Assembly (NCBI GenBank): GCA_021741245.1
Contig: JAIOYF010000006.1
Coordinates: forward strand, 1-64,000
From: Paracoccaceae bacterium
GTDB taxonomy: Bacteria > Pseudomonadota > Alphaproteobacteria > Rhodobacterales > Rhodobacteraceae
DNA: 64,000 bases
Direction: 5' to 3'
Below the pieces are notes generated by a model. The model made no database searches. It saw only the letters and a list, made by a program, of their open reading frames with translations, and was not told where the DNA came from. The position numbers and the translations under genes were made by a program. This document shows, piece after piece, positions 1 to 64,000 of this stretch. The stretch's first letter is position 1, and the number at the start of each line of letters is the position of its first letter.

Positions 1-98
1 ACAACCGCCGCCTGCTTGAGCCCATTGGAAACATCCCACCCGCCGAAGCAGAGGAGGCCTTCTATGCAAACTTGAACACACTCGATATGGTCGCGTAA
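1..98 (+). CDS. IS3-family transposase OrfB, C-terminal fragment
   Basis: The frame starting at base 3 reads NRRLLEPIGNIPPAEAEEAF and continues to a TAA stop at 96-98. This is the characteristic tail of IS3-family OrfB (rve/DDE integrase-core) transposases, in which a YN-x-x-R-x-H/L-x-x-L-x-P-P-x-E/A-x-E block follows the catalytic domain. The DDE domain and OrfA would lie before base 1. The enzyme would move its own element by a copy-out mechanism. Nothing in the fragment tells whether the full element is intact. Confidence 0.8.
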   Translation, partial: NRRLLEPIGNIPPAEAEEAFYANLNTLDMVA

Positions 99-137
99 CA
101 CGGACTAATTGGTCTCCGGCAAACCCGGGGCGGTTCA
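1..137 (+). mobile_element. Right end of an IS3-family insertion sequence (truncated by the window edge)
   Basis: The first 98 bases encode the C-terminus of an IS3-type OrfB transposase. About 15 bases after its stop, the stretch at roughly 113-137 ends in CGGTTCA. Read on the other strand this begins TGAACCGCCCCGGGTTTGCC, the TG...CA type of terminal inverted repeat expected of IS3-family elements. The left end lies outside the window, so the matching repeat and the target-site duplication cannot be checked. Position 137 abuts the integrase relic at 138-241 directly, so I place the junction there. Confidence 0.75.
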
Positions 138-241
138 CCATGCCACGGATACGCATGTCCGTTCGCCATGGGCCTTGGACCCGTGGCGGCCTCATGGCTC
201 ACCATCCGCTGACGCAGCGGGGTGGCCTTCTCCTCCTTCAT
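138..241 (-). pseudogene. Relic of a tyrosine-recombinase (integrase) N-terminus, interrupted by the IS element
   Basis: On the minus strand an ATG at 241 opens MKEEKATPLRQRM. A frame change and about 37 extra bases follow, and then DMRIRGM at 159-139 in the next frame. From memory, the typical start of integrases with an N-terminal SAM-like domain (including companions of IS91-type elements) is ...PLRQRM-x-E-DMRIRGMG..., so both blocks fit one broken gene. Reading stops where the IS end begins at 137. The catalytic R-H-R-Y part is absent from the window. The assignment rests on recalled family sequence. Confidence 0.55.
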
Positions 242-590
242 CGAAACCTCCTGTCTGACGGGTGGGAAAACACCAATCGTCAGCCCGGAACAGCCTCAAG
301 CAAAGTACAACGCGAAATGGATGCTGAACGCCGGCCATCGGCGCCATTGCCGCGAAGCGGCTTAGTCCATGGGCCGTCTTCGGCCAGCGGGAGGACCGCT
401 TTGTAGGGCCCCTTCACCCTTCAAGTGCCTTCCAGAAGCTATTTGCCCCGCCTTCCTCCGCGCGAATGACACGGACTATAGGCCCGACAATTGTTTTCTC
501 CCATGCCTATGGGTGGGCAATTAAGTTGCCCCGCAGCTAAGGATGACATAACACTAGGCTAATCATCTGATTATTATGTGACTGGACTAC
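242..590. other. Gene-free stretch upstream of the large helicase gene
   Basis: I see no convincing gene here. An 88-codon frame on the plus strand (140-406) runs through the integrase relic and the IS junction and has no family resemblance. The last 100 bases before the helicase gene are AT-richer (for example around 548-580) and probably hold its promoter, but I cannot name -35/-10 boxes with confidence. Confidence 0.4.
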
Positions 591-3500
591 ATGCCTTTTC
601 TCAGCTTCTGGCGCCCAAGATCCGAAGGTAAGCTGCCCTTGTTGGATCGTTGCCTGTCAGTGGATCTGGAAGTTGATCCGAAAAAAGCAGTAATCTTCGA
701 CCTGGCCGCTGTTCGCCACGGGTCCGGACCCGCTGTCGTCGCTGGAAAAGGACGGCTTGCGCAATCGCTAGACAAACTCGAAGCGGTGCTGAAGACGACC
801 AGCCATATCATCGGCCACAATATTCTGCGTCACGATATCGAGCACCTGCTCGCCGCTCGGCCAAGGCTGCGCGACAGGATGATGTCACCCATTGACACGC
901 TTTGGCTGAATCCCTTGGCTTTTCCGCGTAATCCCTATCATCACCTGGTCAAACACCATCTCGACGGGCGCTTGCAGGCTGGCCATGTGAACGACCCCGA
1001 GCTGGATGCCCGTCTGGTCTTCGACGTGCTGGCCAACCAGATCGAGGCACTCAAGGCACAGCCGCCCGATCTGCTGCTGGCCTGGCACCATCTTGTCACT
1101 CGGGCGGATCGTGCGGATGGCTTCGATGCGGTCTTTCAGCACGTTCGGAATGCGACCGCGCCCGATCGGGGCATTGCGCTCGCGGCGATCCAGAGGCTGC
1201 TGGATCGGCAGGCCTGCGGTGCACAGATCGGCCCGGCGCTGGAGGTGCTGAAGGACCCGCAGATGGCTTGGCCGATGGCCTATGCCCTGGCTTGGATCTC
1301 GGTTTCCGGCGGGGAATCGGTCATGCCACCTTGGGTGCGGGCCGCCTTTCCGCAGGCAGCCCTGATTGTCCGCCAGTTGCGCGATACCAACTGCTGCACT
1401 CCTTCTTGCGCCTGGTGCGCCACGATGAACGACCCCAGGGGCGCGCTGGCGAAGTGGTTCGGCTTTCTTGCCTACCGTCCGGAACCGAGCGATGCCGAGG
1501 GCCGTCCGCTGCAAGAGGTGATCGTCGAACACGCCATGGCGCATTCCCATGTGCTTGGCATCCTGCCCACAGGAACGGGCAAGTCGGTCTGCTATCAGGT
1601 CCCCGCCCTGAGCCTTTATGACAAGACCGGCGCAATGACGGTCGTCATTTCCCCCCTGGTCGCGCTGATGGCCGACCAGGTTCAGGGGATGGAGCGGGCG
1701 GGAATATCCTCGGCCGTGACGATCAACGGCATGTTGTCAATGCCCGAGCGGCAAGAGGCGCTGGACCGCGTACGCTTGGGTCAGGCGGCGATCCTGCTGA
1801 TATCTCCCGAGCAACTACGCTCGGTCTCGGTGCGTTCGGTCCTGAAGCAGCGCGAGGTCGGGTTCTGGGTCCTCGACGAGGCGCATTGCGTGTCAAAGTG
1901 GGGGCACGATTTCCGTCCCGATTACCGCTATATCGGTCGCTTCATCCGCGAATTTTCAGGCGATCAGCCGACCGCGCCGGTGTTGTGCCTGACTGCCACC
2001 GCCAAGCCCGAGGTGGTGCGCGACATCACCGACCATTTCCGCGAACGGCTGGGCATAGACCTTGCCCTGTTTGATGGCGGTGCGACACGGACCAATCTGT
2101 TGTTTGCCGTGCTGGCCACGCGCAAAGAGAGCAAACTCGGCGATATCCTGACGGCCATTCAGGAACGCTTGCCCGACGGGCGCTCCGGCGCGGTAATCTA
2201 TTGCGCGACGCGGAAAGAAACCGAACGGGTCGCAGCCTTCCTCAAGGTTCAGGGATTGGCCACCGCCCATTTCCACGCCGGACTCTCCGTTGAAGACAAG
2301 CGATCCGTGCAAGAAGCGTTCCGCGTGGGGGAATTACGGGTGATCGCGGCCACCAATGCCTTCGGGATGGGGATCGACAAGCCCGATATCCGGCTGGTCA
2401 TCCATGCAGACATTCCCGGCTCGCTGGAGAACTACCTGCAAGAGGCGGGGCGGGCCGGGCGGGACCGGATGCCTGCCGATTGCGTGCTTTTGTATCACAC
2501 TGACGATGTCGAGCGGCAGTTCACCCTTGCGGCAAGATCGCGGCTGGAGCGGCACGAGATCGGAGCGATCCTGAAGGCGCTGCGTCGGCTCGACGAGCAG
2601 GGTCGGAACGGTGGCAAGGTGGTCGCCACCGCCGGAGAAATCGTGCGCGAAGAAAAGGACCGCGATTTTCAGCGCGACAGTGCCACCGAGGATACGCGGG
2701 TCAAGACGGCGGTGTCCTGGCTGGAGGAGGCAACTCTTGTCTCGCGCGAAGAGAACCGTGTCCAGATCTTTCCCTCCTCTTTGATGGTGCACACTTTGAA
2801 CGAGGCATCTGTGCTGCTCGATCAGGCACAGATCACCGGCGCGCGCCGCAAGCAGCTTCTGGACATCGTCCGCCACATGATGAACACGCCCGCCGATCAG
2901 GGCATCTCGACCGACGAGTTGACCGGCATCGCTGGCCTGACCCACCGTGGCCTTGCCAAGGCAATGGCAGACCTCGAGACTATGGGCCTCGCGCGGAACG
3001 CCATCGCCTTAACCGTGCAGATCCATGTCGGGATCGAGAATGCCTCACGCCAACGCTTTGCGGCTGCACGGGCGCTGGAGGGCGCGCTGATCGGCACGAT
3101 GCGGGAAATGGCCCCGGAGAGCGATGCAGGTGGAGGTGCCTTGCTGGACCTGACAGTGGCCAGCCAGAAGATGCGGGAGATGGGCAATCCCGGCGCAGGT
3201 CCGCACATCATCGAACGCCTCATGCGCAGCATTGAACGCGACGGGCGCGACGAGGACGGCGGTCAAGGCAACATCCGGCTGAGGAAGCTGTCGTCGAAGA
3301 CGCTTGAGATTGTCTTGCAGCGGTCTTGGCGCATCGTCGACCAAACCGCCGCCCTGCGCTGGATGGCGGCAGAGCGGCTGTTGGAATTTCTCGTCTCCAA
3401 GGTGCCGATCGGCAGCAGGGGCAAGGACATCCAGGTCGAAACCACCTTGGGTGACCTCTGCGCCGTGTTGAACGGGGATGCAGTCATCAAGACATCCGGC

Positions 3501-5720
3501 GTCAAAGACATGACCAAGCTGATGGAACGTGCCTTGCTGTGGCTGCACGAACAGCACGTGCTGACCCTCGGCAAGGGGCTGACGGTGTTCCGCTCGGCCA
3601 TGACGATCCACCTCAGCCCCGAGCGTGCACCTTTTACGGCCAAGGATTTCCTGCCTTTGCAGGAGCATTACCGCGAACAGACGTTGCAGACCCATGTCAT
3701 GGCTGCCTATGCGGAAAAAGGGTTGGAGCGGATCGAGGAGGCGCTGCGTCTTTCAAAGGACTATTTCACGCTTGATCAGGACCGTTTCTTGCGGCGCTGG
3801 ATGCCAGGGCGAAACGTGGAAATCCGCCGCCAAACCACGGGCCGGGCGTGGAAGCAGATTGTCGATGATCTTGGCAACCCCACCCAGCAGGACATCGTGG
3901 CCGATGACCGGGACGAGACAAACGTTCTCGTGCTGGCCGGTCCCGGATCGGGCAAGACACGAGTGCTGGTGCACCGCATCGCCTATCTCCTGCGTGTCCG
4001 GCGCGAAAACCCGCAAGGTATTCTCGTCCTGACCTACAACCGGCACGCCGCGGCCGAAATCCGTGCCCGCCTACGCCATCTCGTCGGCGAGGACGCAGCT
4101 TGGGTTACCGTTTCCACCTGCCACGCGCTTGCCATGCGATTGGTCGGAGCAAGCTTTGCCGGCGGTGCCACAGAGACACGCGATTTCGATGCGATCTTGC
4201 GCGACGCCGTGCGGTTGATCACCGGCGAAGGGCTCAGCCGTGCCGAGGCCGAGGCGCAAAGAGAGGCCCTCATCCAGGGCTACCGCTGGATTCTGGTCGA
4301 CGAGTATCAGGATATCGGCCCCGAGGAATATGCCTTGATTGCCGCTGTGGCCGGGCGCTCGCTCGAGGATCCTGACCAACGCCTCAGTCTTTTTGCGGTG
4401 GGGGACGATGACCAGAATATCTATGCCTTCACCGGGGCCTCTGTATCCTTCATCCGCCGCTTCGAAGATGACTATCGGGCCAAGCCCAAGTTCCTGACCG
4501 AGAACTACCGCTCGACCCGCTATATCATCGACGCGGCGAACCAGGTAATCGAGCTTGCGCAGGAGCGGATGAAGGCAGGCCACCCGATCACGGTGGACAA
4601 GCTGCGCGGGCTCCACCCTGGCGGCGGCGTCATGGCAACCTACGATCCTGTGGCACGGGGACGTGTGCAATTCCTCGACGTGCCGGGGGATGATGTTGCC
4701 CAAGGGGTAGCCGCGGTGGACGAGCTCGTCCGGCTTTCCCACCTGGATCCGGATTTCTCATGGTCGCGCACGGCGATCATTTCGCGCGACTGGCGCCGTC
4801 TCGGCCCGGTGCGGGCCTATGCTGAAAAGCTTGGGCTCAAAGTCGAGATGGCCAACGAAAAGCTCCCCAGCGTCTGGCGGCTCCGCGAGATGCAAAATCT
4901 GATTGCTGGCCTGCGGCAGCGCCCCGCAGCCATGCTTAGGATTCAGGACATGCTCGACGTCCTAAACCAGCAACGTCACACGCGCTGGGTCGACCTGATT
5001 GCCGAAGGCGTCGCGGACCTCGCCCGCGAACTCGGGTCCAGAACGATCCCCGTTCCGGACGCGATAGAATGGCTGGCGGAATGGGCGCAGGATGTCAGAG
5101 GCACGCAGCGTGGCCTCTTGCTGCTCACCGCCCATCGGTCAAAGGGCCTTGAGTTCGACCACGTCGTGATCCTGAACGGCGGCTGGCAAGCGCTTTCGAA
5201 GGGCGAGGACGGAGAGGCTCCGCGTCGTCTCTTCTACGTCGCCATGACCCGCGCCCGCCGAAGCTTGGCCGTGGTGACCCGTGGAGCTCATGCCTTCGTC
5301 CGAGCTGACAGCGAGAGCGAAGTTTTGCGCCCGATTGAGGCAGGTCGACCTTCCGACCTGCCCGAGCCCGACCAATATCAGCTTCCAGACATGGGCTCTG
5401 TCGATCTGTCCTATGCCGGCCGTCTCCCTGAGACAAGCCAAACGCTTGTCGCCATTGCTGAGGCACAGATCGAAGACACGGTGACACTGGAGCGCCGCGA
5501 AGCAAAATGGATGGTTCTCGACGCGCGAGGACGCGTGCTTGGCCGCATGGCGGGAAACTGGTCGCCGCCCGAGAGCACCTATTTTGTCTCGGGCAAAGTC
5601 GGCGCCATCGTCCGCTGGCGGAAGGCAGACAGCACAGAAGCCTACCAGACCTCCATGAAGCGCACAGAATGGGAGACCATTCTGCCGGAGTTCGTGTTCC
5701 GACGAAGCGGCGAGCACTGA
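591..5720 (+). CDS. Exonuclease-like / RecQ helicase / UvrD helicase fusion protein (1709 aa)
   Basis: Three modules are visible. (1) Residues about 20-145 resemble a DEDD 3'-5' exonuclease: D25 and E27 in DLEV, D82 in GHNILRHD, D139 in ELDA. (2) A cysteine cluster C268/C269/C273/C276 (possible zinc knuckle) leads into a RecQ-type SF2 helicase with Walker A PTGTGKS (K331), DEAH at 429-432, and an arginine-finger motif QEAGRAGRD; a winged-helix-like part follows. (3) From about 1100 there is a UvrD/PcrA-like SF1 helicase with AGPGSGKT (K1122), DEYQD starting at 1237, GDDDQNIYAF, TENYRST, TAHRSKGLEF and the last motif VAMTRARR. Both motors look intact. Known RecQ and UvrD proteins unwind DNA 3'-5' in repair or recombination. 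The fused role is not established; repair or mobile-element defence are both possible. No strong Shine-Dalgarno precedes the chosen ATG, so the start is uncertain. Confidence 0.85.
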   Translation: MPFLSFWRPRSEGKLPLLDRCLSVDLEVDPKKAVIFDLAAVRHGSGPAVVAGKGRLAQSLDKLEAVLKTTSHIIGHNILRHDIEHLLAARPRLRDRMMSPIDTLWLNPLAFPRNPYHHLVKHHLDGRLQAGHVNDPELDARLVFDVLANQIEALKAQPPDLLLAWHHLVTRADRADGFDAVFQHVRNATAPDRGIALAAIQRLLDRQACGAQIGPALEVLKDPQMAWPMAYALAWISVSGGESVMPPWVRAAFPQAALIVRQLRDTNCCTPSCAWCATMNDPRGALAKWFGFLAYRPEPSDAEGRPLQEVIVEHAMAHSHVLGILPTGTGKSVCYQVPALSLYDKTGAMTVVISPLVALMADQVQGMERAGISSAVTINGMLSMPERQEALDRVRLGQAAILLISPEQLRSVSVRSVLKQREVGFWVLDEAHCVSKWGHDFRPDYRYIGRFIREFSGDQPTAPVLCLTATAKPEVVRDITDHFRERLGIDLALFDGGATRTNLLFAVLATRKESKLGDILTAIQERLPDGRSGAVIYCATRKETERVAAFLKVQGLATAHFHAGLSVEDKRSVQEAFRVGELRVIAATNAFGMGIDKPDIRLVIHADIPGSLENYLQEAGRAGRDRMPADCVLLYHTDDVERQFTLAARSRLERHEIGAILKALRRLDEQGRNGGKVVATAGEIVREEKDRDFQRDSATEDTRVKTAVSWLEEATLVSREENRVQIFPSSLMVHTLNEASVLLDQAQITGARRKQLLDIVRHMMNTPADQGISTDELTGIAGLTHRGLAKAMADLETMGLARNAIALTVQIHVGIENASRQRFAAARALEGALIGTMREMAPESDAGGGALLDLTVASQKMREMGNPGAGPHIIERLMRSIERDGRDEDGGQGNIRLRKLSSKTLEIVLQRSWRIVDQTAALRWMAAERLLEFLVSKVPIGSRGKDIQVETTLGDLCAVLNGDAVIKTSGVKDMTKLMERALLWLHEQHVLTLGKGLTVFRSAMTIHLSPERAPFTAKDFLPLQEHYREQTLQTHVMAAYAEKGLERIEEALRLSKDYFTLDQDRFLRRWMPGRNVEIRRQTTGRAWKQIVDDLGNPTQQDIVADDRDETNVLVLAGPGSGKTRVLVHRIAYLLRVRRENPQGILVLTYNRHAAAEIRARLRHLVGEDAAWVTVSTCHALAMRLVGASFAGGATETRDFDAILRDAVRLITGEGLSRAEAEAQREALIQGYRWILVDEYQDIGPEEYALIAAVAGRSLEDPDQRLSLFAVGDDDQNIYAFTGASVSFIRRFEDDYRAKPKFLTENYRSTRYIIDAANQVIELAQERMKAGHPITVDKLRGLHPGGGVMATYDPVARGRVQFLDVPGDDVAQGVAAVDELVRLSHLDPDFSWSRTAIISRDWRRLGPVRAYAEKLGLKVEMANEKLPSVWRLREMQNLIAGLRQRPAAMLRIQDMLDVLNQQRHTRWVDLIAEGVADLARELGSRTIPVPDAIEWLAEWAQDVRGTQRGLLLLTAHRSKGLEFDHVVILNGGWQALSKGEDGEAPRRLFYVAMTRARRSLAVVTRGAHAFVRADSESEVLRPIEAGRPSDLPEPDQYQLPDMGSVDLSYAGRLPETSQTLVAIAEAQIEDTVTLERREAKWMVLDARGRVLGRMAGNWSPPESTYFVSGKVGAIVRWRKADSTEAYQTSMKRTEWETILPEFVFRRSGEH

Positions 5721-5912
5721 GTCTGCGGAAAGTTCAATCTGTGGAGTTGAACCCGGGGGTGGCGCAAGCGGCAGATAGCGATGAAATGCCCTTTCATACG
5801 CAAGGGGAGGGAAGCGGTCGCTGAACAAGTGAATAGCACTGTTTAGCCGTTGTGCCTTAACGGACGCACCAGTCAACAGATCCTCTCCGAACTCCCCAGA
5901 GTGACCGGTGCT

Positions 5913-6857
5913 TCAGTAGTTCACAACCACCACAACTGTGTCTGAGTATAGTCCTACAACCGCGACCTGGTCAGGGAAAATTCGGCCAAAGACGGTCAGT
6001 TCCTGATGTCCGCCTGTGCCCATCCCTGTGGCGATGCTTCCTGCGTCTAGCCCCCAGCCCGCCGTCGCCGCGGGGTCATGATACAGACCGTAGGCCAGCA
6101 TATTGCCCCCGTTGGTCATCCGTCGCCCGGATGGCCCGGTGCCCTCGGGGTGCCCGCCCATATCTAGGCCGACGGTGTAGAAAGACGCGTTGGTGCATGT
6201 GAGGGAAATGGTAGCTGTCTGGTCCACGGGTGCGACCACGGCGGCATCAATGGTGCCGAAATCCATGTTTGACACGCTGACGGTGCAGCTCGCCGCAACA
6301 CTTGCGCGAACAGTGAAGGAACTGGCCGTGCCGTATTGGCTGCAGTCACCTTCGCCGTAGGCCAACTGGACATCGCTCCCAGATGCGAAGTCGGCTGCAT
6401 AAGGCCCTACAGTTGCCTGCGCACCGATCGAGGTGACTTCGGCGTAAAGCGTCGGTGCGATCGTGGCGCTGCCGGTTGCGTCCAGCGGTAGGGTAAAGCC
6501 GACAGTCTCCCATGTGCTGCCCCCACCTGAAAGCGTGTTCTGGGCGGTCAGTTGATATTCAAGCACTGCCATGCCGACCCCGTTCATGTAGCGCGGCGTC
6601 AGGCCGGGCCCGCTTCCGCCGCTGCCCGCCCCGATCATCACGCAGGCGGTTGCGGTGGTGCCAGGCGTCCCGCCAGAGCAAGAGATGGTGACGGGACCGC
6701 TGGTCTGCTCCGGCATGCCATCGCGCACCGAAATCTGCCCGAAATCCAGCGAGACGAGGTCTGCCTCGCAGACCAAGGCGGCCCGGGCCGGCCATGGGAC
6801 GCAGATCAGGGCAGGAAGGACTGCGGCGAAAAAAATCAATCGGGTGATCATCCGCAT
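5913..6857 (-). CDS. Two-domain spore-coat-U (SCPU) pilus protein, likely tip adhesin (CsuE-like)
   Basis: The 314-residue protein starts with a signal peptide (MRMITRLIFFAAVLPALICV, cleavage near ARA-ALVC). It contains two successive SCPU modules, about residues 28-165 and 185-314. Each opens with a cysteine and an F-G-x-I/L motif (LDFGQISV and MDFGTIDA). The C-terminal strand SDTVVVVVNY matches the shared SDTV ending of Csu pilins. A second SCPU copy is typical of the tip subunit encoded last in csu-type operons. It overlaps the usher gene by 10 bases, which indicates one transcript. The exact start could also be the Met two codons later (6851). Confidence 0.85.
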   Translation of the reverse strand: MRMITRLIFFAAVLPALICVPWPARAALVCEADLVSLDFGQISVRDGMPEQTSGPVTISCSGGTPGTTATACVMIGAGSGGSGPGLTPRYMNGVGMAVLEYQLTAQNTLSGGGSTWETVGFTLPLDATGSATIAPTLYAEVTSIGAQATVGPYAADFASGSDVQLAYGEGDCSQYGTASSFTVRASVAASCTVSVSNMDFGTIDAAVVAPVDQTATISLTCTNASFYTVGLDMGGHPEGTGPSGRRMTNGGNMLAYGLYHDPAATAGWGLDAGSIATGMGTGGHQELTVFGRIFPDQVAVVGLYSDTVVVVVNY

Positions 6858-9274
6858 GTGACTCCATCGATGTAAACCTGTTCATCGGACCGCTTCACAT
6901 AGTCGAACGCGGCCGAGCAGTCTGCGTCTGTGGTTTGCGCGGTGATCTGGTTGCGTGGGCCAAGGCCGGTTATCCAGACCTCGCCATCATAGCCGACGAC
7001 GAACGCGTTTGAGGATCCACGAAGCCGCACCTCGGAACCGGGTGGAAGGAACTCTCCGGCTGCCGTCCTGATCACCACCAAGGCGGCATCTTCGGGCTTG
7101 CCGCCGAAATCCAGCGACACCCCGGAATTGCGTGCGGTGACCACATTCATGGCGGTGGCCCCGATATTGGCATCAAGCGGCAGCTCGAGCGGGTTGATGG
7201 AGATCCTGTTTTGCCGGTATGATCGCAGATCAGGCACAAAAGCCTTGCCGGAAGCGCCGGTCCGGGCAACCTCCCGGTTGTTCAGGCTTACAGCCACATC
7301 CGGACTGCCGACGTCAACAACGGCAAACCCGTCATGGATGCGATTGGTGGCAAACAGCCCGCCCCCCGCCAAGGCTATCGCCCCGTCGAACGTGGCGCTT
7401 GCGCCGATGCCTTTGACGCTGTCGCGCAGCAAGACCTCAGCCCTGCCATATCCGGTCTGATACGTTGCCCCAAAAAGGCGATTCTGCCGCGAGAGGTTGA
7501 CCCGGTAGCCGTAGCTTCCCGCCTCGCGATCAGCCGACTTTGACAGGCTGGCAACAAATTCGTTTCGTCCGTTCCTGTCGCGCTGCGCCCCGGCGCTGGC
7601 ATGCCGTGAGCTACCCAGCGGAATTGACACGCCAACCGAAAGGCCAACGCCGCCATCGCCTGTGAAATCCTTGAATCCGTTGATCCGATACGACCCCGCG
7701 CCTGACAATGGGCGCGTGTAGGATGCCGACAGGATGGTGTTCCTTAACTCTGTCCGTTCGGAATTGATCAGGCTCAGCCCAAATCGGCCACCATCGGCAA
7801 AGACAGGAAAGCTCAGCGCCAAGGCATCCATGGCCGTAACGGAGCTGACGAACGGGAAAGAGGGGGTCACAAGGTGATCGTCCGGCGCTTGCAACGGTTT
7901 GATATCTGCCAAATCGCGGTATTCACCAAAGGCCCGCCGCGCGCTGAAACGGACACCGATACCGCCAACCTCTGTGCGCAAAGCACCAAAAAGGAAGCTG
8001 CCGGTCGCCGGGCCGTCCACGCTCTTGCCGCCCGCCAATGTGACCTCGGCGCGGTTGAGCACCACAGCATGAACCCCAACGCCTGTCATTTTCAGATCGT
8101 TGAGATATTCTGCATGTCCCTCGACCGTCAGGCGGCTGGAAACACCGTAGCGCAAGCTGACCGCTGCGGCAGTGTCTTCGCCATAGGAAAGCTGTCCCTC
8201 GCCACGGGAAAGGCGCGGGTGCCCTACCTCGATAGCATAGTCCAACATACCCGAGGCCAACAGGCTCTGCGTTGCAAAGAAGGGAACCACGCTGGTAGTT
8301 TCATTTCCCCCAGCATCACGCAAAACAAAGGTGGCCTCGCCGCCGCTTGTGATCATTGGCACGTTCGACAGGTTGAAAGGCCCCGCATCGACCGCCCCGG
8401 AATAGGCACGGACATTGTCGACATAGACTTCGATGCTGGACGGGACGGCAGGTGAACCCGAAAAAGACAGTAGGGGACTGGTCACGACATCCTCACGCAA
8501 CGAGAAATCGCGCCGGATCTGAAACCCGCCAAGGCGCACGGGACGGGCCCAGGACGGGCCTGATGTCGTGAAATCCCCGGCGGTCAGGGTCAACATCCGG
8601 CCGGGGCTGGACACCGCGAAGGACGTATCCAGACGGCGGAAGTCTGCAGAGCCGAAGTCGTCAATCCGGGAACTGACCGTTCCTGTGGTGGTCAGCACCC
8701 CAATCGGCGTAAAGGCCCGCAGGTCGAATGTGGCAAAAGCCTCCTTGGCCCGAAACCCGTCAACAAGGATGTTGTCACCCAGATTGGCAGTCACCCGGTA
8801 ATTCAGGACAAGACCATAACCGGTTTGCGCATCGGGAATGCTGCGGTCCGGACGTGCGGAAAGCTCGACCGGGATCAGCGCCAGGCCATGGGCTGCGATG
8901 TGGATCGCCTGGGTTGGTGCGTCGTAAACATAAGTCAACCCGGGAATCTGATCGAGATACACGGATTGACCAAGGGCGCGAGGTGACATGATCCCGATCC
9001 CGTCAAGCTCGTCGCGGCGGGCCATCATGCGTTGTGTGTCAGGTGACAGGGAAAACTCCGCGATCAGCCCGATGTCGCGCCCGTTGACGGTTACCAGCAA
9101 GAACAGCGCCTCATCCATGTCGGGGTCATAAGCCATGTCCGCTTGGGCCAAGGATGACCCGGAATGGACTGCCATCATCTCATCCTGCGCTTGTGCCGCG
9201 ACGGGTGGAACAGACCCCAATCCGCTCAAGAAAAGCGCGCTGGTGACAGCGATGATCAACGGACGGCTGTTCAC
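6848..9274 (-). CDS. Outer-membrane usher of a Csu-type fimbrial system (CsuD/FimD-like)
   Basis: About 808 residues. The start is set at the GTG at 9274 because AGGAGG (top-strand CCTCCT at 9280-9285) sits 5 bases upstream and the protein then begins with a signal peptide (VNSRPLIIAVTSALFLSG, AQA cleavage). An upstream ATG at 9334 would read through that ribosome site. The order fits ushers: N-terminal periplasmic domain (about 30-150), a long beta-barrel rich in G-x-x-Y/F strands, and a C-terminal domain with cysteines (DADCSAAFDY, VTCG). The usher forms the outer-membrane pore and assembles pilins handed over by the periplasmic chaperone. Confidence 0.85.
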   Translation of the reverse strand: MNSRPLIIAVTSALFLSGLGSVPPVAAQAQDEMMAVHSGSSLAQADMAYDPDMDEALFLLVTVNGRDIGLIAEFSLSPDTQRMMARRDELDGIGIMSPRALGQSVYLDQIPGLTYVYDAPTQAIHIAAHGLALIPVELSARPDRSIPDAQTGYGLVLNYRVTANLGDNILVDGFRAKEAFATFDLRAFTPIGVLTTTGTVSSRIDDFGSADFRRLDTSFAVSSPGRMLTLTAGDFTTSGPSWARPVRLGGFQIRRDFSLREDVVTSPLLSFSGSPAVPSSIEVYVDNVRAYSGAVDAGPFNLSNVPMITSGGEATFVLRDAGGNETTSVVPFFATQSLLASGMLDYAIEVGHPRLSRGEGQLSYGEDTAAAVSLRYGVSSRLTVEGHAEYLNDLKMTGVGVHAVVLNRAEVTLAGGKSVDGPATGSFLFGALRTEVGGIGVRFSARRAFGEYRDLADIKPLQAPDDHLVTPSFPFVSSVTAMDALALSFPVFADGGRFGLSLINSERTELRNTILSASYTRPLSGAGSYRINGFKDFTGDGGVGLSVGVSIPLGSSRHASAGAQRDRNGRNEFVASLSKSADREAGSYGYRVNLSRQNRLFGATYQTGYGRAEVLLRDSVKGIGASATFDGAIALAGGGLFATNRIHDGFAVVDVGSPDVAVSLNNREVARTGASGKAFVPDLRSYRQNRISINPLELPLDANIGATAMNVVTARNSGVSLDFGGKPEDAALVVIRTAAGEFLPPGSEVRLRGSSNAFVVGYDGEVWITGLGPRNQITAQTTDADCSAAFDYVKRSDEQVYIDGVTCG

Positions 9275-9337
9275 GCGTGCCTCCTGTCTTGTGGCTGACG
9301 GCAGGTCAGGACTTCCCTGCCGCCCGAGCCACATTGC

Positions 9338-9781
9338 TTAGCCTGGGGGGCCAAAACAGACCGGAACAGAGTGCCGGACCGTGAACTTGACCACCTGACC
9401 CCGCTGGCTTTCGCCCGGCAACTGGTCGACCAGCACGCGGTAACACTCTTCCGCCCGCGCCTCGGTCTTGAGCGTCCGGACCAGACGGATTGTCAACTCT
9501 TGGTTCGGCGCCATCTGCAGGGCTGGCGGACTGGCCACGACATCGCGGGTGGGCGTCAGCTTGCCTTGCCCGCCGTCTCGCAACCACCGCATGACACGAA
9601 CCTGACCATGGGTTGCCCCGGGCCCGCCTGACTTGACGGTCAGCGTTGCCACCTGCTGACCCGGCGCAACCCTTATGGACGTGGGCGAAACCGTGAAATC
9701 ATTGGCAAAAGTCGCCCCGGCCAAGGCCAGTGTGATCCCCAAAGTGGCAATGGAGGTCTTGAAGTGCGCAAGTCCTGACAT
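9338..9781 (-). CDS. Periplasmic pilus chaperone, first Ig domain only (CsuC-like, truncated)
   Basis: From the ATG at 9781 (GAAGGA 8 bases upstream) the product is 147 residues, with a signal peptide followed by a PapD-like first domain: FTVSPTSIRVAPGQQVATLT, a TIRLVRT strand and the exposed F-T-V-R-H-S-V-P-V strand. It ends at PVCFGPPG, where family members normally continue about 90-100 residues into a second Ig domain. Only 63 bases separate its stop from the usher start, so the second domain is missing rather than merely frameshifted. An in-frame GTG at 9805 overlaps the pilin stop but has no ribosome site. Whether the half-chaperone works cannot be told from sequence. Confidence 0.75.
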   Translation of the reverse strand: MSGLAHFKTSIATLGITLALAGATFANDFTVSPTSIRVAPGQQVATLTVKSGGPGATHGQVRVMRWLRDGGQGKLTPTRDVVASPPALQMAPNQELTIRLVRTLKTEARAEECYRVLVDQLPGESQRGQVVKFTVRHSVPVCFGPPG

Positions 9782-9801
9782 CTGATTATCCTTCTGCTGT
9801 T

Positions 9802-10296
9802 TCACGGCCCCGTGTAGGCGGCGGTCAGCACGACCGTGTCGCTGTACGATCCCATCTGGTAGGCCGTGCTGGGCTGAACCTTTCCGTAAAGCGTAGCACT
9901 GTAGGTGTTGGTTGCCCCCTCCTGCACCAGTGTGACCGCGCCATCGGTCGCAATATCCGCCCCGCCCGCCTCAAGCACATGCAGGGTATAGGGCACCACA
10001 TTTGTCCCCGAGATCATGTTGCGCTGGGTGGTGGGCGGTGCGGGGTTGGCCCCCATTCCCACAAGAATGGTCGTCACGGTCGAGACGCCGTTGCACTCCA
10101 GCGTCACAACGGCAGATCCGCTGTTGACCGCCAGCACGCTCAGGGTGCCAAAGGCAAGGGACGCAGCGGAAAGCGTGCAAGTTCTGGTCACCTCGGCTGA
10201 GACGCCCATGTTTCCGGTTGCGGTCTGAGCCTGAGCAAAGCCCACAACAAAAAGCATCGATCCCACGACAAGCGCGGGCACAGAGCGAATTTTCAT
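9802..10296 (-). CDS. SCPU-domain major pilin (CsuA/B-like)
   Basis: 164 residues with a clear signal peptide (MKIRSVPALVVGSMLFVVGF, AQA cleavage) and one SCPU domain: cysteine in RTCTLSAASLAFGTLS, a second cysteine in LECNG, and the C-terminal strand YSDTVVLTAAYTGP. It is first in a four-gene minus-strand operon (pilin, chaperone, usher, tip protein), the expected place for the main shaft subunit. AGGAAAA precedes the ATG. Csu pili mediate surface attachment and biofilm formation in other bacteria; that role is inferred here. Confidence 0.85.
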   Translation of the reverse strand: MKIRSVPALVVGSMLFVVGFAQAQTATGNMGVSAEVTRTCTLSAASLAFGTLSVLAVNSGSAVVTLECNGVSTVTTILVGMGANPAPPTTQRNMISGTNVVPYTLHVLEAGGADIATDGAVTLVQEGATNTYSATLYGKVQPSTAYQMGSYSDTVVLTAAYTGP

Positions 10297-11017
10297 TGGG
10301 TTTTCCTGTTCAGGACCAGCAGTCCCGAAATGCAGCCAGTCAATGGGATCAGCTCAGCAAAAGATACACCGCCATCACCTGAATAGCAACCTTGTTGCCC
10401 AAACCGTAGGTTTTCGATGAACCGGTCACGTCACAAAAAGTCGTGAGGACCTTTAGCTATACCCCTGTTCGTTACTGAGCCAAGCCCCAGACGCCCGAGA
10501 GATACGGCCGTCAGGCAGGGATTGGTGTGAGACGATTGAACGTCCGGTTGGGGGAAATAAAAGGGGACAACAAGCCAAACCCCGAATGTCAGGTTAGGGC
10601 GAACACGTCGACTTAAGCCATGTTGGCTAGGCCTGCCCCATCCTTCACCGCTGCTTTGAGCACAGACTCCGTGTTGCCGCATCTGGTCCAATGTTTGGTT
10701 TAGCGATCTCTGGGCGGGTCGTCAGAAGCAGGGTTTCATTGACTAAGACGCCGAAAGTGGATGAAAAACCGACAAAACTTATCTCATCTCGTACAGCCTG
10801 TTTTGCCACCGTGGGATTATCAGTCGCCCCACATCGGAGACTGTTTTGTCTCAGAAGAGCATTCGAGATTTACATGAATGAGAAAGCGAAAGGGCAAAGA
10901 AGTGCCGCCATGATATTTGCTGCCTTCGAATACTCTTGGGCTCGGTATAAAATGTATCCATGACCCAATCACCGAGGCAATTTTTCCATACTATACAATG
11001 TATTATCAGGTAAAAAA
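10297..11017. other. 720-base stretch without a recognisable gene
   Basis: Two open frames (10431-10691 minus, 86 codons; 10691-10963 plus, 90 codons) show no family motifs, no good ribosome sites and no coding-like composition, so I do not call them. The part next to 10296 presumably holds the pilus-operon promoter. The segment near 10900-11000 is AT-richer than its surroundings. No tRNA, terminator hairpin or repeat was found here. Confidence 0.4.
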
Positions 11018-11107
11018 TGGCGGAAGCGGTGGGATTCGAACCCACGGTAGGGTTCCCCCTACGCTCAGTTAGCAACCGAGTGCTTTCGGCCTCTCAGCCA
11101 CGCTTCC
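11018..11107 (-). tRNA. tRNA-Ser (anticodon GCU)
   Basis: Read on the minus strand it starts GGAAGCG and ends CGCTTCC-G-CCA, so the acceptor stem pairs over 7 bases and CCA is encoded. The anticodon arm is CTCGG-TTGCTAA-CTGAG, giving anticodon GCT (serine codons AGC/AGU). The long variable arm (GCGTAGGGGGAACCCTACC region) is typical of class II tRNA-Ser, and the T arm is GTGGG-TTCGAAT-CCCAC. Confidence 0.97.
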
Positions 11108-11182
11108 GACCAGACTGATTTAGCGATCCACGCGCGCGGGGGCAAGAGGGAAAGGGCCACCCAGACGACAGTTTTCCAAATC

Positions 11183-11642
11183 TTGCCACCCGCATTCACA
11201 CAAGGCGCGCCTGTAGAAACCCTTCACCACCCGGTGGCTGAACGCGTGTCCATGACCCTTTTGCTCAACGCCGCCAATGTCATCGCCAGCATCGCGGGTG
11301 TAGTCGTGGCCGAAACGGCAACGGTGGGGCAGGGGCCGCGATCACCGCTGCGTTGCCGCTTAGCGAAGGGCTACGCCGTCTTGCAGGCAAAGCGCCAGCG
11401 ATCCAGGCCCGGATCGCCGCCGATTTGGAAGCAAAGTTTGCCGCCCATCACCTGACGGAGGCGCAAAAGACCCTGATCCCCCAGATGATCAACCGCGCAC
11501 CACTGACCCCGGCAGAGGTGATTGCCGTCGCCCGATCTTATCCGATGGCAGCGCAGGTGGTGTTTGTCAGGGCAGGGCGGACCACGACATCAGGGTCGCC
11601 GCCAACATCCTCGCCGAAATCAGCAAATGCGACACGCCGTAG
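11183..11642 (+). pseudogene. Frameshifted relic of an unidentified protein gene
   Basis: Three consecutive reading frames give one continuous-looking protein. The first reads SMTLLLNAANVIASIAGVVV to about 11340. The next frame gives AITAALPLSEGLRRLAGKA to RSYPMAAQVVF by about 11565. The third gives DHDIRVAANILAEISKCDTP and a TAG at 11640-11642. Helix-like, alanine-rich composition is kept across both joins, so two indels in a once-functional gene is the simplest reading. I do not recognise the family. It lies just beyond the 5' side of tRNA-Ser. Confidence 0.5.
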
Positions 11643-11660
11643 GTCGGGCTTCAGCCCGAC
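11643..11660. repeat. Perfect short hairpin
   Basis: GTCGGGCT and AGCCCGAC form an 8-base-pair stem with a 2-base spacer directly after the pseudogene stop. No T-run follows on the plus strand, so it is at best a weak terminator or a small palindromic repeat. Confidence 0.5.
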
Positions 11661-11810
11661 TCCCCCCATCTCACGCAGCGATTCGCCCGCTCATGGTTAA
11701 CAGCCACCTGGCGCACAAACCGTCTGCACAAAGGGTGCACGGGGGGTGCACGCATGCCACCCCTTCAAAACCCGCAAAAATCGCAGAATTAACGCAGCGT
11801 TCCCAAGCTC

Positions 11811-12908
11811 TTAGCCAGAGAACAGGAAGTGCAGGACGTCGCCGTCCTTGACCTCATAGGTCTTACCTTCCACCCGGAACTTGCCCGCCTCTTTCGCGCC
11901 TGTCTCGCCCTTGCCGGCGATGTAATCGTCATAGGCGATGGTCTCGGACCGGATAAAGCCCTTTTCAAAATCGCCATGGATCACGCCTGCCGCGCGGGGG
12001 GCCAGCCAGCCCGCCTCGATGGTCCAGGCGCGGGCCTCTTTCGGGCCGACGGTGAAATAAGTGCGCAGACCCAAAAGGGCATAGCCCGCCTTGATCAGAC
12101 GGTCGAGGCCGGCCTCATGCAGGCCCATTTCCTCCAGGAACATCGCCGCTTCATCGTCTGAAAGCTGGCTGATCTCTTCCTCGATCTTGGCCGAGATCAC
12201 CACCGAGGCCGCGCCTTGGGCGGCAGCCATCGCGGCCACACGGTCCGATTGGCTGTTGCCGTGCGCCGCACAGGCCTCTTCGACATTGCACACAAACAGC
12301 ACGGGTTTCGCGGTCAGCAGTTGCAGCATCTGCCACTGGCGCATGTCATCGGCATCCACCTTGACGGTCCGCGCGGGTTGTCCATTCTCCAACACTTTCA
12401 ATGCACTGCGCAAAAGGCGGTCTTGGTCCAGCGTGTCCTGATCGCCGCCCCGCAGCTTTTTCCCAAGGCCCACCAGACGCCGCTCGATGCTTTCCATATC
12501 GGCCAGCATCAGCTCTGTCTCGATGGTTTCGGCATCGGCGACGGGGTCGATCTTGCCCTCGACATGGGTGATGTCGCCATCTTCAAAACAGCGCAGCACA
12601 TGGGCGATGGCGTCGCATTCGCGGATATTGGCCAAGAACTGGTTGCCCAGACCCTCGCCCTTGGAGGCCCCGCGCACAAGGCCCGCGATATCGACAAAGG
12701 TCATGCGGGTGGGGATGATCTGCTTGCTGCCCGCGATCTCTGCCAGCTTGTCCAGCCGGGCGTCGGGCACGGCAACCTCACCCACATTGGGCTCGATGGT
12801 GCAAAACGGAAAGTTCGCCGCCTGCGCGGCCGCCGTTCGGGTCAGGGCGTTGAACAGGGTTGATTTCCCCACGTTCGGCAAACCGACGATACCCATCTTG
12901 AAACCCAT
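11811..12908 (-). CDS. ychF: Redox-regulated ATPase YchF (Obg-family, ribosome-associated)
   Basis: 365 residues from the ATG at 12908 (AAGGGA upstream), the normal length for the family; an upstream in-frame ATG at 12950 adds an unrelated tail. G1 is GLPNVGKST, with switch region PFCTIEPN, G3 DIAGLVRGASKGEGLGNQFL and a C-terminal TGS-type domain ending KVYEVKDGDVLHFLF-like (here KTYEVKDGDVLHFLFSG). YchF binds ATP rather than GTP and associates with ribosomes. In many alphaproteobacteria it lies beside pth and rplY; here those genes are 6-11 kb away. It is divergent from trpA. Confidence 0.97.
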   Translation of the reverse strand: MGFKMGIVGLPNVGKSTLFNALTRTAAAQAANFPFCTIEPNVGEVAVPDARLDKLAEIAGSKQIIPTRMTFVDIAGLVRGASKGEGLGNQFLANIRECDAIAHVLRCFEDGDITHVEGKIDPVADAETIETELMLADMESIERRLVGLGKKLRGGDQDTLDQDRLLRSALKVLENGQPARTVKVDADDMRQWQMLQLLTAKPVLFVCNVEEACAAHGNSQSDRVAAMAAAQGAASVVISAKIEEEISQLSDDEAAMFLEEMGLHEAGLDRLIKAGYALLGLRTYFTVGPKEARAWTIEAGWLAPRAAGVIHGDFEKGFIRSETIAYDDYIAGKGETGAKEAGKFRVEGKTYEVKDGDVLHFLFSG

Positions 12909-13307
12909 CGCGGCAATCCCTTTGTAAGACCGCCTGCGGCATAGGGGCAAGGCGGCCCGCGGTCAAGGGTGGCCGATAGGGCAATGCACGTCACATACCG
13001 TCTTTCGGGCCAAAGGTACGGCGCGGACCCGCCCCCGCAAGGGCCCGGCAAAGCGCCGGGGCGCACCCAATGCTAGTGGTTGCTTTGGGCAGACTGCCCA
13101 TCCCTTGTGTGTGGACAGGAGCCGTGGGGGGGCAGACCTCCGCCTTCACACCCCAACCGCCATACATCCCGGCCGCACTTTCTCGCCATAAGTTCCGGTG
13201 TTCGCAAAACAGACAGCCCTTGGGGGCCATTCCTGACAGGCTGCCTGTGCGGGGGGCATTGATTTTCTTCGCCCCGTGTCGCACACCCCAGTCAAGACGC
13301 AAGGGGT
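12909..13307. other. Divergent intergenic region between ychF and trpA
   Basis: No gene is supported. The only clear element is a 15-base palindrome, TGGGCAGACTGCCCA, at 13086-13100. It could be a regulator site for trpA, whose start lies 208-214 bases downstream, but nothing ties it to a named regulator. No leader peptide rich in tryptophan codons or attenuator hairpin with a T-run was seen. Confidence 0.35.
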
Positions 13308-14105
13308 ATGACCATGACCAGAATCGATGATACATTCGCGCGGCTGAAAGCTGCAGGCAAAAAGGGCTTTGTCTCTTATATCATGGCGGGTGATCCCGAT
13401 CTGGAAACCTCGCTTGCGTTGATGAAGGGCTTGCCCGCCGCAGGTGTGGATATCATCGAATTGGGCATGCCCTTTACTGACCCGATGGCCGACGGTCCAA
13501 CGATCCAGCTTGCCGGTCAGCGCGCTTTGGAAAGTGGGCAGACCTTGGAAAAGACCCTTCACATGGCACGAGAGTTCCGCAAGGGCGACAGCACCACCCC
13601 GATCGTGATGATGGGCTATTACAACCCGATCTATTCGCATGGCGTCGACAGATTCCTGACCGATGCCAAGGCTGCTGGAATTGACGGGCTGATCGTGGTC
13701 GACCTGCCACCCGAAGAGGACAGCGAGCTTTGCCTTCCGGCACAGGCTGCGGGCTTGAATTTCATCCGCCTCGCCACCCCAACCACAGATGCCAAACGCC
13801 TGCCAAAGGTGCTGCAAAATACCAGCGGCTTTGTCTACTACGTCTCTATCACTGGGATAACGGGGGCGGCTGCGGCACAATCTGTTGACGTGGCCCCCGA
13901 GGTTGCGCGGATCAAGGCCAGCACCGATTTGCCAGTGATCGTGGGCTTTGGCATCACCACGCCCGAGCAGGCCAAGGCGATTGCAAGCGTTGCAGACGGC
14001 TGCGTTGTCGGCTCGGCCATCGTCAAGGACATCGGCTCTGGCATGAGCGTTCAGGACGTCTTGGCCAAAGTGGCCGCCCTTGCCGCCGGGGCCCACGCGG
14101 CCTGA
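13308..14105 (+). CDS. trpA: Tryptophan synthase alpha subunit
   Basis: 265 residues, TIM-barrel family. It cleaves indole-3-glycerol phosphate to indole and glyceraldehyde-3-phosphate and passes indole to TrpB. The signature [16 protein letters not shown] carries the catalytic Glu and Asp. Counted from the second Met (13314) they are E49 and D60, the classical numbering, so 13314 may be the true start. The phosphate-binding GSAIV and [10 protein letters not shown] motifs are present. trpB is not adjacent: the gene stands alone between divergent ychF and the Lrp gene. Confidence 0.96.
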
Positions 14106-14412
14106 TCCTTCCCCGGGCACCCCACCGGATCAGGTAGGGTCACAAGGTGCTTGAGCCTTCGCATTGCGCCCCGGATGCTGTGCAAGCATTTGGGCTGATG
14201 CGATCTTTAATATGCAGCGCAGGCCTGTGGGGCAGGGGCACCCACGTCATCCCCTGATCGGAACGGCGCAAGGCCCAGCGTTGCCGGGCTGTTGATCTTG
14301 CGCTGTTGATTGAAATTTTGGGCGCTATCCCCTGCAATCTGCGCAGAATGATTCACTGAATTTTCACGTGGGCCTTGCTAAGCCCTCATTCCATATGCCC
14401 AAATCCAAGCAT
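14106..14412. other. Intergenic region after trpA
   Basis: I see no gene and no clear terminator with a T-run. The last part turns AT-rich and leads into the regulator gene at 14444. Confidence 0.3.
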
Positions 14413-14428
14413 AATTTATTAACAAATT
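14413..14428. promoter_or_regulatory. Near-perfect AT-rich palindrome ahead of the Lrp-family gene
   Basis: AATTTATTAACAAATT pairs with itself at 7 of 8 positions and lies 15 bases before the regulator's ATG. AT-rich dyads are the kind of site bound by Lrp/AsnC proteins, which commonly repress their own genes, so this is a candidate autoregulatory operator. No experimental or database support is available to me. Confidence 0.4.
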
Positions 14429-14443
14429 TACCAAAGGCGAAAG

Positions 14444-14920
14444 ATGATATCCGGCCTTGATCGCTTTGACCTTCTTATTTTGGCGGCACTGCAGGTCGAC
14501 ACGCGCCAAAGCCTTGCCGAGATCGCAGCGCAGGTGGGCCTGTCACCCTCGCCCACGTGGCGGCGGATCAAGGCGATGGAGGATGCGGGCGTCATTGAAG
14601 GGCAGGTCGCCATTGTGAACCCAAGGGCCTTGGGCCTGTTGGCAGTGGCCTATGTGTGCGTCTGGTTGAACGATCATTCAGAGCCGTCACACGCCCGTTT
14701 CACGGCCTTCGTGCAGGCGGACCCTCGCATTGTCGATTGCGCCACCGTGACCGGAGAGGGTGACTATATGTTGAAGGTCATGTCCAAAGACCCGGAAGAT
14801 CTGGACACATTCTTGATGCACCGGCTGATGGCAACAGGCCTTGTTCGCAGCACCACGATCCAAGTGGTGCTGCGCTCCGTAAAGCGCACGACGGTGCTTC
14901 CCTTGTCATACGAGGGTTAG
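14444..14920 (+). CDS. Lrp/AsnC-family transcriptional regulator
   Basis: 158 residues. The N-terminal winged helix-turn-helix (LAEIAAQVGLSPSPTWRRIKAMEDAGVI, about 21-48) is followed by the RAM/effector domain (about 70-150) with the TGEGDYMLKV strand-turn typical of Lrp proteins. These regulators sense amino acids and control amino-acid metabolism. The target is unknown, but the flanking genes trpA and argC are both amino-acid biosynthetic. It ends three bases before the convergent argC stop. No named ortholog can be assigned. Confidence 0.9.
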   Translation: MISGLDRFDLLILAALQVDTRQSLAEIAAQVGLSPSPTWRRIKAMEDAGVIEGQVAIVNPRALGLLAVAYVCVWLNDHSEPSHARFTAFVQADPRIVDCATVTGEGDYMLKVMSKDPEDLDTFLMHRLMATGLVRSTTIQVVLRSVKRTTVLPLSYEG

Positions 14921-14923
14921 GGG

Positions 14924-15841
14924 CTACAGCCCCAACCCCTCATCCAGACCCAGCATGATATTCAGGTTCTGGACCGCCGCGCCCGATGAGCCTTTGCCCA
15001 GATTGTCCAGCGTGGCCAGCAAAACCGCGCGCTCCCCATCGGCGCTGCCGTGGACCGACAGGTCCATCTGGTTGGTGTCATTCAACCGTTCTGGGTTGAC
15101 GCGTGGCAGAAGCGATGTCCCATCGACGACAGTCACAAACCGCTGCCCCGCATAATGCGCCTCAAGGGCGGTGCGCAGATCCGCGGCGCTTTGCCCTTTG
15201 GGCAGGTGCAACGGGATCTGGACGATCATGCCTTGGGCAAAATTCCCGACCGAAGGCACAAAGATCGGTGTCCGGCTCAGCCCCGAACACCGCACGATCT
15301 CGGGGATATGCTTTTGCTTGTGATCAAGGCCGTAGTAAAAGAAGTTTCCGGCGGTTCCGGCCTCAAACTCCGCGATCATCGACTTGCCGCCGCCCGAATA
15401 GCCCGACACAGCATTGATGGTGATCGGGGCATCGGGCGCGATCAGACCGGCCGCCACAAGCGGCGCCAAAAGCGCAATTGCGCCAGAGGCATAGCAACCG
15501 GGGTTGGAGACATATTTGGCCGTCGCAATCGCGCTGCGCTGCGCGGCACTGACTTCGGCAAAGCCGTAAGCCCAATCAGGATTGACCCGGTGTGCGGTGC
15601 TGGCATCAATGATCCGGGTTGGCAGGTCATGGGCGAGGGCCACAGACTCGCGCGCAGCATCGTCCGGCAGGCAAAGGATCGCCACATCGGCTGCGGCATA
15701 GGCCGCGCGCCGGGCCTCGGGGTCCTTGCGCCGTTCGGGGTCAATCTGCACAAGCGAAATGTCATCGCGACGGATCAGGCGCTCACGGATCTGGAGCCCG
15801 GTCGTTCCGACTTCGCCATCAATGAAAACCTTGGCCGACAT
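14924..15841 (-). CDS. argC: N-acetyl-gamma-glutamyl-phosphate reductase, short type
   Basis: 305 residues, the shorter (type 2) form of ArgC. The NAD(P)-binding start [14 protein letters not shown] and catalytic cysteine C116 in [10 protein letters not shown] are clear, followed by [13 protein letters not shown]. The enzyme reduces N-acetylglutamyl-5-phosphate to the semialdehyde in arginine synthesis. It stands alone, convergent with the Lrp gene and divergent from lldD (165-base gap). Confidence 0.95.
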
Positions 15842-16006
15842 GACATATCCTCGCTCAATTGTGGCTGCGGTTTATCGCATCTTGCCCGCGCTTGGCCAGT
15901 CACTTCTTGTTGCCCGGTCAAAGGGTGGGCGAGGGCTTGGGCTTTCCATTTGCGGGGACTTGTTGAAATTGGTAACAGTCTTTGACCAAACCGAAGGAAG
16001 CAGCAG

Positions 16007-17170
16007 ATGCCCGTGATCACTTGCATCGATGACCTCAAACAATTGCACAAGCGCCGCACGCCCAAGATGTTCTACGATTATGCGGAATCGGGCAGCTACA
16101 CCGAGCAGACCTTTCGCAACAACACGTCGGATTTCGCCAAGCTTTTGCTGCGCCAGAAGGTGGCGGTCGACATGTCGGGCCGCACCACCGAAAGCACCCT
16201 GATTGGTGAGAAGGTGGCCATGCCCGTGGCCCTTGCCCCAGTTGGGCTGACGGGGATGCAAGCGGCAGATGGCGAGATCAAGGCCGCGCGCGCCGCTGAG
16301 AAATTCGGTGTGCCCTTTACCCTTTCAACGATGAGCATCTGTTCCATCGAAGATGTCGCCGCCCATACCACCAAACCCTTCTGGTTTCAGGTCTATACCC
16401 TGAAAGACGATGATTTCATGCGCCGCCTGTTTGAACGGGCAAGGGCGGCAAACTGTTCGGCCATCGTGATCACGGTCGATCTGCAGATCATGGGTCAGCG
16501 CCACAAGGATCTGAAGAACGGCCTGTCGGCCCCGCCGAAATTCACGCTCAAATCCATGGCCAACCTTGCCACCAAGATCGGCTGGGGGCTGGAGATGCTG
16601 GGCACAAAGCGGCGGTTCTTTGGCAATATCGTGGGCCATGCCAAGGGCGTGTCGGACCCGTCCTCGCTGTCATCCTGGACAGCAGAGGCGTTTGATCTGA
16701 CGTTGGATTGGAAGCGGATCGCCAAGTTCAAGGAAATGTGGGGCGGCAAGGTCATCCTCAAGGGCGTGATGGATGCCGAGGATGCCCGCAACGCGATGTC
16801 CGTCGGTGCCGATGCCATCGTGGTGTCAAACCACGGCGGGCGGCAACTTGACGGCGCGCTGTCGTCGATCCGGGCATTGCCGGCCATTGTGGATGCGGTG
16901 GGTGACAAGATCGAGGTGCATATGGACAGCGGCATCCGGTCGGGTCAGGACGTGCTCAAGGCGCTGGCCTTGGGGGCCAAGGGCACGATGATCGGGCGAT
17001 CCTATATCTATGGTCTGGGGGCCATGGGCGAGGCGGGCGTGACCAAATCGCTGGAGGTGATCCAGAAGGAACTTAGCACCTCGATGGCATTGTGTGGCGA
17101 GCGTGATGTCAAGAACCTTGGGCGGCACAACTTGCTGATCCCCAAGGGCTTTGAAGGTGATTGGCAATAG
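16007..17170 (+). CDS. lldD: FMN-dependent L-lactate dehydrogenase (alpha-hydroxy-acid oxidase family)
   Basis: 387 residues, usual LldD length. GAAGGAAG precedes the ATG. Family motifs: FYDYAESGSYTE near the N-terminus, FMN-binding APVGLTGM, and active-site SNHGGRQLDG with H276 as general base. MDSGIRSGQDVLKALALGA and GRSYIYGLGA bind FMN phosphate. It oxidises L-lactate to pyruvate at the membrane and feeds the quinone pool. Related glycolate or mandelate oxidases look similar, so the substrate is inferred. No lldP or lldR is adjacent. Confidence 0.88.
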   Translation: MPVITCIDDLKQLHKRRTPKMFYDYAESGSYTEQTFRNNTSDFAKLLLRQKVAVDMSGRTTESTLIGEKVAMPVALAPVGLTGMQAADGEIKAARAAEKFGVPFTLSTMSICSIEDVAAHTTKPFWFQVYTLKDDDFMRRLFERARAANCSAIVITVDLQIMGQRHKDLKNGLSAPPKFTLKSMANLATKIGWGLEMLGTKRRFFGNIVGHAKGVSDPSSLSSWTAEAFDLTLDWKRIAKFKEMWGGKVILKGVMDAEDARNAMSVGADAIVVSNHGGRQLDGALSSIRALPAIVDAVGDKIEVHMDSGIRSGQDVLKALALGAKGTMIGRSYIYGLGAMGEAGVTKSLEVIQKELSTSMALCGERDVKNLGRHNLLIPKGFEGDWQ

Positions 17171-17178
17171 GGGCCAAA

Positions 17179-17237
17179 GGGGGGGGCTTGCCCCCCCCAA
17201 ATTCCTTGCAAGGAATTTGCGCGGCGGGGCCCGCCGC
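17179..17237. terminator. Three stacked hairpins between lldD and the MFS gene
   Basis: Immediately after lldD lie three elements. G8/C8 arms around CTTG span 17179-17198. The perfect palindrome AAATTCCTTGCAAGGAATTT spans 17199-17218. GCGGCGGG-G-CCCGCCGC spans 17221-17237. The genes on both sides converge here, so a bidirectional stop is plausible, although no T-run is present. Read on the minus strand, the palindrome-then-G-run order matches 33861-33900, which points to a shared repeat family. Confidence 0.6.
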
Positions 17238-17242
17238 GGGCC

Positions 17243-18385
17243 TCAGCCCCGCGCGGAACGCTTCATGGCTGGTGACAGCGCCAGCACCGACAGCAGCATC
17301 AATGCGGCAAAGACAAAGGCCATGCGCAAGCCGAAACTGCCCGCGATAAATCCCAGCATGGGCGGGCCGAAGAAATAGCCGAAATATCCCAGCAAAGTCG
17401 CGCGCGCCACCGCCCGCGCCCTTGCCTCAGGCCGCGCCAGACGCCCCACAAGCGAAAACGCGGTCGGCGCCAGCACAGATGCCCCCAACCCCATCACGAT
17501 GAACCCGGCATAGGCCATGGCGGGCGACATCGCCGCCGCTGCCACCAAGGCCCCACAGGCCGCCAAAAGCGCCCCACCAATCAGCAGACGGAACGGGTTG
17601 ATCCGGCTGGCCAGCCCTTGCCCTGCCAGCCGCGCAAAGCCCATGGTCAGCGCCAATGCAGCGGGCCCCATCGCGCCCTCACTCGGGCTGCCCCCCAAGG
17701 TCTTTTCGATATGCAAGGCTGACCACGCCTCGGCCGCGTTTTCGGTCATAAAGGCGATCAAGACCATCAGCCCGCCCAAGATCGGGATCATCCCCAGCCC
17801 AGCCACACCGGGCCCCGTTGGCTTGCGCAGGCCGTCGATCTGGCCATCCCGCTCCCATGTCATCAGGGCAAAGCTGATCGCCAACAGTGCCATCGTGCCC
17901 ATCACCCAACCCGGCCCCCAACCGGCCCCGCGCAGGGACCCGGTGCCAATCGCCGCCGCCGCATAGCCAAAGCTGTAGACGGCATGGCACAGGTTCATCA
18001 ACGGCACGCTGCGGGTGTTTTCCATCTGCGCCACGCGGGCGTTCATCAAGACATCGGTCAACCCGGTCGCGGCACCACAGAGCATCATCGCCACAGGGAA
18101 AAGCAACACGCTGGCCGTCTGCCCCGGCATGGCAATGCTGGCCCCCATTGCAAGCGCTGCCAAAGGCAGCGCCATCCGCCCCATTGCCGCCCCGAAAGCC
18201 GGTGCCAGCATCATCGCTGTGACAGCCGCGAGCGGCGTGAGCAGCAACATCAAGCCCAGCTGCGCCTCATCCACCCCCAGCATGATCTTCAGATCGGGCA
18301 GCACGGCGGCAAAGGTGCCCCAGATCACGCCCATGGCGGTAAAAGCCGCAAGCGGCGCCCGCGCGACTGTCAGGGTGTTGGCCAT
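17243..18385 (-). CDS. Major facilitator superfamily transporter
   Basis: 380 residues with about 12 hydrophobic segments of 18-22 residues spread along the chain and short, basic loops, typical of an inner-membrane MFS protein. The segment MNARVAQMENTRSVPLMNLCHAVYS resembles the YbjJ-like MFS subgroup (helix 4-5 region). Substrate unknown. It is transcribed toward lldD and ends at a cluster of hairpins. No neighbour on the same strand suggests a pathway. Confidence 0.85.
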   Translation of the reverse strand: MANTLTVARAPLAAFTAMGVIWGTFAAVLPDLKIMLGVDEAQLGLMLLLTPLAAVTAMMLAPAFGAAMGRMALPLAALAMGASIAMPGQTASVLLFPVAMMLCGAATGLTDVLMNARVAQMENTRSVPLMNLCHAVYSFGYAAAAIGTGSLRGAGWGPGWVMGTMALLAISFALMTWERDGQIDGLRKPTGPGVAGLGMIPILGGLMVLIAFMTENAAEAWSALHIEKTLGGSPSEGAMGPAALALTMGFARLAGQGLASRINPFRLLIGGALLAACGALVAAAAMSPAMAYAGFIVMGLGASVLAPTAFSLVGRLARPEARARAVARATLLGYFGYFFGPPMLGFIAGSFGLRMAFVFAALMLLSVLALSPAMKRSARG

Positions 18386-18708
18386 GGGGGGAAGCTCCGT
18401 TTGTCATCAAGATCTAGGCTCCGCCCGCCGCAGTGGCAAGCCCGCCCACGACTTGATAGGAGCTTTGGACGACGTCCGGCCCATGCCGCCCAGCCCATGG
18501 GACTTCGCCCCTGCTTGTCTTGCGTCGGGTGACCGTTCATATATGCCGCGCTCAGACCACCCAGATCGCGCGCGTTGTCTGGCCCTTTGCAGAGGCAGGG
18601 CGCTTTTGCGCAATCAGGTCTTTCCAACCCGCTGATTCCCCGCTATAGGCCCGGGGTCGCGCCGCGCACCCTTGGAGGGCGGTGGACTTAATTATATGGA
18701 GAACTGCA
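18386..18708. other. Divergent intergenic region upstream of rplY
   Basis: No gene is supported in these 323 bases. They separate the MFS gene from rplY, so both promoters should lie here. The ribosome site GGAG for rplY is at its right edge. No riboswitch-like or repeated structure was recognised. Confidence 0.3.
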
Positions 18709-19320
18709 ATGGCTGGTGAGATCCCTGATCTGATCGCCGAAGCACGGATGGGGACAGGCAAGGGGGCCGCCCGTCAAGCTCGTCGTGAGCAATTCGTGCC
18801 CGGTATCGTTTACGGCGGCGGTGTTGACCCGCAACCGATCAATATCAAATACAACTACCTCCTGAAAAAGCTGAAGGCAGGCCGTTTCCTGTCGACGCTG
18901 TTCAACCTCAAGGTTGAAGGTCAGGAAGATGTCCGCGTGATCTGCCGCGGTGTGCAGCGCGATGTGGTCAAGGATCTTCCGACCCACGTCGACCTGATGC
19001 GCCTGCGTCGTACCAGCCGGATCAACCTGTTCATTCACGTGAACTTTGAAAACGCCGACAAGGCTCCGGGCATCAAGCGCGGCGGAACCCTGACGATCGT
19101 GCGTCCGGAAGTTGAACTGGAAGTCACCGCTGGTGATATCCCGGATCACATCACGGTCGATCTGACGGGCAAGAACATCGGCGATGTCATTCACATCAAT
19201 GATGTCGTGTTGCCCGAAGGCGTGAAGCCTTCGATCAACCGTAACTTCGTGATCGCAAACATCGCGGCCCCATCGGGTCTGCGGTCTTCGGACAACGAAG
19301 AAGCCGAAGCAGAAGCGTAA
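18709..19320 (+). CDS. rplY: 50S ribosomal protein L25 (general stress protein CTC)
   Basis: 203 residues from the ATG at 18709 (GGAG 8 bases upstream; an earlier frame start at 18682 lacks a ribosome site). This is the long, two-domain L25/CTC form: the N-terminal 5S-rRNA-binding domain includes [16 protein letters not shown] and [10 protein letters not shown]. The C-terminal TL5-like beta domain (about 95-190) is followed by an acidic tail NEEAEAEA. It binds 5S rRNA in the large subunit. pth, its common neighbour in alphaproteobacteria, lies 4.6 kb downstream behind katG-oxyR and a glycosyltransferase gene. Confidence 0.97.
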
Positions 19321-19343
19321 GGATCGGCCCTCGGGCTGGATTG

Positions 19344-19379
19344 GGCGCGGAAGGGAAACCTTCCGCGCCTTTTGCTTTT
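19344..19379 (+). terminator. Rho-independent terminator of rplY
   Basis: GGCGCGGAAGG, a GAAA tetraloop and CCTTCCGCGCC form an 11-base-pair perfect stem, followed by TTTTGCTTTT. It starts 23 bases after the rplY stop. Confidence 0.93.
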
Positions 19380-19405
19380 GTTCATCCGCCATCATCGCGG
19401 GCTGG

Positions 19406-19456
19406 CCAAAAGAAAGCGGCGGCACAGGTTTCCCCATGCCGCCGCCTTTATCTTTT
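19406..19456 (-). terminator. Terminator of katG, usable from both sides
   Basis: GCGGCGGCA (19416-19424) pairs with TGCCGCCGC (19437-19445). On the minus strand TTTCTTTT follows the stem, and on the plus strand CTTTATCTTTT does, so it can end katG transcription and back up the rplY terminator. Confidence 0.85.
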
Positions 19457-19470
19457 AAACGCGTTTGACC

Positions 19471-21705
<2,235 letters not shown>

Positions 21706-21807
21706 TCACAGATGTGGTGGGTGGCCGGGCCGCAATGGCGCTGGCCGAGTAAGCTTGGCGAGGGTACGCATGTGTTCTCTTGGCGATAGTAGCCGGGCAA
21801 TGTGAAA

Positions 21808-21825
21808 CATCATTGCGCAAAGATG
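21808..21825. promoter_or_regulatory. 18-base dyad in the katG-oxyR divergent promoter region
   Basis: CATCATTGCGCAAAGATG pairs at 8 of 9 positions and lies about midway in the 21694-21925 intergenic region, 115 bases from katG and 101 from oxyR. LysR-type regulators such as OxyR bind imperfect dyads upstream of divergent targets, so it is a candidate OxyR operator. It does not match the E. coli ATAG/CTAT spacing, and OxyR sites in alphaproteobacteria differ anyway. Confidence 0.45.
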
Positions 21826-21925
21826 CCACAACACGGACCCGCCCCCAAGGTCGCTGAGAGCGGTCTAGCAAAGCTGAGTGATTAGTTTAAGTCTGATTTT
21901 CTGATAGCAGCGATAAGCGTGACTG

Positions 21926-22879
21926 ATGATGAACCTGACACTCAAGCAATTGCGATACTTTGAGGCGGTTGCCCGCCATGGCCATTTTGGCCGGGCGGCG
22001 GATGCCTGCGCGATATCGCAGCCCGCATTGTCGATGCAGATCAAGGAATTGGAAACCGAACTGGGAACCGAACTTTTTGAGCGCAATGCCCGCCAGATCC
22101 GGCTGACACATTTTGGCGAAGTGTTCACAAGCCGGGTGCGCGACATTTTGCGCGGGGTGGATGAGTTGGGCGATCTGGCACGTGCCTCGCAAAGCCGACT
22201 CGTCGGTCGCCTTAGAATCGGGGTCATTCCGACGGTGGCACCCTATTTATTGCCCAAGATCATTGGCAATCTGACGCATTGGAACCCGGACATCGACATT
22301 CATCTGCGCGAAACCCTGACGCCCAGACTGATTGAAGAATTGACCGAAGGCCGCCTTGATACCGCCATTGTGGCGCTGCCTGTCTCAGAACCGTCCTTTA
22401 CCGAAGTCGCGCTGTTTTCCGAAGACTTCGTTCTGGTGCGACCGGGCGAGGATGCCCACAAGCCCGTGCCAAGCCGCGAGACGCTGCGCGAGATGCGGCT
22501 TTTGCTGTTGGAAGAGGGGCATTGCTTTCGCGATCAGGCGCTGTCGTTTTGCAACATGCACTCCTCTTTGCCGCGCGAATTGCTTGATGGCAGTTCCTTG
22601 TCCACTTTGGTGCAGATGGTAGGTGCGGGCATTGGCGTGACGCTGATCCCGGAAATGGCGGTTCCGGTGGAAACACGGTCGGCCCCGGTGTCGATCGCAC
22701 GGTTCAAGAGCCCGCAGCCGAACCGGACAATCGGCATGATCTGGCGCAAGACCAGCCCACTTGCCAACCAATTGATGCAGATCAGTGAAGTCGTCCGCCA
22801 ATCCGCGATGGGTCTGCGCGCCGAACAACACCAAAGGGACGTTTCAGGCACAGCACAGCCAAGGGAGCCTGAAAGCTAG
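21926..22879 (+). CDS. oxyR: OxyR-type hydrogen-peroxide sensor, LysR family
   Basis: 317 residues. The N-terminal helix-turn-helix is HFGRAADACAISQPALSMQIKELE. The regulatory domain keeps IGVIPTVAPYLLP and GHCFRDQALSFC, which carries the two redox cysteines. Counted from the second Met (21929) they are C199 and C208, the E. coli OxyR numbering, which favours 21929 as start. Peroxide joins the two cysteines and switches the protein to activate genes such as divergent katG. Its stop overlaps the convergent glycosyltransferase stop by 4 bases. Confidence 0.96.
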   Translation: MMNLTLKQLRYFEAVARHGHFGRAADACAISQPALSMQIKELETELGTELFERNARQIRLTHFGEVFTSRVRDILRGVDELGDLARASQSRLVGRLRIGVIPTVAPYLLPKIIGNLTHWNPDIDIHLRETLTPRLIEELTEGRLDTAIVALPVSEPSFTEVALFSEDFVLVRPGEDAHKPVPSRETLREMRLLLLEEGHCFRDQALSFCNMHSSLPRELLDGSSLSTLVQMVGAGIGVTLIPEMAVPVETRSAPVSIARFKSPQPNRTIGMIWRKTSPLANQLMQISEVVRQSAMGLRAEQHQRDVSGTAQPREPES

Positions 22880-23868
22880 TCCCCGTCTGCCAGATCCAGA
22901 TGCGCCTGATAGCGCGGGTCATCAGAGGGTTTGCCCCCCGCTTTTTCCGCGAGACGGGCCACGTAATCGGCGCAACACAGGTGGTGCAGCCGGGCCACGC
23001 CGGGCAGCGCCATCGCTTGGGCATGCACCGCGTCGAACGCCACGCGATGGCGAAGGGCGCTGTGATCCTCAACCTCGTTGCGATTGTAGCGTGTAAAGAA
23101 GGCGTCGGTGTAGCGATCCTTGCCCGCGACCGCGGAAAGCTGCCCCTTTTTCAAGCCAAAACTCTCAACCGAGCGGACCATGTAATGGTTCATCTGGGCA
23201 ACCCGGTGCGACACGTTGTCGGGCGAGGTCCGGCGCATATAGTCGCCCACGGGCGACCATTCCTCCAAGGTTTGCCCCTCGGCATTCACCCACCGCATCC
23301 CGGCACTGCCCCAACGGGCCGCGCGGCGGGGCAGCAGGCGTTTTGGCCCGTGCTCTCCAAGACGCCGAAACCACTCGGGGTGCGAGGTGATGGATTTCAC
23401 CCAAGTTGAACTGCCGTCCTCCGACAGGGCGGCTGTGGTGAACTGGCGATGTGTCAGGCCATCTTCCCACTGTGCATGGCCACAGGTGCCAAACACCTTC
23501 CAGTGAAAGGACATGCCCAGAAAATCGGGGTTCAGAGGCAAAAGATCGGTGATCAGGCCCTGTCCCTTGTGGATGACCAAGAACTCATCCACATCGCAAA
23601 CCAGAACCCAATCCGCGCCATTGACCTGCGGCAAGGCCTTGGCAGCCTCAAGCTTGCGGGCGCAAATGTGTTGGAGGTCTGGCACCTCATGGCGCAGATG
23701 GGTCACCCAACCCGCCTCTTGCAGAGCATCGAGCAGTTGCGGCGAGTGGTCCGCGCAATCGTTGGTCACCACAACGATCTGGTCAAACCCCATGCGGCGA
23801 TACCAACAGATCCACTCCACAAGGAAAGGGCCTTCATTCCTGACAGAACTGACAACTGTAAAGCCCAT
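22876..23868 (-). CDS. Glycosyltransferase family 2-like protein
   Basis: 330 residues. The start MGFTVVSSVRNEGPFLVEWI is the nucleotide-binding N-terminus common to GT2/GT92-like enzymes, and D92-V-D94-E-F (VCDVDEFLVI) is the metal-binding DXD motif. HRVAQMNHYMVRSVESF further on is also typical of the group annotated as glycosyltransferase family 2 in Rhodobacteraceae. Acceptor and donor sugars are unknown, and no polysaccharide gene cluster is adjacent. It is convergent with oxyR and divergent from pth. Confidence 0.8.
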   Translation of the reverse strand: MGFTVVSSVRNEGPFLVEWICWYRRMGFDQIVVVTNDCADHSPQLLDALQEAGWVTHLRHEVPDLQHICARKLEAAKALPQVNGADWVLVCDVDEFLVIHKGQGLITDLLPLNPDFLGMSFHWKVFGTCGHAQWEDGLTHRQFTTAALSEDGSSTWVKSITSHPEWFRRLGEHGPKRLLPRRAARWGSAGMRWVNAEGQTLEEWSPVGDYMRRTSPDNVSHRVAQMNHYMVRSVESFGLKKGQLSAVAGKDRYTDAFFTRYNRNEVEDHSALRHRVAFDAVHAQAMALPGVARLHHLCCADYVARLAEKAGGKPSDDPRYQAHLDLADGD

Positions 23869-23947
23869 GGTCCCTCATACATGATGGAGCGATGCTTGAC
23901 GGGTGATGCAGGCTTCGTCAAGGAAGGCGGGAACGTAGGAGGCTTTG

Positions 23948-24640
23948 ATGAAGCTGTTTGTCGGTCTGGGCAATCCGGGGGCGAAATATGCGGGCAACCG
24001 TCACAACATCGGGTTCATGGCCGTGGACCGGATCGCGGGCGACCATGGCTTTGGCCCATGGCGGCCTGCGTTCAAGGGCGAGGTCAGCGAAGGGCGGCTG
24101 GGGGCAGAAAAGGTTTTGCTCCTGAAACCCGGGACCTTCATGAACCTGTCAGGCCAATCGGTGCAGGCGGCATTGTCGTTCTACAAGCTGGGGCCAGAGG
24201 TCTTGACCGTGTTTCACGACGAACTTGATCTGGCCCCCGGCAAGTGCCGCGTCAAGCAAGGCGGTGGACATGCGGGCCACAATGGCCTGCGCTCCATCCA
24301 TGGCCATATCGGCGAGGCCTATGGCCGCGTGCGTCTTGGCATCGGCCATCCGGGCCACAAGGATGCCGTTGCCGCCTATGTGCTGCATGATTTCGCCAAG
24401 GCCGATCAGGACTGGCTGGATGACCTTTTGCGCGGCATCTCCGATGGGGCCGCTGCCTTGGCCGAAGGCGATGGCCAGAAGTTCATGAATGCAGTGGCCT
24501 TGCGCACCGCCCCGCCAAGGTCGTCGGACAAGGCCGAGAGATCGGCAGGCCCTGCGAAAGCGCCCGCCCGGGAAGAGCCCATCCCAGTGGAGCAAGACAC
24601 CCGCAGCGCGATGCAAAAATTGCGAGATCGGTTCAAATGA
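23948..24640 (+). CDS. pth: Peptidyl-tRNA hydrolase
   Basis: 230 residues from the ATG at 23948 with AGGAGG 5 bases upstream. Catalytic H19 (NRHNIGF), N67 (FMNLSG) and D92 (FHDELD) are present, together with [12 protein letters not shown]. The enzyme frees tRNA from peptidyl-tRNA that dropped off the ribosome. Residues from about 190 on ([17 protein letters not shown]...) form a charged, probably disordered tail beyond the core fold, seen in other alphaproteobacterial Pth proteins. Confidence 0.97.
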
Positions 24641-24644
24641 GAAA

Positions 24645-24679
24645 GCCGCCTCGCGGGGCATCGAGCCCCCCGAGGCGGC
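24645..24679 (+). terminator. Stem-loop just after pth
   Basis: GCCGCCTCG and CGAGGCGGC form a 9-base-pair stem around a 17-base loop, 5 bases after the pth stop. Only a weak T content follows, so termination is probable but not certain. Confidence 0.55.
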
Positions 24680-24813
24680 GTTGCCACCCGCAGCGTCGCC
24701 CCCTGTGCGGTGCCCAAAGCGCTGCGAATGAGGTGAGGGGGCGGTTTGAACCACCGTGACCTCTGGACCTTTGGGCCCATGCTGCCTAGCTTTGCGGATG
24801 AAGGAGACTGCCC

Positions 24814-26829
24814 ATGAACGCCCTGCTTTCCGATTGGACCACCGCTTTTTCCCTGCCGCCCTTTGCCCAAATCACGGATGCTGACTTTGGGCCCGCCTTT
24901 GACGCGGCCCTTGCCGAGGCGCGGGCAAATATTGCGGCCATTGCGGCGTCGGCTGATCCCGCTGATTTCGTCAACACGATCGAGGCAATGGAACAGGCCG
25001 AGGCGCTGCTGGATCGGGTTGCGGGGGTGTTTTACAACCTCTCAGGTGCCGACTCAAATGAGGCGCGCGAGGCGTTGATGCGCGATCTTGCCCCGAAAAT
25101 GAGTGCGTTTTCGAGTGAGGTGACGAACAACAAAGCGCTGTTTGCGCGCATCGAAAGCCTGTGGCAGACGCGGGACGATCTTGGTCTGAACGATGAGCAG
25201 ATGCGGGTCTTGACCCTGTATCGCCGGATGTTCGTGCGATCAGGCGCGCTGCTGGAGGGGGCAGAGGCCGCCCGATTGACCGAAGTGAAATCCCGCTTGG
25301 CTGTCTTGGGCACACAGTTCAGCCAGAACCTTTTGGCCGAAGAGCGTGGTTGGTTCATGGAGCTTTCGGATGAGGATCTGGTGGGTTTGCCGGATTTTGT
25401 GGTTGCTGCCGCCCGCGCGGCGGGGGCAGAGCGGGACGTGCAAGGCGCGGTGGTGACGCTGAACCGCTCCTTGATCGTGCCGTTCTTGCAATTCTCGCCC
25501 CGGCGAGGCCTGCGCCAAAAGGCCTATGAGGCTTGGGTTGCGCGGGGCGCCAATGGCAATGCCCATGATAACCGCGCCATTGCGGCCGAAACCCTCGCCT
25601 TGCGGCAAGAGCGGGCCAAACTGCTGGGCTATACCAGTTTTGCAGATTTCAAGCTGGAACCCGAGATGGCCAAGACCCCATCAGCGGTGCGTGATCTGCT
25701 GATGCGGGTCTGGGAACCGGCCAAGCGGACGGCAGAGGCTGACGCGGCGGTTCTGGAGGCGATGTTGCACGCCGATGGGATCGAGGGGCCATTGGAGGCG
25801 TGGGATTGGCGCTATTACTCCGAAAAGCGCAGGCAGGCCGAGCATGATCTGGATGAGGCCGCGCTGAAACCCTATCTCTCGCTGGATGTCATGCTTGCCG
25901 CCCAGTTCGACTGTGCCAACCGTTTGTTCGGGCTGGAGTTTCGCGAGATTGACGGGCCGTTTTATCATGGCGACGTCCGCGGATGGGAAGTGACCCGTAA
26001 GGGCGCGCATGTGGCCGTGTTCTTGGGAGATTATTTCGCGCGGGGATCAAAACGCTCGGGCGCGTGGTGTTCAGCCATGCGCAGCCAGAAAAAGCTGGGC
26101 GGGGACGTGCGGCCCATCGTGGTGAATGTGTGCAACTTTGCCAAGGGCGAGCCCTGCTTGTTGTCCTATGACGACGCCCGCACCCTGTTTCACGAATTCG
26201 GTCATGCACTGCATCAGATGCTGTCGGATGTGACCTATGGCTTTATCAGCGGCACCTCTGTGGCCCGCGATTTCGTGGAACTGCCAAGCCAGCTTTACGA
26301 GCATTGGCTTGAGGTGCCGGAAGTGTTGGAGAAACACGCGCTGCACTGGCAGACGGGCGAGCCGATGCCTGCCGATATGTTGCAGCGGCTGCTCGCGGCA
26401 GGGACCTATGATCAGGGCTTTGCCACGGTGGAATTTGTCTCCAGTGCCATGGTGGATCTGGAATTCCACGCAGGCCCCGCACCTGCCGATCCGATGCAAA
26501 AGCAGGCGGAGGTGCTGGAAGCTTTGGGCATGCCACGCGCCATCCGGATGCGCCACGCCACGCCACAATTTGCCCATGTGTTTTCAGGCGACGGTTACAG
26601 CTCGGGCTACTATTCCTACATGTGGTCCGAAGTGATGGATGCCGATGCCTTTGCCGCTTTTGAAGAGACAGGGGATGCCTTTGACCCCGAGGTGGCGGCG
26701 CGGTTGGAGCGATTCATTCTGTCGGCAGGCGGGTCGCAGGATGCCGAGGCGCTTTACCTGAAATTCCGGGGCAAGATGCCGGGGGTTGAGGCGCTGCTGA
26801 AAGGGCGCGGGCTGCTGGACGCGGCCTGA
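24814..26829 (+). CDS. M3-family zinc peptidase (oligopeptidase A / peptidyl-dipeptidase type)
   Basis: 671 residues, normal for the M3A group. The zinc motif HEFGHALH begins at H460, with E461 as catalytic base, and the third ligand region EHWLEVPEVLEKHAL follows. SGDGYSSGYYSYMWSEVMDADAF near the C-terminus is the conserved M3 substrate-binding block. The enzyme degrades short peptides in the cytoplasm. Dcp and PrlC share these motifs and I cannot separate them firmly, though the length and motif wording lean toward Dcp-like enzymes. Monocistronic. Confidence 0.9.
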   Translation: MNALLSDWTTAFSLPPFAQITDADFGPAFDAALAEARANIAAIAASADPADFVNTIEAMEQAEALLDRVAGVFYNLSGADSNEAREALMRDLAPKMSAFSSEVTNNKALFARIESLWQTRDDLGLNDEQMRVLTLYRRMFVRSGALLEGAEAARLTEVKSRLAVLGTQFSQNLLAEERGWFMELSDEDLVGLPDFVVAAARAAGAERDVQGAVVTLNRSLIVPFLQFSPRRGLRQKAYEAWVARGANGNAHDNRAIAAETLALRQERAKLLGYTSFADFKLEPEMAKTPSAVRDLLMRVWEPAKRTAEADAAVLEAMLHADGIEGPLEAWDWRYYSEKRRQAEHDLDEAALKPYLSLDVMLAAQFDCANRLFGLEFREIDGPFYHGDVRGWEVTRKGAHVAVFLGDYFARGSKRSGAWCSAMRSQKKLGGDVRPIVVNVCNFAKGEPCLLSYDDARTLFHEFGHALHQMLSDVTYGFISGTSVARDFVELPSQLYEHWLEVPEVLEKHALHWQTGEPMPADMLQRLLAAGTYDQGFATVEFVSSAMVDLEFHAGPAPADPMQKQAEVLEALGMPRAIRMRHATPQFAHVFSGDGYSSGYYSYMWSEVMDADAFAAFEETGDAFDPEVAARLERFILSAGGSQDAEALYLKFRGKMPGVEALLKGRGLLDAA

Positions 26830-27295
26830 GTCGGGTGCTGCCCTCAGCGGGACCTATACGGGGATATGGGGATGCGGGGGCTGAGTGGCCCCCGTTTTGC
26901 CAAACCAAAGGGTGACTGGCCGTGGCAGCAAGGCGACTGAACCCTACAGGGGGGATCTATCCGCGGGCCTGCCGTGCTGCTGTCGGGGCCTTTGAAAGCC
27001 AAGGCTGCTGTCCGCCGTCAGATGCATTCATAAAGCAGGGCCCCAACCCCCGTCTATTTCTGGCGTCTGGCGCGCGTGGGGGAAAATCATCCACGCCGAC
27101 ATATGTGCTTTGATCCGGGTGTTTCCGCTTGGGAACGGGGGCAAGCCGTCGCAAGCGGAAAGTCGCTTTCCAACAGACCTTTGGCCGCACGCAGCGGGGT
27201 CGGGCCTTGGCAACGGTTGTGAGAAGTCGCAATTTTGGCTATCATACCGCGATAAATTATTAAGATTTCCTCCTATTATCAAAGGAGCAATTCCG
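26830..27295. other. 466-base gap without a gene
   Basis: Frames here are short and lack ribosome sites; one open frame only extends the lipoprotein gene upstream. The stretch 27239-27285 (AAATTATTAAGATTTCCTCC and neighbours) is AT-rich and probably contains the lipoprotein promoter. Nothing else is recognised. Confidence 0.35.
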
Positions 27296-27985
27296 ATGCG
27301 CGCTGTGTCATTTCTTGCTGTCGTGCTGCTTGGTGGATGTTCGTCTCTGATCGCAAATTTTGAGGATGACCGCGTTGGGGCCCCGCCTTCGCCCTTGCCG
27401 GCGGGGTATCCAGACGACGAGATTGTCTTAAGCTCACCGTTTCAGGGATCAGTCCGGGGCTTTCCGATTTCCGACCCAACCGGTCTTCGCACTGGGCGGC
27501 AGTCGCTTGAAGTCATTGCAAACTCTTCTGTGACGTTCCGCTCACAACCCATTCCAGAACCACAGCAAACCGGCCGCCACACGGTTTCGTTCCTGTTTTC
27601 CAACGAAACGGCGCGCGGGAAAACGATTTCATTCCTTCAAGGTGGCGGGACGTCTGTGCGGTTCCGCTTGGTGGGCGACACCGTGACGATCCGCGGAGCG
27701 GACGCGGGGGACGAACGGACATTTTCGATCAGAACGCTTGGTGCTGCGTCCTTGGTGACAATCATCGTTACCCCCCGAACTGGGCAAACCCGTGTCGTCT
27801 GGCGCACCGGGAGCGAAACAATATCATGGGCGACAGCATTCGCCGCGCCGGGCGAAGGGCGCGTGACGCGGTTTACGTTGAATTTCACGATGGACAACGG
27901 CGGGGCTTTCCCACGCGGGCGGATTGCCATTGACGATGTGCGCGCGACCTGGTCACCAGAGATAACGGTGCGCCCTCCCAGTTAG
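27296..27985 (+). CDS. Hypothetical secreted lipoprotein
   Basis: 229 residues from the ATG at 27296, chosen for the AAAGGAG 8 bases upstream; an in-frame start at 27110 has none. The N-terminus is a lipoprotein signal: hydrophobic FLAVVLL, then lipobox LGGC with C15 as the lipidated residue. The mature part alternates short beta-strand-like stretches (HTVSFLFSN, SVRFRLVGDTVTIRG, RVVWRTG) and ends FPRGRIAIDDVRATWSPEI, which suggests a beta-sandwich or carbohydrate-binding-like fold. I recognise no family. Its stop codon lies inside a tandem 16-base repeat. Confidence 0.7.
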   Translation: MRAVSFLAVVLLGGCSSLIANFEDDRVGAPPSPLPAGYPDDEIVLSSPFQGSVRGFPISDPTGLRTGRQSLEVIANSSVTFRSQPIPEPQQTGRHTVSFLFSNETARGKTISFLQGGGTSVRFRLVGDTVTIRGADAGDERTFSIRTLGAASLVTIIVTPRTGQTRVVWRTGSETISWATAFAAPGEGRVTRFTLNFTMDNGGAFPRGRIAIDDVRATWSPEITVRPPS

Positions 27986-28014
27986 ACGTGGGACCGAATA
28001 GACGTGGGACCGAA
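27983..28014. repeat. Exact tandem duplication of a 16-base unit
   Basis: TAGACGTGGGACCGAA occurs twice head to tail (27983-27998 and 27999-28014). The first copy includes the lipoprotein's TAG stop. It looks like a recent slippage or small duplication event. Confidence 0.9.
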
Positions 28015-28337
28015 TTTTCCCATCAAGCCAAGTTCCCCCACCAAGGACGTGTCGAAAGCGGCTTTGGCGGATTGGAGCTTTTCTTGAAACCTGACGTCTT
28101 GCGGCAGATCATTCAACGATCCGCGCGACCAGATTTTTGCCGCTTGACTGCGGGCCGTCAATAATCTGGCCTAATGGCAAGGGCTGCCCTTTTGCGTGGT
28201 GCTTCCAAAGGGATGGCTGACCCCAGCGTGGGGCGCAAACGGCGACAAAGATGGCGCTTTCCGGCCTTTTGATTTCGCAAAATGCCGTGCGCCGCGCCGC
28301 AAGACCGCTAAGGTGCGGGCAAAGAGGAGATTTGCCG
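28015..28337. other. Gene-free region before the carnitine cluster
   Basis: No supported gene. The plus frame opening at 28251 only extends the BKACE gene upstream of its ribosome site. The promoter of the 28-34 kb cluster should be here, but no clear boxes or operator were recognised. Confidence 0.35.
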
Positions 28338-29252
28338 ATGCCGCTGACCATGAACCGTGAGGTCTTTATCACCTGTGCCGTGACCGGATCGGGGGGCACG
28401 CAGGACCGCAGCCCGCATGTGCCGCGCAGCCCCAAACAGATCGCCGACAGTGCCATTGATGCCGCCAAGGCCGGGGCGGCGGTGGTGCATTGCCATGTGC
28501 GCGATCCTGAAACCGGCAAGCCCTCGCGCGATCTGGCGCTTTACCGCGAAGTGACCGAGCGGATTCGCGATGCGGGCGAAGATGTGGTGCTGAACCTGAC
28601 CGCGGGCATGGGCGGCGACATGCTGTTTGACGGCACCGAGGCGATGAACCGCATCAGCCAGAAATCTGACATGGCGGGGGCCACCGAACGCGTGGCCCAT
28701 ATCGTCGAATGCCGCCCGGAAATCTGCACGCTGGATTGCGGCACGATGAACTTCAACGAGGCCGACTATGTGATGGTCAACACGCCGGGTCTGTTGCGCG
28801 ACATGGCGGCGCGGATGGTGGCGGCAGGCACGCGGATCGAGATCGAGGCCTTTGACACCGGCCATCTGTGGTTTGCCAAGCAATTGGCGACCGAAGGGAT
28901 CATCCCCGACCCGGTTCTGGTGCAGCTGTGCATGGGCGTGCCATGGGGGGCCCCCGATGACCTCAATACGCTGATGGCGATGGTCAACAATGTGCCCAGC
29001 CACTGGCACTGGTCGGCCTTTGCGCTTGGCCGTCATCAGATGCCTTATGTTGCGGCCTCTGTCTTGGCGGGTGGCAATGTGCGTGTCGGGCTGGAGGATA
29101 ATCTTTGGCTCGACAAAGGCGTTCTGGCGACCAATGCTCAACTGGTCGAGCGCGCGGCCACGATCATCGAAAACATGGGCGCGCGGGTGATCACGCCTGC
29201 CGAAGTGCGGGCGCGCCTGAAACTGGAGAAACGCGCACCCTTGGGGAGATAG
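28338..29252 (+). CDS. BKACE (DUF849) beta-keto acid cleavage enzyme, likely for 3-dehydrocarnitine
   Basis: 304 residues from the ATG at 28338 (AGAGGAG upstream). Family marks are FITCAVTGS near the N-terminus, the zinc histidines H51 and H53 in VVHCHVRDPETG, and the later GVPWGAP and GLEDNLWL motifs. BKACE enzymes condense a beta-keto acid with acetyl-CoA, releasing acetoacetate plus a new acyl-CoA. The carnitine dehydrogenase-thioesterase fusion two genes downstream strongly suggests 3-dehydrocarnitine as substrate, giving betainyl-CoA (CdhC-type reaction). Substrate is inferred from context. Confidence 0.88.
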   Translation: MPLTMNREVFITCAVTGSGGTQDRSPHVPRSPKQIADSAIDAAKAGAAVVHCHVRDPETGKPSRDLALYREVTERIRDAGEDVVLNLTAGMGGDMLFDGTEAMNRISQKSDMAGATERVAHIVECRPEICTLDCGTMNFNEADYVMVNTPGLLRDMAARMVAAGTRIEIEAFDTGHLWFAKQLATEGIIPDPVLVQLCMGVPWGAPDDLNTLMAMVNNVPSHWHWSAFALGRHQMPYVAASVLAGGNVRVGLEDNLWLDKGVLATNAQLVERAATIIENMGARVITPAEVRARLKLEKRAPLGR

Positions 29253-29254
29253 GA

Positions 29255-29878
29255 ATGAACAAGGTCAAGTTCACGGCCATGAAGGACGGCGACGCGGCAG
29301 ATTATCATCTGCTTGACGGGCTGGAGCGGGACTATGCCTCGGGCACGGCCAAGCGGCTTTTGGGCGCGCTGACGCAGTTGGACGAAAGCTTGTCGGGCTA
29401 TCAGATCACGCGGCTTGGCCATTCGGTGCAGGCCGCGACCCGCGCATGGCGAGACGGGGCCGATACCGATTGGGTCGTGGCGGCGCTGTTGCATGACATC
29501 GGCGACATCTTTGCCCCTTTCAACCATGATGAATATGCGGCGGCGATCCTGAAGCCCTTCGTGCGCGAACAGGTGACTTGGGTTGTCGAAAAGCACGGCG
29601 ATTTCCAGCGCCTGTATTATGCCCATCACACGGGCGGAAACCCACATGCCCGCGACAAGTTCAAAGGGCACGCCTATTACGACGATTGCGACGGGTTTTG
29701 TGAGCGTTGGGATCAATCCAGCTTTGATCCAGACTATCCATCCTTGCCCGTCAGCTTTTTTGCCGAAATGGTTGAGGGGGTTTTTGCGCGCACTGCCTAT
29801 GATCCATCCGTGATCCGCCCCGGTGTGCGGGTGCCCTTGGGGGATGCGGCTGTGGCCGCACAAAGGGGGCAGGCATGA
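29255..29878 (+). CDS. HD-domain protein of the diiron oxygenase-like (PhnZ/TmpB/MIOX-type) group
   Basis: 207 residues starting 2 bases after the BKACE stop, with AGGA close to the ATG. Potential metal ligands are H56 (LGHSVQ), H80-D81 (LLHDIGD), H91 (FNHDEY), H114 (EKHGDF) and D153, the H...HD...H...H...D spacing of HD-fold proteins binding two metals. Classical HD proteins are phosphohydrolases, but the LLHDIGD-plus-NHDEY form is shared with mixed-valent diiron oxygenases such as PhnZ and TmpB. Its place in a carnitine cluster hints at oxidation of a quaternary-amine intermediate. That is inference. Confidence 0.75.
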   Translation: MNKVKFTAMKDGDAADYHLLDGLERDYASGTAKRLLGALTQLDESLSGYQITRLGHSVQAATRAWRDGADTDWVVAALLHDIGDIFAPFNHDEYAAAILKPFVREQVTWVVEKHGDFQRLYYAHHTGGNPHARDKFKGHAYYDDCDGFCERWDQSSFDPDYPSLPVSFFAEMVEGVFARTAYDPSVIRPGVRVPLGDAAVAAQRGQA

Positions 29879-30399
29879 TCCGGAAATTCTCTTTGGGGAT
29901 GATCGGGGCGCTGACGCTTGCGGGATGTGATCCGCACACGCCTTCCCCCCGCTATGCCGAGGCTCCGATGTATCTGCTGCCGATTGCGCCGGAACGGCTG
30001 GTGGGCAAATGGTATGAAGTGGCAACCTATCCCGGCCCGTTTCAAGATGGCTGCACCAAGACCACCGCCACCTATTCCAACTGGGGCGACGGAACGCTCG
30101 GGCTGGTGAACCGCTGTCTGCGCGACGGGCAGGTGGTGCAGATTTCCGGGGTGGCAACGCCCGACGGACCGGGCAAGTTCAAGGTCCGGCTGGAGGGTGT
30201 GCCCTTTGCTGGTGACTATTGGGTGATCGGGGCCAGCCGCGACGGTCGCACAGTTCTGGTCGGCACGCCCACGCGGATCGCCGGATGGGTGCTGCACCGC
30301 GACCGCTCGTTCAGCCCCGAGCAACGCTTGTGGGCGCGCGAGGTGTTTCGCAAGAACGGCTATGACGAGGCCGCCATGCAGCGCACCCCGCAACGCTAA
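29875..30399 (+). CDS. Lipocalin-family lipoprotein (Blc-like)
   Basis: 174 residues. The signal is a lipobox LAGC at positions 16-19, so the protein is probably lipid-anchored. The lipocalin signature GKWYEVATYPGPFQDGC is at 44-60, followed by YSNWGDGTLGLVNRC and YWVIGASRDGRTVLVG. Its ATG overlaps the previous stop (ATGA). Bacterial Blc-type lipocalins bind fatty acids or lysophospholipids in the periplasm. Why one is co-transcribed with carnitine genes is unclear. It may handle acylcarnitine- or lipid-derived substrates (speculation). Confidence 0.88.
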   Translation: MIRKFSLGMIGALTLAGCDPHTPSPRYAEAPMYLLPIAPERLVGKWYEVATYPGPFQDGCTKTTATYSNWGDGTLGLVNRCLRDGQVVQISGVATPDGPGKFKVRLEGVPFAGDYWVIGASRDGRTVLVGTPTRIAGWVLHRDRSFSPEQRLWAREVFRKNGYDEAAMQRTPQR

Positions 30400-30482
30400 A
30401 CCAAAACCGGATGCAACGTGAAATGGGGCGAAAGGGTCAAGGGGACCCATCGCCCGAAAATGAATGAACAGGGAAGAACAAG

Positions 30483-31940
30483 ATGGCGCGCAAGGCGGGG
30501 ATCATTGGGGGCGGGGTTATTGGCGGCGGTTGGGCTGCGCGCTTTTTGCTCAACGGCTGGGACGTGGCCGTTTATGACCCTGACCCAGAGGCCCCGCGCA
30601 AGGTGGGCGAGGTGCTGGCCAATGCCCGCGCTTCGCTGCCCGCCTTGTCGGATGGGCCGCTGCCTACCGAGGGCAAATTGTCCTTCGTCTCCTCTGTCTC
30701 CGAAGCGGTTCAGGGCGCGCATTACATTCAGGAATCCGTGGGGGAGCGGCTTGACCTCAAACACCGCGTTCTTGCGCAAATCCAGCAAGCTGCACCTTTG
30801 GAGACACCCATCGGTTCCTCAACCTCGGGCTTCAAGCCCAGCCAATTGCAGGAAAATGCCGCCAATCCCGGTGTGATCTTTGTGGCCCATCCTTTCAACC
30901 CCGTTTACCTGTTGCCACTGGCCGAAGTGGTGCCCTCACCCCGGTCCACCCCCGCCGTGATCGACGCAGCCAAGGAAATCCTGCGCGAAATCGGCATGTT
31001 CCCCCTGCATGTGCGCAAAGAGATCGACGCCCATATTGCGGATCGGTTCCTTGAGGCGGTCTGGCGCGAGGCCCTTTGGCTGGTCAAGGACGGCATCGCC
31101 ACGACTGAAGAAATCGACGAGGCCATCCGCATGGGCTTTGGCCTGCGCTGGGGTCAGATGGGCCTGTTTGAAACCTATCGCGTCGCGGGTGGCGAGGCGG
31201 GGATGAAGCATTTCATGGCGCAGTTCGGCCCCTGCTTGCAATGGCCATGGACGAAGTTGACGGATGTTCCGGAATTTACCGATGAACTTGTGGACCTGAT
31301 CGCGGGGCAATCCGATGCGCAATCGGGCCACTACACGATCCGAGAATTGGAACGTATCCGCGACCGCAACTTGATTGGGTTCCTGCGGGTGTTGAAAGAG
31401 CGCAACTGGGGCGCGGGCATGGTCTTGCTGGAACATGACGCGCGCCGCCGCGCGGCCCTGCCGGAACCTGTTGTGGGCGAGGGGCCGATGGACTGTGCCC
31501 GGATGACCGTTCTTCCCGGCTGGATCGACTACAACGGCCACATGACCGAAAGCCGCTATCTGTTCGCGGCCTCGGAAACCTCGGATGCATTCCTGCGCCA
31601 TATCGGCGCGGATATCGCCTATGTCGGCACCGGGTTCAGCTATTACACCGCCGAGACGCATATCATGCACTTGGGTGAGGCAAAGTTGGGCGATGCGCTG
31701 ACAGGAACGGTTCAGGTGATCCATGCCGATGAAAAACGCCTGCACATCTTTATCCGCATTCTGAAAGAGGGTGCTGCCGTGGCGACGCTGGAGCAGATGC
31801 TATTGCATGTCGATATGGCTGCAGGAAAGGCCTGTGCGGCCCCCGAGAACATCCTTGCCCGGCTGGTGCCGATTGCAAAGGCGCACGCTGAATTGCCCCG
31901 GCCCGAGGCGGCGGGCCGCCATGTGGGCCAGCGGAAATGA
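30483..31940 (+). CDS. lcdH: L-carnitine 3-dehydrogenase fused to betainyl-CoA thioesterase
   Basis: 485 residues. The N-terminal part is a 3-hydroxyacyl-CoA dehydrogenase-type enzyme: Rossmann motif GIIGGGVIGGGWA at 6-18, then VAHPFNPVYLLPL and the helical 3HCDH domain to about 320. The C-terminal part (about 335-470) is a hotdog thioesterase with GWIDYNGHMTESRY (H353 region). The fusion is known in rhizobia and relatives: the dehydrogenase oxidises L-carnitine to 3-dehydrocarnitine, and the thioesterase hydrolyses betainyl-CoA made by the BKACE enzyme. It overlaps the next gene by ATGA. Confidence 0.93.
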   Translation: MARKAGIIGGGVIGGGWAARFLLNGWDVAVYDPDPEAPRKVGEVLANARASLPALSDGPLPTEGKLSFVSSVSEAVQGAHYIQESVGERLDLKHRVLAQIQQAAPLETPIGSSTSGFKPSQLQENAANPGVIFVAHPFNPVYLLPLAEVVPSPRSTPAVIDAAKEILREIGMFPLHVRKEIDAHIADRFLEAVWREALWLVKDGIATTEEIDEAIRMGFGLRWGQMGLFETYRVAGGEAGMKHFMAQFGPCLQWPWTKLTDVPEFTDELVDLIAGQSDAQSGHYTIRELERIRDRNLIGFLRVLKERNWGAGMVLLEHDARRRAALPEPVVGEGPMDCARMTVLPGWIDYNGHMTESRYLFAASETSDAFLRHIGADIAYVGTGFSYYTAETHIMHLGEAKLGDALTGTVQVIHADEKRLHIFIRILKEGAAVATLEQMLLHVDMAAGKACAAPENILARLVPIAKAHAELPRPEAAGRHVGQRK

Positions 31941-32689
31941 GCAGGGTTCTGATCACGGCGGGCGCCAATGGCATTGGCCTTGTGATGGCCCTCGCTTTTG
32001 CCGCGCGCGGGGATCAGGTCTGGGTCACGGATGTGGATGCGGGGGCGGTGGCTGCGGTCCCGGCCCATATCCGCGCCACGCTGTGCGATGCAGGGGATGA
32101 GGCACAGATGGCGGCCCTTTTTGCCCAGATCGCGGGCGATTGGGGCGGATTGGACGTGCTGTGCGCCAATGCCGGGATCAAGGGGCCAACCTTGTCAATC
32201 GAAGAGATGGACCTAGACAGTTGGCACCAGTGCCTTGCGGTCAACCTTGATGGTGCGATGCTGGCGGCGAAATATGCAACCCGGATGATGAAGCCTGCAG
32301 GGGCGGGGTGCATGATCTTTACCTCCTCCACCAGCGGCCTTTACGGCACGCCCTATCGTGCGCCCTATGTTGCGGCGAAATGGGGGGTGATCGGGCTGAT
32401 GAAAACAGTCGCGATGGAACTGGGCCCCCATGGCATCCGCGCCAATGCGATCTGCCCCGGATCGGTGAACGGCCCGCGCATCGACCATGTGATCGAGGCC
32501 GAGGCCGCTGCAAAAAGCATGTCGCCCGATGCCGTGCGCCAAGGCTATGCCAGTGGCACCGCCCTCAAACGCCTGTCCGACCCGCAAGATGTGGCGGATA
32601 TGGCGCTTTTCCTCGCCTCCAACGCCGCGCGCATGATCTCTGGTCAGGCGCTGGCGGTGGATGGCATGACCTATAACGTTGACCCCTGA
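31937..32689 (+). CDS. Short-chain dehydrogenase/reductase
   Basis: 250 residues, classical SDR. The cofactor motif is ITAGANGIGLV at 6-16, CANAGI follows, catalytic serine lies in FTSSTSG and catalytic Y-x-x-x-K in YVAAK. The C-terminus ISGQALAVDGM is standard. Translation is coupled to the carnitine dehydrogenase gene. Substrate unknown. It could oxidise a beta-hydroxy or aldehyde-level intermediate of carnitine or butyrobetaine breakdown, or act on an unrelated alcohol. Confidence 0.88.
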   Translation: MSRVLITAGANGIGLVMALAFAARGDQVWVTDVDAGAVAAVPAHIRATLCDAGDEAQMAALFAQIAGDWGGLDVLCANAGIKGPTLSIEEMDLDSWHQCLAVNLDGAMLAAKYATRMMKPAGAGCMIFTSSTSGLYGTPYRAPYVAAKWGVIGLMKTVAMELGPHGIRANAICPGSVNGPRIDHVIEAEAAAKSMSPDAVRQGYASGTALKRLSDPQDVADMALFLASNAARMISGQALAVDGMTYNVDP

Positions 32690-32696
32690 GGGCGCC

Positions 32697-33860
32697 ATGA
32701 ACTTTGGACTGACAGATGAGCAGCGCATGATCGTCGAGACGACGCGCGCGTTTGTAGAGGCGGAACTTTACCCGCATGAGGCCGCCGTGGAACGCACGGG
32801 CGTCTTGCCGATGGAGGTGATCCGCGAGGTGCAGGCCAAGGCCATGGCTGCGGGCCTTTATGCCGCCAATATGCCCGAAGAAGTGGGGGGCGCGGGCCTC
32901 GATACGCTGTCATGGCTTTTGTATGAGCGGGAATTGGGCCGGGCAAACTATGCCTTGCACTGGACCTGCGTCGCGCGCCCGTCCAACATCTTGCTGGCGG
33001 GCACGCCCGAACAGCGCGAGCGGTATTTGATGCCTTGCATTCGTGGCGAGACATGGGATTGTCTGGCAATGACGGAACCGGGCGCGGGCTCGGACCTGCG
33101 CGGAATGAAGGCCACTGCGCGTCAGGACGGCACGGATTGGGTGCTCAACGGCACCAAGCATTTCATCAGCCATGCCGATCTGGCGGGCTTTACCATCGCC
33201 TTCATGGCAACGGGAGAAGAAGACACTCCGCGCGGACCCAAGAAAAAGATCACGGCCTTCTTTGTCGATAAGGACACGCCGGGCTTTACCGTCCGCGAGG
33301 GGTATCGCAACGTCAGCCATCGCGGCTATACCAACGCCGTTTTGGATTTCGACGATTGCCGCGTGCCGGCCGAGAATGTGCTGGGCGAGGCGCATAGGGG
33401 CTTTGAGGTCGCAAATACATGGCTGGGCGCCACCCGTCTGCAAGTGGCCAGCACCTGCCTAGGCCGCGCCGACCGCGCCTTGGGGCATGCGATTTCTTAC
33501 GCCGCCGAGCGTAAGCAATTCGGTCAGGCCATCGGCAAGTTTCAAGGCGTCAGCTTCAAGCTGGCCGATATGGCGATGGAGTTGAAAGCAGCAGAGCTTT
33601 TGACATGGGAGGCCGCGTGGAAGTTCGATCAGGTCAGCGTGACCGAAGCCGATATGTCGATGGCCAAGCTCAAGGCGACCGAAGTGCTGGCGATGATCGC
33701 CGATGAGGCAATTCAGATCCACGGCGGCATGGGGTTGATGGAGGAGTTGCCGCTGGAGCGGATCTGGCGCGATGCGCGGGTGGAGCGGATCTGGGAAGGC
33801 ACCTCCGAGATCCAGCGCCATATCATCAGTCGTGAGCTCCTGCGGGCCGTCGGAGGGTAG
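32697..33860 (+). CDS. Acyl-CoA dehydrogenase, candidate gamma-butyrobetainyl-CoA dehydrogenase
   Basis: 387 residues from the ATG at 32697, 7 bases after the SDR stop. FAD/substrate motifs: LAMTEPGAGSDLRGM, the ISHADL loop, RKQFGQAIGKFQGV, and the C-terminal IHGGMGLMEELPLERIWRDARV-ERIWEGTSEIQR. It introduces a 2,3 double bond into an acyl-CoA and passes electrons to ETF. With caiD and a CoA ligase downstream, gamma-butyrobetainyl-CoA (to crotonobetainyl-CoA) is the most economical substrate, but the sequence alone cannot prove it. Confidence 0.88.
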   Translation: MNFGLTDEQRMIVETTRAFVEAELYPHEAAVERTGVLPMEVIREVQAKAMAAGLYAANMPEEVGGAGLDTLSWLLYERELGRANYALHWTCVARPSNILLAGTPEQRERYLMPCIRGETWDCLAMTEPGAGSDLRGMKATARQDGTDWVLNGTKHFISHADLAGFTIAFMATGEEDTPRGPKKKITAFFVDKDTPGFTVREGYRNVSHRGYTNAVLDFDDCRVPAENVLGEAHRGFEVANTWLGATRLQVASTCLGRADRALGHAISYAAERKQFGQAIGKFQGVSFKLADMAMELKAAELLTWEAAWKFDQVSVTEADMSMAKLKATEVLAMIADEAIQIHGGMGLMEELPLERIWRDARVERIWEGTSEIQRHIISRELLRAVGG

Positions 33861-33944
33861 AAACTTTTTGCAAAAAGTTTGGGGGGCTGTCTGCCCCTCT
33901 CGGGCTACGCCCTCACCCCCCGAGGATATTTTCAAACAGATGAA
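33861..33944 (+). repeat. Dispersed intergenic repeat, copy A, with leading palindrome
   Basis: A perfect palindrome AAACTTTTTGCAAAAAGTTT (33861-33880) is followed by a G-rich/C-rich hairpin, then CTCGGG...CCCGAG pairing, and the core GAGGATATTTTCAAACAGATGA ending at 33944. It lies between the acyl-CoA dehydrogenase stop and the next gene. Copies B-F are listed separately. The hairpins could end transcription. Confidence 0.8.
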
Positions 33945-34074
33945 ACGGAAAATTAACCATGCGCTGCGATTCTAACCCTGCCGAACAGGGGGGGACCCCG
34001 ATGACGGTAACAGGTGACGCGTCCCTGTCCTCGAAATCGGGGGCAGGGCGTGCGTTTTGTGTTTGTGTGGCGTC

Positions 34075-34127
34075 TTCATCTGTTCATAAATATCCTCCGG
34101 GGGTCCGGGGGTGGAAAACCCCCGGCC
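34075..34127 (-). repeat. Dispersed intergenic repeat, copy B (inverted)
   Basis: Read on the minus strand it gives GGCCGGGGGTTTTCCACCCC then GGACCCCCGGAGGATATTTATGAACAGATGAA (split here to stay short). It faces copy A across 130 bases. It is nearly identical to copy D at 59586-59642, including the GGCCGGGGG-CCCCCGG hairpin. Confidence 0.8.
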
Positions 34128-34152
34128 TGTCCACATTTCAGAGTGTGTTGGC

Positions 34153-36147
34153 ATGACGCGCCTGCACCGGCTTTTGCGTCCGCAGTCGATTGCGGTTCTC
34201 GGGTCTGGCTGGGCAGAGAATGTGATCGAGCAATGTCGAAAGATGGGGTTTGATGGGCCGATCTGGCCTGTTCATCCCAAACGGGAGACGGTTGGGGGGC
34301 TTGCGGCCTTTGGCACGCTTGCCGATTTGCCCAGCCCGCCGGATGCCACCTTTATCGGGGTCAATCGATTTGCGACCGTTGATGTGGTGCGCCGTCTGTC
34401 TGCCATGGGGGCAGGGGGGGCGATATGTTTTGCCAGTGGTTGGGAGGAGGCAGGCGAGGCTGGCTTGCAGGTCGACTTGGTGGAAGCCGCGCAAGATATG
34501 CCGATCCTTGGGCCCAATTGCTATGGGGTGATCAACTACCTTGATGGTGCGCTTTTGTGGCCGGATCAGCATGGTGGGCGGCGGGTGGAACGCGGGGTGG
34601 CGCTGCTGAGCCAGTCGTCCAATATCGTGATAAACCTGACCATGCAGGCGCGCGGTCTGCCTGTCGCTTATGTCGCCTGTCTGGGCAACGCCGCTCAGGT
34701 CGGTTTGGCGGAACTGGCCGGGGCGCTTTTGGCAGATGAGCGGGTGACGGCGATTGGCATGTATGTCGAAGGGATTGACGACGCCCCGGCCTTTGCAGCG
34801 CTGGCGCAGGCGGCACGTGCAGCCGGCAAGGGGATTGTCTGCGTCAAATCCGGCAAGACTGAGTTGAGCCGGGTGGCGGCAGCATCCCACACGGCCTCGC
34901 TGGCGGGCGGGGGGGCGGCAAGCAGCGCCTTCTTGCGGCAGGCGGGGGTGGCTGAGGTTGCCACTTTGGACGCGCTGATCGAGACGCTGAAGATTTTCCA
35001 TGTGCATGGCCCGCAGATCGGGGGGCGGCTATGTTCGCTGTCGTGTTCAGGGGGCGAGGCGGGGTTGGTGGCGGATCTGGCAGCCCCCTATGGGATCGCG
35101 TTTCCGCCGGTGCCCGAAGGCACGAAGACGCGGTTGGCGCAGATCCTTGGCCCCATTGTGACCATCGCGAACCCTTTGGATTACCATACCTTTATCTGGG
35201 GTGACGGGCCACGGACGACCGATGTGTTCACCACCATGTTGCAGGCCTATGATGCGGGTCTTTATATCATCGACCCGCCGCGTCCGGACCGCTGTGATCC
35301 GTCAAGCTTTCAGCCCGCGCTTGATGCGATTGAGGCGGCGCAGGTGGCGACGGGCAAGCCCGCTTTCCCGGTCGCCTCGCTGCCTGAAAACCTTGATGAG
35401 GCACTGGCGGTTGCGATGATGGAGCGGGGTTTATGCCCGTTGATGGGACTTTCGGCGGCCTTGCCTGCCCTTGTGGCGGCACAGACGGCGGCTGCGCGGC
35501 CGGGGTGGCTGCCACACGTGGCCCAGCCGCCACGCGCGATGGGCATGTTGGACGAGGTGGTGTCAAAGGCGCTGTTGTCCGGGGCCGGGATCACGGTTCC
35601 CAAGGGCGTCCACTCCCCCAGCCTCGCAGGTCTTGTCCCGCTTACCGACCTGCTGACGGGGAAGATCGCGCTCAAAGGGCTTGGCTTTGCGCATAAGTCC
35701 GACGTGGGGGCTGTGCGTCTGGGGCTTATGTCCTTGGAGGGGCAGGCAGAGATGCCCGGTGCGCAGGGCTATCTGGCCGAAGAGATGGTGACGGATGTGC
35801 TTGCCGAGATTTTGGTGGGGGTCCGGCGCGATCCGGTCTATGGCTCCACGGTGACCCTTGGGTTTGGCGGGGTTGAGGCCGAGTTATTGGCTGATACCGT
35901 GACACTTGTGGCCCCGGTGACAAGACCGGAAGTCTGGGCGGCGCTGCGGCAGCTGCGGCTTTGGCCTTTGCTCGATGGCTATCGCGGGCGGCCTGTGGCG
36001 GATGTGGCGGCGGCGGTTGACGTTGTATTAGCCGTGCAAGCGATGCTGGAAGACCCGCGGTTCGAAGAGGTGGAAATCAACCCGCTGATGTTGCGCGCCA
36101 AAGGGGCGATTGCGGCGGATGCGGTGATCTGGGAGGCAATGACATGA
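34153..36147 (+). CDS. NDP-forming acyl-CoA synthetase (acetate--CoA ligase family), candidate butyrobetaine/carnitine CoA ligase
   Basis: 664 residues. The ATG at 34153 begins MTRLHRLLRPQSIAVLGSGW, the CoA-binding N-terminus of the family; the frame is open further upstream but runs through repeat B. Domains: CoA-binding (about 5-130), succinyl-CoA-ligase-like (about 145-290) with SCSGGEAGLVAD, and an ATP-grasp domain (about 450-664) with GKIALKGLGFAHKSDVGAVRLGL and EVEINPLM. It is an alpha-beta fused ACD-type enzyme that makes acyl-CoA plus NDP and phosphate. Placed just before caiD it may activate butyrobetaine, crotonobetaine or carnitine, where AMP-forming CaiC or a CoA transferase would usually be expected. 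Confidence 0.85.
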   Translation: MTRLHRLLRPQSIAVLGSGWAENVIEQCRKMGFDGPIWPVHPKRETVGGLAAFGTLADLPSPPDATFIGVNRFATVDVVRRLSAMGAGGAICFASGWEEAGEAGLQVDLVEAAQDMPILGPNCYGVINYLDGALLWPDQHGGRRVERGVALLSQSSNIVINLTMQARGLPVAYVACLGNAAQVGLAELAGALLADERVTAIGMYVEGIDDAPAFAALAQAARAAGKGIVCVKSGKTELSRVAAASHTASLAGGGAASSAFLRQAGVAEVATLDALIETLKIFHVHGPQIGGRLCSLSCSGGEAGLVADLAAPYGIAFPPVPEGTKTRLAQILGPIVTIANPLDYHTFIWGDGPRTTDVFTTMLQAYDAGLYIIDPPRPDRCDPSSFQPALDAIEAAQVATGKPAFPVASLPENLDEALAVAMMERGLCPLMGLSAALPALVAAQTAAARPGWLPHVAQPPRAMGMLDEVVSKALLSGAGITVPKGVHSPSLAGLVPLTDLLTGKIALKGLGFAHKSDVGAVRLGLMSLEGQAEMPGAQGYLAEEMVTDVLAEILVGVRRDPVYGSTVTLGFGGVEAELLADTVTLVAPVTRPEVWAALRQLRLWPLLDGYRGRPVADVAAAVDVVLAVQAMLEDPRFEEVEINPLMLRAKGAIAADAVIWEAMT

Positions 36148-36941
36148 TGCAGATGCGAACCGATGGCCCGATCCGCACGCGGCGCGAGGGTGCGATTTTG
36201 GAGGTCACGCTTGACCGCCCAAAGGCCAATGCGATTGATCTGATCACCAGTCGGATCATGGGGGGGGTGTTCCGCGAGTTTCGCGATGACGATACCCTTC
36301 GGGTGGCCATCTTGCGGGCTGAAGGCGAAAAGTTCTTTTGCCCCGGTTGGGATCTGAAGGCGGCGGCAGGGGGGGACGCGGTCGACGGGGATTATGGTGT
36401 GGGCGGCTTTGGTGGTTTGCAAGAATTGCCAAATCTGAACAAGCCCGTCATCGCCGCCGTGAATGGCATCTGTTGTGGCGGGGGGCTGGAACTGGCGCTG
36501 TCGTGTGATCTGATCCTTGCCTCGGCCAATGCGACCTTTGCGCTGCCTGAAATCCGGTCGGGCACGGTTGCGGATGCGGCCAGCATCAAGCTGCCCAAGC
36601 GGATTCCCTATCATGTCGCGATGGACCTTTTGCTGACCGGGCGGTGGTTTGACGCAGAGGAGGCCCTGCGTTGGGGGCTGCTCAAAGAGATCACGACGCC
36701 CGCTGATCTTTTGCCCAAGGCATGGGATCTGGCCCGGCTGTTGGAAAGCGGGCCGCCGCTTGTCTATGCCGCCATCAAGGAAGTCGTGCGCGAGGCCGAG
36801 GCGATGCGGTTCCAAGACGCGCTGAACCGGGTGACCAAACGTCAGATGCCAACGGTGGACCGGCTTTATTCGTCAGAGGATCAGCTTGAGGGCGCGCGCG
36901 CCTTTGCCGAAAAGCGCGATCCGGTGTGGAAGGGGAAGTAG
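36144..36941 (+). CDS. caiD: Crotonobetainyl-CoA hydratase (CaiD-type enoyl-CoA hydratase)
   Basis: 265 residues, crotonase family. It tracks E. coli CaiD from end to end as I recall that protein: LEVTLDRPKANAID, GEKFFCPGWDLKAAAGGD, KPVIAAVNGICCGGGLELAL, EEALRWGLLKE and the C-terminus AFAEKRDPVWKGK. It hydrates crotonobetainyl-CoA to L-carnitinyl-CoA. It overlaps the ligase gene by 4 bases (ATGA) and ends the plus-strand cluster, 6 bases before the convergent DUF2484 gene. Confidence 0.92.
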   Translation: MMQMRTDGPIRTRREGAILEVTLDRPKANAIDLITSRIMGGVFREFRDDDTLRVAILRAEGEKFFCPGWDLKAAAGGDAVDGDYGVGGFGGLQELPNLNKPVIAAVNGICCGGGLELALSCDLILASANATFALPEIRSGTVADAASIKLPKRIPYHVAMDLLLTGRWFDAEEALRWGLLKEITTPADLLPKAWDLARLLESGPPLVYAAIKEVVREAEAMRFQDALNRVTKRQMPTVDRLYSSEDQLEGARAFAEKRDPVWKGK

Positions 36942-36947
36942 TCCCGC

Positions 36948-37205
36948 CTACTCAGCGGGTTCTTTCGGCTGCGGGCGGATCCGACGCCACAGATGGATCA
37001 GGGGCCAGCGCAAAACCGATGCGCCCCCGGCCAGCAGGATCAACCCCCAAAGCGGGCCCTCCACAGAAGTGACCCAACCCAAAAGGGGGATCCCGATGGT
37101 GATGAGCGCGTAGGCTGTGCGCCAATGGTGGTCGCGCGACGGAAACATCGCGATGACGTTTGCGATGACGAGCCACATTAGCGCTGCAATCAAAGGATAG
37201 CTCAT
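36948..37205 (-). CDS. DUF2484 family membrane protein (second copy)
   Basis: 85 residues from the ATG at 37205. Three hydrophobic segments (LIAALMWLVIANVIAMF, AYALITIGIPLLGWV, LWGLILLAGGASVL) and a basic tail with HLWRRIRPQPKEP. In Rhodobacteraceae, DUF2484 proteins are encoded between murC and murB; function unknown. Its start overlaps the stop of its paralog at 37202-37205. murB does not follow: the next gene is caiD on the other strand. Confidence 0.82.
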   Translation of the reverse strand: MSYPLIAALMWLVIANVIAMFPSRDHHWRTAYALITIGIPLLGWVTSVEGPLWGLILLAGGASVLRWPLIHLWRRIRPQPKEPAE

Positions 37206-37468
37206 GGTGCGGCCTTTCGCGGATCGGGGCTGGGATAACCCAAGGCTCGGCGGATAAAATATAGCAACGGGTTGCGAAACATCGAGACAAGGGCAAAGGT
37301 GCCAAAGGCTAGCCACAGCCAGCCATGTGTCAGCCCGATCCAGACCAGCAAAACCGGGGCCGCGATCAGAAGGGTGATCCCCGGAACCATCTGTGTCCGC
37401 ATGGGCAGCATGGCCGTTATGGCCGCAGCCACGACCCAAAGGGCCCCGATGATCAGCGGCAGGCTCAT
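37202..37468 (-). CDS. DUF2484 family membrane protein (first copy)
   Basis: 88 residues, three hydrophobic segments ([50 protein letters not shown]). It resembles its neighbour in order and pattern (start M-S-x-P-L-I, W-V at the same place), so the two are tandem paralogs. Its ATG overlaps the murC stop by 4 bases, so translation is coupled to murC. Confidence 0.82.
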
Positions 37469-38877
37469 GCGGCCTCACCCATCAGTTTGGCCGGAAGGTT
37501 GTTCGCCCAAGCAGAAATCGTTCCAGCCCCAAGGCACACGACCATATCGCCGGGGCGGGCCTGTTCCTTGACCAGTCGGGCCAGATCGGCCTCATCCAGC
37601 AGGGCGCGGGCGTGGCGATGGCCATGGGCAATAAGCCCCGCCACCAGATCATCGCGAGAGGCTCCGGGGATCGGGTCCTCACCTGCGGCATAGACCTCGG
37701 CGATGGCGACCACATCGCAATCATTGAAACAGGTGCAGAAGTCGTCAAACAGGCTGGACAGTCGGGTATAGCGGTGCGGCTGATGCACGGCGATCACGCG
37801 GCCCTTGGTCGCCTGACGCGCGGCCCGCAGAACCGCGGCGATTTCAACCGGGTGGTGGCCGTAGTCGTCGATGATTGTCACGCCATTCACCTCGGCCACC
37901 TTGGTAAAGCGGCGATTGACGCCCGCGAAATTGGCCAGTGCCTCGCGGATTTCGTCCTTTTTCATACCCAGATGCCGCGCCACAGCCACAGCCGATAGCG
38001 CGTTCGAGACGTTGTGATCTCCGGGCATTGGCAAGGTGCAATCCTCGATCCGGGCATCCGGGCCTTCGCCTTGCAGCAAGATGTCGAAATGTGCGGTGCC
38101 GTTTTCATAGGTCAGGTTGACTGCGCGCACATCGGCCTGCGGGTTGAAGCCAAAGGTCGTGATGCGGCGATCGGTGACGCGGCCGACAAGGGCCTGAACC
38201 TCGGCGTGGTCAGTGCAGCAGACTGCCAGCCCGTAAAAGGGGATGTTTGAGACAAAATCGAGGAACCCTTTGCGCAGCGCATCGAAGGACCCCCAATGCT
38301 CCATATGCTCGGGGTCGATATTGGTGACGATGGCGATGGTAGCGGGCAGGCGGTTGAACGAGCCATCCGACTCGTCCGCTTCGACCACCATCCACTCGCC
38401 CGCACCCGCGCGCGCGTTGGAGCCATAGGCATGGATCACGCCGCCGTTGATCACGGTGGGATCAAACCCGCCCTTGTCCAAAAGCGTGGCCACCATCGTT
38501 GTGGTCGTGGTTTTGCCATGCGTGCCAGCAATCGCGATGTTGGAGCGCAGGCGCATCAATTCGGCCAGCATCTCGGCGCGGCGGACCACGGGCAATTTGC
38601 GGCGACGCGCCTCTTCCAGTTCCGGGTTTCCCTTTTTGATGGCCGAGGAAATGACGATCACCGCCGCCTCGCCGATGTTCTCGGCAGACTGCCCCTCAAA
38701 GAACGTGGCGCCCAGTTGCACCAGTCGCTCGGTGATCTTCGAGGCCTTGGAGTCCGAACCCTGCACCCGGTAGCCAAGGTTCATCAGCACTTCGGCGATG
38801 CCTGACATGCCAATGCCGCCAATGCCGACAAAGTGGATGGGCCCCAGTTCAAGGGGAAGTTTGGTTGCGGCATTCAT
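37465..38877 (-). CDS. murC: UDP-N-acetylmuramate--L-alanine ligase
   Basis: 470 residues. N-terminal UDP-binding motif [21 protein letters not shown] loop [10 protein letters not shown] (K122), central [11 protein letters not shown] and the [10 protein letters not shown] and [10 protein letters not shown] blocks of Mur ligases. It adds L-alanine to UDP-MurNAc, the first peptide step of peptidoglycan. It overlaps murG upstream and DUF2484 downstream by 4 bases each. Confidence 0.98.
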
Positions 38878-39974
38878 GCGGCGGTTCCTTCGGCAAGCTG
38901 GTCAACGAGCGCGACAAGTCTTTCCGTCGCGTCGGGGCGGCCCTGCGACAGGGCATTGGCGGCCATACGATTGGCGGCATCTGGTTGCGACAAGACTGCC
39001 GCCATATGCGAGGCAAGCATCGGGGCGTCAAGGGCTGCCTCCGGGATCAGGATCGCGGCCTCGGCGTCGACCAGACCACGGGCATTGGCGGTTTGGTGAT
39101 CGGCGGTCGCTGCGGCATAGGGGATCAGGATCGACGGTCGGCCAATCACCGAGATATCCGCCACCGATGACGCCCCAGAGCGCGAGATGACCAATTGCGC
39201 CTCGGACAAGCGGCGGGGAATATCGGTGAAAAAGGGCGCAACCTCTGCGAGGATCCCTGCCGCCTCATAGGCCTCGATCACGCGGGGCAGGTCTTCTTCG
39301 CGGGCCTGATGGGCGACGCGCAGGTTGCGGCGAATAGCGTCGGGCAGGGCGGTCACCGCCGCGGGTACCACCTCGGACAAAATCCGCGCGCCCTGCGATC
39401 CGCCGATCACAACAAGGCTCATCGGGTAATCCCCGGGCGCAATATAGCCTGCCCCTGCGCGATCCAGAACCGACAGGCGGACCGGGTTTCCGGTATAGGT
39501 CCCCTCGACCCCCGGCGGCAGTGTGGTGGGCCATGTGCCGCAAGCGACAGCCTGAACGCGGGAGGCGAACACCTGATTGACCCGGCCAAGCACACCGTTT
39601 TGTTCGTGGATCATCCGGGGGCGGCGCAGAACCCAAGCGGCGGACAGGGCCGGAATCGTGGGATAGCCGCCAAACCCGACCACCACCGTTGGCTTGTCGC
39701 GCAACTGGCCAAAGACAGCAGAAATCACGCCCCCCGCAATGCGCAACGGGGCGATCAGCTTGGCCAAGGCCCCACCCCGTGCCAATGTGGCCGAGGAAAC
39801 CTGCTCCACCTTTACCACATGAGGAAAGCCGCCCGTATAGCGCGCGCCCCGTGCATCGGTTGACAGTTTCACCCGCCAGCCGCGGCGCACCATCGCTTCG
39901 GCCAAGGCTTGCGCGGGAAACATATGTCCGCCGGTGCCTCCGGCTGCGATCAGCAAAAGCGGCTCATGTCCCAT
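38874..39974 (-). CDS. murG: UDP-GlcNAc:undecaprenyl-PP-MurNAc-pentapeptide GlcNAc transferase
   Basis: 366 residues, GT28. [19 protein letters not shown] is the lipid-facing glycine loop, [20 protein letters not shown] the second conserved block, and [14 protein letters not shown] plus [11 protein letters not shown] bind the UDP-sugar. It makes lipid II at the inner face of the membrane. It lies 12 bases after ftsW in the cell-wall operon. Confidence 0.98.
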
Positions 39975-39986
39975 TGGCGGCCCCCC

Positions 39987-41150
39987 TCAACGACCACGGC
40001 GCAGGATGTCGCCGATCTGGCCCTGTGGCCGTGACCGTGTCAGCGCAAGCAGCATCCCCAGCGTGATCCCGGCTGCGATAACGGACGATCCGCCATAGCT
40101 GACAAAGGGCAGGGTCATGCCCTTGGCGGGCAGCAGGCGCACGGCCACCCCCATATTGATCATGGCCTGAACACCAAAGATACAGGCAAGTCCGGTCCCG
40201 GCCAAACGGATAAAAGGATCGCGCTCGCGCATCAGGCGAAACAGGGACCGAACGACGACTGTCGCGTAAAGGCCAATGATCATCAAGACAAGGATCAGCC
40301 CGTATTCCTCGGCGGCGACGGCGATGATGAAATCGGTATGGGCATCGGGCAGGGTCCATTTGACCTGACCCGCCCCCACGCCCACGCCAAAGAAGCCGCC
40401 CTCTTGGATCGCGTTGGTGGCATAGCCAATCTGGCTGCGCGGATCGACATCAGGGTTCAGGAACCCGTCGATGCGGCGGGCGAAATGCTCAGACGATTCA
40501 TAGGCAATGGTGGCACCAAAGGCGACCAGCCCACCGATCCCGCCAATCAGGGTCAGGGGCGCGCCTGCCACGAAATAGATCACGCCCCAGCCAAACAAGA
40601 TCAAGGCGGCTTGGCCAAAATCGGGCTGAATGGCCAAAAGCAAAACCACCGTCACCGCCAGCCCGAATGACGCCGATTTGCCGGGCGGGCCGTTGATATC
40701 CTGACTGGCGGCCATCAGCCATGCCACGATCACCATAAAGCATGGCTTTAGAAACTCGCTGGGTTGGATGGAGGCAAAACCAAAGGAAAACCAGCGCACA
40801 GCACCTTTGCCAAAATCGGTGCCCATAAAGGGCAAAACGGCAAGCGCCGAAAGTGTGATGGCGAACCCGATCACGCCGATGCGTCGGATCATCTGTGGGG
40901 GCATCATCGACACGCCAACCATGACCATCAGACCGACTGAACCGAACACGGCTTGGCGTTGCACGTAGTAGAACTCTGGCAGGCCGTTGCGAGTGGCCAG
41001 CGGCACAGACGCGGCAAGACCCAGCAAAAGGCCAACGCCAAACAGCACCATGATTGCCGTCAGCGACCATTTGTCGATGGTGCGCCACCAACGGGGAATA
41101 ACCGGCTCGCTGACCCGTGAGGGCATAGAGCCATAGACCATCTCTGTCAT
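39987..41150 (-). CDS. ftsW: Cell-division SEDS glycosyltransferase FtsW
   Basis: 387 residues with about ten membrane segments. Conserved SEDS stretches include GAVRWFSFGFASIQPSEFLKP, the AAEEYGLILVL block and LLPAKGMTLPFVSYGGSSVIA. FtsW polymerises septal peptidoglycan with its partner penicillin-binding protein FtsI. In related genomes it directly follows murD; here 6.6 kb of transporter and dipeptidase genes lie between. Confidence 0.97.
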   Translation of the reverse strand: MTEMVYGSMPSRVSEPVIPRWWRTIDKWSLTAIMVLFGVGLLLGLAASVPLATRNGLPEFYYVQRQAVFGSVGLMVMVGVSMMPPQMIRRIGVIGFAITLSALAVLPFMGTDFGKGAVRWFSFGFASIQPSEFLKPCFMVIVAWLMAASQDINGPPGKSASFGLAVTVVLLLAIQPDFGQAALILFGWGVIYFVAGAPLTLIGGIGGLVAFGATIAYESSEHFARRIDGFLNPDVDPRSQIGYATNAIQEGGFFGVGVGAGQVKWTLPDAHTDFIIAVAAEEYGLILVLMIIGLYATVVVRSLFRLMRERDPFIRLAGTGLACIFGVQAMINMGVAVRLLPAKGMTLPFVSYGGSSVIAAGITLGMLLALTRSRPQGQIGDILRRGR

Positions 41151-41351
41151 GGGGTGTCCGCCTGTATCGCCTGCTCGTTCGCCCGGTTGTCCGGATCTGC
41201 AGATGAGTGTAGCGGCAAAACAGGGTCATGGCTAGGGGAACGTATCGGGTAAATGGCACCGGATGGCGGCCAGACGGGCCATCATTTACCGACGATCAGA
41301 ACGCCCTTTTCCCGTGCAGTTTGTTAGGCCCGGCCCCGTCCGTGCAGGGCG

Positions 41352-42422
41352 TTACTGGCCCCATGTGCGACCCAGCAGGGCAAACCAGTTTTCATGCGCA
41401 AGTTTTGCAAGCAAAGCATCGTCATAGCCATGCACACGCATTGCGTCGATCAGCCGGGGCAATCCGGCCACATCGCCGATATCCGCCGGAACGGTCGCGC
41501 CGTCGAAATCTGACCCAAGGCCCACCCGGTCCTCACCCAATCGCGCGATCAGGTGATCAAGATGGCGCAGAATCGGCTCCCATCCCTTGAAGGCAGATTT
41601 GCGGCCATCTTCACGCAGGAATACCGTGGCAAAGTTCAGCCCCACCATCCCGTCACTGTCGCGGATCATGTCAAGCTGACGGTCGGTCAGATTGCGGGCC
41701 GAGGGCGTGACGGCATGGGCGTTGGAATGGGTGGCCACAAGCGGCGCGTTTGACAGCGCAGCCACGTCGTTGAACCCGGCCTCGTTCAGATGGCTCAGGT
41801 CAATCATGATGCGCAGGTCGTTGCAGGCGCGGATCAGCCGCTTGCCCGCATCCGTGAGCCCCGGCCCGGTATCGGGAGAGGAGGGGAAACGAAACGGCAC
41901 CCCATGGCCAAAAACCGTTGGCCGCGACCAGACCGGCCCCAAGGACCGCAAACCCGCTGCATGCCACATGTAAAGCGCATCAAGATCTGCGCCGATGGCT
42001 TCGGCCCCCTCAAAATGCAAGATCGCCGCGATCTTGCCCGCTGCCATGGCGGCATGAATATCTGCAACCGTGCGGCAGATCGCCAAGGTGCCGGTCCGTT
42101 CCATCCACAAAAGGTGCCCGATCATTCCTGCGGCAACAGGTTGGGCTGCGGCGGCACCGATCAACTCTGGCAACGGCACGTCATAGGGGGGCGCGTCCAT
42201 GATCGCCTCGAAATCGGGTGCGTCATGGGCGATGGGGGAAGGGATGTAGACCGCAAAAAAGCCCCCCGCAAAGCCGCCGGCGCGCATGCGGGGCAGATCA
42301 AGATGACCCTTGGGCCCACCGTCAGCCCCGGTTTCCCCGGTCAGCCAGATCGCCTCGCGCTGATCCGGCGCACGCAAAAGGCGCAGCAAAAAGTCATTGT
42401 GACCGTCAAATACTGGGATCAT
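41352..42422 (-). CDS. M19 (renal-type) dipeptidase
   Basis: 356 residues. Metal-binding motifs: DGHND at 5-9, the bridging glutamate in ILHFEGAEAIG, IDLSHLNEAGF, PLVATHSNAHAV and the C-terminal GLGSDFDGATVP. Family enzymes hydrolyse dipeptides, in bacteria often with L,D or D configuration. The ATG overlaps the stop of the ABC ATPase gene (42419-42422), so it is translationally coupled to the peptide transporter. Together with ftsW and murG downstream this suggests processing of imported cell-wall peptides (inference). Confidence 0.9.
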   Translation of the reverse strand: MIPVFDGHNDFLLRLLRAPDQREAIWLTGETGADGGPKGHLDLPRMRAGGFAGGFFAVYIPSPIAHDAPDFEAIMDAPPYDVPLPELIGAAAAQPVAAGMIGHLLWMERTGTLAICRTVADIHAAMAAGKIAAILHFEGAEAIGADLDALYMWHAAGLRSLGPVWSRPTVFGHGVPFRFPSSPDTGPGLTDAGKRLIRACNDLRIMIDLSHLNEAGFNDVAALSNAPLVATHSNAHAVTPSARNLTDRQLDMIRDSDGMVGLNFATVFLREDGRKSAFKGWEPILRHLDHLIARLGEDRVGLGSDFDGATVPADIGDVAGLPRLIDAMRVHGYDDALLAKLAHENWFALLGRTWGQ

Positions 42423-43189
42423 GGGGCATCAGCCTTGGTATAGCCCTCGGAGGCCGAGAGCAGTTTGCGGGTATAGTCGGTTGTGGCCTGATGCGCGGAC
42501 AGGGCAGACCTTGTCAGTTCTTCAACGGCCAAGCCATTTTGCATGACCATCAGCCGGTCGCACATATGCGCCACCACGGCCAGATCATGCGAGACCATGA
42601 TGTAGGTCAGCCCTCGTTCGCTGCGCAACCGGTCCAGCAGGTTCAGAACCTCGGCCTGAATGGAGGCATCAAGCGCCGAGGTCGGCTCGTCCAGCAGCAA
42701 GACCTCTGGTTCAAGGATCAGGGCGCGGGCGACGGCCACGCGCTGGCGCTGGCCGCCTGACAACTGATGGGGATAACGAAAGCGAAACTCCGGCCCAAGC
42801 CCCACTTCGGTGAGGGCCTGTTCGATCCGTTGTTCAGGACTGTCAAAGCCGTGGATCGCCAAGGGTTCTGACAGCACGCTGTCAATCGTGTGACGCGGAT
42901 GCAATGAAGCATAAGGATCTTGAAACACCATCTGCACGGCGCGGTAAAAATCGGCTTGGCGGGGGGCCGACAACGTAGCCCCCTTTAGGCCAATGGTCCC
43001 GGCGCTGGTCGGGGCCAGCCCGCAAATGGCCCGCAAGACGGTGGATTTTCCGGACCCGCTTTCGCCCACGATGCCAAAGCTTTCGCCGCGCCCAACATCA
43101 AATGACACACCACGTACGGCGCGAACCGTGTCGCCACTGCGCCGGAACGTGACCTCCAGCCCCGCCACAGACAGCATCACCGCGCCCAT
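42419..43189 (-). CDS. Peptide ABC transporter ATPase, DppF/OppF type
   Basis: 256 residues. Walker A GESGSGKST, ABC signature LSGGQRQRVAVARAL, Walker B VLLLDEPTSALD and the H-loop MVSHDLAVVAHM are intact. MVFQDPYASLHPRHTI is the usual Opp/Dpp Q-loop. It pairs with the next upstream gene product to power peptide import. It overlaps that gene by 13 bases; a second Met (43177) could be the real start. Confidence 0.93.
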   Translation of the reverse strand: MGAVMLSVAGLEVTFRRSGDTVRAVRGVSFDVGRGESFGIVGESGSGKSTVLRAICGLAPTSAGTIGLKGATLSAPRQADFYRAVQMVFQDPYASLHPRHTIDSVLSEPLAIHGFDSPEQRIEQALTEVGLGPEFRFRYPHQLSGGQRQRVAVARALILEPEVLLLDEPTSALDASIQAEVLNLLDRLRSERGLTYIMVSHDLAVVAHMCDRLMVMQNGLAVEELTRSALSAHQATTDYTRKLLSASEGYTKADAP

Positions 43190-44010
43190 GCTGCATCCCT
43201 TTCCAGCGTGGGCAAAGGCCGTTGCCCGCCTGCAATTTTTGGCAGGCAGTTCATCAGCCCGCGCGTGTAGGGGTGCTGGGCCTTTGCCAGATCCCGCGCG
43301 GCCAATTCTTCAACCACTTGCCCCGCGTACATGACCAGCACCCGGTCACAGAACGACGATACCAACCGCAGATCGTGGCTGATGAAGATCAGCCCCATGC
43401 CGCGATCCGTCACCAATCGGTCAAGGATGCGCAGCACCTCGATCTGCACCGTCACATCAAGGGCCGAGGTCGGCTCATCCGCGATCAACAGGTCAGGTTC
43501 CGTCACCAGCATCATCGCGATCATCGCCCGCTGGCCCATGCCACCCGAAAGCTCATGCGGATAGGCGCGGAACACCCGCTCGGGGTCGCGGATCTGCACG
43601 GCCTCCAGCATGGCAAGGGCGCGCACCCGCGCCTGGGCCCGCGATTCAGACGCGCCGAACTTCAGCGCTTCCATCAACTGCTTGCCGATCGTCATCACGG
43701 GGTTAAGCGAGAATTTCGGGTCTTGCATGACCATCGACATCCGCGCCCCGCGCAGCTTGCGCCATGTGGCGGGGCTGGCATGGCGCAGATCGGTACCGTC
43801 AAAATTCAGCACTTCGGCCGTGGCGCGTCCGGGGGGCGGGGTCAGGCCAAGAATGGCGCGGCCAGTCTGGCTTTTGCCCGACCCGCTTTCCCCCACAATG
43901 CCCAGCCGTTCCCGACCAAGGGTAAAGCTGACGCCTCGCACGACCTCGGTCTCGCCCTGACGGGTCGGAAAGGTGATGCGGAGGTCTTTGACAGTCAGAA
44001 GCGGGGTCAT
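43177..44010 (-). CDS. Peptide ABC transporter ATPase, DppD/OppD type
   Basis: 277 residues. Walker A GESGSGKS, signature LSGGMGQRAMIAMML, Walker B LLIADEPTSALDVT, H-loop FISHDLRLVSSF, and the Opp-family extension MYAGQVVEELAARDLAKAQHPYTRGLMNCLP. It overlaps the permease gene by 4 bases (ATGA). Confidence 0.93.
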   Translation of the reverse strand: MTPLLTVKDLRITFPTRQGETEVVRGVSFTLGRERLGIVGESGSGKSQTGRAILGLTPPPGRATAEVLNFDGTDLRHASPATWRKLRGARMSMVMQDPKFSLNPVMTIGKQLMEALKFGASESRAQARVRALAMLEAVQIRDPERVFRAYPHELSGGMGQRAMIAMMLVTEPDLLIADEPTSALDVTVQIEVLRILDRLVTDRGMGLIFISHDLRLVSSFCDRVLVMYAGQVVEELAARDLAKAQHPYTRGLMNCLPKIAGGQRPLPTLERDAAWAR

Positions 44011-44921
44011 TTACGGGCCTTTGGGTCAAGCACATCGCGCAGGCCATCGCCCAGCAGGTTAAAGCCAAGCGAGACGATGAAAATGGCGATGCCGGGCATG
44101 GTGGCGACCCACCATTGGTCGATGATGAACCGGCGGCCCGAGGCGATCATCGCGCCCCATTCGGGCTGCGGGGGTTGCGCGCCAAGGCCCAGAAAGCCAA
44201 GGCCAGCCGCCGTCAGGATGATCCCCGCCATATCCAGCGTCACCCTTATGATGACCGATGACAGGCACAGCGGCGTCACATGCCCCCACAAGATACGGGC
44301 CGAGGAGGCCCCCTGCAGCCTTGCTGCGTTGATGAAATCGCTGTCGCGGATGGTCAACGTCTCGGCCCGCGCCAAGCGGGCATAGGGCGGCCAAGAGGTG
44401 ATGGCGATGGCGATGATTGCGTTCTCGATCCCCGGACCAAGGGCCGCGACAAAGGCAAGCGCAAGGATCAGGCGCGGAAAGGCCAGAAAGATATCGGTCA
44501 GGCGCATCAGCACCGTATCGACCCAGCCGCCGAAATAGCCCGCCGAGGTGCCCACCAACAGACCGATGGGCGTGGCGATCACCGCGACCAGAACCACCAC
44601 CATCAGCGTCAAACGCGAGCCATGCACGATCCGGCTGAAGATATCGCGCGACAGATCATCGGTGCCCAAAAGGTGCCCGTCGGTGAGGGGGGGCAGGAAC
44701 CTTTCGGTCCGCAGATCGCCGCCGATCACGGGATCATAGGGCGCGATCACATCGGCAAAGACCGCAACCACAATCAGCGCCACCACAATTGCCAAGCCCA
44801 CCATGGCCAGCCAATTGGTGCGAAACGACAGCCATGTGCGATAGGCCTGACCCAACTTGGCCTGCCTGCGCGATGCGGGGCGATCCGAAAGCAGCCAGTC
44901 GCGGCGCGAAACTTCGGTCAT
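44007..44921 (-). CDS. Peptide ABC transporter permease, DppC type
   Basis: 304 residues from the ATG at 44921, which overlaps the upstream permease stop; the frame is open further upstream but only antisense to nothing recognisable. Signature features: N-terminal membrane segment, FADVIAPYDP, HLLGTDDLSRDIFSRIVHGSR, and the EAA loop ARLQGASSARILWGHVTPLC. It forms the channel with the DppB-type partner. Confidence 0.92.
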   Translation of the reverse strand: MTEVSRRDWLLSDRPASRRQAKLGQAYRTWLSFRTNWLAMVGLAIVVALIVVAVFADVIAPYDPVIGGDLRTERFLPPLTDGHLLGTDDLSRDIFSRIVHGSRLTLMVVVLVAVIATPIGLLVGTSAGYFGGWVDTVLMRLTDIFLAFPRLILALAFVAALGPGIENAIIAIAITSWPPYARLARAETLTIRDSDFINAARLQGASSARILWGHVTPLCLSSVIIRVTLDMAGIILTAAGLGFLGLGAQPPQPEWGAMIASGRRFIIDQWWVATMPGIAIFIVSLGFNLLGDGLRDVLDPKARK

Positions 44922-45979
44922 GATTGTCTCCGCACACGGGGGTCGAGGGTGCTGTAAAGTAGATCCGACAACAGGTTCAGCCCCACGAAAATCCCGCCGA
45001 TCACCAACGTGCCGCCCAGAACCGCATTCATATCGGCGTTTTGCAGCGAATTGGTCAGATATTGCCCCAAGCCCGGCCAGGCAAACACGGTCTCGGTCAG
45101 CACCGACCCCTCCAGCAAATTGGCATAGGACAGCGCCACGACGGTGACCAAGGGCACGGCGGCATTGCGCAGCGCATGCACCCAGATGATGCGCCATTCC
45201 GGAACACCTTTGACGCGGGCGGTGATGACATATTCTTGCGCCAGTTCGTTGAGCATGAAGCTGCGCGTCATCCGGCTGATATAGGCCATCGAGAAATAGC
45301 CCAGCAGACCCGCGGGCAAAATGATGTGCGAGACGACATTGCGGAACGCTGCCCACTGGCCCTGAAGGGCCGTGTCCAGCAGCATCAGCCCGGTCTTGTT
45401 GGTAAAGGCGTATTCAAAGCTGATATCAATGCGCCCCGGCCCCGCCACCCATTGCAGGCGCGCGTAAAACACCAAGAGGCCCAGAAGACCCAGCCAGAAA
45501 ATCGGTGCGGAATAGCCGATCAGGCCAAAGACACGCACGAATTGGTCCACAAACTTGCCTTGCCGCACAGCGGCCCAGACACCCAAGGGAATGCCGAAAA
45601 TCGTGCCGATCAGAATGGCGACCGTTGCCAGTTCCATAGTGGCGGGGAAAACGCGGGCCAGATCGTCAGAAATGCTGCGCTTGGTCAGGAAACTTTCGCC
45701 AAAATCACCGCTCAGGACCTTTTGCAGATAGATCCAGAACTGTTCATAGAGTGGCCGATCAAGCCCCAGTTCAATGAACACGCGGTCATAGACAGATTGC
45801 GATGCCCGGTCCCCGATCACGGCCAGAACCGGATCAACAGGCACCACACGGCCAATCAAAAAAGTCACCACCAAAAGCCCGAGAAAGGTCAGGGCAACGG
45901 TGGCCAGCAGTTTGACGGCCCGCCAAAGGAACCGCAGGAGGGCGCTGTCGCGCCCCCCTTCATTCGTCACATCGCTCAT
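44918..45979 (-). CDS. Peptide ABC transporter permease, DppB type
   Basis: 353 residues. An N-terminal membrane segment is followed by the usual LGLDRPLYEQFWIYLQKVLSGDFGESF block, the EAA loop RVKGVPEWRIIWVHALRNAAVP and VFAWPGLGQYLTNSLQNADM. It is separated from the binding-protein gene by one base. Confidence 0.92.
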   Translation of the reverse strand: MSDVTNEGGRDSALLRFLWRAVKLLATVALTFLGLLVVTFLIGRVVPVDPVLAVIGDRASQSVYDRVFIELGLDRPLYEQFWIYLQKVLSGDFGESFLTKRSISDDLARVFPATMELATVAILIGTIFGIPLGVWAAVRQGKFVDQFVRVFGLIGYSAPIFWLGLLGLLVFYARLQWVAGPGRIDISFEYAFTNKTGLMLLDTALQGQWAAFRNVVSHIILPAGLLGYFSMAYISRMTRSFMLNELAQEYVITARVKGVPEWRIIWVHALRNAAVPLVTVVALSYANLLEGSVLTETVFAWPGLGQYLTNSLQNADMNAVLGGTLVIGGIFVGLNLLSDLLYSTLDPRVRRQS

Positions 45980-45980
45980 A

Positions 45981-47573
45981 TCACTTGGTCACATGGGCAA
46001 AGCTGTTGTCGTTGAACGAGGGTCCAACGATAAAGCCATTGACGTTCGACCGCATTGCAGAAACCTCGATCTCTTGGAACATGATCACGAAGGGCGAGGT
46101 CTGCTGGCTTTCCTTTTGCAACTCGATGTACATCTCGGCGCGTTTGGCAGGATCGGCCTCCAGCACCGCCGCATCGGCCTTTTTCGTCATCTCGGGAATA
46201 TCCCAAGCATTCCGCCATGCCAGCGGCTTGGACGTGGCATCATCCGCATTGTCGGGGTTGCGGGCAAAGGTATCGGCATTGGTGTGCGGGTCTTGATAGT
46301 CAGGTCCCCAGCGGCCGATATAGATGTCGTGGTTGCGGGCGCGGTATTTGGTCAGCGTTTGCTGGCCATCACCGGGGATCAGTTCCATCTTCACGCCAGC
46401 CTCTGCCATGGTCTGCTGAATGGCCTGCGCAATCCCGGTGATTTCGGGCGTGTTGCGGGTATCCATCGTGATGGTGAAACCATCGGGCAGACCTGCGGCG
46501 GTCAGCAATTCCTTGGCCTTGGCCACGTCCAGCGAGAAGGGGGTTTCATCCAGCGCACCAAGGAAACCAATCGGCAAGAAGGCTTGGTGCACATTGACCT
46601 TGCCCTTCATGATCGTGTCCGAGATCGCCGCATAATCTACAAGGTATTTCATTGCCTGACGGACTTCGGGCTTGGACAGGAACTCATTCTTCTGGTTCAG
46701 ACCCAGATAATAGATCGAACCCTTTGGACCTTCTTGGATTTTCAGGTCAGCATTGGCGCGAACGGCGTCCAGCTCTTCGGCGGTCAACGACCGCGCAATG
46801 TCGATATCGCCCTGCTCAAGCAACAACCGCTGTGTCGCGCCTTCGGGGATATGGCGATAGATTACGCGGGCCATGGCCGGGGCATCGCCCGAATAGTTGG
46901 CATTGCGTTCCATCACCACAACTTCATTTGCGCGCCACTCGCGGATCGAGAAGGGGCCAGAGCCTGCATAGTTGGTTTTCAGCCAGTTATAGCCAAAATC
47001 GCCATCCACCTCATGTTCCATGACCAGTTTCTTGTCGACGACAAAGCCCACTGTCGCGGTCAGGCAATAGAGCACCAGCGTTGGCGCATAGGCCTTGTCC
47101 ATCTTGAACTGAACGGTGTCTGGGCCGGTCGCGACGACCATCTCATCCACATTTTCGGCGTTCAGGCCAAATTGCGTCAGGATAAACGCAGGCGATTTGT
47201 CCAGTTTGACAGCGCGGGTCAGCGAGAAGACCACATCCTCGGCCGTGATCGGATTGCCCGAGGCAAAGGTGCGGCCGGGTTTGATCTTGAAGGTGATCGA
47301 CAGGCCATCGGGCGCCACTTCCCAGCTTTCGGCGACCTTGCCAAAGATTTTCGACACATCCGCCGGGTCATAGCCAATCAATCCCTCGTAGGAGTTGCCA
47401 GCAATTTCCGACGCCGTGAATTCGAAGATTTCGGCAGGGTCGAGACTGATGATATCATCAATGGCCCAAGCCTGAATAAGCGTGTCAGCGGGCGTTTCGG
47501 CGTAAACCACGGGTGCGCTAAAAAGGGCAAACGCAGCAACCGTGGCCGCGAGCAATCTGCGACTGTGTAACAT
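45981..47573 (-). CDS. Periplasmic substrate-binding protein, family 5 (Opp/Dpp type)
   Basis: 530 residues from the ATG at 47573 (GGAG 9 bases upstream; a GTG five codons earlier overlaps this site). Sec signal peptide LLAATVAAFALFSAPVVYA. Family-5 features: IISLDPAEIFEFTAS near the N-terminus, AESWEVAPDGLSITFKIKPG and the GSGPFSIREWRANEVVVMERN block. First gene of a six-gene operon ending in the M19 dipeptidase. The ligand is unknown; peptides are most likely from the dipeptidase link. Confidence 0.92.
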   Translation of the reverse strand: MLHSRRLLAATVAAFALFSAPVVYAETPADTLIQAWAIDDIISLDPAEIFEFTASEIAGNSYEGLIGYDPADVSKIFGKVAESWEVAPDGLSITFKIKPGRTFASGNPITAEDVVFSLTRAVKLDKSPAFILTQFGLNAENVDEMVVATGPDTVQFKMDKAYAPTLVLYCLTATVGFVVDKKLVMEHEVDGDFGYNWLKTNYAGSGPFSIREWRANEVVVMERNANYSGDAPAMARVIYRHIPEGATQRLLLEQGDIDIARSLTAEELDAVRANADLKIQEGPKGSIYYLGLNQKNEFLSKPEVRQAMKYLVDYAAISDTIMKGKVNVHQAFLPIGFLGALDETPFSLDVAKAKELLTAAGLPDGFTITMDTRNTPEITGIAQAIQQTMAEAGVKMELIPGDGQQTLTKYRARNHDIYIGRWGPDYQDPHTNADTFARNPDNADDATSKPLAWRNAWDIPEMTKKADAAVLEADPAKRAEMYIELQKESQQTSPFVIMFQEIEVSAMRSNVNGFIVGPSFNDNSFAHVTK

Positions 47574-47796
47574 CTCTGGTTTCTCCACTGTTGGTCTTGT
47601 TTTGATGCGGTGCTAGTTTTTGCTTCGGTCCCAAATGGTCCGTGCCACCGTCTTGCGATTAACCGCTTGGTCAAATTCTGAGTCAAGCCCAATCGTCTGG
47701 AATTGCCGCAAAGCAGCAGCGCTGATCCATAAAGCGGCAGCTAACCCGCCTTTTGGGCAAAAGACAATTCAGCGGTAAATCAGGTGCTTGACCCTC

Positions 47797-49197
47797 TCAG
47801 CCCAGAACGGACCGAACCTGCGCCATGAAATCTTCGCCGCGCTTTTCGAAGTTGGGGTATTGATCGAAGCTCGCCGCAGCGGGTGCCAACAAGACCACGT
47901 CGCCCACCTCGGCCTCTGCCGCTGCGCGCGCCACGGCCTGCGTCATGGTTTCGCAGATCTCATGCGGGGAGTCGCCCAGTTGCAGCGCAAAATCACGGGC
48001 GGAATGACCGATGAGATAGGCCTTTACCACTGACCCCAAAAACGGCGTCAGGGCCGCGATGCCCCCCTCTTTGCCCAAGCCCCCGGCGATCCAGCGAATC
48101 TTGGGAAAGGCCTGAAGTGCCTTGGCGGCACTGTCGACATTGGTGGCCTTGGAATCGTTGATGAAACGAACCCCGGCCCGCTCTCCCACAAGCTGGCTGC
48201 GGTGGGGCAGCCCGCCGAAAGAGTGCATCGCCCCTTCGATCATTTTTGGTGCGATCCCAAGGGCCCGGGTCGCGGCATAGGCGGCACAGGCGTTTTGGTG
48301 GTTATGTGCACCCGGCAGGCCGGGGACTGTGCGCAGATCAATGCTGGCGACTTGCCGCCCCTTGCGCCATTCCGACAAAAAGCCTTTGCGCGCAAAAACC
48401 GACCAGCCAAAGGACTCCAGCTTTTGCCCCGAAGAGATGCGGATGACCCTGTCGTCTGCCGCACCTTCGGACATCTGATTGGCCAAGAAGTGCCCCTCCA
48501 TCTCATCGACGCCGATGATCGCCCGATCAGGGCCCCCTTCGGCAAACAAACGGCGCTTGGCGGCGAAATAACCGCCCATGCCATGATGGCGATCCAGATG
48601 GTCTGGCGAAAGGTTGGTGAATACGGCGATATCCGGGGTAAGGCTGCGCGCCAGATCGGTTTGATAGGACGACAGTTCCAACACCACCACCTCGCCCTCT
48701 TGGGCGGGATCGATATCCAGCACGCCGCGCCCGATGTTGCCCGCCATCTGGGTGGGGCGTCCGGCTGCCTCAAGAATATGATGGATCAGGGCCGTCGTGG
48801 TCGATTTGCCGTTCGAGCCTGTGACGCAGATGACGCGTGGCGTTATGTCAAAGCTTTCCCAATCCTCCGAGGCATAGCTGCGAAAGAACAGCCCGATGTC
48901 GTTATCAACGGGAAGTCCTGCGGCAAAAGCCTGCGCGATGATCTTGTTGGGGTTTGGGTAAAGATGCGGGATGCCGGGGCTGACGATCAGCGCGGCCAAG
49001 CCCTCTAGCGCGGATTGGCGCGACAGGTCGGTCAAGGTAAAGCCCTCGGCCTCGGCCTTGGCGCGGGCTTCGGGGCTGTCATCCCACAGCAGCGCCGCGG
49101 CCCCTCCGGCGATCAAGGCGCGGGCCGTGGCCAGACCCGAGCGCCCCAGACCAAGCACGCCCACTTTGGCCCCGTCATATCCCTTTACCGGAATCAT
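47797..49197 (-). CDS. murD: UDP-N-acetylmuramoylalanine--D-glutamate ligase
   Basis: 466 residues. Rossmann start [21 protein letters not shown] loop [11 protein letters not shown] (K131), [17 protein letters not shown] and [15 protein letters not shown], all standard. It adds D-glutamate to UDP-MurNAc-L-Ala. The next gene on the strand is the peptide-binding protein, 223 bases away, instead of ftsW. Confidence 0.98.
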
Positions 49198-49281
49198 CGC
49201 ATGCCCCCGTCACTGACTTTGGCAGAGGGATAGGGGAGAAGCCCGCCCAACGGAAGGGGCCTTGGTTTCATAGCCAGACGC

Positions 49282-49950
49282 TTAAGGCCGAACCAGAAGC
49301 GCCGACAGATCGCCTGAATGGTTGGCAAGGGCTGCGTGACCAGCCGGCGTTAGCGCATAGGTGGCGGGGGCGATGCGTTCAAACCAGCCGTAATGGTCGG
49401 CGCGCAGGATCGCAGCCGCCTTTGCCACCCCGCTGACCTTTGCCAAGGCGGCAGGGCGCATACTGCCCTGTGCCAGATGCGCGGCCATACGCAATGCGTC
49501 CTGACGATAGGCGGTCATGCGTTTTGTGCCGGTGGTGCCACCCACATTGGGGTCGCCCACGCGCCGCTCAAACTCGCGCAGCAACCGGCCCGCGCGAGGC
49601 CCGTTGCGGCGCGGCTGATAGGGGGCGGGGTCCAGATGCGCCATGACCCTGTCACCCTCCACCACCAAAAGCCCAAGGCCAAGGCGGCGGAGCAGGGTCG
49701 TCAGATCCTTGTAGCGATGGCTCCATTTGCGCGGCTGCGGCACGGCAAGATACACATCCTCAAACAGCGACTGTCGCGCCACGCCTTGCAAGATCAAAGG
49801 CAGGTTCAGGGCGATCTTCAACTCGACCACCACCGGGGCCTCATCCCCCCGCCGCGCCATCACATCGAGCGCCCCCACCTCTGCCTTGACCTCAAAGCCC
49901 TGCGCTTCGAGATAGGCTTTCACGGGGGGGTAAAGGTCGGCTTCTTTCAT
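49282..49950 (-). CDS. DUF2161 family protein with PD-(D/E)XK nuclease-like fold
   Basis: 222 residues from the ATG at 49950. The first 110 residues show a PD-(D/E)XK pattern: E5, AEVGALDVMARRGDEAPVVVELKIAL with D in LDV and E-x-K in VELK. A winged-helix-like C-terminus (MRPAALAKVSGVAKAAAILR...YALTPAGHAAL) follows. Annotated relatives are called DUF2161 putative phosphodiesterases; target unknown. It is divergent from osmC. Confidence 0.78.
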   Translation of the reverse strand: MKEADLYPPVKAYLEAQGFEVKAEVGALDVMARRGDEAPVVVELKIALNLPLILQGVARQSLFEDVYLAVPQPRKWSHRYKDLTTLLRRLGLGLLVVEGDRVMAHLDPAPYQPRRNGPRAGRLLREFERRVGDPNVGGTTGTKRMTAYRQDALRMAAHLAQGSMRPAALAKVSGVAKAAAILRADHYGWFERIAPATYALTPAGHAALANHSGDLSALLVRP

Positions 49951-50100
49951 CGCAATCCCGAATGGTCCGCGTCTTTGGTAGGATGGATTGGTGGTTTTGA
50001 AAAGGGTCGGCACTGCGACAGGTCTTTGCCTGCTGTCTTTCGTGCCAACCCATTGCTTGCTAGGGTCGTGTTGCGATGCCACCGCGCGAAAGGGCCGTTG

Positions 50101-50571
50101 ATGACCGATCACACCTATACCTCCCGCATTGTCTGGACCGGGAACACCGGGCAGGGCACCGCCAACTACCGCGCCTATGCGCGCACATGGGATGTGGCCG
50201 TGCCGGGCAAAGCGCCGATTTCTTGCTCAAACGATCCGCTTTTTGGGGGCGATCCGACCAAGATGAACCCCGAGGATCTGCTTCTATCGGCGATGTCGGC
50301 CTGCCATATGCTTTGGTATCTGCACTATGCCTCGGAGGCGGGCATCACCGTGGTGTCCTATGAGGATACCCCGGTTGGGGTGGGAGAGGTCGGCAAGGGC
50401 GGTGCCGGGCGATTTGTGTCGGCTGAGTTGAAACCTGTGATCGTGGTCAAAGCCGGGGCGGACCTTGCCAAGGCCGAGGCTCTTCATCACCGGATACATG
50501 AGGTGTGCTTCGTCGCGCGCTCGGTGAATTTCCCGGTCACTTATGCCCCACAGTTCAAGGTGGAGGCCTAG
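50101..50571 (+). CDS. OsmC family peroxidase-like protein
   Basis: 156 residues from the ATG at 50101 (AAAGGG upstream). The OsmC core has cysteines in SAMSACHMLWYLHYAS and HEVCFVARSVNFPV, placed like the peroxidatic and resolving pair, plus GGDPTKMNPEDLLLSA. Such proteins reduce organic hydroperoxides. The next gene on the strand follows after 84 bases. Confidence 0.9.
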   Translation: MTDHTYTSRIVWTGNTGQGTANYRAYARTWDVAVPGKAPISCSNDPLFGGDPTKMNPEDLLLSAMSACHMLWYLHYASEAGITVVSYEDTPVGVGEVGKGGAGRFVSAELKPVIVVKAGADLAKAEALHHRIHEVCFVARSVNFPVTYAPQFKVEA

Positions 50572-50655
50572 CCGCGACATAAACAGTCGCAATTTTGTCA
50601 GGCTCTTGTCATGGTCCGGGATAGTCTGCCCTGCGCAGATACGGGCAGGGCGGCA

Positions 50656-52269
50656 ATGGACGAGACAGATTATATCATCGTGGGGTCAGGATCGGCGGGG
50701 TCGGTCCTTGCCAATCGCTTGTCTGAAAACGGCAAACACCGCGTGACCGTGCTGGAGGCGGGTGGCAGTGATCGGCGCTTTTTCGTCGCAATGCCCTTGG
50801 GCTACGGCAAGTTGTTCTATGACCCTTCGGTAAACTGGCTTTACAAAACCGAACCTGATCCCGGTCTGGCGGGCGCGCGCGATCATTGGCCCCGTGGCAA
50901 GGTTCTGGGCGGCTCTTCCTCGATCAACGCGATGGTCTGGATCCGGGGGCACCGCGCGGATTATGAGGAATGGGGGGCGGCAAACCCCGGCTGGGGCTGG
51001 GACGATTGCCTCGCCGCTTACCGCGCGATTGAGGATACCGAGGCTGGCGGCGACACTTGGCGTGGCAAGGGCGGACCTTTGTTCATCTCGGCCAACCGCG
51101 AGGGCCTGCACCCGTTGGTGAAGGACTATATGGCGGCCTGTGGTGAGGCTGGCCTTGCCGCGAACCCGGATTTCAATGGGGCCGAACAGGAGGGCGCAGG
51201 CATCTATCAGATGACGATCAAGAATGCCCGCCGCAACTCTGCCGCACGGGCCTTTTTGCGCCCAGCGATGAAGCGGCCAAATCTGCTCGTCGTGACCCGT
51301 GCAATGGTGACGCGGGTGATCGTTGAAGGCGGGCGCGCGGTCGGGGTCGAATACACCCAAGGTGGGCAGACCCGGACCCTGCGCGCAAAGGCCGAGGTGA
51401 TCTTGTCTGGTGGGGCCATCAACTCGCCGCAGCTTTTGCAACTGTCGGGCATCGGACCGGGGGCGCTGTTGCACGCCATGGGACTGCCGGTTCTGGTGGA
51501 TAACCCGAATGTGGGCGACCATCTGAGCGACCATCAGGGGATCAACTACACATGGTCGATGAAGGTGCCGACCTATAATGACGAGCTGCGACCACTGTGG
51601 GGCAAGCTCTTGGCAGGCATGAAATATCTGCTGGCAGGGGCAGGCCCCTTGGCCAAGTCGATCAACCACGCGGGCGGGTTCTTCCGTACCGACCCGTCAC
51701 TGCCCCGGCCCAATATGCAGCTTTACATGCAGGCCTTTTCGACCCTTGTCCCGCGTGAGGGGGAGCGGCCGATCCTGACACCTGACCCTTGGTCCGGGCT
51801 TTCCTTGGGCCTGTCGAATTGCCGTCCCACCTCGCGCGGGCACATCCGCATCGCCTCACGCGATCCGATGCAGCATCCGACGATCACGGCCAACGCCTTT
51901 TCCACAAATCATGATGTGCAAGAAATGCTGCTGGCCGTGAAATACCTGCGCCATCTGGCGGCCCAGCCGTCCTTTGCGCGGCTGGTCAAGGAGGAGTTGC
52001 GCCCCGGCCCCGAGGTGGTTACCGACGCCGCCCTGATCGATGATTTCCGCGCCCGCTCTGGCACCGTCTACCATCCCTCCTGCACCTGCCGGATGGGCCC
52101 TGATGCGGCCACATCCGTATTGGATGCCCGGCTGCGGGTGCGGGGCGTGGCGGGGCTGCGGGTGATTGATGCTTCCAGCTTTCCCAACCTGATTGCGGGC
52201 AACACCAATGCGCCCTCAATCTTGATGGGATGGCGTGGGGCCGATCTGGTGCTGGAAGACGCCAAGTAG
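50656..52269 (+). CDS. GMC-family FAD alcohol dehydrogenase, choline dehydrogenase-like
   Basis: 537 residues from the ATG at 50656. FAD motif DYIIVGSGSAGSVLANRL, then GGSSSINAMVWIRGH and the GMC signature GAINSPQLLQLSGIGPG. The active-site pair lies in VYHPSCTCRMG and NLIAGNTNAPSILMG. It is close in length to BetA but its middle part differs from E. coli BetA as I remember it, so the alcohol substrate is open. Convergent with betC, which makes choline the attractive guess. Confidence 0.86.
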   Translation: MDETDYIIVGSGSAGSVLANRLSENGKHRVTVLEAGGSDRRFFVAMPLGYGKLFYDPSVNWLYKTEPDPGLAGARDHWPRGKVLGGSSSINAMVWIRGHRADYEEWGAANPGWGWDDCLAAYRAIEDTEAGGDTWRGKGGPLFISANREGLHPLVKDYMAACGEAGLAANPDFNGAEQEGAGIYQMTIKNARRNSAARAFLRPAMKRPNLLVVTRAMVTRVIVEGGRAVGVEYTQGGQTRTLRAKAEVILSGGAINSPQLLQLSGIGPGALLHAMGLPVLVDNPNVGDHLSDHQGINYTWSMKVPTYNDELRPLWGKLLAGMKYLLAGAGPLAKSINHAGGFFRTDPSLPRPNMQLYMQAFSTLVPREGERPILTPDPWSGLSLGLSNCRPTSRGHIRIASRDPMQHPTITANAFSTNHDVQEMLLAVKYLRHLAAQPSFARLVKEELRPGPEVVTDAALIDDFRARSGTVYHPSCTCRMGPDAATSVLDARLRVRGVAGLRVIDASSFPNLIAGNTNAPSILMGWRGADLVLEDAK

Positions 52270-52315
52270 CGCCAGACTGGTGGCGGGGTTACCCCCGAAA
52301 GGGGGCGATGCCTGC

Positions 52316-53821
52316 CTATTCACCGCGCGGAAAGCGTTTGCTTTCTTCCAAGATGTTCAGGTCCATATGGTTGCGCATGTAACGCTCTGACGCGGCCCGC
52401 AGCGGTTGGTAATCCCACGGGAAATAGGCCCCGTTGCGCAAAGCCTCATAAACCACCCAACGCCGGGCCTGACTTGCGCGCACATCGGCGTCAAAGGCCG
52501 CCAAATCCCACCGGGCATCCGCCGCCTTGCGAAAATGGGCAAGGATTTCCGCCGCTCTTGGGTCATCGACAAGGTTCTGGCGTTCGTCGGGGTCGGTCAC
52601 CAGATCGAACAGCAATTCCGGATCAGCCGGGCAGCGGATGTATTTCCATGCGCCCTGACGCAAGGCCACCACGGGGGTCACTGTCCCTTCGGCGGCGTAT
52701 TCCATGGCCACCATCGGTCGGCTTTCGCCAGTGGCCATGGGCACAAGATTGACCCCATCCGTCCAAGGCATGACCTCGTCCATGGCAACGCCCGCCAGTG
52801 CCGCAAGCGTGGGGCAAAGGTCGATGGTCGAGACCGGATCGCTGATCAGGCCAGGTGGCAGATCGGGCGCCGAGATCATCATGGGCACGCGGGCCGCGCC
52901 GTCAAAGAAGTTCATCTTGAACCACAAGCCACGCTCGCCCAACATCTCGCCATGATCCGACAGGAAGACCACGATGGCCTCTTGGCGGGTGGCCTCCAGC
53001 ACCGATAATACCTCGCCGATCTTTTCATCAACGTAAGAGATATTGGCGAAATAGCCTTGGCGGGCGCGGCGAATTTGCTCGGGCGTGATGTCAAAGGCGC
53101 GCCAGTCGCAGGCATCCATCAGGCGTTGGCTGTGGGGGTCCTGATCGGCGTAGTCGATGGGGGTGGGCGGCTCCAGCTCCGGTGCGCCTTCGTAAAGGTC
53201 CCAATACTTGCGCCGCGCGACAAAGGGATCGTGCGGGTGGGTAAAGCTGACGGTCAGGCACCACGGGCGCGCATCGGCCCCGCGTGACAGATCGTAGAGC
53301 TTTTGCACCGCCTGATGGGCCACATCATCGTCATATTCGAGCTGATTGGTGATCTCGGCCACGCCCGCCCCGGTGACAGAGCCAAGGTTGTGGTACCACC
53401 AGTCAATCCGCTCGCCCGGCTTGCGATAATCAGGCGTCCAGCCAAAATCGGCGGGGTAGATGTCTGTCGTCAGCCGCTCTTCAAATCCGTGCATCTGGTC
53501 GGGGCCGACGAAATGCATCTTGCCCGACAGGGCTGTATAATAGCCCGCACGGCGCAAATGATGGGCATAGGTTGGGATGTCAGAGGCGAATTCCGCCGCA
53601 TTGTCATAGACGCGGGTCCGATGCGGCAATTGCCCCGACATGAACGAGGCCCGCGCCGGGGCGCAAAGCGGCGAGGCGGTGTAGCAATTGGCAAAGCGCA
53701 AGGAAAGCTCGGCCAACCGCCTGAGGTTCGGCGCATGAAGAAACGCCGCAGGGCCATCGGGGAACAAGGTTCCCGTCAATTGGTCGACCATGACGATCAA
53801 GATATTGGGGCGCGCTGACAT
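52316..53821 (-). CDS. betC: Choline-sulfatase
   Basis: 501 residues. The sulfatase signature PLCAPARAS carries C53, the residue matured to formylglycine. The protein follows Sinorhizobium BetC closely as I recall it: SGKMHFVGPDQMHGFEERLTTDIYPADFGW, KPGERIDWWYHN, THPHDPFVARRKYWDLYE and the C-terminal SERYMRNHMDLNILEESKRFPRGE block (given here in parts). It hydrolyses choline-O-sulfate to choline and sulfate, a route to glycine betaine. No betI, betA or betB is directly attached. Convergent with the GMC gene. Confidence 0.94.
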   Translation of the reverse strand: MSARPNILIVMVDQLTGTLFPDGPAAFLHAPNLRRLAELSLRFANCYTASPLCAPARASFMSGQLPHRTRVYDNAAEFASDIPTYAHHLRRAGYYTALSGKMHFVGPDQMHGFEERLTTDIYPADFGWTPDYRKPGERIDWWYHNLGSVTGAGVAEITNQLEYDDDVAHQAVQKLYDLSRGADARPWCLTVSFTHPHDPFVARRKYWDLYEGAPELEPPTPIDYADQDPHSQRLMDACDWRAFDITPEQIRRARQGYFANISYVDEKIGEVLSVLEATRQEAIVVFLSDHGEMLGERGLWFKMNFFDGAARVPMMISAPDLPPGLISDPVSTIDLCPTLAALAGVAMDEVMPWTDGVNLVPMATGESRPMVAMEYAAEGTVTPVVALRQGAWKYIRCPADPELLFDLVTDPDERQNLVDDPRAAEILAHFRKAADARWDLAAFDADVRASQARRWVVYEALRNGAYFPWDYQPLRAASERYMRNHMDLNILEESKRFPRGE

Positions 53822-53910
53822 GAAACCTCCGCTGTGGCCTGCGCAGGCAGGTTAGGCGAGGCGTTGCCCAGCTGAAAGGGGCGAAACGCCTCTTGATCAA
53901 CTTGGCCCGA

Positions 53911-54001
53911 CAGATTTGGCCATATCGAGCAGTCTTTTGGCAAATCTGTCGCTTTGCCCTGTGTGTCGATTTTGGCCGCAGAGTGTCGCATTTTGGCGAC
54001 A
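53911..54001. promoter_or_regulatory. Operator-like repeats between divergent betC and the hydrolase/ABC operon
   Basis: Three direct repeats of TGTCG(C/A)-then-TTTG start at 53947, 53964 and 53984. The last one is also a palindrome, TGTCGC-ATTTTG-GCGACA (53984-54001). In addition CAGATTTG at 53911-53918 and CAAATCTG at 53941-53948 form a spaced inverted repeat. Repeated and dyad sites in a divergent promoter region suggest a shared regulator. No regulator gene is adjacent, so its identity is unknown. Confidence 0.5.
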
Positions 54002-54059
54002 ACAAAAAGGGGGCAGCGTGTGCTATCTGGGCAGAACGGGCATCAAAGGCGGGCAGTGA

Positions 54060-56099
54060 ATGAAAACGGTAGCGGATATGCCGGTTCGGGTTGTTGAAAA
54101 CCCCGATATGGGGATCGTGATGCCAGATGGTTGCCGCCTGTCGGCCCGTGTCTGGATGCCACAGGACGCCACGGAAACTCCGGTGCCTGCGGTTTTGGAG
54201 TATATCCCCTATCGCAAGCGTGACGGCACCTTGCCGAGGGACGAGATGATGCACCCCTATGTCGCGGGGCATGGCTATGCCTGCGTGCGGGTCGACATGC
54301 GTGGCAATGGCGACAGCGAAGGGCTGATGGAGGACGAGTATACCGCACAAGAATTGCAAGATGCCTGCGATGTGATCGCGTGGCTTGCGGCGCAACCGTG
54401 GTGCAGTGGGGCGGTGGGGATGATGGGCAAAAGCTGGGGCGGGTTTAACTGCCTGCAAACGGCGTTTTTGCAGCCCCCTGCGCTGAAGGCTGTGATCTCG
54501 GTCTGTTCGACCACTGACCGCTTTTCCGATGATATCCATTTCAAAGGCGGATGCCTTTTGGGTGAAAACTTTGGCTGGGGGGCGGTGATGCTGTCTTATT
54601 CCAGCCGCCCGGCCGATCCGGCATTGCGACCCGACTGGCGTGAGGATTGGTTGGCCCGGCTGGAGGCGGAGCCTTGGCTTGCGCCGCGCTGGGCGACCCA
54701 TCAGGCGCGGGACGGCTATTGGCAGCATGGGTCGGTCTGCGAGGATTACGCGCGGATGCAGGTGCCGATCCTGTCGTGGGGGGGCTGGGCCGACAATTAC
54801 ATGAACACGGTCGATCATCTGGTGCGCAACACTCCCGCCAGGGGGATCGTTGGCCCTTGGGTGCATCAATACCCGCACACGGCAGTGCCGGGGCCAGCGA
54901 TCGGTTTCTTACAAGAAGCGGTGCGTTGGTGGGATCGCTGGTTAAAAGGGATCGAGAACGGCGCGGATCAGGACCCTGCATACCGGGCCTATATGCTGCA
55001 TTCTGCCCCGCCGGATGCCAGTGCTGCACATCGCCCCGGCCATTGGGTGGCCGAGACCGCCTGGCCCAGCCCGCGTGTGCAGACCCGCGAGTTGCGCCTT
55101 GGGATGGCGAAGGGGGGCTGTCTGCCCCCCTCGGGCTTTGCCCTCACCCCCCGAGGATATTTACAAACAGATGATGCTGCGCCGTTCTCGCAGACCCTGT
55201 CGACACCGCAGCATGTGGGATTGAACGCAGGCGAGTTTTTCCCGATGGGGCTGAATGCCGAGATGCCGGGGGATCAGGCGGCAGAGGACGCCTTGTGCCT
55301 GTGTTTTGACGGGGAGATGCTGGCCGAGCCATTGGATTTGCTGGGGGCGGCCAGCGTGACGCTGACGGTGTCAAGCGACCAGCCCCTTGGCTTTGTCGTC
55401 GCGCGGCTTTGCGATGTGGGGCCAGACGGATCATCGGTCAGGATTGCGCATGGCATGCTGAACCTGTGCCACCGCCGCAGCTTTGCCGAGCCTGCGCCGA
55501 TGGCTCCCGGCGCGGTTGAGGAGGTGACCGTGACGCTGGACCAGATGGCGTATCGGCTTTTGCCCGGCCATCGGCTGCGGCTGGCCTTGTCCAACAGCTA
55601 TTGGCCGTTTGTCTGGCCCTCGCCTGCGGCAGGGGGGATCACGGTTTCGGCAGGGATCTTGAACCTGCCAGTGCATGCGGGCAGTGGCCCCGAGTGGACC
55701 CCGCCCGACCCCGAGGCCGCACCGCGATGGCACCACCGGGTGCTGCGCAAAGGCAAGGCCCGGCGCTATGTCGAACACGACCAGATCACCGGCACCTATG
55801 CGCTGATTGTCGAGGATGATCTGGGCGATGTCGAGAATCTGACCCATGGGCTGTGCACAGGCGAGACGATGACAGAGCGGTGGGAGATTCATCCAAACGA
55901 TCCCTTGAGTGCCGTTGCCATCCACACATGGGAGCAGCGCCTGTCGCGCGGTGATTGGCAGGTGCGCACCCAAGTCTGGGCCAAGATGACGGCAACTGCC
56001 TCGCATTTGTGCATGGAAGCGCGTTTGATCGCTTGGGAGGGGGATACGGAATTGTTCCGGCGCATCTTCAAGGATGAGGTTCCGCGCGACTTTGTCTGA
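54060..56099 (+). CDS. CocE/NonD (S15-type) serine hydrolase
   Basis: 679 residues. Alpha/beta-hydrolase core (about 20-310) with nucleophile S125 in MMGKSWGGFNC, the oxyanion region VLEYIPYRKRDG, and DMRGNGDSEG. The C-terminal X-Pro dipeptidyl-peptidase-like jelly roll is about 390-590 (LSNSYWPFVWPSP). Family members act as acyl-peptidases, beta-lactam acylases or esterases. It lies 105 bases ahead of a Tat-exported binding protein, so it probably acts on the transported compound after uptake. Residues about 351-371 are encoded by a dispersed DNA repeat (copy C), an insertion relatives should lack. Confidence 0.85.
   Translation: MKTVADMPVRVVENPDMGIVMPDGCRLSARVWMPQDATETPVPAVLEYIPYRKRDGTLPRDEMMHPYVAGHGYACVRVDMRGNGDSEGLMEDEYTAQELQDACDVIAWLAAQPWCSGAVGMMGKSWGGFNCLQTAFLQPPALKAVISVCSTTDRFSDDIHFKGGCLLGENFGWGAVMLSYSSRPADPALRPDWREDWLARLEAEPWLAPRWATHQARDGYWQHGSVCEDYARMQVPILSWGGWADNYMNTVDHLVRNTPARGIVGPWVHQYPHTAVPGPAIGFLQEAVRWWDRWLKGIENGADQDPAYRAYMLHSAPPDASAAHRPGHWVAETAWPSPRVQTRELRLGMAKGGCLPPSGFALTPRGYLQTDDAAPFSQTLSTPQHVGLNAGEFFPMGLNAEMPGDQAAEDALCLCFDGEMLAEPLDLLGAASVTLTVSSDQPLGFVVARLCDVGPDGSSVRIAHGMLNLCHRRSFAEPAPMAPGAVEEVTVTLDQMAYRLLPGHRLRLALSNSYWPFVWPSPAAGGITVSAGILNLPVHAGSGPEWTPPDPEAAPRWHHRVLRKGKARRYVEHDQITGTYALIVEDDLGDVENLTHGLCTGETMTERWEIHPNDPLSAVAIHTWEQRLSRGDWQVRTQVWAKMTATASHLCMEARLIAWEGDTELFRRIFKDEVPRDFV
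55113..55175 (+). repeat. Dispersed repeat, copy C, translated inside the CocE-like gene
   Basis: GGGGGGCTGTCTGCCCCCC, TCGGG-CTTTG-CCCTC, and the core GAGGATATTTACAAACAGATGA match copy A (33881-33943) with only a few differences. The reading frame stays open across it and yields GGCLPPSGFALTPRGYLQT. All other copies in the window are intergenic. Confidence 0.9.
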
Positions 56100-56204
56100 A
56101 TAGGGGGGGGCGAGACGAAAAACTGTTGCCCGAACAAAGATTCGCGGGTTATTGATTGTGTAATCAACAAAAAAACCAAAGACGAAAACCTCAGGGAGAC
56201 TAGG

Positions 56205-57788
56205 ATGTCAGATCAACTCGACCGTTTTGTTGCCGCCGCCAAGGCAGGCAAGATGACGCGCCGCGACTTTGTCGGCCGCACAACGGCCATGGGCCTTTCG
56301 CTTGGCCTTGCCTCGGCGCTGTACACCAAGGCCGCCAATGCGCAGGCCAAGAAAGGCGGTCTGCTGCGCGCAGGGATGCAGGGCGGCGAAAGCACCAACT
56401 CGCTTGATCCGGCGCTGGCCGCATCCGAAGTTCCGTTCATGATCAACATGACATGGGGCGATATGCTGGTAGATGTGGGCCCGACGGGCGAGATCGAATA
56501 CCGCATTGCCGAGGAAATCAGCGCCAATTCCGACGCGACCGAATGGAAGTTCAAGATCCGTCAAGGGGTTGAGTTCCACAACGGCAAGACCGTGACGGCC
56601 GAGGATGTGGTGGCAACCATGCGCCGCCATACGGATGAAAAATCGCAATCCGGCGCGCTGGGTATCGTGCAGGGCATCACCGAGATGTCGGCCGAAGGTG
56701 ACATGGTCACAATGAAGCTCGCGTCAGGCAGCGCCGATTTCCCGTATCTGATGGCGGATTACCACCTGATCATCCAGCCCAATGGTGGCATCGACAACCC
56801 GACTGAAGGCGTGGGTGCGGGCCCCTACAAGGTGGTTGTGCACGAACCGGGCGTCCGCCACGGGTTCGAGAAGTTTGCGAACCACTGGAACCCCGATATC
56901 GGCCATGCCGATCAGGTTGAAATCCTTGTCATCAACGATGGCACTGCCCGGGCCGCTGCCTTGCAGTCGGGTCAGGTGCATATGATCAACCGGGTCGATC
57001 CCAAGATCGCCGATCTTCTGGGGCGCGTGCCGGGCGTGTCTGTGAATGCCGTGGCCGGGCGTGGGCACTATGTGTTCATCATGCATTGCGACAAGGCACC
57101 CTTTGACAACAGTGACCTGCGGATGGCCCTGAAGCTGGGGATCAACCGTCAGGAGATGGTGGACAAGATCCTTGGCGGTCTTGGGTCGCGTGGCAATGAC
57201 TTCCCCATCAACTCAGCCTATCCGCTGTTTGATGATACCATCCCGCAGCGTGACTATGACGCGGCGATGGCCGCCGAGTACTACAAGAAGTCGGGTCACG
57301 ACGGATCGCCCATCGTGCTGCAAGTGGCGGCAGGGGCCTTCCCGGGGGCGGTTGAGGCCGCGCAACTGTTCCAGCAATCGGCACAGGCGGCAGGCATTCC
57401 GCTGGAGCTGAAGCGGGAGCCTGATGATGGCTATTGGTCCAACGTCTGGAACGTGGCACCTTTCTGCGCCTCCTATTGGGGCGGCCGTCCGGTGCAAGAT
57501 CAGATGTATTCCACCGCCTATCTGTCGACCGCGGAATGGAACGACACCAAGTTCAAGAACGCCAAGTTCGACGACCTGCTGGTGGCGGCGCGTGCCGAAC
57601 TTGATGGCGCAAAACGCAAGGGCATGTATTCGGAGATGGCCCATATCTTGCGCGATGAGGGCGGCTTGATCCTGCCGATGTTCAACGACTTTGTCGAAGG
57701 TGTGCGCAGCGAAGTGGCTGGCTGGGAAGCAGACCCGAATGGCGAGTTGATGAACGGGCGGGCGCTTGCGCGTTGCTGGCTGGCCTGA
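56205..57788 (+). CDS. Tat-exported substrate-binding protein, family 5
   Basis: 527 residues. The N-terminus has a twin-arginine motif in KMTRRDFVGRTTAMG followed by a hydrophobic stretch and ANAQA cleavage, so export is by Tat, folded. SBP_bac_5 features include NSLDPALAASEVPF, EWKFKIRQGVEFHNGKTVTAEDV and GAGPYKVVVHEPG. First of a five-gene transporter set. Ligand unknown; it need not be a peptide. Confidence 0.92.
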   Translation: MSDQLDRFVAAAKAGKMTRRDFVGRTTAMGLSLGLASALYTKAANAQAKKGGLLRAGMQGGESTNSLDPALAASEVPFMINMTWGDMLVDVGPTGEIEYRIAEEISANSDATEWKFKIRQGVEFHNGKTVTAEDVVATMRRHTDEKSQSGALGIVQGITEMSAEGDMVTMKLASGSADFPYLMADYHLIIQPNGGIDNPTEGVGAGPYKVVVHEPGVRHGFEKFANHWNPDIGHADQVEILVINDGTARAAALQSGQVHMINRVDPKIADLLGRVPGVSVNAVAGRGHYVFIMHCDKAPFDNSDLRMALKLGINRQEMVDKILGGLGSRGNDFPINSAYPLFDDTIPQRDYDAAMAAEYYKKSGHDGSPIVLQVAAGAFPGAVEAAQLFQQSAQAAGIPLELKREPDDGYWSNVWNVAPFCASYWGGRPVQDQMYSTAYLSTAEWNDTKFKNAKFDDLLVAARAELDGAKRKGMYSEMAHILRDEGGLILPMFNDFVEGVRSEVAGWEADPNGELMNGRALARCWLA

Positions 57789-57790
57789 GG

Positions 57791-58747
57791 GTGCATCCCG
57801 TTTTTAAACTGGTGGTCCAGCGCATCGCGCTGGGCCTCCTTCTCCTTGTCGCGGTCTCTGCAATCATCTTTCTGGGGGTCGAGGCCCTGCCGGGGGATAC
57901 CGCGCAGGCCATTCTTGGTCAGTCGGCCACACCGCAGGCCCTTGCCAATTTGCGGGCTGAAATGGGGCTCGATCAGCCGCCACTGGCCCGCTATGTCGAC
58001 TGGCTGGGCGGGATCATGACGGGCGATCTGGGCACGTCGCTGTCCAACAAGACCGACATTGCCAAAGCCATTGGCCAACGCCTTGGAAATACGCTGTTTC
58101 TGGCCTTTTGGGCGGCCATCATCTCGGTTCCGCTGGCGGTTTTGCTTGGCCTTGTGGCCGCGCGCTATAATGGTCGGTGGCCGGACAAGATCATTTCCGG
58201 CGTGACGCTGTCCACCATCAGCTTGCCGGAATTTGTGGTGGGGTATCTGGTTCTATATTTTCTGGCGGTGAAGTGGCAGTTGTTCCCATCGGTTGCGATG
58301 GTGTTCCCCGGTATGGGCATGATGGAGCGGCTGAATGCCGTGATCTTGCCGGTGATCGTGCTGGTGCTGGTCGTGTTGGCGCATATGATGCGTATGACGC
58401 GTGCCGCGATCCTGAATGTGATGCAATCGGCCTATATCGAGACGGCCGAGCTTAAGGGTCTGTCGCCCATGCAGGTGATCTGGCGCCATGCCTTTCCCAA
58501 TGCCATTGCCCCCGTCGTCAATGTGGTGATGCTGAACCTTGCCTATCTGGTGGTGGGTGTCGTGGTGGTCGAGGTGGTCTTTGTTTACCCCGGAATGGGC
58601 CAATATCTGGTGGACCATGTGACCAAGCGTGACCTGCCGGTGGTGCAGGCGGTTGGTCTGATCTTTGCCGCCGTCTATATCGGTCTGAACATCATGGCAG
58701 ATGTGATTTCGATCCTTGCCAACCCAAGGCTGAGGCACCCGAAATGA
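57791..58747 (+). CDS. ABC transporter permease, DppB type
   Basis: 318 residues from the GTG at 57791, 2 bases after the binding-protein stop; a TTG at 57773 would overlap. Block LRAEMGLDQPPLARYVDWLGGIMTGDLGTS, EAA loop ELKGLSPMQVIWRHAFPNAIAP and VFVYPGMGQYLVDHVTKRD are standard. It overlaps the next permease by 4 bases. Confidence 0.9.
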   Translation: MHPVFKLVVQRIALGLLLLVAVSAIIFLGVEALPGDTAQAILGQSATPQALANLRAEMGLDQPPLARYVDWLGGIMTGDLGTSLSNKTDIAKAIGQRLGNTLFLAFWAAIISVPLAVLLGLVAARYNGRWPDKIISGVTLSTISLPEFVVGYLVLYFLAVKWQLFPSVAMVFPGMGMMERLNAVILPVIVLVLVVLAHMMRMTRAAILNVMQSAYIETAELKGLSPMQVIWRHAFPNAIAPVVNVVMLNLAYLVVGVVVVEVVFVYPGMGQYLVDHVTKRDLPVVQAVGLIFAAVYIGLNIMADVISILANPRLRHPK

Positions 58748-59556
58748 GAATGCCAATTTCCGCCGCCATTGGCCTGATCATGACCGGGGCCTTCTTTCTG
58801 GCCGCCATCTTTGCAGGCGTGATTGCGCCCTATGGCATGGGCGAAATTGTGGGCGGTGTCTGGGACCCGGTCTCGGACAAGCATTGGTTCGGCACAGATG
58901 CAATTGGCCGCGATATGCTGACCCGCATGATCTATGGCGGGCAAACCACGATCTTTGTGGCAACAGCCGCCACGGCCCTGTCGTTCATTACCGGCTCCAT
59001 CCTTGGCTTTACGGCGGCGGTGACGGGCGGGTGGGCCGATCAGGTGCTGTCGCGCCTGGTCGATCTGGTCATGGCCATTCCGTCGCTGATCCTTGCGCTG
59101 GTGATTTTGTCGGTCACGCCGGTGACCTTGCCCGTGCTAATCCTTGTGATCGGCCTGTTGGACGCCACACGCGTCTTTCGCCTTAGCCGCGCCGTGGCGG
59201 TGGATATCACCGTGATGGATTACGTCGAAGCCGCCCGCCTGCGTGGCGAGGGCTGGGCCTGGATCATCTTTCGCGAGATATTGCCCAATGCCCTGTCGCC
59301 GCTTGTCGCGGAACTTGGCCTGCGCTTTATCTTTGCGGTCTTGTTCATCTCGACCCTCTCGTTCCTTGGCCTTGGCGTGCAGCCGCCACTGGCCGATTGG
59401 GGCGGGATCGTAAAGGAAAACTCGGCCGGTCTTGTCTATGGCATCCCGGCCGCCCTGATCCCGGCCTTTGCCATCGCGGCCTTGGCCATATCGGTCAACC
59501 TTGTGGCCGACTGGGTGCTTGGCCGCACCACAAGCCTGAAGGGGGGCCGGGGATGA
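58744..59556 (+). CDS. ABC transporter permease, DppC type
   Basis: 270 residues, shorter than most DppC proteins because the N-terminal cytoplasmic segment is brief. HWFGTDAIGRDMLTRMIYGGQT, EAA loop ARLRGEGWAWIIFREILPNALSP and SFLGLGVQPPLADWGGIV identify it. The ATPase gene follows after 103 bases that contain repeat copy D. Confidence 0.9.
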   Translation: MRMPISAAIGLIMTGAFFLAAIFAGVIAPYGMGEIVGGVWDPVSDKHWFGTDAIGRDMLTRMIYGGQTTIFVATAATALSFITGSILGFTAAVTGGWADQVLSRLVDLVMAIPSLILALVILSVTPVTLPVLILVIGLLDATRVFRLSRAVAVDITVMDYVEAARLRGEGWAWIIFREILPNALSPLVAELGLRFIFAVLFISTLSFLGLGVQPPLADWGGIVKENSAGLVYGIPAALIPAFAIAALAISVNLVADWVLGRTTSLKGGRG

Positions 59557-59585
59557 GCCGGACCTGTCTTGCGTGCTTTGCCCAA

Positions 59586-59642
59586 GGCCGGGGGGTTTCA
59601 CACCCCCCGGACCCCCCGTGGGATATTTATGAACAGATGAAA
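59586..59642 (+). repeat. Dispersed repeat, copy D, inside the transporter operon
   Basis: GGCCGGGGGGTTTCACACCC, then CCCGGACCCCCCGTGG and the core GATATTTATGAACAGATGAAAG. It sits between permease and ATPase genes of one operon. Nearly the same sequence appears inverted at 34075-34127. Confidence 0.85.
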
Positions 59643-59659
59643 GACGACAGGGGGCGGGA

Positions 59660-61294
59660 ATGAGCAGATCTTTGCTTGAGATCAGCAATCTGCGGATTGA
59701 CGCCACAGCCTATCCGCCGGGAGAGCCGCCCAAGACGATCGTCCTGGTGGATGGGGTGTCGCTGACTCTTGAAAAGGGCAAGGTGCTGGGGCTGATCGGC
59801 GAATCCGGGGCGGGGAAATCCACCATCGGCCTCGCCTCCATGGCGTATGGTCGGGGGGGCGCGCGGCTGACGGGTGGGACGATCACACTCAACGGTCGTG
59901 AGATCCGTCTGGCCGACGCCCGTGCCTTGCGATCCTTGCGTGGGCGCGAAGTGACCTATGTCGCCCAATCCGCGGCTGCCGCCTTCAACCCCGCGATCAA
60001 ACTGATTGACCAAGTCATTGAGACCTCGCTCTCCCATGGCATCATGGATCGGGCCGAGGCCGAGGCGCGGGCGGTCATGCTGTTTGGCAAACTGGGTCTA
60101 CCCAACCCCGAAACCTTTGGCACGCGCTATCCGCATCAGGTGTCGGGTGGTCAGTTGCAGCGCGCGATGACGGCTATGGCCTTGTGCCCCAAGCCCGATC
60201 TTGTGGTTTTTGATGAACCCACCACTGCGCTTGACGTGACCACACAGATTGACGTGCTGGCCGCCATCAAGGATGCGATCCGGGATACCGGGGTCGCGGC
60301 GCTTTACATCACCCATGACCTTGCCGTGGTGGCGCAGGTGGCCGACGATATCTTGGTGCTGCGCCATGGCAAAAAGGTGGAATATGGCCCCACCGAACAG
60401 ATCATCACCGCCCCGGGCGAGGCCTATACCCAAGCCCTCGTCTCGGTCCGCTCGATTGACCACAAGGAAAAGGCCCCGGCTGAGGCTGTCTTGTCGGTCA
60501 AGGCGGTGACCGCCCGTTACAAGGGCACGAATTTTGATGTGCTCAAGGCCATCACCATCGATCTGCCTGCCGGTCAGACCCTTGCCGTGGTTGGCGAAAG
60601 TGGTTCTGGCAAATCCACCCTTGCCCGCGCGATCACCGGGCTTTTGCCCCCGTCGAAGGGTGAGATCACTTTTGCCGGGCGCAAACTCTCGCCGCAGCTT
60701 TCCGGACGCTCGCGCGATGACCTGCGCGAGATTCAGATGATTTACCAGATGGCCGATACGGCGATGAACCCGCGCCAGACCGTGGGAACCATCATCGGCC
60801 GCCCATTGGAATTCTACTTTGGCCTGCGGGGCGAGGCAAAACGCAAACGCATTCAGGAATTGTTGGACCAGATCGAAATGGGCAGCGGTTACATCGACCG
60901 CTATCCCGCCGAACTGTCCGGTGGTCAAAAACAGCGCGTGTGCATCGCCCGCGCCCTTGCGGCCAAACCAAAGCTGATCATCTGTGATGAGGTCACCTCG
61001 GCGCTTGATCCGCTGGTGGCAGACGGCATCTTGAAACTTTTGCTGAACCTGCAGGCCGTCGAACATGTGGCTTACCTTTTCATCACCCATGACCTTGCGA
61101 CCGTCCGTGCGATTTCTGACCGGATTGCCGTGATGTATCGGGGTGAGGTGGTGCGCTATGGCCAGAAATCCGATGTTCTGGCCCCGCCCTTTGACGATTA
61201 CACCGACCTTCTGTTGTCCTCGGTCCCCGAGATGCAGTTGGGCTGGCTGGAACAGGTGCTCAAACATCGCAAGATGGAAAGCGCCGGAAACTGA
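59660..61294 (+). CDS. Fused double ATPase of the ABC transporter (DppD-DppF type)
   Basis: 544 residues with two complete nucleotide-binding domains. The first (about 5-260) has GESGAGKST, VSGGQLQRAMTAMAL, VFDEPTTALDVT and YITHDLAVVAQ. The second (about 275-535) has GESGSGKST, LSGGQKQRVCIARAL, ICDEVTSALDPL and FITHDLATVRAI. One fused subunit replaces two separate ATPases. Partners are the permeases just upstream. Confidence 0.93.
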   Translation: MSRSLLEISNLRIDATAYPPGEPPKTIVLVDGVSLTLEKGKVLGLIGESGAGKSTIGLASMAYGRGGARLTGGTITLNGREIRLADARALRSLRGREVTYVAQSAAAAFNPAIKLIDQVIETSLSHGIMDRAEAEARAVMLFGKLGLPNPETFGTRYPHQVSGGQLQRAMTAMALCPKPDLVVFDEPTTALDVTTQIDVLAAIKDAIRDTGVAALYITHDLAVVAQVADDILVLRHGKKVEYGPTEQIITAPGEAYTQALVSVRSIDHKEKAPAEAVLSVKAVTARYKGTNFDVLKAITIDLPAGQTLAVVGESGSGKSTLARAITGLLPPSKGEITFAGRKLSPQLSGRSRDDLREIQMIYQMADTAMNPRQTVGTIIGRPLEFYFGLRGEAKRKRIQELLDQIEMGSGYIDRYPAELSGGQKQRVCIARALAAKPKLIICDEVTSALDPLVADGILKLLLNLQAVEHVAYLFITHDLATVRAISDRIAVMYRGEVVRYGQKSDVLAPPFDDYTDLLLSSVPEMQLGWLEQVLKHRKMESAGN

Positions 61295-61295
61295 C

Positions 61296-61337
61296 TTTCA
61301 TCTGTTCTTAAATATCCCCGCCGGAGGCTTCCGCCGC
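61296..61337 (-). repeat. Dispersed repeat, copy E (inverted, shorter)
   Basis: On the minus strand: CGGCGGAAGCCTCCGGCGGG, then GATATTTAAGAACAGATGAAA. It lies in the 78-base gap between the ATPase and phosphodiesterase genes. The GGCGGAAGCCTCCGGCG stretch can fold. Confidence 0.75.
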
Positions 61338-61372
61338 AAGGTGCCGGGCGACCGGTCGGGCAGGAGCGTGAC

Positions 61373-62209
61373 ATGACCCGCAGACTTCTTTTGATCATCC
61401 TCGACGGTGTGCCCTACCGCAATTGGCGCCGGTTGTTTGGCAATCTTGAGGGCTGGGTGCAACAGGGCCATGCCCGTGTCTGGCGGATGCGCTCGGTGCT
61501 ACCGTCAACCTCTGCCTCGTGCTATGCCTCGATCCATACCGGCGTGCCGCCACAGGTGCACCGTGTTTGGGGCAATGAGGCAGTTCATAAACTCGACCTG
61601 CCGGATATCTTTTCCGAATGTGCCAAGGCGGGGCGTCGCACGGGGGCGGTGACGCATTCGTTTTGGTCCGAGTTCTTTCAGCGCGCCCCCTTCGATCTGG
61701 TGCGCGACATCGAATATGACGAAGAAGCGGGCCCCATCCATCATGGCCGTTTTCACACCATGACCGGTTATGGCAATATCAACCAGATGACGCCCAGCGA
61801 TGTGGACCTGTTCGCAACCCTGACCCGATTGTGTGAGGTCAAGGGGATCGACTATGGCATCTTGCACACCTGCACGCTCGACAGCATGGGGCACAGATTT
61901 TTCCATGATTGCGAAGAGATGGACAATGCCTGCTATATGATGGACGCAATGCTTGCGCCATTTCTGCAGCGCTGGCGTGATCAGGGCTATGAGGTGATCG
62001 TGACCGCGGATCACGGGCAAGACGCGCGGGGCCATCATGGCGGGACGGGCGATCTGCAGCAGGAGTTCGCCTTTTACTATTTTGGCGACAGTGCGATGCC
62101 GCCTGCCGACGTTGTTCTGGATCAACTGGCCCTCGCACCTTCGATCCTGACGCGTCTGGGTGTGCCTGTGCCGGACACGATGAAGGCTGCGCCGTTTTTC
62201 ACGGGGTGA
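61373..62209 (+). CDS. Alkaline-phosphatase superfamily protein (nucleotide pyrophosphatase/phosphodiesterase-like)
   Basis: 278 residues. LLLIILDGVPYRNW gives the first metal aspartate, LPSTSASCYASIHTGVPP the nucleophile region, then DSMGHRFFHDCEEMD and VTADHGQDARGHHGGTGD with further metal ligands. This is the core of NPP-type phosphodiesterases, compact and without a signal peptide, so cytoplasmic. It probably cleaves a phosphorus or sulfur ester on the imported substrate. The exact reaction is unknown. Confidence 0.82.
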   Translation: MTRRLLLIILDGVPYRNWRRLFGNLEGWVQQGHARVWRMRSVLPSTSASCYASIHTGVPPQVHRVWGNEAVHKLDLPDIFSECAKAGRRTGAVTHSFWSEFFQRAPFDLVRDIEYDEEAGPIHHGRFHTMTGYGNINQMTPSDVDLFATLTRLCEVKGIDYGILHTCTLDSMGHRFFHDCEEMDNACYMMDAMLAPFLQRWRDQGYEVIVTADHGQDARGHHGGTGDLQQEFAFYYFGDSAMPPADVVLDQLALAPSILTRLGVPVPDTMKAAPFFTG

Positions 62210-62210
62210 T

Positions 62211-62267
62211 GGGGGGCTTTGCCCCCCGCGCTGACGCGCTCCCCCCAGGATATTTGGAAACAGATGA
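62211..62267 (+). repeat. Dispersed repeat, copy F
   Basis: GGGGGGCTTTGCCCCCC hairpin, GCGCTGACGCGC hairpin, then CAGGATATTTGGAAACAGATGA. It fills the space between two convergent genes, where it could terminate transcription. Confidence 0.85.
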
Positions 62268-62269
62268 CG

Positions 62270-63016
62270 TCAGTGGGCGTAGTCGGGGGCGTCTGAGTCG
62301 AGCAGGGCCTTGATCTCGCGCAGGTGGTCGTCGGCGAATGCGGGATAGGTTTCCCATTCTTGCGCCGTCTTTTCGGCGACGTCATCGGGAAGATATCGCA
62401 GCGGCTGACCTGTTTGCAGGGCGCGGATATAGGTCTCGGCGGCGCGTTCAAAGTAGTAGAGGCGGTTGAAGGTCTCTGCGACCGTGCGCCCGATGATCAG
62501 CACGCCATGGTTGCCCATGACCATCGTTGTGATCTTTGGATCAGACAAAAGTTGCACGCAACGCGCGGCCTCTTCCTCGAACGCCATGCCGCCATAGTGA
62601 TCATCGACCACGACGCGGTTGTGGAACATGGCGCTGTTTTGATCGATCGCGGGCAGGCGGCTGTCGGCAAGGCTTGCCAGAACGGTGGCATGGATGGAAT
62701 GCACGTGCATCGCGCAGCGCGCATGGGGGCAGGCGCGGTGCAGCGCCCCATGCAGGCCCCATGCGGTCGGGTCCGGTGCATCGGGGCGGTTCATGGTGGC
62801 GGGATCATTGGCATCAATCTCGATCAGACCCGAGGCGTTGATCCGTGAAAAATGCCGCCCAGCCGGGTTGATCAAAAAACGCGAGCCGCTGTCATTTACA
62901 GCAAGGCTGAAGTGGTTGGCCACCGCCTCATGCATGTTCAGCCGTGCCGACCAGCGAAAGGCGGCTGACATATCAACGCGTTCGGCCCAATGGGTGATAT
63001 TGGCATGCTGGTTCAT
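62270..63016 (-). CDS. Class II aldolase/adducin family protein
   Basis: 248 residues. Zinc histidines in AMHVHSIHATVLAS and a third in MGNHGVLIIGRT. The catalytic glutamate region NMHEAVANHFSLAV is near the N-terminus. Members cleave sugar phosphates or act as decarboxylases and epimerases; the substrate is unknown here. GAGGAA precedes the ATG and lies inside the end of a small upstream frame. Confidence 0.88.
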   Translation of the reverse strand: MNQHANITHWAERVDMSAAFRWSARLNMHEAVANHFSLAVNDSGSRFLINPAGRHFSRINASGLIEIDANDPATMNRPDAPDPTAWGLHGALHRACPHARCAMHVHSIHATVLASLADSRLPAIDQNSAMFHNRVVVDDHYGGMAFEEEAARCVQLLSDPKITTMVMGNHGVLIIGRTVAETFNRLYYFERAAETYIRALQTGQPLRYLPDDVAEKTAQEWETYPAFADDHLREIKALLDSDAPDYAH

Positions 63017-63018
63017 GG

Positions 63019-63171
63019 CTATTCCTCGACGGGTCGGTGTTTGGGGGCGGGGCCTTCAAGGATCCGGACACGCGACCTTTGTGCGCGGTCCGCAAGGATG
63101 GTCTCTTCGGTTGCGCGCAGAAAAGGGCGGATCGGCATGGCAATAAGTGTTTGGTAATCAGCGCCTGTCAT
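63019..63171 (-). CDS. Possible small protein upstream of the aldolase gene
   Basis: A 50-residue frame (MTGADYQTLIAMPIRPFLRA...) ends 2 bases before the aldolase ATG, and its last codons contain the aldolase ribosome site. The close spacing suggests coupling, but no good ribosome site precedes its own ATG and I recognise no family. It may be a leader frame without function. Confidence 0.35.
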   Translation of the reverse strand: MTGADYQTLIAMPIRPFLRATEETILADRAQRSRVRILEGPAPKHRPVEE

Positions 63172-63332
63172 GATGCCCAAAGGATTGTGACCCTGATCTT
63201 TGACAGTGTCTGACAATCCAAGGTGGAACAAGCGGATAATACGTATAGTTCCGGGGCAAGAATGCCTGAATCCCTCAAATGAACGCAGATATCTCCGTCC
63301 ATATCATTGGTGCGGAACATGGAGGAAATACC

Positions 63333-63767
63333 ATGCAGTTGTTCAAGAAGATCGAGTTCGAAAACAGTTCCCAAGTCGGCTGGGGGATTGAAGCCATGGT
63401 GGCCTCCCATGAAGGGGCGAATGGGAACACGGGAAAACGGATAAGCAGCCTTGGCGGGCGCGTTACTTGCCATGATCAGCTTTATGATGCCCTGTCTGCC
63501 TTGATGGATGATCCAAGGGCGGCGCATGTTCTTGTCGTCGATTGCGACAGCTTTGGCGGGCTGAGTGTTGGCCGGCGGGCCTTTGCGATGCTGTCAGAAG
63601 ACGTGGAGCGTTTCCCGGTCATCCTGATTTCGAAGGAATGCGGCGAACAGACCTTTCCGTTTTCGCGTGAGGCGCCGATTGTCTTGCGCGGGCCTGTCTC
63701 ATCGCTCGCATTGCGGGTGGCGTTTGAAAAAAGCTTTCGTGGCCAAGTATTGCATTCGTGCAGTTAG
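63333..63767 (+). CDS. Hypothetical protein with a receiver-like pattern
   Basis: 144 residues from the ATG at 63333, chosen because GGAGGAAA lies 7 bases upstream; an in-frame ATG at 63279 has no ribosome site. The stretch HVLVVDCDSFGGLSVGRRAF, then FPVILISKECGEQTFPF, then APIVLRGPVSSLALRVAFE resembles the beta-alpha rhythm of response-regulator receiver domains (D-D, S/T and K-P positions). Here proline follows a glycine where lysine-proline is usual, so it may be a degenerate receiver. No output domain or kinase is nearby. Confidence 0.65.
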   Translation: MQLFKKIEFENSSQVGWGIEAMVASHEGANGNTGKRISSLGGRVTCHDQLYDALSALMDDPRAAHVLVVDCDSFGGLSVGRRAFAMLSEDVERFPVILISKECGEQTFPFSREAPIVLRGPVSSLALRVAFEKSFRGQVLHSCS

Positions 63768-63848
63768 GTCGCCGTTGGGCCCGACAGCGGCAAGCGGTCG
63801 ACATACACAAATGGTCTGTTTCGACGGACCACTTCCCAATATTTAAAA

Positions 63849-63872
63849 AGGCGCATCACCAAAGATGCGCCT
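63849..63872 (-). terminator. Rho-independent terminator for a minus-strand transcript
   Basis: AGGCGCATC and GATGCGCCT form a 9-base-pair stem with a 6-base loop. On the minus strand TTTTTAAAT follows. It should end a gene that starts beyond the right edge of the window. Confidence 0.75.
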
Positions 63873-63948
63873 CACATTCATTTTAAGGACCTTTGGACCA
63901 CTAGAAACCCTGCAGCGGCGCGTTCCGGCTTAGGCCAGCGCCAGGTTC

Positions 63949-63999
63949 TTATGACAGTGCGAGGTTCGTTGCCGACTCGCGGCCGTCACGACCTGCTTC
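63949..63999 (-). CDS. Possible C-terminal end of a gene beyond the window
   Basis: The minus-strand terminator at 63849 implies a gene ending near here. Two frames stay open to the edge. One gives EAGRDGRESATNLALS with a stop at 63949; the other gives ...HCHKNLALA with a stop at 63930. I cannot choose between them and recognise neither. Confidence 0.25.
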   Translation of the reverse strand, partial: EAGRDGRESATNLALS

Positions 64000-64000
64000 G

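Follow-up and report, generated by a model that had tools for sequence, protein, structure and literature searches.

A copy of a dispersed, mostly intergenic DNA repeat is translated in frame within a gene for a CocE/NonD-family hydrolase in the stretch of Paracoccaceae bacterium DNA analysed here (64,000 nucleotides, positions 1 to 64,000 of contig JAIOYF010000006.1 in assembly GCA_021741245.1; hereafter the window), and the protein sequence it adds lies in a loop modelled with low confidence (residues 352-362, pLDDT below 50), as the original prediction had proposed. We favour, at a probability of about 0.58, the reading that this copy, copy C, is a tolerated, inherited and re-matched repeat working like the BoxC/PIT triplex repeats. 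Copy C would be a member of a DNA repeat of the bacterial family whose head may fold as an intrastrand triplex, with a purine arm, a loop and a pyrimidine arm ahead of a third run that lies parallel to the purine arm; a conserved tail comes after the head, and base pairs of the loop with the letters after the third run would cap the triplex. The copy would have entered the β-hairpin loop of the CocE-like hydrolase in frame on a single ancestral occasion, and the loop presumably tolerated it at near-neutral cost to the protein. From then on it would have passed down by inheritance, with loss in some lines, and would have been brought back into line with each genome's own repeat form; the most likely routes are template switching or gene conversion over short tracts, with other copies as partners while the strand was single.

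An in-frame repeat copy in a hydrolase gene

The hydrolase gene (54060..56099, forward strand) is recognized by its open frame, its domain hits and TIGR00976. Its product of 679 amino acids contains the Pfam domains Peptidase_S15 (residues 23-271) and PepX_C (residues 300-571), and the solved structures nearest to it in sequence are those of cocaine esterases. Copy C occupies nucleotides 55111..55175 of the forward strand, as found by repeat search, own-genome search and codon mapping, and is read as residues 352-372, the peptide GGCLPPSGFALTPRGYLQT beginning at residue 352 or nucleotide 55113; the 679-residue frame stays open through it, as had been claimed. The likeness to the intergenic copy A (33881..33943, forward strand; repeat search and copy listing), said to extend over 63 bases with few differences, was borne out by the repeat search of the window, in which 33881-33943 and 55112-55174 are 94% identical over 63 nt. 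A 28-nt pattern made of the third run and tail of copy C (up to three mismatches) has two matches in the window, a number found in none of 100 shuffles.

The position of the segment in the enzyme had been misjudged: it was placed between the hydrolase core and the C-terminal jelly roll, and residues 352-370 lie within PepX_C, near the start of this domain. In a structure model of the hydrolase (mean pLDDT 85.2, 31 sequences in the alignment) the repeat-derived segment sits between strands 340-350 and 365-369, and the block 351-360 has a mean pLDDT of 40, in keeping with the expected loop; in the model of the insert-free Gemmobacter ortholog L082 (overall 81.1, 23 sequences) the means are 94 for 341-350 and 88 for 351-360. 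To judge from the models, the repeat appears to supply a floppy loop of the hydrolase.

In copies of the repeat, a hairpin of purine arm, loop and pyrimidine arm is followed by a linker or a second hairpin, the third run, one to four letters and the tail region, which consists of GGATATTT, three loosely conserved letters and a tail such as AACAGATGAA. In copy C, parsed by script on the forward strand, arm 1 is the purine run AGGGGGG (55111..55117), the loop CTGTCTG (55118..55124) contains a TC complementary to the GA at 55153-55154, and arm 2 is the pyrimidine run CCCCCCT (55125..55131), the Watson-Crick complement of arm 1, which is also found by folding. A linker with an optional second small hairpin (55132..55145; script parse and folding) leads from arm 2 to the third run, ACCCCCC (55146..55152), which is the parallel complement of arm 1 with A replacing T. 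The conserved tail, GGATATTT-ACA-AACAGATGA (55155..55174, forward strand; copy comparison), ends in the same nine letters as the other 33 own-genome copies compared.

Besides copy A, the copy listing of the window contains intergenic copies with the TTTTCCA/GGA head type (34075..34125, reverse strand), with the TTTCACA/GTG head type (59588..59641, forward strand) and with a second hairpin (62211..62268, forward strand), as well as a copy with a short head type (61297..61335, reverse strand; outer limit approximate). This shorter head type, CCTCCGGCGGGGATATTT or CGCTCCGCGGGGGATATTT, has the same tail both in the window and in genomes G041 and G046, and in G041 several tails are paired in opposite orientation, their starts separated by about 28-63 nt. 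A search of its own genome with copy C gave 43 matches at E <= 10; counting the copy itself, 27 had E values below 0.01, and the best non-self match was at 2.3e-21. The tail pattern GGATATTTN{3,6}AGAWGAA has 51 matches in this genome and 0 to 277 in each of the 19 ortholog-bearing genomes, 18 of which are matched at least once (reversed control 0). In a 115-genome sample of the class it has none in the one other member of the family and 1-2 matches in 10 of 113 genomes of other families, which we ascribe to chance because the reversed control also matches in 2.

A slightly looser tail pattern yielded 53 distinct copies in the own-genome stretches examined, 5 of which were called in-gene; 3 of these 5 are real. 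Reading of the frames traced the in-gene placement of the copies at L127, L130 and L185 to start-codon errors of the gene caller. According to a simple purpose-made gene caller, the genes flanking the 48 intergenic copies are oriented plus/plus in 23 cases, plus/minus in 12, minus/minus in 12 and divergently in 1, and since just one of the 48 is divergent, the intergenic copies sit at the 3' ends of genes.

Arms, third run and loop of the repeat head

A Hoogsteen third strand, and with it an intrastrand triplex, requires mirror symmetry. A mixed-arm pattern with the third run left free matched in 21 of 149 genomes of the family, at 54 places (reversed control 0), and gave 49 distinct heads, 7 symmetric and 42 asymmetric. 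The third run mirrors arm 2 in 33 of the asymmetric heads (24 with T, 9 with A); one fits both mirror and direct copy, none the direct copy alone, and 8 fit neither. A script-only check of 84 copies from the own genome and from the loci of ortholog-bearing genomes found the hairpin in 72, and in 66 of these, the window copy included, the third run is the parallel complement of the whole arm. Arms of pure G account for 49 of the 72; in these, mirror and direct copy are indistinguishable and a long enough C-run suffices. Among the 23 asymmetric mixed arms the mirror fits 20 and the direct copy 3, with an A at the very start of the arm in 15 of the 23; of the other 8, 6 fit. Moreover, arm and third run are equal in length in 38 of the 49 pure arms, which was reached by none of 20000 shuffles. 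We rejected the possibility that the third run is an alternative Watson-Crick partner of arm 1, which predicts an identical run (direct copy alone 0/42, direct copy 3/23). The insert of L072 (same as L147) breaks the mirror rule. In a MAFFT alignment of the heads the runs are out of register.

The loop is antiparallel complementary to the letters after the third run in 36 of 39 pairs (shuffle mean 16.4, maximum 27 in 20000), as against 26 of 39 in a parallel control, which is high because GTG/CAC fits both orientations; these pairs drew on 67 rows, among which one CATGTCTG head is wrong, at least one has an extra leading G and some come from CocE inserts. Distinct pairs from the script-only parse are complementary in 12 of 14 cases (reached by 7 of 20000 shuffles), and 6 of the 8 pairs of two or more letters are complementary, a result that 209 of 20000 shuffles also attained. 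The hairpin of copies C and A is only moderately better than shuffles (z of -1.97 on one strand of copy C and -2.18 on the other, -1.45 for copy A) in a folding program that covers secondary structure alone, triplexes lying outside its model.

By their letters, the copies follow the triplet rule of intrastrand triplex repeats, with purine, pyrimidine and Hoogsteen runs in one strand, and we infer from this that the repeat head may fold as a triplex. Because the third run has T or A opposite A-T, an intrastrand triplex of the purine motif on the G-rich bottom strand would be favoured.

Coding copies in relatives and in xanthine dehydrogenase

The ortholog scan confirmed 382 relatives, of which the best 80 were kept, and a further set was taken from relatives. 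A profile built from 33 other own-genome copies and run in three rounds over the ortholog loci gave 22, 31 and 37 hits, the later rounds taking in in-gene hits. By this search, 26 of the best 80 of the 382 relatives have a detectable in-gene copy, always on the coding strand; all 26 have -YL at the same alignment columns and share site, strand and frame. An assembly error behind copy C, which had been raised as an objection, is unlikely, since these orthologs belong to other records and carry the copy at the same codons.

The expectation that orthologs lack about 20 residues here stood for other lineages, which are 16-18 residues shorter, and failed for the 26 of 80 with a recognizable copy. 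The window gene has 62 residues between its W and GEFFP anchors, within a full range of 42 to 81; most outer lineages (Gemmobacter, Cereibacter, Fertoeibacter and others) have 44-46, the outer row L100 has 50, and a nested Tabrizicola/Frigidibacter clade has 44-46; the insert is present in two further Tabrizicola rows, L048 and L055. The original prediction had named repeat-free orthologs with an equivalent segment as evidence against it, and by that rule orthologs such as L059, L061, L076 and L098, with no detectable copy and 55-61 residues, count as such; we read their segments as decayed copies. On a quick CocE tree of 85 rows, built with the linker excluded and with 28 of 82 inner branches weak, the detected state of the insert changes at least 16 times, decayed copies being scored as absent. 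Left out of the tree were 13 rows, namely L009-L013, L015, L016 and L019 (query or same genes), L022-L025 (distant) and L103 (N). Since orthologs carry copies and the state changes across the tree, the insertion in the CocE-like gene is old or recurrent and not private to its own genome. Two records deserve mention on their own account: L103 (CP059262.1), titled Exiguobacterium profundum, has a Rhodobacteraceae-type CocE gene (66%) with undetermined bases and is probably a mislabelled MAG, and in the CocE insert of the MAG L026 (L026:2151-2260) the tail is doubled (GGATATTTGGGAACA twice) and the middle part longer, with the frame kept.

Two more coding copies lie in linkers of xanthine dehydrogenase. 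The second in-frame copy, antisense to its gene, is in the small subunit XdhA (L108:2000-2083; gene G000:C20 57398-58810), between Fer2_2 (to 149) and FAD_binding_5 (from 190). By eye, it is at the same place in L165, L166, L167, L168, L171, L174 and L175 of the genus, looks decayed in L169 and L172 and is absent from L170 and L173; its three runs measure 6/6/6 in four rows, one of them from the own genome, 7/7/7 in L171, 6/7/7 in L167 and 8/7/7 in L174. The third in-frame copy is in the large subunit XdhB (L195:1451-1525; gene G000:C20 58816-61155), between MoCoBD_1 (to 375) and MoCoBD_2 (from 424). Again by eye, 11 of the 15 genus members compared, counting the own genome, have some form of it and 4 lack it, and the frame in which the repeat is read in L206 differs from that in L198 and L199. 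The XdhB linkers of some relatives are much longer. With the antisense copy in XdhA and the frame variants in XdhB, these linkers thus accept the repeat in several frames and in both orientations.

Nine letters of the tail vary between genomes, and the inserts were compared in these letters with the other copies at home in 18 of the 27 insert-bearing genomes (left out were L054, which gave no match, and L070, L052, L026, L027, L037, L049, L051 and L055). The tail form of the insert is present among the other copies of the same genome in 13 of the 18, at shares of 0.25-1.00, and is unmatched at home in 5 (G041, G043, G044, G045 and G059). It is the minority form at home in G046, G047 and G057, and in G047 and G057 the home copies are on average more distant from the insert than foreign copies. 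The summed own share is 9.30 (9.27 once two self-matches are removed), as against a permuted mean of 1.68 and a maximum of 6.75 in 100000 permutations, for a P of 1e-5 with kinship ignored. Without the self-matches (G046:C5:66262 and G048:C431:10441) the own shares are 15/39 in G046 and 13/22 in G048, and the sum goes from 9.298 to 9.265, which exceeds even the highest permuted sum (6.745); the home shares of G046 and G047 are those among the matches listed.

The sisters L067 and L071 (99% support) are the clearest pair, each with the main tail form of its own genome: L067 has the tail CAAAGATGA, found in 8 of 10 at home, and L071 the tail AACAGAAGA, found in 6 of 7. In L079 and L086 the linker DNA is identical at 42 of 42 positions, with 72% identity at third positions elsewhere, and in L062 and L054 at 49 of 54, with 73% in the remainder of the gene. 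In other pairs the linker is not better conserved than the gene (L071/L072 0.67 vs 0.77, L052/L092 0.75 vs 0.80, L059/L063 0.81 vs 0.89). As L072 shows, a head can fail to go along with its tail, and exchange in short tracts or selection acting on the tail may explain this. From these comparisons, the protein loop appears to keep to the version of the repeat found in its own species.

Alternative readings, known repeats and significance

Why would a translated copy keep step with the untranslated copies of its genome? Repeated fresh insertion into a hotspot, with losses, in place of one inherited and re-matched copy, is a possibility that we take seriously and still doubt: it would account for the different frames at one XdhB linker (L206 vs L198 and L199), for the varying head types among CocE inserts and for the 16 or more state changes on the CocE tree (with decayed copies counted as absent and 28 of 82 inner branches weak), but site, strand and frame are identical in all 26 detected CocE copies, and the tail has decayed in the same way in relatives (L032 with L038, L048 with L049). 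A protein that binds the tail and shifts its preference lineage by lineage would make all copies, coding ones too, follow by selection and not by copying, and the tail form is indeed matched in inserts with an uncommon head as well (L072, L057). However, this would need selection on one coding site in many species, which makes it quite unlikely in our judgement; we know of no tail-binding protein for the repeat.

Unlikely, too, is that the repeat acts as RNA, its copies being structures of the 3' UTR or terminator type (H-type pseudoknots in which the third strand is C-rich), with the coding copy kept in mRNA as the same element. The position of the 48 intergenic copies at gene 3' ends (23, 12, 12 and 1 in the orientations given above) speaks for such an element, and complementarity of the loop is likewise expected of an RNA pseudoknot, yet the strand preference is weak (23 vs 12), the XdhA copy is antisense to its gene, the A found in the third run of 9 of 33 heads makes no standard triplet of the pyrimidine motif, and the window has no Rfam family at the gathering threshold except a tRNA. 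We think it very unlikely that the segment serves the enzyme as a loop or strand with a function of its own, its likeness to the repeat being kept for the sake of the protein (the G-Y-L strand 365-369). Whereas G-x-L is common to insert-free orthologs and the structure model has a strand at 365-369, both length (42 to 81 residues) and sequence vary between the anchors, residues 352-362 fall below a pLDDT of 50, the repeat-core DNA is conserved beyond the remaining gene in several pairs, and the repeat in the XdhB linker is read in one or the other of two frames, depending on the species.

The reading that we prefer, a tolerated and re-matched repeat of the triplex type, can be set beside several known systems. 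In the sections of Holder et al. 2015 (PMC4666352) considered here, A(T)AT and GGC triplets are listed for the purine motif, TM_ECO is a class II repeat with the motif 5'-CCCTCNCCC... that is always intergenic in E. coli MG1655, and Rhodospirillum photometricum is named as rich in G/C triplex motifs, the database comprising 5246 genomes and plasmids; no covariation test of the third strand was seen in these sections. The words Rhodobacter, Ruegeria, Paracoccus and Alphaproteobacteria are absent from the main text of that paper, and copies of the Rhodobacteraceae repeat may well stand uncommented in its database. As far as the same sections go, our repeat is like BoxC/PIT/TM_ECO in being G/C-rich, dispersed and bacterial, with three runs that fit the triplex rule. 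Unlike TM_ECO (class II, 5'-Y-R-R), it reads R-Y-Y on the top and R-R-Y on the bottom strand and falls outside the CCCTCNCCC class; if a triplex, it would be of class I on the bottom strand (class III on top). It further differs from TM_ECO as described there in its conserved tail, its loop complementarity and its coding copies, 3 of the 53 own-genome copies being coding whereas TM_ECO is always intergenic in E. coli MG1655.

The Rickettsia palindromic elements (RPE), according to the parts of PMC2229807 and PMC3733652 considered, are both intergenic and in frame inside conserved genes, where they are apparently tolerated, and our repeat shares this distribution; by description they differ from it, being listed there with terminal inverted repeats, and no triplex rule appears in those parts. 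The GTAG/CGTC REPs with tyrosine transposases are described in part of PMC3733652 as short, structured and mostly downstream of genes, with some in genes, all of which applies to our repeat. No GTAG or CGTC tag was noticed by eye in its copies, and Y1_Tnp exceeded the cut-off in 0 of 16 repeat-bearing genomes (a weak match in G057 scored 21.5 bits against 23), the control being found in 5 of 14 known genomes; we therefore rejected REP/RAYT mobility for this repeat, which no Y1 transposase accompanies as a candidate copying enzyme. ERIC/RU, Correia and other MITE-type repeats are given in the portion of PMC2229807 considered as about 100-170 bp long, most with inverted termini, and with reported in-frame fusions, and our repeat is like them in also occurring in frame in coding sequence. 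No inverted termini were noticed by eye in its listed copies. At the gathering threshold of Rfam the window matches no family except a tRNA. In the open-access literature, with subscription papers mostly uncovered, we found no account of such a repeat in Rhodobacterales.

Neither repeats in frame within genes nor triplex repeats in bacteria are new in themselves. Tentatively, and with somewhat less than even confidence, we suggest in addition that the repeat is a capped triplex repeat whose coding copies are live members, so that homogenisation of a non-coding element across the genome would rewrite, in frame, the loops of at least three enzymes, with the structure of the element helping to keep the frame. 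The structure itself would do so because equal runs that change together (6/6/6 in the XdhA copy of L165 vs 7/7/7 in that of L171) add a whole codon. The third run covaries with the arms across many genera, and this offers an evolutionary test of a triplex. If true, loops that track their genome's non-coding repeat would be a route for selfish DNA to edit enzymes.
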